This document shows, one piece after another, positions 1 through 6,759 of a stretch of 6,759 nt of DNA; the stretch's first letter is position 1, and each line of letters starts with the position of its first letter. The notes under the pieces are model-generated. The model worked only from the letters and a program-made list of their open reading frames with translations. It was not told where the DNA came from and made no database searches. Origin of the DNA: a bacterium (GTDB lineage Bacteria > AUK180); the NCBI GenBank assembly GCA_030622125.1, contig JAUXGM010000121.1, positions 1-6,759 of the forward strand. Reading direction: 5' to 3'. A program made the position numbers and the translations under genes.

Positions 1-39
1 CCGCTTGTTTTCGGAGTTTGTATTTGTTTTTTTTTCATT

Positions 40-67
40 GTCAATTATCAATTGTCCATTGTCAATT
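40..67. repeat. Tandem heptamer array, four units of RTCMATT
   Basis: Four contiguous 7-nt units run GTCAATT, ATCAATT, GTCCATT, GTCAATT. A related TTTCATT at 33-39 may be a fifth. The 11-mer CATTGTCAATT therefore occurs at 36-46 and again at 57-67. The array lies in intergenic DNA upstream of the operon promoter. Function is unknown. Confidence 0.8.
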
Positions 68-119
68 GTTTTCGGTAATGTCCCTCTTTTTATGGGGGAC
101 GGAATTTAATATTGTTTTC

Positions 120-143
120 CTTATTCCCTTATTGCCTTATTGC
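120..143. repeat. Tandem octamer array, three units of CTTATTNN
   Basis: Three contiguous 8-nt units run CTTATTCC, CTTATTGC, CTTATTGC. The same octamer with a free last two bases appears four times at 6067-6098. It also appears on the opposite strand at 5055-5078, where the third unit is degraded. The array ends 13 nt before the predicted -35 box of the first gene. Confidence 0.8.
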
Positions 144-156
144 CTTCTTCTTGACC

Positions 157-185
157 TTGAAATAAAAAGATTAAAATGGTAAAAT
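157..185 (+). promoter_or_regulatory. Predicted sigma70-type promoter of the four-gene operon
   Basis: TTGAAA at 157-162 is followed, after a 17-nt spacer, by TAAAAT at 180-185, close to the consensus -35 and -10 boxes. Transcription would start near 191-193 and leave a leader of only about ten bases. An alternative is TTGACC at 151-156 with TAAAAT at 172-177, but its 15-nt spacer is less favourable. No other plausible promoter was seen within the operon. Confidence 0.5.
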
Positions 186-192
186 ACATTAT

Positions 193-195
193 AGG
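193..195 (+). promoter_or_regulatory. Weak ribosome binding site of the first gene
   Basis: AGG lies six bases before the ATG at 202. It is a short match to the anti-Shine-Dalgarno sequence, and with the predicted promoter it would sit almost at the 5' end of the message. It supports the 202 start but only weakly. Confidence 0.4.
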
Positions 196-201
196 TAAAT
201 T

Positions 202-1500
202 ATGAAACTATATTACGGAACAAGAAGAAGAACAGAAGATTTTACATTATTTAAGGTAAAAAGTGATGTTAGAATAGGGCACGAGAATGAGATTCTGGTC
301 AACACCACTGATGGTATTTGGCGAACAAAAGTTCTTGGCGGTCCGATTAGATGTGATGACATTCAGGTATTACCTGAATTCAATAGTTATATCGGAAAAG
401 CAGAAAAAAATATCATTGAGCACAATGAAACAATTGAAAGAGAATTCAGGGAAGAACTGATCTCGTATCTAAGCAGTAAAAATATTCAATTAAAAGTAGC
501 GGAAGTTGAGATAAATTTCAATAGGACAAAATTATTGATATATCACGATAAAGAAGTTAAGATTCCCGACATTGAACTTGATCAAAAAGAGATCGAGAAG
601 ATATTGAAAATGGATGTGGAATTTGTTCCGGCTATTGAGAAAACGGCATCAATCACTTGTAAATTTACACATGATTTTGAATTCGCTGAAACAAAAAGAA
701 TTTACAGTAAAAATGAAAAAATAATTATTAAGAAAGAGGATGGTATCTGGATCGGTAATTTTCTGGGAATTGTTCCGGATGAAAAAAAAGTTTTTTCCAA
801 AATGAATAACATAACGATACTCGGCATTGTGGACGAAAATTTAGAAAATATTTTGAAAAATATTCATAGTGCAGAAAAAAAAGCTCTTTCAATATGTCGA
901 GAATTCGCTCAAAAAGAAAAATTGGAGATGAATCTTTTAAATGCTGAATATAGTTTAGATGAGAGAAAAGTTTTTTTCTACTATACCGCCGAAGGAAGAA
1001 TAGATTTCAGAACTCTTGTAAGACAACTTGCAGAGGCATTAAAAACAAGAATCGAGATGAAGCAAATTGGGATTCGAGATGAGCTTAGAACCTTTCCTAC
1101 CATTGGAATATGCGGGCAACAAACCTGTTGTTCTCGATTTATACACAAGTTCGAACCGGTTGTTCTAAAGATGGCAAAGATGCAAAATTTAGACATAAAT
1201 ACGGAAAAGATTACCGGAATATGCAATCGCCTTTTATGTTGCCTAAGGTATGAATGCAATATTTATGAGGAATTTGTTAAAAAAGTAAATACCCTTCCAA
1301 AAAAATTTAACTACACTAATGAGAATAATGAAAAAAAGAAGGTTGAGATAGTGGGTTTTAATCCGGTAAAGGAAACCGTTGTTCTAAAAAATGAAAATTA
1401 TTACAGAGAAAGCATTCCATTCGCAAGGCTTAAAGAAGAAATTAAAAATGAGGATATTATTGATAAAAGGCGTCCGATCGATATTCCTGATAAAGGTTAA
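202..1500 (+). CDS. PSP1-domain protein, RicT/YaaT-like, with internally duplicated domain
   Basis: A 432-residue cytoplasmic protein. Residues about 160-352 are a standard PSP1/RicT domain: a strand-rich start with DGIW, then RIDFR at 266-270, then the family hallmark from GIRDE (290-294) through GICGQQTCC (302-310), FEPV and MAKMQNL to CNRLLCCLRYE (341-351). Cysteines 304, 309, 310, 341, 346, 347 and 352 are present. In Bacillus, RicT works with RicA and RicF in an Fe-S-containing complex that affects RNA processing and development; no partner gene lies here. Residues about 20-145 look like a second, degenerate copy of the same region, with DGIW at 37-40 and no cysteine motif. This makes the protein longer than typical family members (roughly 250-300 residues). 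Residues 353-432 are a charged, strand-forming tail. The family call is secure. The role in this organism is unknown. The gene probably leads an operon, with 15 nt to the next start. Confidence 0.92.
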   Translation: MKLYYGTRRRTEDFTLFKVKSDVRIGHENEILVNTTDGIWRTKVLGGPIRCDDIQVLPEFNSYIGKAEKNIIEHNETIEREFREELISYLSSKNIQLKVAEVEINFNRTKLLIYHDKEVKIPDIELDQKEIEKILKMDVEFVPAIEKTASITCKFTHDFEFAETKRIYSKNEKIIIKKEDGIWIGNFLGIVPDEKKVFSKMNNITILGIVDENLENILKNIHSAEKKALSICREFAQKEKLEMNLLNAEYSLDERKVFFYYTAEGRIDFRTLVRQLAEALKTRIEMKQIGIRDELRTFPTIGICGQQTCCSRFIHKFEPVVLKMAKMQNLDINTEKITGICNRLLCCLRYECNIYEEFVKKVNTLPKKFNYTNENNEKKKVEIVGFNPVKETVVLKNENYYRESIPFARLKEEIKNEDIIDKRRPIDIPDKG

Positions 1501-1515
1501 TTAAGATGGAAAAAT

Positions 1516-2106
1516 ATGGAAGAATTTATTAATTGGGCATTTTTCGGAAGAGCAAACTTAATAAAAGATATCATAAAAAATAAAATTTCAGATCAAAATG
1601 AGCTGTTTTTACAATTTACCCGACACTCCCCTACTATGATAACACAGGGACAAGCAGGGCTAAACGGTTCTATAAAAGGAATCGGTTTCTTACCGAAAAA
1701 AGAATCAATTGAAGATATCTATGAAATTCTTTTTGATAATTTGGATAAATTAACGAACAATAAAAAACTGAAATTACTCTTTAATGAACTCTATTCAAAA
1801 CCGGAAAGAATAGATTTTACCAAGCTTACAACCATAGAACTTGCGAAGAAACACACATATAAAAATATTATGTCGGGTAATCGGATGGCAACCCTTTTAT
1901 TTTTTCAACCACCTGTTATTAGCTACGAAGTTAGATCTACCGTTGATATTTTTACGGAAGGTATTGTCTTCAAATTTGTAAACTTGATCCATGATTTTTA
2001 TCATGGTTATAATGAAAGAACGAGAAATCCTGTTTATATAATGACGATCAACGAAATATTTAACAATAGTGCAAGCAAAAATGGATACGGCAAAAAAATA
2101 TACTAA
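1516..2106 (+). CDS. Uncharacterised protein, possibly with an FMN-binding split-barrel-like C-terminal half
   Basis: A 196-residue soluble protein with no signal peptide or membrane segment. I do not firmly recognise it. The N-terminal half is mostly helical in character (for example IYEILFDNLDKL at 68-79). The stretch from about 107 to 187 has the rhythm of pyridoxamine-5'-phosphate-oxidase-like proteins: KNIMSGNRMATLLFF (116-130) followed by a YEVRSTVDIF strand, and a closing VYIMTINEIFNNS then GYGKKIY. Such proteins usually bind flavin, but the usual N-terminal strands with a conserved LAT..DG pattern are not visible, so this is a weak inference. The ATG at 1516 has only GGA five bases upstream. 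An ATG at 1506 is in another frame and stops after eight codons. The gene starts 15 nt after the previous one and its end overlaps the next by 26 nt, which suggests co-translation. Confidence 0.75.
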   Translation: MEEFINWAFFGRANLIKDIIKNKISDQNELFLQFTRHSPTMITQGQAGLNGSIKGIGFLPKKESIEDIYEILFDNLDKLTNNKKLKLLFNELYSKPERIDFTKLTTIELAKKHTYKNIMSGNRMATLLFFQPPVISYEVRSTVDIFTEGIVFKFVNLIHDFYHGYNERTRNPVYIMTINEIFNNSASKNGYGKKIY

Positions 2107-3163
2107 AATACTTTTTATTCTCCTTTTATTAATCCTTGAACCGTTGTTCGGTGAAGAAAAAGAAGCACAATTTTACAAAAAATTAGATGCAAACAGGGTT
2201 AAATGTCTTCTCTGTCCAAAAGAATGTATCTTAAAAGATGGACAAAGAGGTGATTGCGGTGTGAGAGTGAATAAGGATGGGATACTATACACATTGAGTT
2301 ACGGAAGAATTGCCGCGAGCCATATCGATCCTATTGAAAAAAAACCACAGTACCATTTTTACCCGAATGAAGAGATCCTTTCCATTGCAACAGCAGGCTG
2401 TAATCTACACTGTAAATTTTGTCAGAATTGGACACTTTCGCAGTCAAAACCCGAAGAACTTAGCTACTCTTCGATATCACCGGAAGAACTTATTTCCTCC
2501 GCTCTTAAAAAAAAGATTTCAATGATCGCCTACACCTATTCGGAACCGGTTATTTTTTATGAATATATGTATGAATGTGCAAAGCTTGCCGGCAAGAACG
2601 GTATAAAAAATGTTATGGTAACCGCCGGATATATAAATGAAGAACCGCTCAAAAAATTGATTCCATATCTTGATGCGGTAACTCTTGATATAAAAAGTAT
2701 GGATAATGAGTATTATAGAAAGGAGATCGGCGGCACACTCAATCCTGTTTTGAAAAATGCAAAACTCATATATGAAAACAATGTATGGCTGGAACTTGTT
2801 TATCTTGTTATACCGGGGATAAATGATGATGATGGAAATATTGATCTTTTTCTAAACTGGATCAAGAAAAATTTGAGTGTTGATGTTCCGATCCATTTTC
2901 TAAGGTTCTTCCCAAATTATAAGATGTATGATCTACCGCCGACACCTGCTTCCGAATTATCAAGAATAGCAAAGAAGGCAGCGGATATGGGATTTCATTT
3001 TATTTATATAGGGAACCTAAGAACAGATAAGTACGAGGATACCTATTGCCCTAAATGTGAAAAAAAATTGATCGATAGATCAGGATATATTATAAAATAC
3101 AATAAGATCAAAAATGGGAAATGTCCGTATTGTGGAAAAAAGATCGCAGGTAGATTTAAATAA
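2081..3163 (+). CDS. AmmeMemoRadiSam-type radical SAM enzyme with an N-terminal hydrophobic segment
   Basis: A 360-residue radical SAM protein. The CX3CX2C cluster motif is CNLHCKFC, cysteines 107, 111 and 114, with the family continuation QNW. Ahead of it are a four-cysteine region (C42, C45, C49, C59; LCPKEC then GDCGVR) and the family signature DPIEKKPQYHF. At the C-terminus, YCPKC (C323, C326) and CPYCGKKIAG (C348, C351) form a probable zinc- or cluster-binding knuckle. This matches the pyruvate-formate-lyase-activase-like enzymes that usually occur with Memo and AMMECR1 homologues; neither is in this window and the substrate is unknown. Family members normally begin around the EAQFYKKL stretch. 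Here about 25 residues precede it, with a basic start (KKYTK) and a hydrophobic run ILFILLLLIL, like a Sec signal or membrane anchor. I prefer ATG 2081; GTG 2069 would add four residues. Neither has a good ribosome binding site. It overlaps both neighbours. Confidence 0.9.
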   Translation: MDTAKKYTKILFILLLLILEPLFGEEKEAQFYKKLDANRVKCLLCPKECILKDGQRGDCGVRVNKDGILYTLSYGRIAASHIDPIEKKPQYHFYPNEEILSIATAGCNLHCKFCQNWTLSQSKPEELSYSSISPEELISSALKKKISMIAYTYSEPVIFYEYMYECAKLAGKNGIKNVMVTAGYINEEPLKKLIPYLDAVTLDIKSMDNEYYRKEIGGTLNPVLKNAKLIYENNVWLELVYLVIPGINDDDGNIDLFLNWIKKNLSVDVPIHFLRFFPNYKMYDLPPTPASELSRIAKKAADMGFHFIYIGNLRTDKYEDTYCPKCEKKLIDRSGYIIKYNKIKNGKCPYCGKKIAGRFK

Positions 3164-5069
3164 TCCCTTCTTTCTTGGATTTTTTGCCTCAATAATCCAG
3201 ATAATATTACTGCGTTCTCTTTTAACTTACTTTGATCCCAACGAACTTCTCATCTCTCTTTTTTTCGCTTTTTGGTTTCTTGGTTTTTTGTTGCTTTTTA
3301 ATCTTGGTAGTCACAAATCATTTAAAAAAGGGAATTTTTATATAGAGCTCTTTTTCTTTTTTCTACTCGTAATTAAATTTTTACAGCTGATTAAAGTAGG
3401 ATCGTTAGTTTTTTTCTTTCTTCTTATAGCAATAGAAGGCGGGATATCGGGTATATTTTATTATTCCCTTACAAAAGGGAAATCATCAATTTTAAACTCT
3501 GTTTACAGAAAAGATGCACTTGGTGATATGACAGGAGCTTTATTTATCTATTTTTTATTTCTTCTCCGACTTTCAGATATAATTATCTATCTCATTCTTT
3601 TTTTTGTATTTGTTATTCTGAAAAGAAAAATTCTTCCAACATTGATCCTTATTTTAATTTTTATTACAATTTTTTTTGTTGACAATAGTTATTTAACATC
3701 AATTTTTGACGGTTATGGTTACAATGTAAAAGAAGGCAAAACGGGGAGATTTGTCTTATTTCAAAGAGATAATACAAAGATATTAACAAAAAATGGAAAG
3801 TCGCTTTGGGTAAATGAGAATTATGAAGATAGTGAAAGAGAACTCTTTCTACCTGTTGCTTTAAAAAAAGAAAAAACAGAGAGCTATTTATACAACGGGG
3901 AATTAACTCCGTATCAAAGAAAAATACTTAAAGAAAACTCTATTAAATTTAATGAGGTAGGAGAAGATTTTTACTTTAAAGATACCGATCAAATAAATAA
4001 GAATATTATACCGTTATTAAAAAAAGGAAAAGAAAAATATGATGTAATAAATATCGGACATATCAATCCGACATTGCTGAGCAATATTGCACTTTTGACA
4101 TATAACAACGTAACACTTTATAAAAATGGATTAAAAAATGATGGAATTGTTATTTTTTCGATCTATGGTGAAGAAAATTATCAAGCAAGTGACCTTAAAA
4201 ATATCCTAAATTCCATTGTGAAAACATTTCATCAAGAATTTTCCGATTTTTTTATCATTCCGGGATTAAATTATATTTTCATTTTCTCAAACAATAGTAT
4301 TCAGAAAAACCTAATGCAGGTAAGCAATAATTTAAAAAGATATAAAACGAATTATATCGATGAATATGAAGCATTTACACTTAAACGAGGAATAGAATTT
4401 ACAAACAATTTTGGCTATAAAAACGGAGCAATTATTGAAAAAGGACATACTGCATTGCTCAATACAAGTCTAAAATTTTATAAGGGGTTTAGGGCAAATT
4501 GGATCTTTTATATTTTTTTTGGACTTTTAATTGCCTTTATTCTTTTATTTTATCATTTTTCTAAGGGGCAAACCGTTGCGAACAGTGGAACGGAGAATAT
4601 GATAATAGAATTGACTTTAATATTTCTTTACCAGATAAATTTCGGCACTCTGTATATTGACAGTGCACTTTTTATCTTTGCTGCAATGTCCGGTCTTTTT
4701 CTCGGGAATTATATTGAAGAAAAAAAGAGGGTTTCATTAAATCTTCTCAATATCGGAAAGATCACTTTTTTGATCTTAATTCTTTTAATATATATTTATG
4801 ATGTAAAGATCAAGGTGATCTATTTTTCTATGTTATTTTTATTTTCACTGGTTTCCGGAAGCGAGTTTTTTTCGTCTTCCACATTAAAAAAGGAGATCCG
4901 ATATACGATATTCGGAGATTATGCGGGTTCATTTTTTGCGGCATTATTGACCGGTGTCTTTCTCATTCCAATACTCGGCGTCGTTTATAGTTTATTGGTA
5001 TTAGTTCTTTTACGGTTACTTATTCTTTGTTTTCGGGGACACTTCAAAAGGAAGTTGATAAGAAAATAA
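3114..5069 (+). CDS. Polytopic membrane protein with degenerate spermidine-synthase-like domain
   Basis: A 651-residue protein built as in 'fused MFS/spermidine synthase' membrane proteins. About six or seven hydrophobic segments (18-192) precede a soluble domain (about 200-455), and six or seven more follow (462-640). Family landmarks: PNELLISLFFAFWFLG (42-57), VYRKDALGDMTGAL (130-143), EKYDVINIGHINP (307-319), GIVIFSIYGEENY (344-356), FFIIPGLNYIFIFSN (379-393), LYQINFGTLY (505-514) and GDYAGSFFAALLTG with IPILG near the end. The glycine-rich SAM loop is reduced to SYLYNGELTP (257-266). The following acidic-residue/DPR/GDA stretch is largely missing, and the catalytic aspartate expected after YDVI is replaced. 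Aminopropyl or methyl transfer is therefore unlikely; a transport, sensing or scaffold role is guesswork. ATG 3114 lies 50 nt inside the upstream gene; GTG 3132 is an alternative. The last codons lie in the 5055-5124 repeat. Confidence 0.85.
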   Translation: MGNVRIVEKRSQVDLNNPFFLGFFASIIQIILLRSLLTYFDPNELLISLFFAFWFLGFLLLFNLGSHKSFKKGNFYIELFFFFLLVIKFLQLIKVGSLVFFFLLIAIEGGISGIFYYSLTKGKSSILNSVYRKDALGDMTGALFIYFLFLLRLSDIIIYLILFFVFVILKRKILPTLILILIFITIFFVDNSYLTSIFDGYGYNVKEGKTGRFVLFQRDNTKILTKNGKSLWVNENYEDSERELFLPVALKKEKTESYLYNGELTPYQRKILKENSIKFNEVGEDFYFKDTDQINKNIIPLLKKGKEKYDVINIGHINPTLLSNIALLTYNNVTLYKNGLKNDGIVIFSIYGEENYQASDLKNILNSIVKTFHQEFSDFFIIPGLNYIFIFSNNSIQKNLMQVSNNLKRYKTNYIDEYEAFTLKRGIEFTNNFGYKNGAIIEKGHTALLNTSLKFYKGFRANWIFYIFFGLLIAFILLFYHFSKGQTVANSGTENMIIELTLIFLYQINFGTLYIDSALFIFAAMSGLFLGNYIEEKKRVSLNLLNIGKITFLILILLIYIYDVKIKVIYFSMLFLFSLVSGSEFFSSSTLKKEIRYTIFGDYAGSFFAALLTGVFLIPILGVVYSLLVLVLLRLLILCFRGHFKRKLIRK

Positions 5070-5124
5070 GGGAATAAGTAGAACAATATAAAACTCCAAA
5101 AAACCATAAAAGAGGGACATTACC
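5055..5124 (+). repeat. ~70-nt repeat, inverted partner of 74-143
   Basis: This stretch is the reverse complement of 74-143 with a one-base indel, one divergent block and a few mismatches. On the minus strand it ends in CTTATT octamers (5071-5078 and 5063-5070, with a degraded third). It includes the stop codon (5067-5069) and the last codons of the membrane-protein gene, so the repeat may have contributed the C-terminal tail. It runs directly into the hairpin element that begins at 5114. Confidence 0.7.
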
Positions 5125-5159
5125 TCAACTTTCTGATTTTTAAAGTTGAGGTGTGTCCC
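5114..5159. repeat. Left-end hairpin of the element
   Basis: CCTCAACTTT (5123-5132) and AAAGTTGAGG (5142-5151) form a perfect 10-bp stem around a 9-nt loop. Outside it, GGGACA (5114-5119) pairs with TGTCCC (5154-5159), with a small internal bulge. No T-run follows on either strand, so it is not a typical intrinsic terminator, although it may still affect the 3' ends of the convergent transcripts. Confidence 0.8.
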
Positions 5160-5165
5160 GGACTC
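5152..5165 (+). repeat. 14-nt direct repeat, copy 1
   Basis: TGTGTCCCGGACTC, identical to 5289-5302. Each copy sits at or just after the right arm of a GGGACA hairpin, which suggests that the element has two related ends or is itself a partial duplication. Confidence 0.75.
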
Positions 5166-5253
5166 TTCCTTAGATAACGATAAACCACCCGAAAACAATA
5201 TAGCCAAAGGAAATAGAATCAAAGGTTCAAAAGAAAATGCACCGAAAACAGGC

Positions 5254-5283
5254 GGGACATACGTTGCTTGCATCGTGTGTCCC
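5254..5283. repeat. Right-end hairpin of the element
   Basis: GGGACATACG (5254-5263) pairs with CGTGTGTCCC (5274-5283) through ten positions, one of them a G-T wobble. A small inner TGC/GCA pairing lies in the loop. It shares the GGGACA/TGTCCC outer arms with the hairpin at 5114-5159. Confidence 0.75.
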
Positions 5284-5288
5284 AAGAC

Positions 5289-5302
5289 TGTGTCCCGGAC
5301 TC
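5289..5302 (+). repeat. 14-nt direct repeat, copy 2
   Basis: TGTGTCCCGGACTC, an exact second copy of 5152-5165. It ends one base before the stop codon of the minus-strand lipoprotein gene (5304-5306), so it may mark the element's right boundary. Confidence 0.75.
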
Positions 5303-5303
5303 A

Positions 5304-6059
5304 TTAAAATTTGTGCCTTATAAAGTTGATTCCTGTGGGTTCACCTTTTATTCCATTATCAAATTTTTCAAAATCATTTAAAGAATTATAGGTTCGAGTA
5401 ATCGATTTTTCCGGATCGGCATTGTAATTATTTTTAACCATATTAATATCTGTGGTTGAAGCAGCATTTTTCTGCCATTCTTCAGGATCTTCACCAAAAT
5501 AATTCTCATCAATACCGGTACTCCATTGATCATAATCTTCATTACTAATCCTTATCTCCTGATTGGTAACATCAAAAAAAACTTTCGCAGTTGTTTCATA
5601 TTCTTCTATCAAACTATCAATAATCAAAGTTCCGGTATTATTATGAACAGGGTCATAAGCAGCGATCTTTATGCTAAAAGGTCCTGTTTCAAATAAATTT
5701 TCATCTGTGACAACTTGACTATCCCAATAGGGAGGTCCTTTTATTTTGACGGTGTAACCTTTATTGGTGGTTATTTCATTAGAAATACTTCCGTTTATTG
5801 TTCCCAAAGAACCGCTTGTCTCCAAAATCTTATAGATAACTTTTCCGGATTGATCATCGTTTTCAAGATCAGAGGTATTATAATGAAAAGAAAGAATTTT
5901 ACCTAAATAATTTAAACTTATATATTGTAGGGACAGCTCTATTTCACTATTATTTCCATCGGGAATGTCCGGTAAAGTAGTTTTTTTACATCCCACAAAA
6001 ATAATAATTACTAAAATGTAAATAATAATTGATATAACTAATGTTTTTCTGCTTTTCAC
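5304..6059 (-). CDS. Predicted lipoprotein of unknown function
   Basis: A 251-residue predicted lipoprotein. The N-terminus is basic (MKSRK), followed by a hydrophobic run (about 7-22) and a lipobox-like FVGC with cysteine 24 as the lipidation site, then KK. The rest is a secreted-type sequence without other cysteines, with many strand-forming stretches (for example VIYKILETSG, TVKIKGPPYW, FSIKIAAYDP) and an acidic, asparagine-rich C-terminal third. No family is recognised; an Ig-like or beta-sandwich fold is possible. The start is GTG at 6057-6059, supported by AGGA five bases upstream. The stop codon abuts the repetitive element at 5111-5302, so C-terminal truncation by its insertion cannot be excluded. 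It lies downstream of another lipoprotein gene on the same strand, across a repeat-filled 144-nt gap. Confidence 0.8.
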   Translation of the reverse strand: MKSRKTLVISIIIYILVIIIFVGCKKTTLPDIPDGNNSEIELSLQYISLNYLGKILSFHYNTSDLENDDQSGKVIYKILETSGSLGTINGSISNEITTNKGYTVKIKGPPYWDSQVVTDENLFETGPFSIKIAAYDPVHNNTGTLIIDSLIEEYETTAKVFFDVTNQEIRISNEDYDQWSTGIDENYFGEDPEEWQKNAASTTDINMVKNNYNADPEKSITRTYNSLNDFEKFDNGIKGEPTGINFIRHKF

Positions 6060-6064
6060 TTCTT

Positions 6065-6068
6065 TCCT
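6065..6068 (-). promoter_or_regulatory. Ribosome binding site deciding the GTG start at 6059
   Basis: On the minus strand, AGGA is followed by five bases and then the GTG. It supports a GTG start for the lipoprotein and overlaps the edge of the CTTATTNN octamer array. Confidence 0.6.
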
Positions 6069-6098
6069 TATTAACTTATTTTCTTATTCTCTTATTAC
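6067..6098. repeat. Tandem octamer array, four units of CTTATTNN
   Basis: Four contiguous units run CTTATTAA, CTTATTTT, CTTATTCT, CTTATTAC. The first six bases are invariant and the last two free. The same unit occurs at 120-143 and, on the other strand, at 5055-5078. On the minus-strand transcript it would lie just upstream of the start codon at 6059. Confidence 0.85.
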
Positions 6099-6104
6099 CC
6101 ATTC

Positions 6105-6132
6105 TTCATTGTTCATTATTCATTCTTCATTT
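6105..6132. repeat. Tandem heptamer array, four units of TTCATTN
   Basis: Four contiguous units run TTCATTG, TTCATTA, TTCATTC, TTCATTT. Six bases are invariant, and the seventh takes each of the four bases once. It lies in the 144-nt gap between the two lipoprotein genes. Confidence 0.85.
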
Positions 6133-6139
6133 GTATTCC

Positions 6140-6171
6140 AACTCTCAACTCTCAATTCTCAACTCTCAACT
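6140..6171. repeat. Tandem heptamer array, about 4.6 units of AACTCTC
   Basis: Units run AACTCTC, AACTCTC, AATTCTC, AACTCTC and a partial AACT. It is the most regular of the four arrays in this gap and lies seven bases beyond the TTCATTN array. Confidence 0.85.
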
Positions 6172-6179
6172 ATTTACTG

Positions 6180-6207
6180 CCTCCAACCTCTAACCTCTAT
6201 CCTCTAT
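6180..6207. repeat. Tandem heptamer array, four units of CCTCYAW
   Basis: Units run CCTCCAA, CCTCTAA, CCTCTAT, CCTCTAT. The last unit contains the stop codon (6204-6206) of the minus-strand lipoprotein gene, so this array begins exactly at that gene's 3' end. Confidence 0.8.
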
Positions 6208-6725
6208 TTTGTCGGTTTATCTCCCCAAACAAATGTGGCATACGCATCGGCAGTGATATCATTTCCAGAATAGTCATGACAGATAAAATGAAAGTGATAG
6301 ATAAATCCTCCGCCGCCGGTAAAATCACAGTAGGCTTGTAAAGCAGGCCACCCAACGACAAAATCGCTCCATGTCACTGTTACGGTACTATTTGTTGGTA
6401 TGAAATAAGTATCCCTATTGGTGGTATCTGGTGGTCCGACTACCGGATTTCCATCATCATCTTCCGGAGTGATCGTATATTTATCGATAAATATTCCTTT
6501 CGGGGCATCGGATACCTGGTCACCGTCATAGTCACATTTTAATGTTACAGAAGCTACAACAGGTATTGTCGATGCATTAACAAAATACATATCAATATGT
6601 GCATTTGTAGCGTAAAGATCAAGAGACGAACTATCGTCTTCATTTTTACATCCGCCAAGCAGCAATCCGATAACTCCAATAAGTGCAATGAAAATAACAA
6701 AGTAGAATTTGTTAATTCTTTTCAT
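6204..6725 (-). CDS. Predicted lipoprotein of unknown function with an acidic DYDGD loop
   Basis: A 173-residue predicted lipoprotein. It has a basic start (MKRINK), a hydrophobic segment (8-22) and a textbook lipobox LLGGC with cysteine 26, followed by an acidic, serine-rich linker (NEDDSSS) that would hold the domain away from the membrane. The mature part is strand-rich, with CDYDGDQVSD at 64-73, an acidic loop reminiscent of calcium-binding D-x-D-G-D loops. Cysteines 64, 133 and 149 are the other cysteines; two could pair as a disulfide. A glycine-rich FTGGGG then leads into FIYHFHFICHDYSG. I do not recognise a named family; a beta-sandwich envelope protein is the best guess. The ATG at 6723-6725 has a perfect AGGAGG seven bases upstream. 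The stop codon lies inside a heptamer array. Confidence 0.85.
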   Translation of the reverse strand: MKRINKFYFVIFIALIGVIGLLLGGCKNEDDSSSLDLYATNAHIDMYFVNASTIPVVASVTLKCDYDGDQVSDAPKGIFIDKYTITPEDDDGNPVVGPPDTTNRDTYFIPTNSTVTVTWSDFVVGWPALQAYCDFTGGGGFIYHFHFICHDYSGNDITADAYATFVWGDKPTK

Positions 6726-6732
6726 ACATAAG

Positions 6733-6738
6733 CCTCCT
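6733..6738 (-). promoter_or_regulatory. Strong ribosome binding site of the second lipoprotein gene
   Basis: AGGAGG on the minus strand with a seven-base spacer to the ATG. It is the only full Shine-Dalgarno sequence in the window; the plus-strand operon genes have weak ones or none. TATAAA-like stretches just upstream could be a -10 box, but any -35 box would lie at or beyond the window edge. Confidence 0.8.
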
Positions 6739-6759
6739 ATTTTTTATATTTTTTATAGA

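Follow-up and report, generated by a model that had tools for sequence, protein, structure and literature searches.

The window analysed here, 6,759 nt in length, is an entire contig (G000:C164) of a draft genome of 2.08 Mb in 192 contigs. Two lipoprotein-like genes on its minus strand, neither of which gave a Pfam match, are separated by a gap of 144 nt (Table 1), and further genes encode a radical SAM protein, a PSP1-domain protein and a membrane protein, the last of which has no relatives in viral contigs. TRF recovered all four tandem arrays that a sequence-only reading had described in this gap, and they cover 123 of its 144 nt, so that the earlier description of the gap as nearly all array is confirmed. 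Array 4 is the first word met going inward from the right gene edge, and the stop codon TAG of the upstream lipoprotein gene (6204-6206, minus strand) lies inside its last CCTCTA unit. On the other side array 1 continues into AAGGA, a Shine-Dalgarno-like sequence ahead of the GTG start at 6059. The spacer is thus array nearly from gene to gene. First-order Markov shuffles of the gap (n = 3000) yielded one array in 23 cases and two arrays in none, which bears out the claim that its regularity exceeds chance.

Table 1. Genes, tandem arrays and dispersed repeats at the locus (window coordinates; a dot marks features given without strand).
Feature	Position	Strand	Description	Basis
Lipoprotein-like gene, upstream	6204..6725	-	173 aa	ORF list and sequence
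Lipoprotein-like gene, downstream	5304..6059	-	251 aa, GTG start	ORF list
Array 1	6067..6097	-	CTTATTNN on the plus strand, AATAAGNN word on the minus strand; period 8, 3.9 units	TRF and sequence
Array 2	6100..6131	-	TTCATTN on the plus strand, AATGAAN word on the minus strand; period 7, 4.6 units, free 7th base	TRF
Array 3	6139..6171	-	AACTCTC on the plus strand, GAGAGTT word on the minus strand; period 7, 4.7 units	TRF
Array 4	6180..6206	-	CCTCYAW on the plus strand, TTAGAGG-type word on the minus strand; period 7, 3.9 units	TRF
Dispersed composite repeat containing arrays	6059..6192	.		Extent from BLAST
ATTGTCA/ATTGTCC array	37..69	-	Pyrimidine-rich on the plus strand, near the start of the gene at 202	TRF
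CCTTATTN octamer array	119..150	-	Pyrimidine-rich on the plus strand	TRF
Convergent spacer	5058..5302	.	Other dispersed repeats, including GGGACA...TGTCCC palindromes	BLAST against the genome's other contigs

Variation within the arrays is unevenly placed. Mismatches concentrate on one phase of the unit (sum of squares 328; in 2000 random trials the mean was 229.5 and the maximum 270), and among the 666 AATGAAN units found over the class the free base carries 1.95 bits and every other position at most 0.73. The corresponding values for the free base are 1.88 bits in AGTGAAN and 1.66 bits in AATAAGGN; in AGAGGTT and AAGTACG one or two positions vary, and in AGAGTTG, AAGTGTG and similar words the division between core and free base is less sharp. 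The conserved core with free terminal bases noted earlier holds for TTCATTN and CTTATTNN but not for CCTCYAW, whose free positions are internal, or for AACTCTC, which varies little; as a general feature it stands for most of the words checked, which spare a core and leave one or two positions free, with some words less sharply divided. Some words were defined from the pattern in the window, so that the split between core and free base is by itself no proof of selection. The selected spacing of 7-8 nt that had been proposed is possible.

Although the four successive arrays are present as described, they are not four independent local events. A search of the genome with the gap sequence returned 44 other matches, the best of which are 92% identical over about 113 nt (C160:84-203) and 95% identical over 94 nt (C28:13083-13176); each of the two follows the stop codon of an unrelated gene, at distances of 17 nt (L038) and 5 nt (L031), and its polarity is that seen in the window. 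The stretch occupied by array 3 is common to many other spacers, and the linkers between arrays are shared as well. Since the four-array composite as such recurs, the gap has to be regarded as containing one copy of a dispersed composite. Each of the three intergenic regions in the window has matches on other contigs of the genome, and the coding parts have none. The convergent spacer on the left of the downstream lipoprotein gene contains GGGACA...TGTCCC palindromes (5108-5160 and 5250-5281) that recur in many other spacers. Many contigs of this genome (C15, C28, C50, C87, C120, C160 and C164) end in or near array composites, which therefore probably broke the assembly, and their true number would be higher.

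This mobility bears on the earlier suggestion of a dedicated process adding short units. Addition de novo does not agree with arrays that travel with non-repeat linkers as composites from other spacers, and of the conceivable machinery a reverse transcriptase was not found in six of the seven genomes of the class and Ku in none of the seven, the latter absence having also led us to reject Ku end joining. In its most specific form such a process would resemble telomerase, with a short RNA template from which purine-rich units are added where a break exposes 3' ends; the facing purine-rich 3' strands, the length of the unit and its degenerate base would all fit. However, RVT_1 was detected in one of the seven genomes, and words that move with long linkers and in composites are impossible for a 7-nt template. 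Telomerase-like synthesis appears to us extremely unlikely, and the missing reverse transcriptase largely refutes it, barring an unrecognised enzyme.

As had been anticipated, arrays are present in other spacers and in relatives. Among intergenic arrays of at least three copies at the loci of three genomes (G000, G003 and G004), 47 have period 7, 12 have period 8 and two have another period, and shuffled sets gave 0-0.45 such arrays per set. With at least three units of 7 nt, beyond chance and mostly intergenic, they belong to the intergenic heptanucleotide tandem repeats (LSSR/STRR). Arrays of period 7 or 8 built from a class-specific word stock also occur in the spacers of related genera. 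All seven genomes of the class contain TTCATTNTTCATTNTTCATT but not its mirror image (0/7); outside the class the word occurs in 9 of 273 random genomes, against 6 of 273 for the mirror image; two further words are outside the class no commoner than their own mirrors. We rejected a word stock common to phyla: four-unit TTCATTN arrays do occur in many phyla, but the three-unit pattern is hardly more frequent than its mirror (9 against 6 among the 273 genomes); the wide list of phyla for TTCATTN is an effect of collection size. The exact words are class-specific, and heptamer arrays as such are general. Arrays of another period also exist, with 9-mers of the AATCCGTGT / ACGGATTTG type at L029:10413-10438, L033:3089-3115 and L038:1476-1501, and about 40 copies of a repeat of some 200-250 nt are interspersed in G001 (matches at L060:15245-15606). 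In a gene encoding an S1-like RNA-binding protein of 731 aa (L032:1916-4111, G000:C50) array words lie in frame in the C-terminal tail (MDNGQLTMDNG, TIDNGQLTIDN, VNSEE), so that the words extend a coding sequence, too.

The most informative features, both of them missed by the sequence-only reading, are that the arrays are polar and that the spacers bearing them turn over fast. We classed arrays by their top strand as purine-rich (R) or pyrimidine-rich (Y) and placed them by our own gene calls. Read from left to right, spacers with at least two arrays in four genomes of the class were RY in 27 cases, R only in 14, Y only in 15 and YR in none, with no additional switches between R and Y (log10 P of -13.3 under random orientation); the sister species G001 and G004 contribute most of these RY spacers, several loci were picked for holding arrays, and the genomes are drafts. 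The RY order is found in every arrangement of the flanking genes (-- 11, -+ 6, ++ 5, +- 5), whereas R- or Y-rich windows outside arrays, taken from array-free spacers as a control, gave RY 28 and YR 33. The purine-rich strand thus runs nearly always 5' to 3' from the gene edge toward the middle of the spacer. For array clusters scored without gene calls, the RY:YR ratio was 37:1 in the class, where one RYR and one YRY cluster were found in addition, 58:8 in other phyla and 16:4 in viral contigs, against 1:4 for clusters of other periods, and with gene-based calls the replicate genomes gave RY 3 and YR 0 (G005) and, as the one exception, RY 0 and YR 1 (G002). Polarity is evident 3' of genes in other phyla but absent from their divergent spacers, whereas in the class divergent spacers are polar too. 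Within 50 nt of starts on the 5' side it was found in 15 of 27 arrays; longest-ORF gene calling would if anything mask Y-rich arrays before starts, a bias that opposes the polarity result.

In a test that is independent of purine content, we compared the 150-nt edges of spacers pairwise. Shared sequence was found in 584 inward/inward against 215 inward/outward pairs in G001 and in 217 against 39 in G004, and the excess holds at 3'-3', 3'-5' and 5'-5' edges in these two genomes and at 3'-3' edges only in G003. Array-free spacers gave 44:42 in G001 and 39:12 in G004. Within a spacer, the left half does not recur inverted in the right (P 0.87), and each half therefore appears to have been drawn from the same inward pool independently of the other. 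With a single strand-defined polarity relative to gene edges and with convergent pairs, the arrays can be classified as convergent polar heptamers.

Several simple roles were considered for sequences of this kind and rejected. A purine loading of transcripts does not agree with divergent spacers of the class being polar as well and non-array windows not; quadruplexes are not expected from AATGAAN, GAGAGTT, TTAGAGG and AATAAGG, which lack runs of three or more G; the provision of stop codons in all frames has too weak a signal (49 of 97 sense units with a stop, 31 of 97 antisense units); and a bidirectional hairpin terminator does not fit weakly structured centres and Y-words that in the class are C-rich rather than T-runs. 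A more specific function at the RNA level would be that of an insulator, in which the C-rich, G-poor strand acts as a putative Rho-loading (rut-like) sequence met by transcripts arriving from either side. Rho is encoded in all seven genomes of the class, G exceeds C on the inward strand of 102 arrays at 3' edges against 20 with the reverse, leaving C in excess of G on the opposite strand, and the R-then-Y order places the Y-rich strand late for any transcript that crosses the spacer. But divergent spacers of the class are polar too, and there a Y-rich leader would hit the gene's own transcript; the sense RNA of the gap in the window is R-rich only; and the centres between arrays fold weakly above background (z below -2 in 8 of 22, against 13 of 65). 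We regard an insulator as quite improbable.

Alternatively, the arrays might be terminal binding sites of non-autonomous mobile elements (MITE- or REPIN-like) that are moved by RAYT/Y1 transposases and nested in each other. Indeed, Y1_Tnp genes are present in all seven genomes of the class in 3-13 copies, a RAYT-like gene is newly present in one sister species, the composites disperse as units, and in other phyla adjacent convergent arrays share the same word in 32 of 69 pairs (15.1 expected). In the class, however, this is the case in 1 of 39 pairs (4.2 expected), and spacer halves that are not inverted copies also led us to reject paired terminal repeats like those of MITEs or transposon ends. 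Insertion should moreover give both orientations, and the shared sequence is instead inward/inward, and spacers with R only or Y only are common. A palindromic REP core was rejected as well, the units being non-palindromic 7/8-mers and the centres weakly folded. Mobile elements as the origin of the arrays are on balance unlikely.

Turnover was assessed between the sister species G001 and G004, which are about 95% identical in syntenic genes and offer 22 comparable spacers. The 15 array-free spacers have a median identity of 97%, none of them falling below 60%, whereas six of the seven array-bearing spacers are less than 60% identical over the longer sequence, i.e. they have been replaced. In some slots non-homologous array sets lie between the same two genes, and an orthologous array counts 13.4 units in one of the sisters but 5.4 in the other, with changes at the free base. 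In the slot of L266 one sister carries a RAYT/Y1-transposase-like gene (columns 15566-16583 of the G001/G004 alignment) and the other 48 nt, a difference that is due to recent insertion or loss. An insertion of 273 nt resembling a MITE, with the inverted ends GTGTACTGTTCCATAAATACCAT ... ATGGTATTTATGGAACAGTACAC, is found at about 38.2 kb in G004:C1 (alignment C1/L251, columns 1578-1880) and is absent from G001.

These data bear on polymerase slippage, in which heptamers would grow by stutter alone and the 7 nt would reflect the polymerase footprint, as proposed by Mrazek. The dominance of period 7 and the copy-number difference in the orthologous array are in its favour, but it gives no account of shared words with their linkers, of the spared core, of the strict polarity or of the replacement of whole spacers. 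The earlier judgement that slippage alone is inadequate is therefore upheld on dispersal, core, polarity and turnover: as the sole cause it is disfavoured and in our view very unlikely, and as a source of copy-number change it is likely. Copy number may still be altered by slippage or by unequal exchange.

The data demonstrate that the arrays are dispersed, that their words combine a fixed core with a free base, that they are polar at the 5' as well as the 3' ends of genes, that the two halves of a spacer are independent of each other, and that spacers with arrays are quickly replaced. Our best guess at the cause, which we put forward tentatively from sequence comparison, is a polar copying of 3' ends between spacers during break repair. 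Arrays would be drawn from a pool of short words, tandem 7- or 8-mers of 3-5 units with their linkers, and copied from spacer to spacer. A break in a spacer would yield two facing 3' ends, each of which could anneal, by way of its tandem units, with a word of a different spacer and be extended inward by copying, in a form of synthesis-dependent strand annealing with template switching, before the extended ends are joined by microhomology. Tandem units would aid annealing in any register and might alter copy number as well, and because inward words template inward extension only, the polarity would maintain itself. In the window all four words would have been placed from the right-hand, stop-codon edge. 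Purine richness and fixed core could come from a 3'-tail preference of the annealing or recombination machinery, possibly through Chi-like recognition. When blocks that touch gene edges are excluded, 100 shared blocks begin inside arrays and 54 end there, and this modest asymmetry, in which the blocks are not independent of each other, is of the kind predicted by inward copying. Against copying stand the weak polarity near starts and its absence from the divergent spacers of other phyla, some polarity in the array-free spacers of G004 and the exception in G002. Copying alone also leaves the purine preference and the length of 7-8 nt unexplained, and the RAYT-type transposases that are present could move parts of the array DNA.

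The part assigned to the machinery might also be the whole, if the words were candidate Chi-like sites, i.e. directional recombination signals of the RecBCD/AddAB type that flank breakable spacers. The length of Chi sites is 5-8 nt, most are rich in purines, and their activity depends on how they are oriented to the break; each species is known for a single Chi sequence, which is not known to occur in tandem. Gene edges would then present purine-rich 7-8-mers in the active orientation, degradation would halt before the gene, and repair would replace the spacer only. The words resemble known Chi sites in size and purine content, their orientation fits both edges regardless of gene direction, and the fixed core with a free base would fit as well, as would array spacers that turn over between intact genes. 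Yet a dozen words are used here, and in tandem, and AATGAAN and similar words are not G-rich. Chi-like signalling as the full explanation seems improbable, but together with the Rho-related insulator it has to be taken seriously as a competitor of the copying model.

If the copying of 3' ends is taken further, the arrays may be seen as self-propagating polar DNA words in bacterial spacers, with tandem 7-8-mers as register-free annealing sites on broken 3' ends that are copied inward. We consider this broader proposal possible but rather doubtful. If true, such words would rewrite whole intergenic regions between sister species and leave the genes intact, and they may explain the dominance of heptamers among the simple repeats of bacteria, for which there is so far no accepted cause. 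Polarity and wholesale replacement of spacers suggest a directional process at the DNA level and not simple polymerase stutter, and a process of this kind bears on the rewiring of promoters and terminators. A polarity that several phyla share, that many unrelated A-rich words obey and that is found at either end of genes appears to be new, as does the turnover, with few subscription journals covered and a prior report possible.

Among known systems, the LSSR/STRR of cyanobacteria (Mrazek 2007, as quoted in PMC4679880, with the idea of a 7-nt polymerase footprint) are likewise intergenic heptanucleotide tandem arrays, but the spacers described here differ in combining several words with a fixed polarity, a free base and dispersed composites. 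Beggiatoaceae carry short intergenic heptamer sets, too, in the form of TAACTGA direct repeats mostly just upstream of start codons, and indels in 7-nt steps and mixed heptamers have been described in cyanobacteria (MacGregor 2015; PMC4679880); the Beggiatoaceae set, unlike ours, consists of one word. TAACTGA and TTCATTN arrays occur together within five 8-kb loci of other phyla, in Parabeggiatoa and Okeania (L090, L104, L116, L154 and L183). In Geobacter metallireducens, paired 7/8-mer "global regulator binding sites", read as IHF/HU sites, comprise 3-5 tandem units of 7-8 nt, one of them degenerate (GTTGCTYN), in multicopy pairs on opposite strands at variable distance (PMC2700814). Tandem units of this length on opposite strands with a degenerate base are common to both systems, whereas the Geobacter pairs use the same word and the left and right words here mostly differ. 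REP/REPIN sequences with RAYT (PMC3116915) are also dispersed intergenic repeats, and Y1 transposases are encoded in all seven genomes of our class, but those elements are palindromic, whereas the arrays here are unstructured and their convergent halves are not inverted copies.

Another close parallel is formed by the G-rich heptamers GGGAATC of Xanthomonas and GGGGA(T/C)T of Nostoc (Rehm et al. 2015; PMC4692102). These are intergenic, favour four copies and lie no more than 50 bp from a gene, downstream of it on the coding and upstream of it on the non-coding strand; two genomes of Xanthomonas contain 70 and 75 convergent pairs, and their length varies strongly among relatives. The arrays described here share with them the intergenic 7-nt units, the polarity and the convergent pairs, but in place of a single G-rich word per genome there are many A-rich words without G-tracts, arranged as composites. 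The polarity of G-rich heptamers has been reported once and was ascribed to quadruplexes, which Rehm et al. suspected; that A-rich words without G-tracts have the same polarity argues against this reading.
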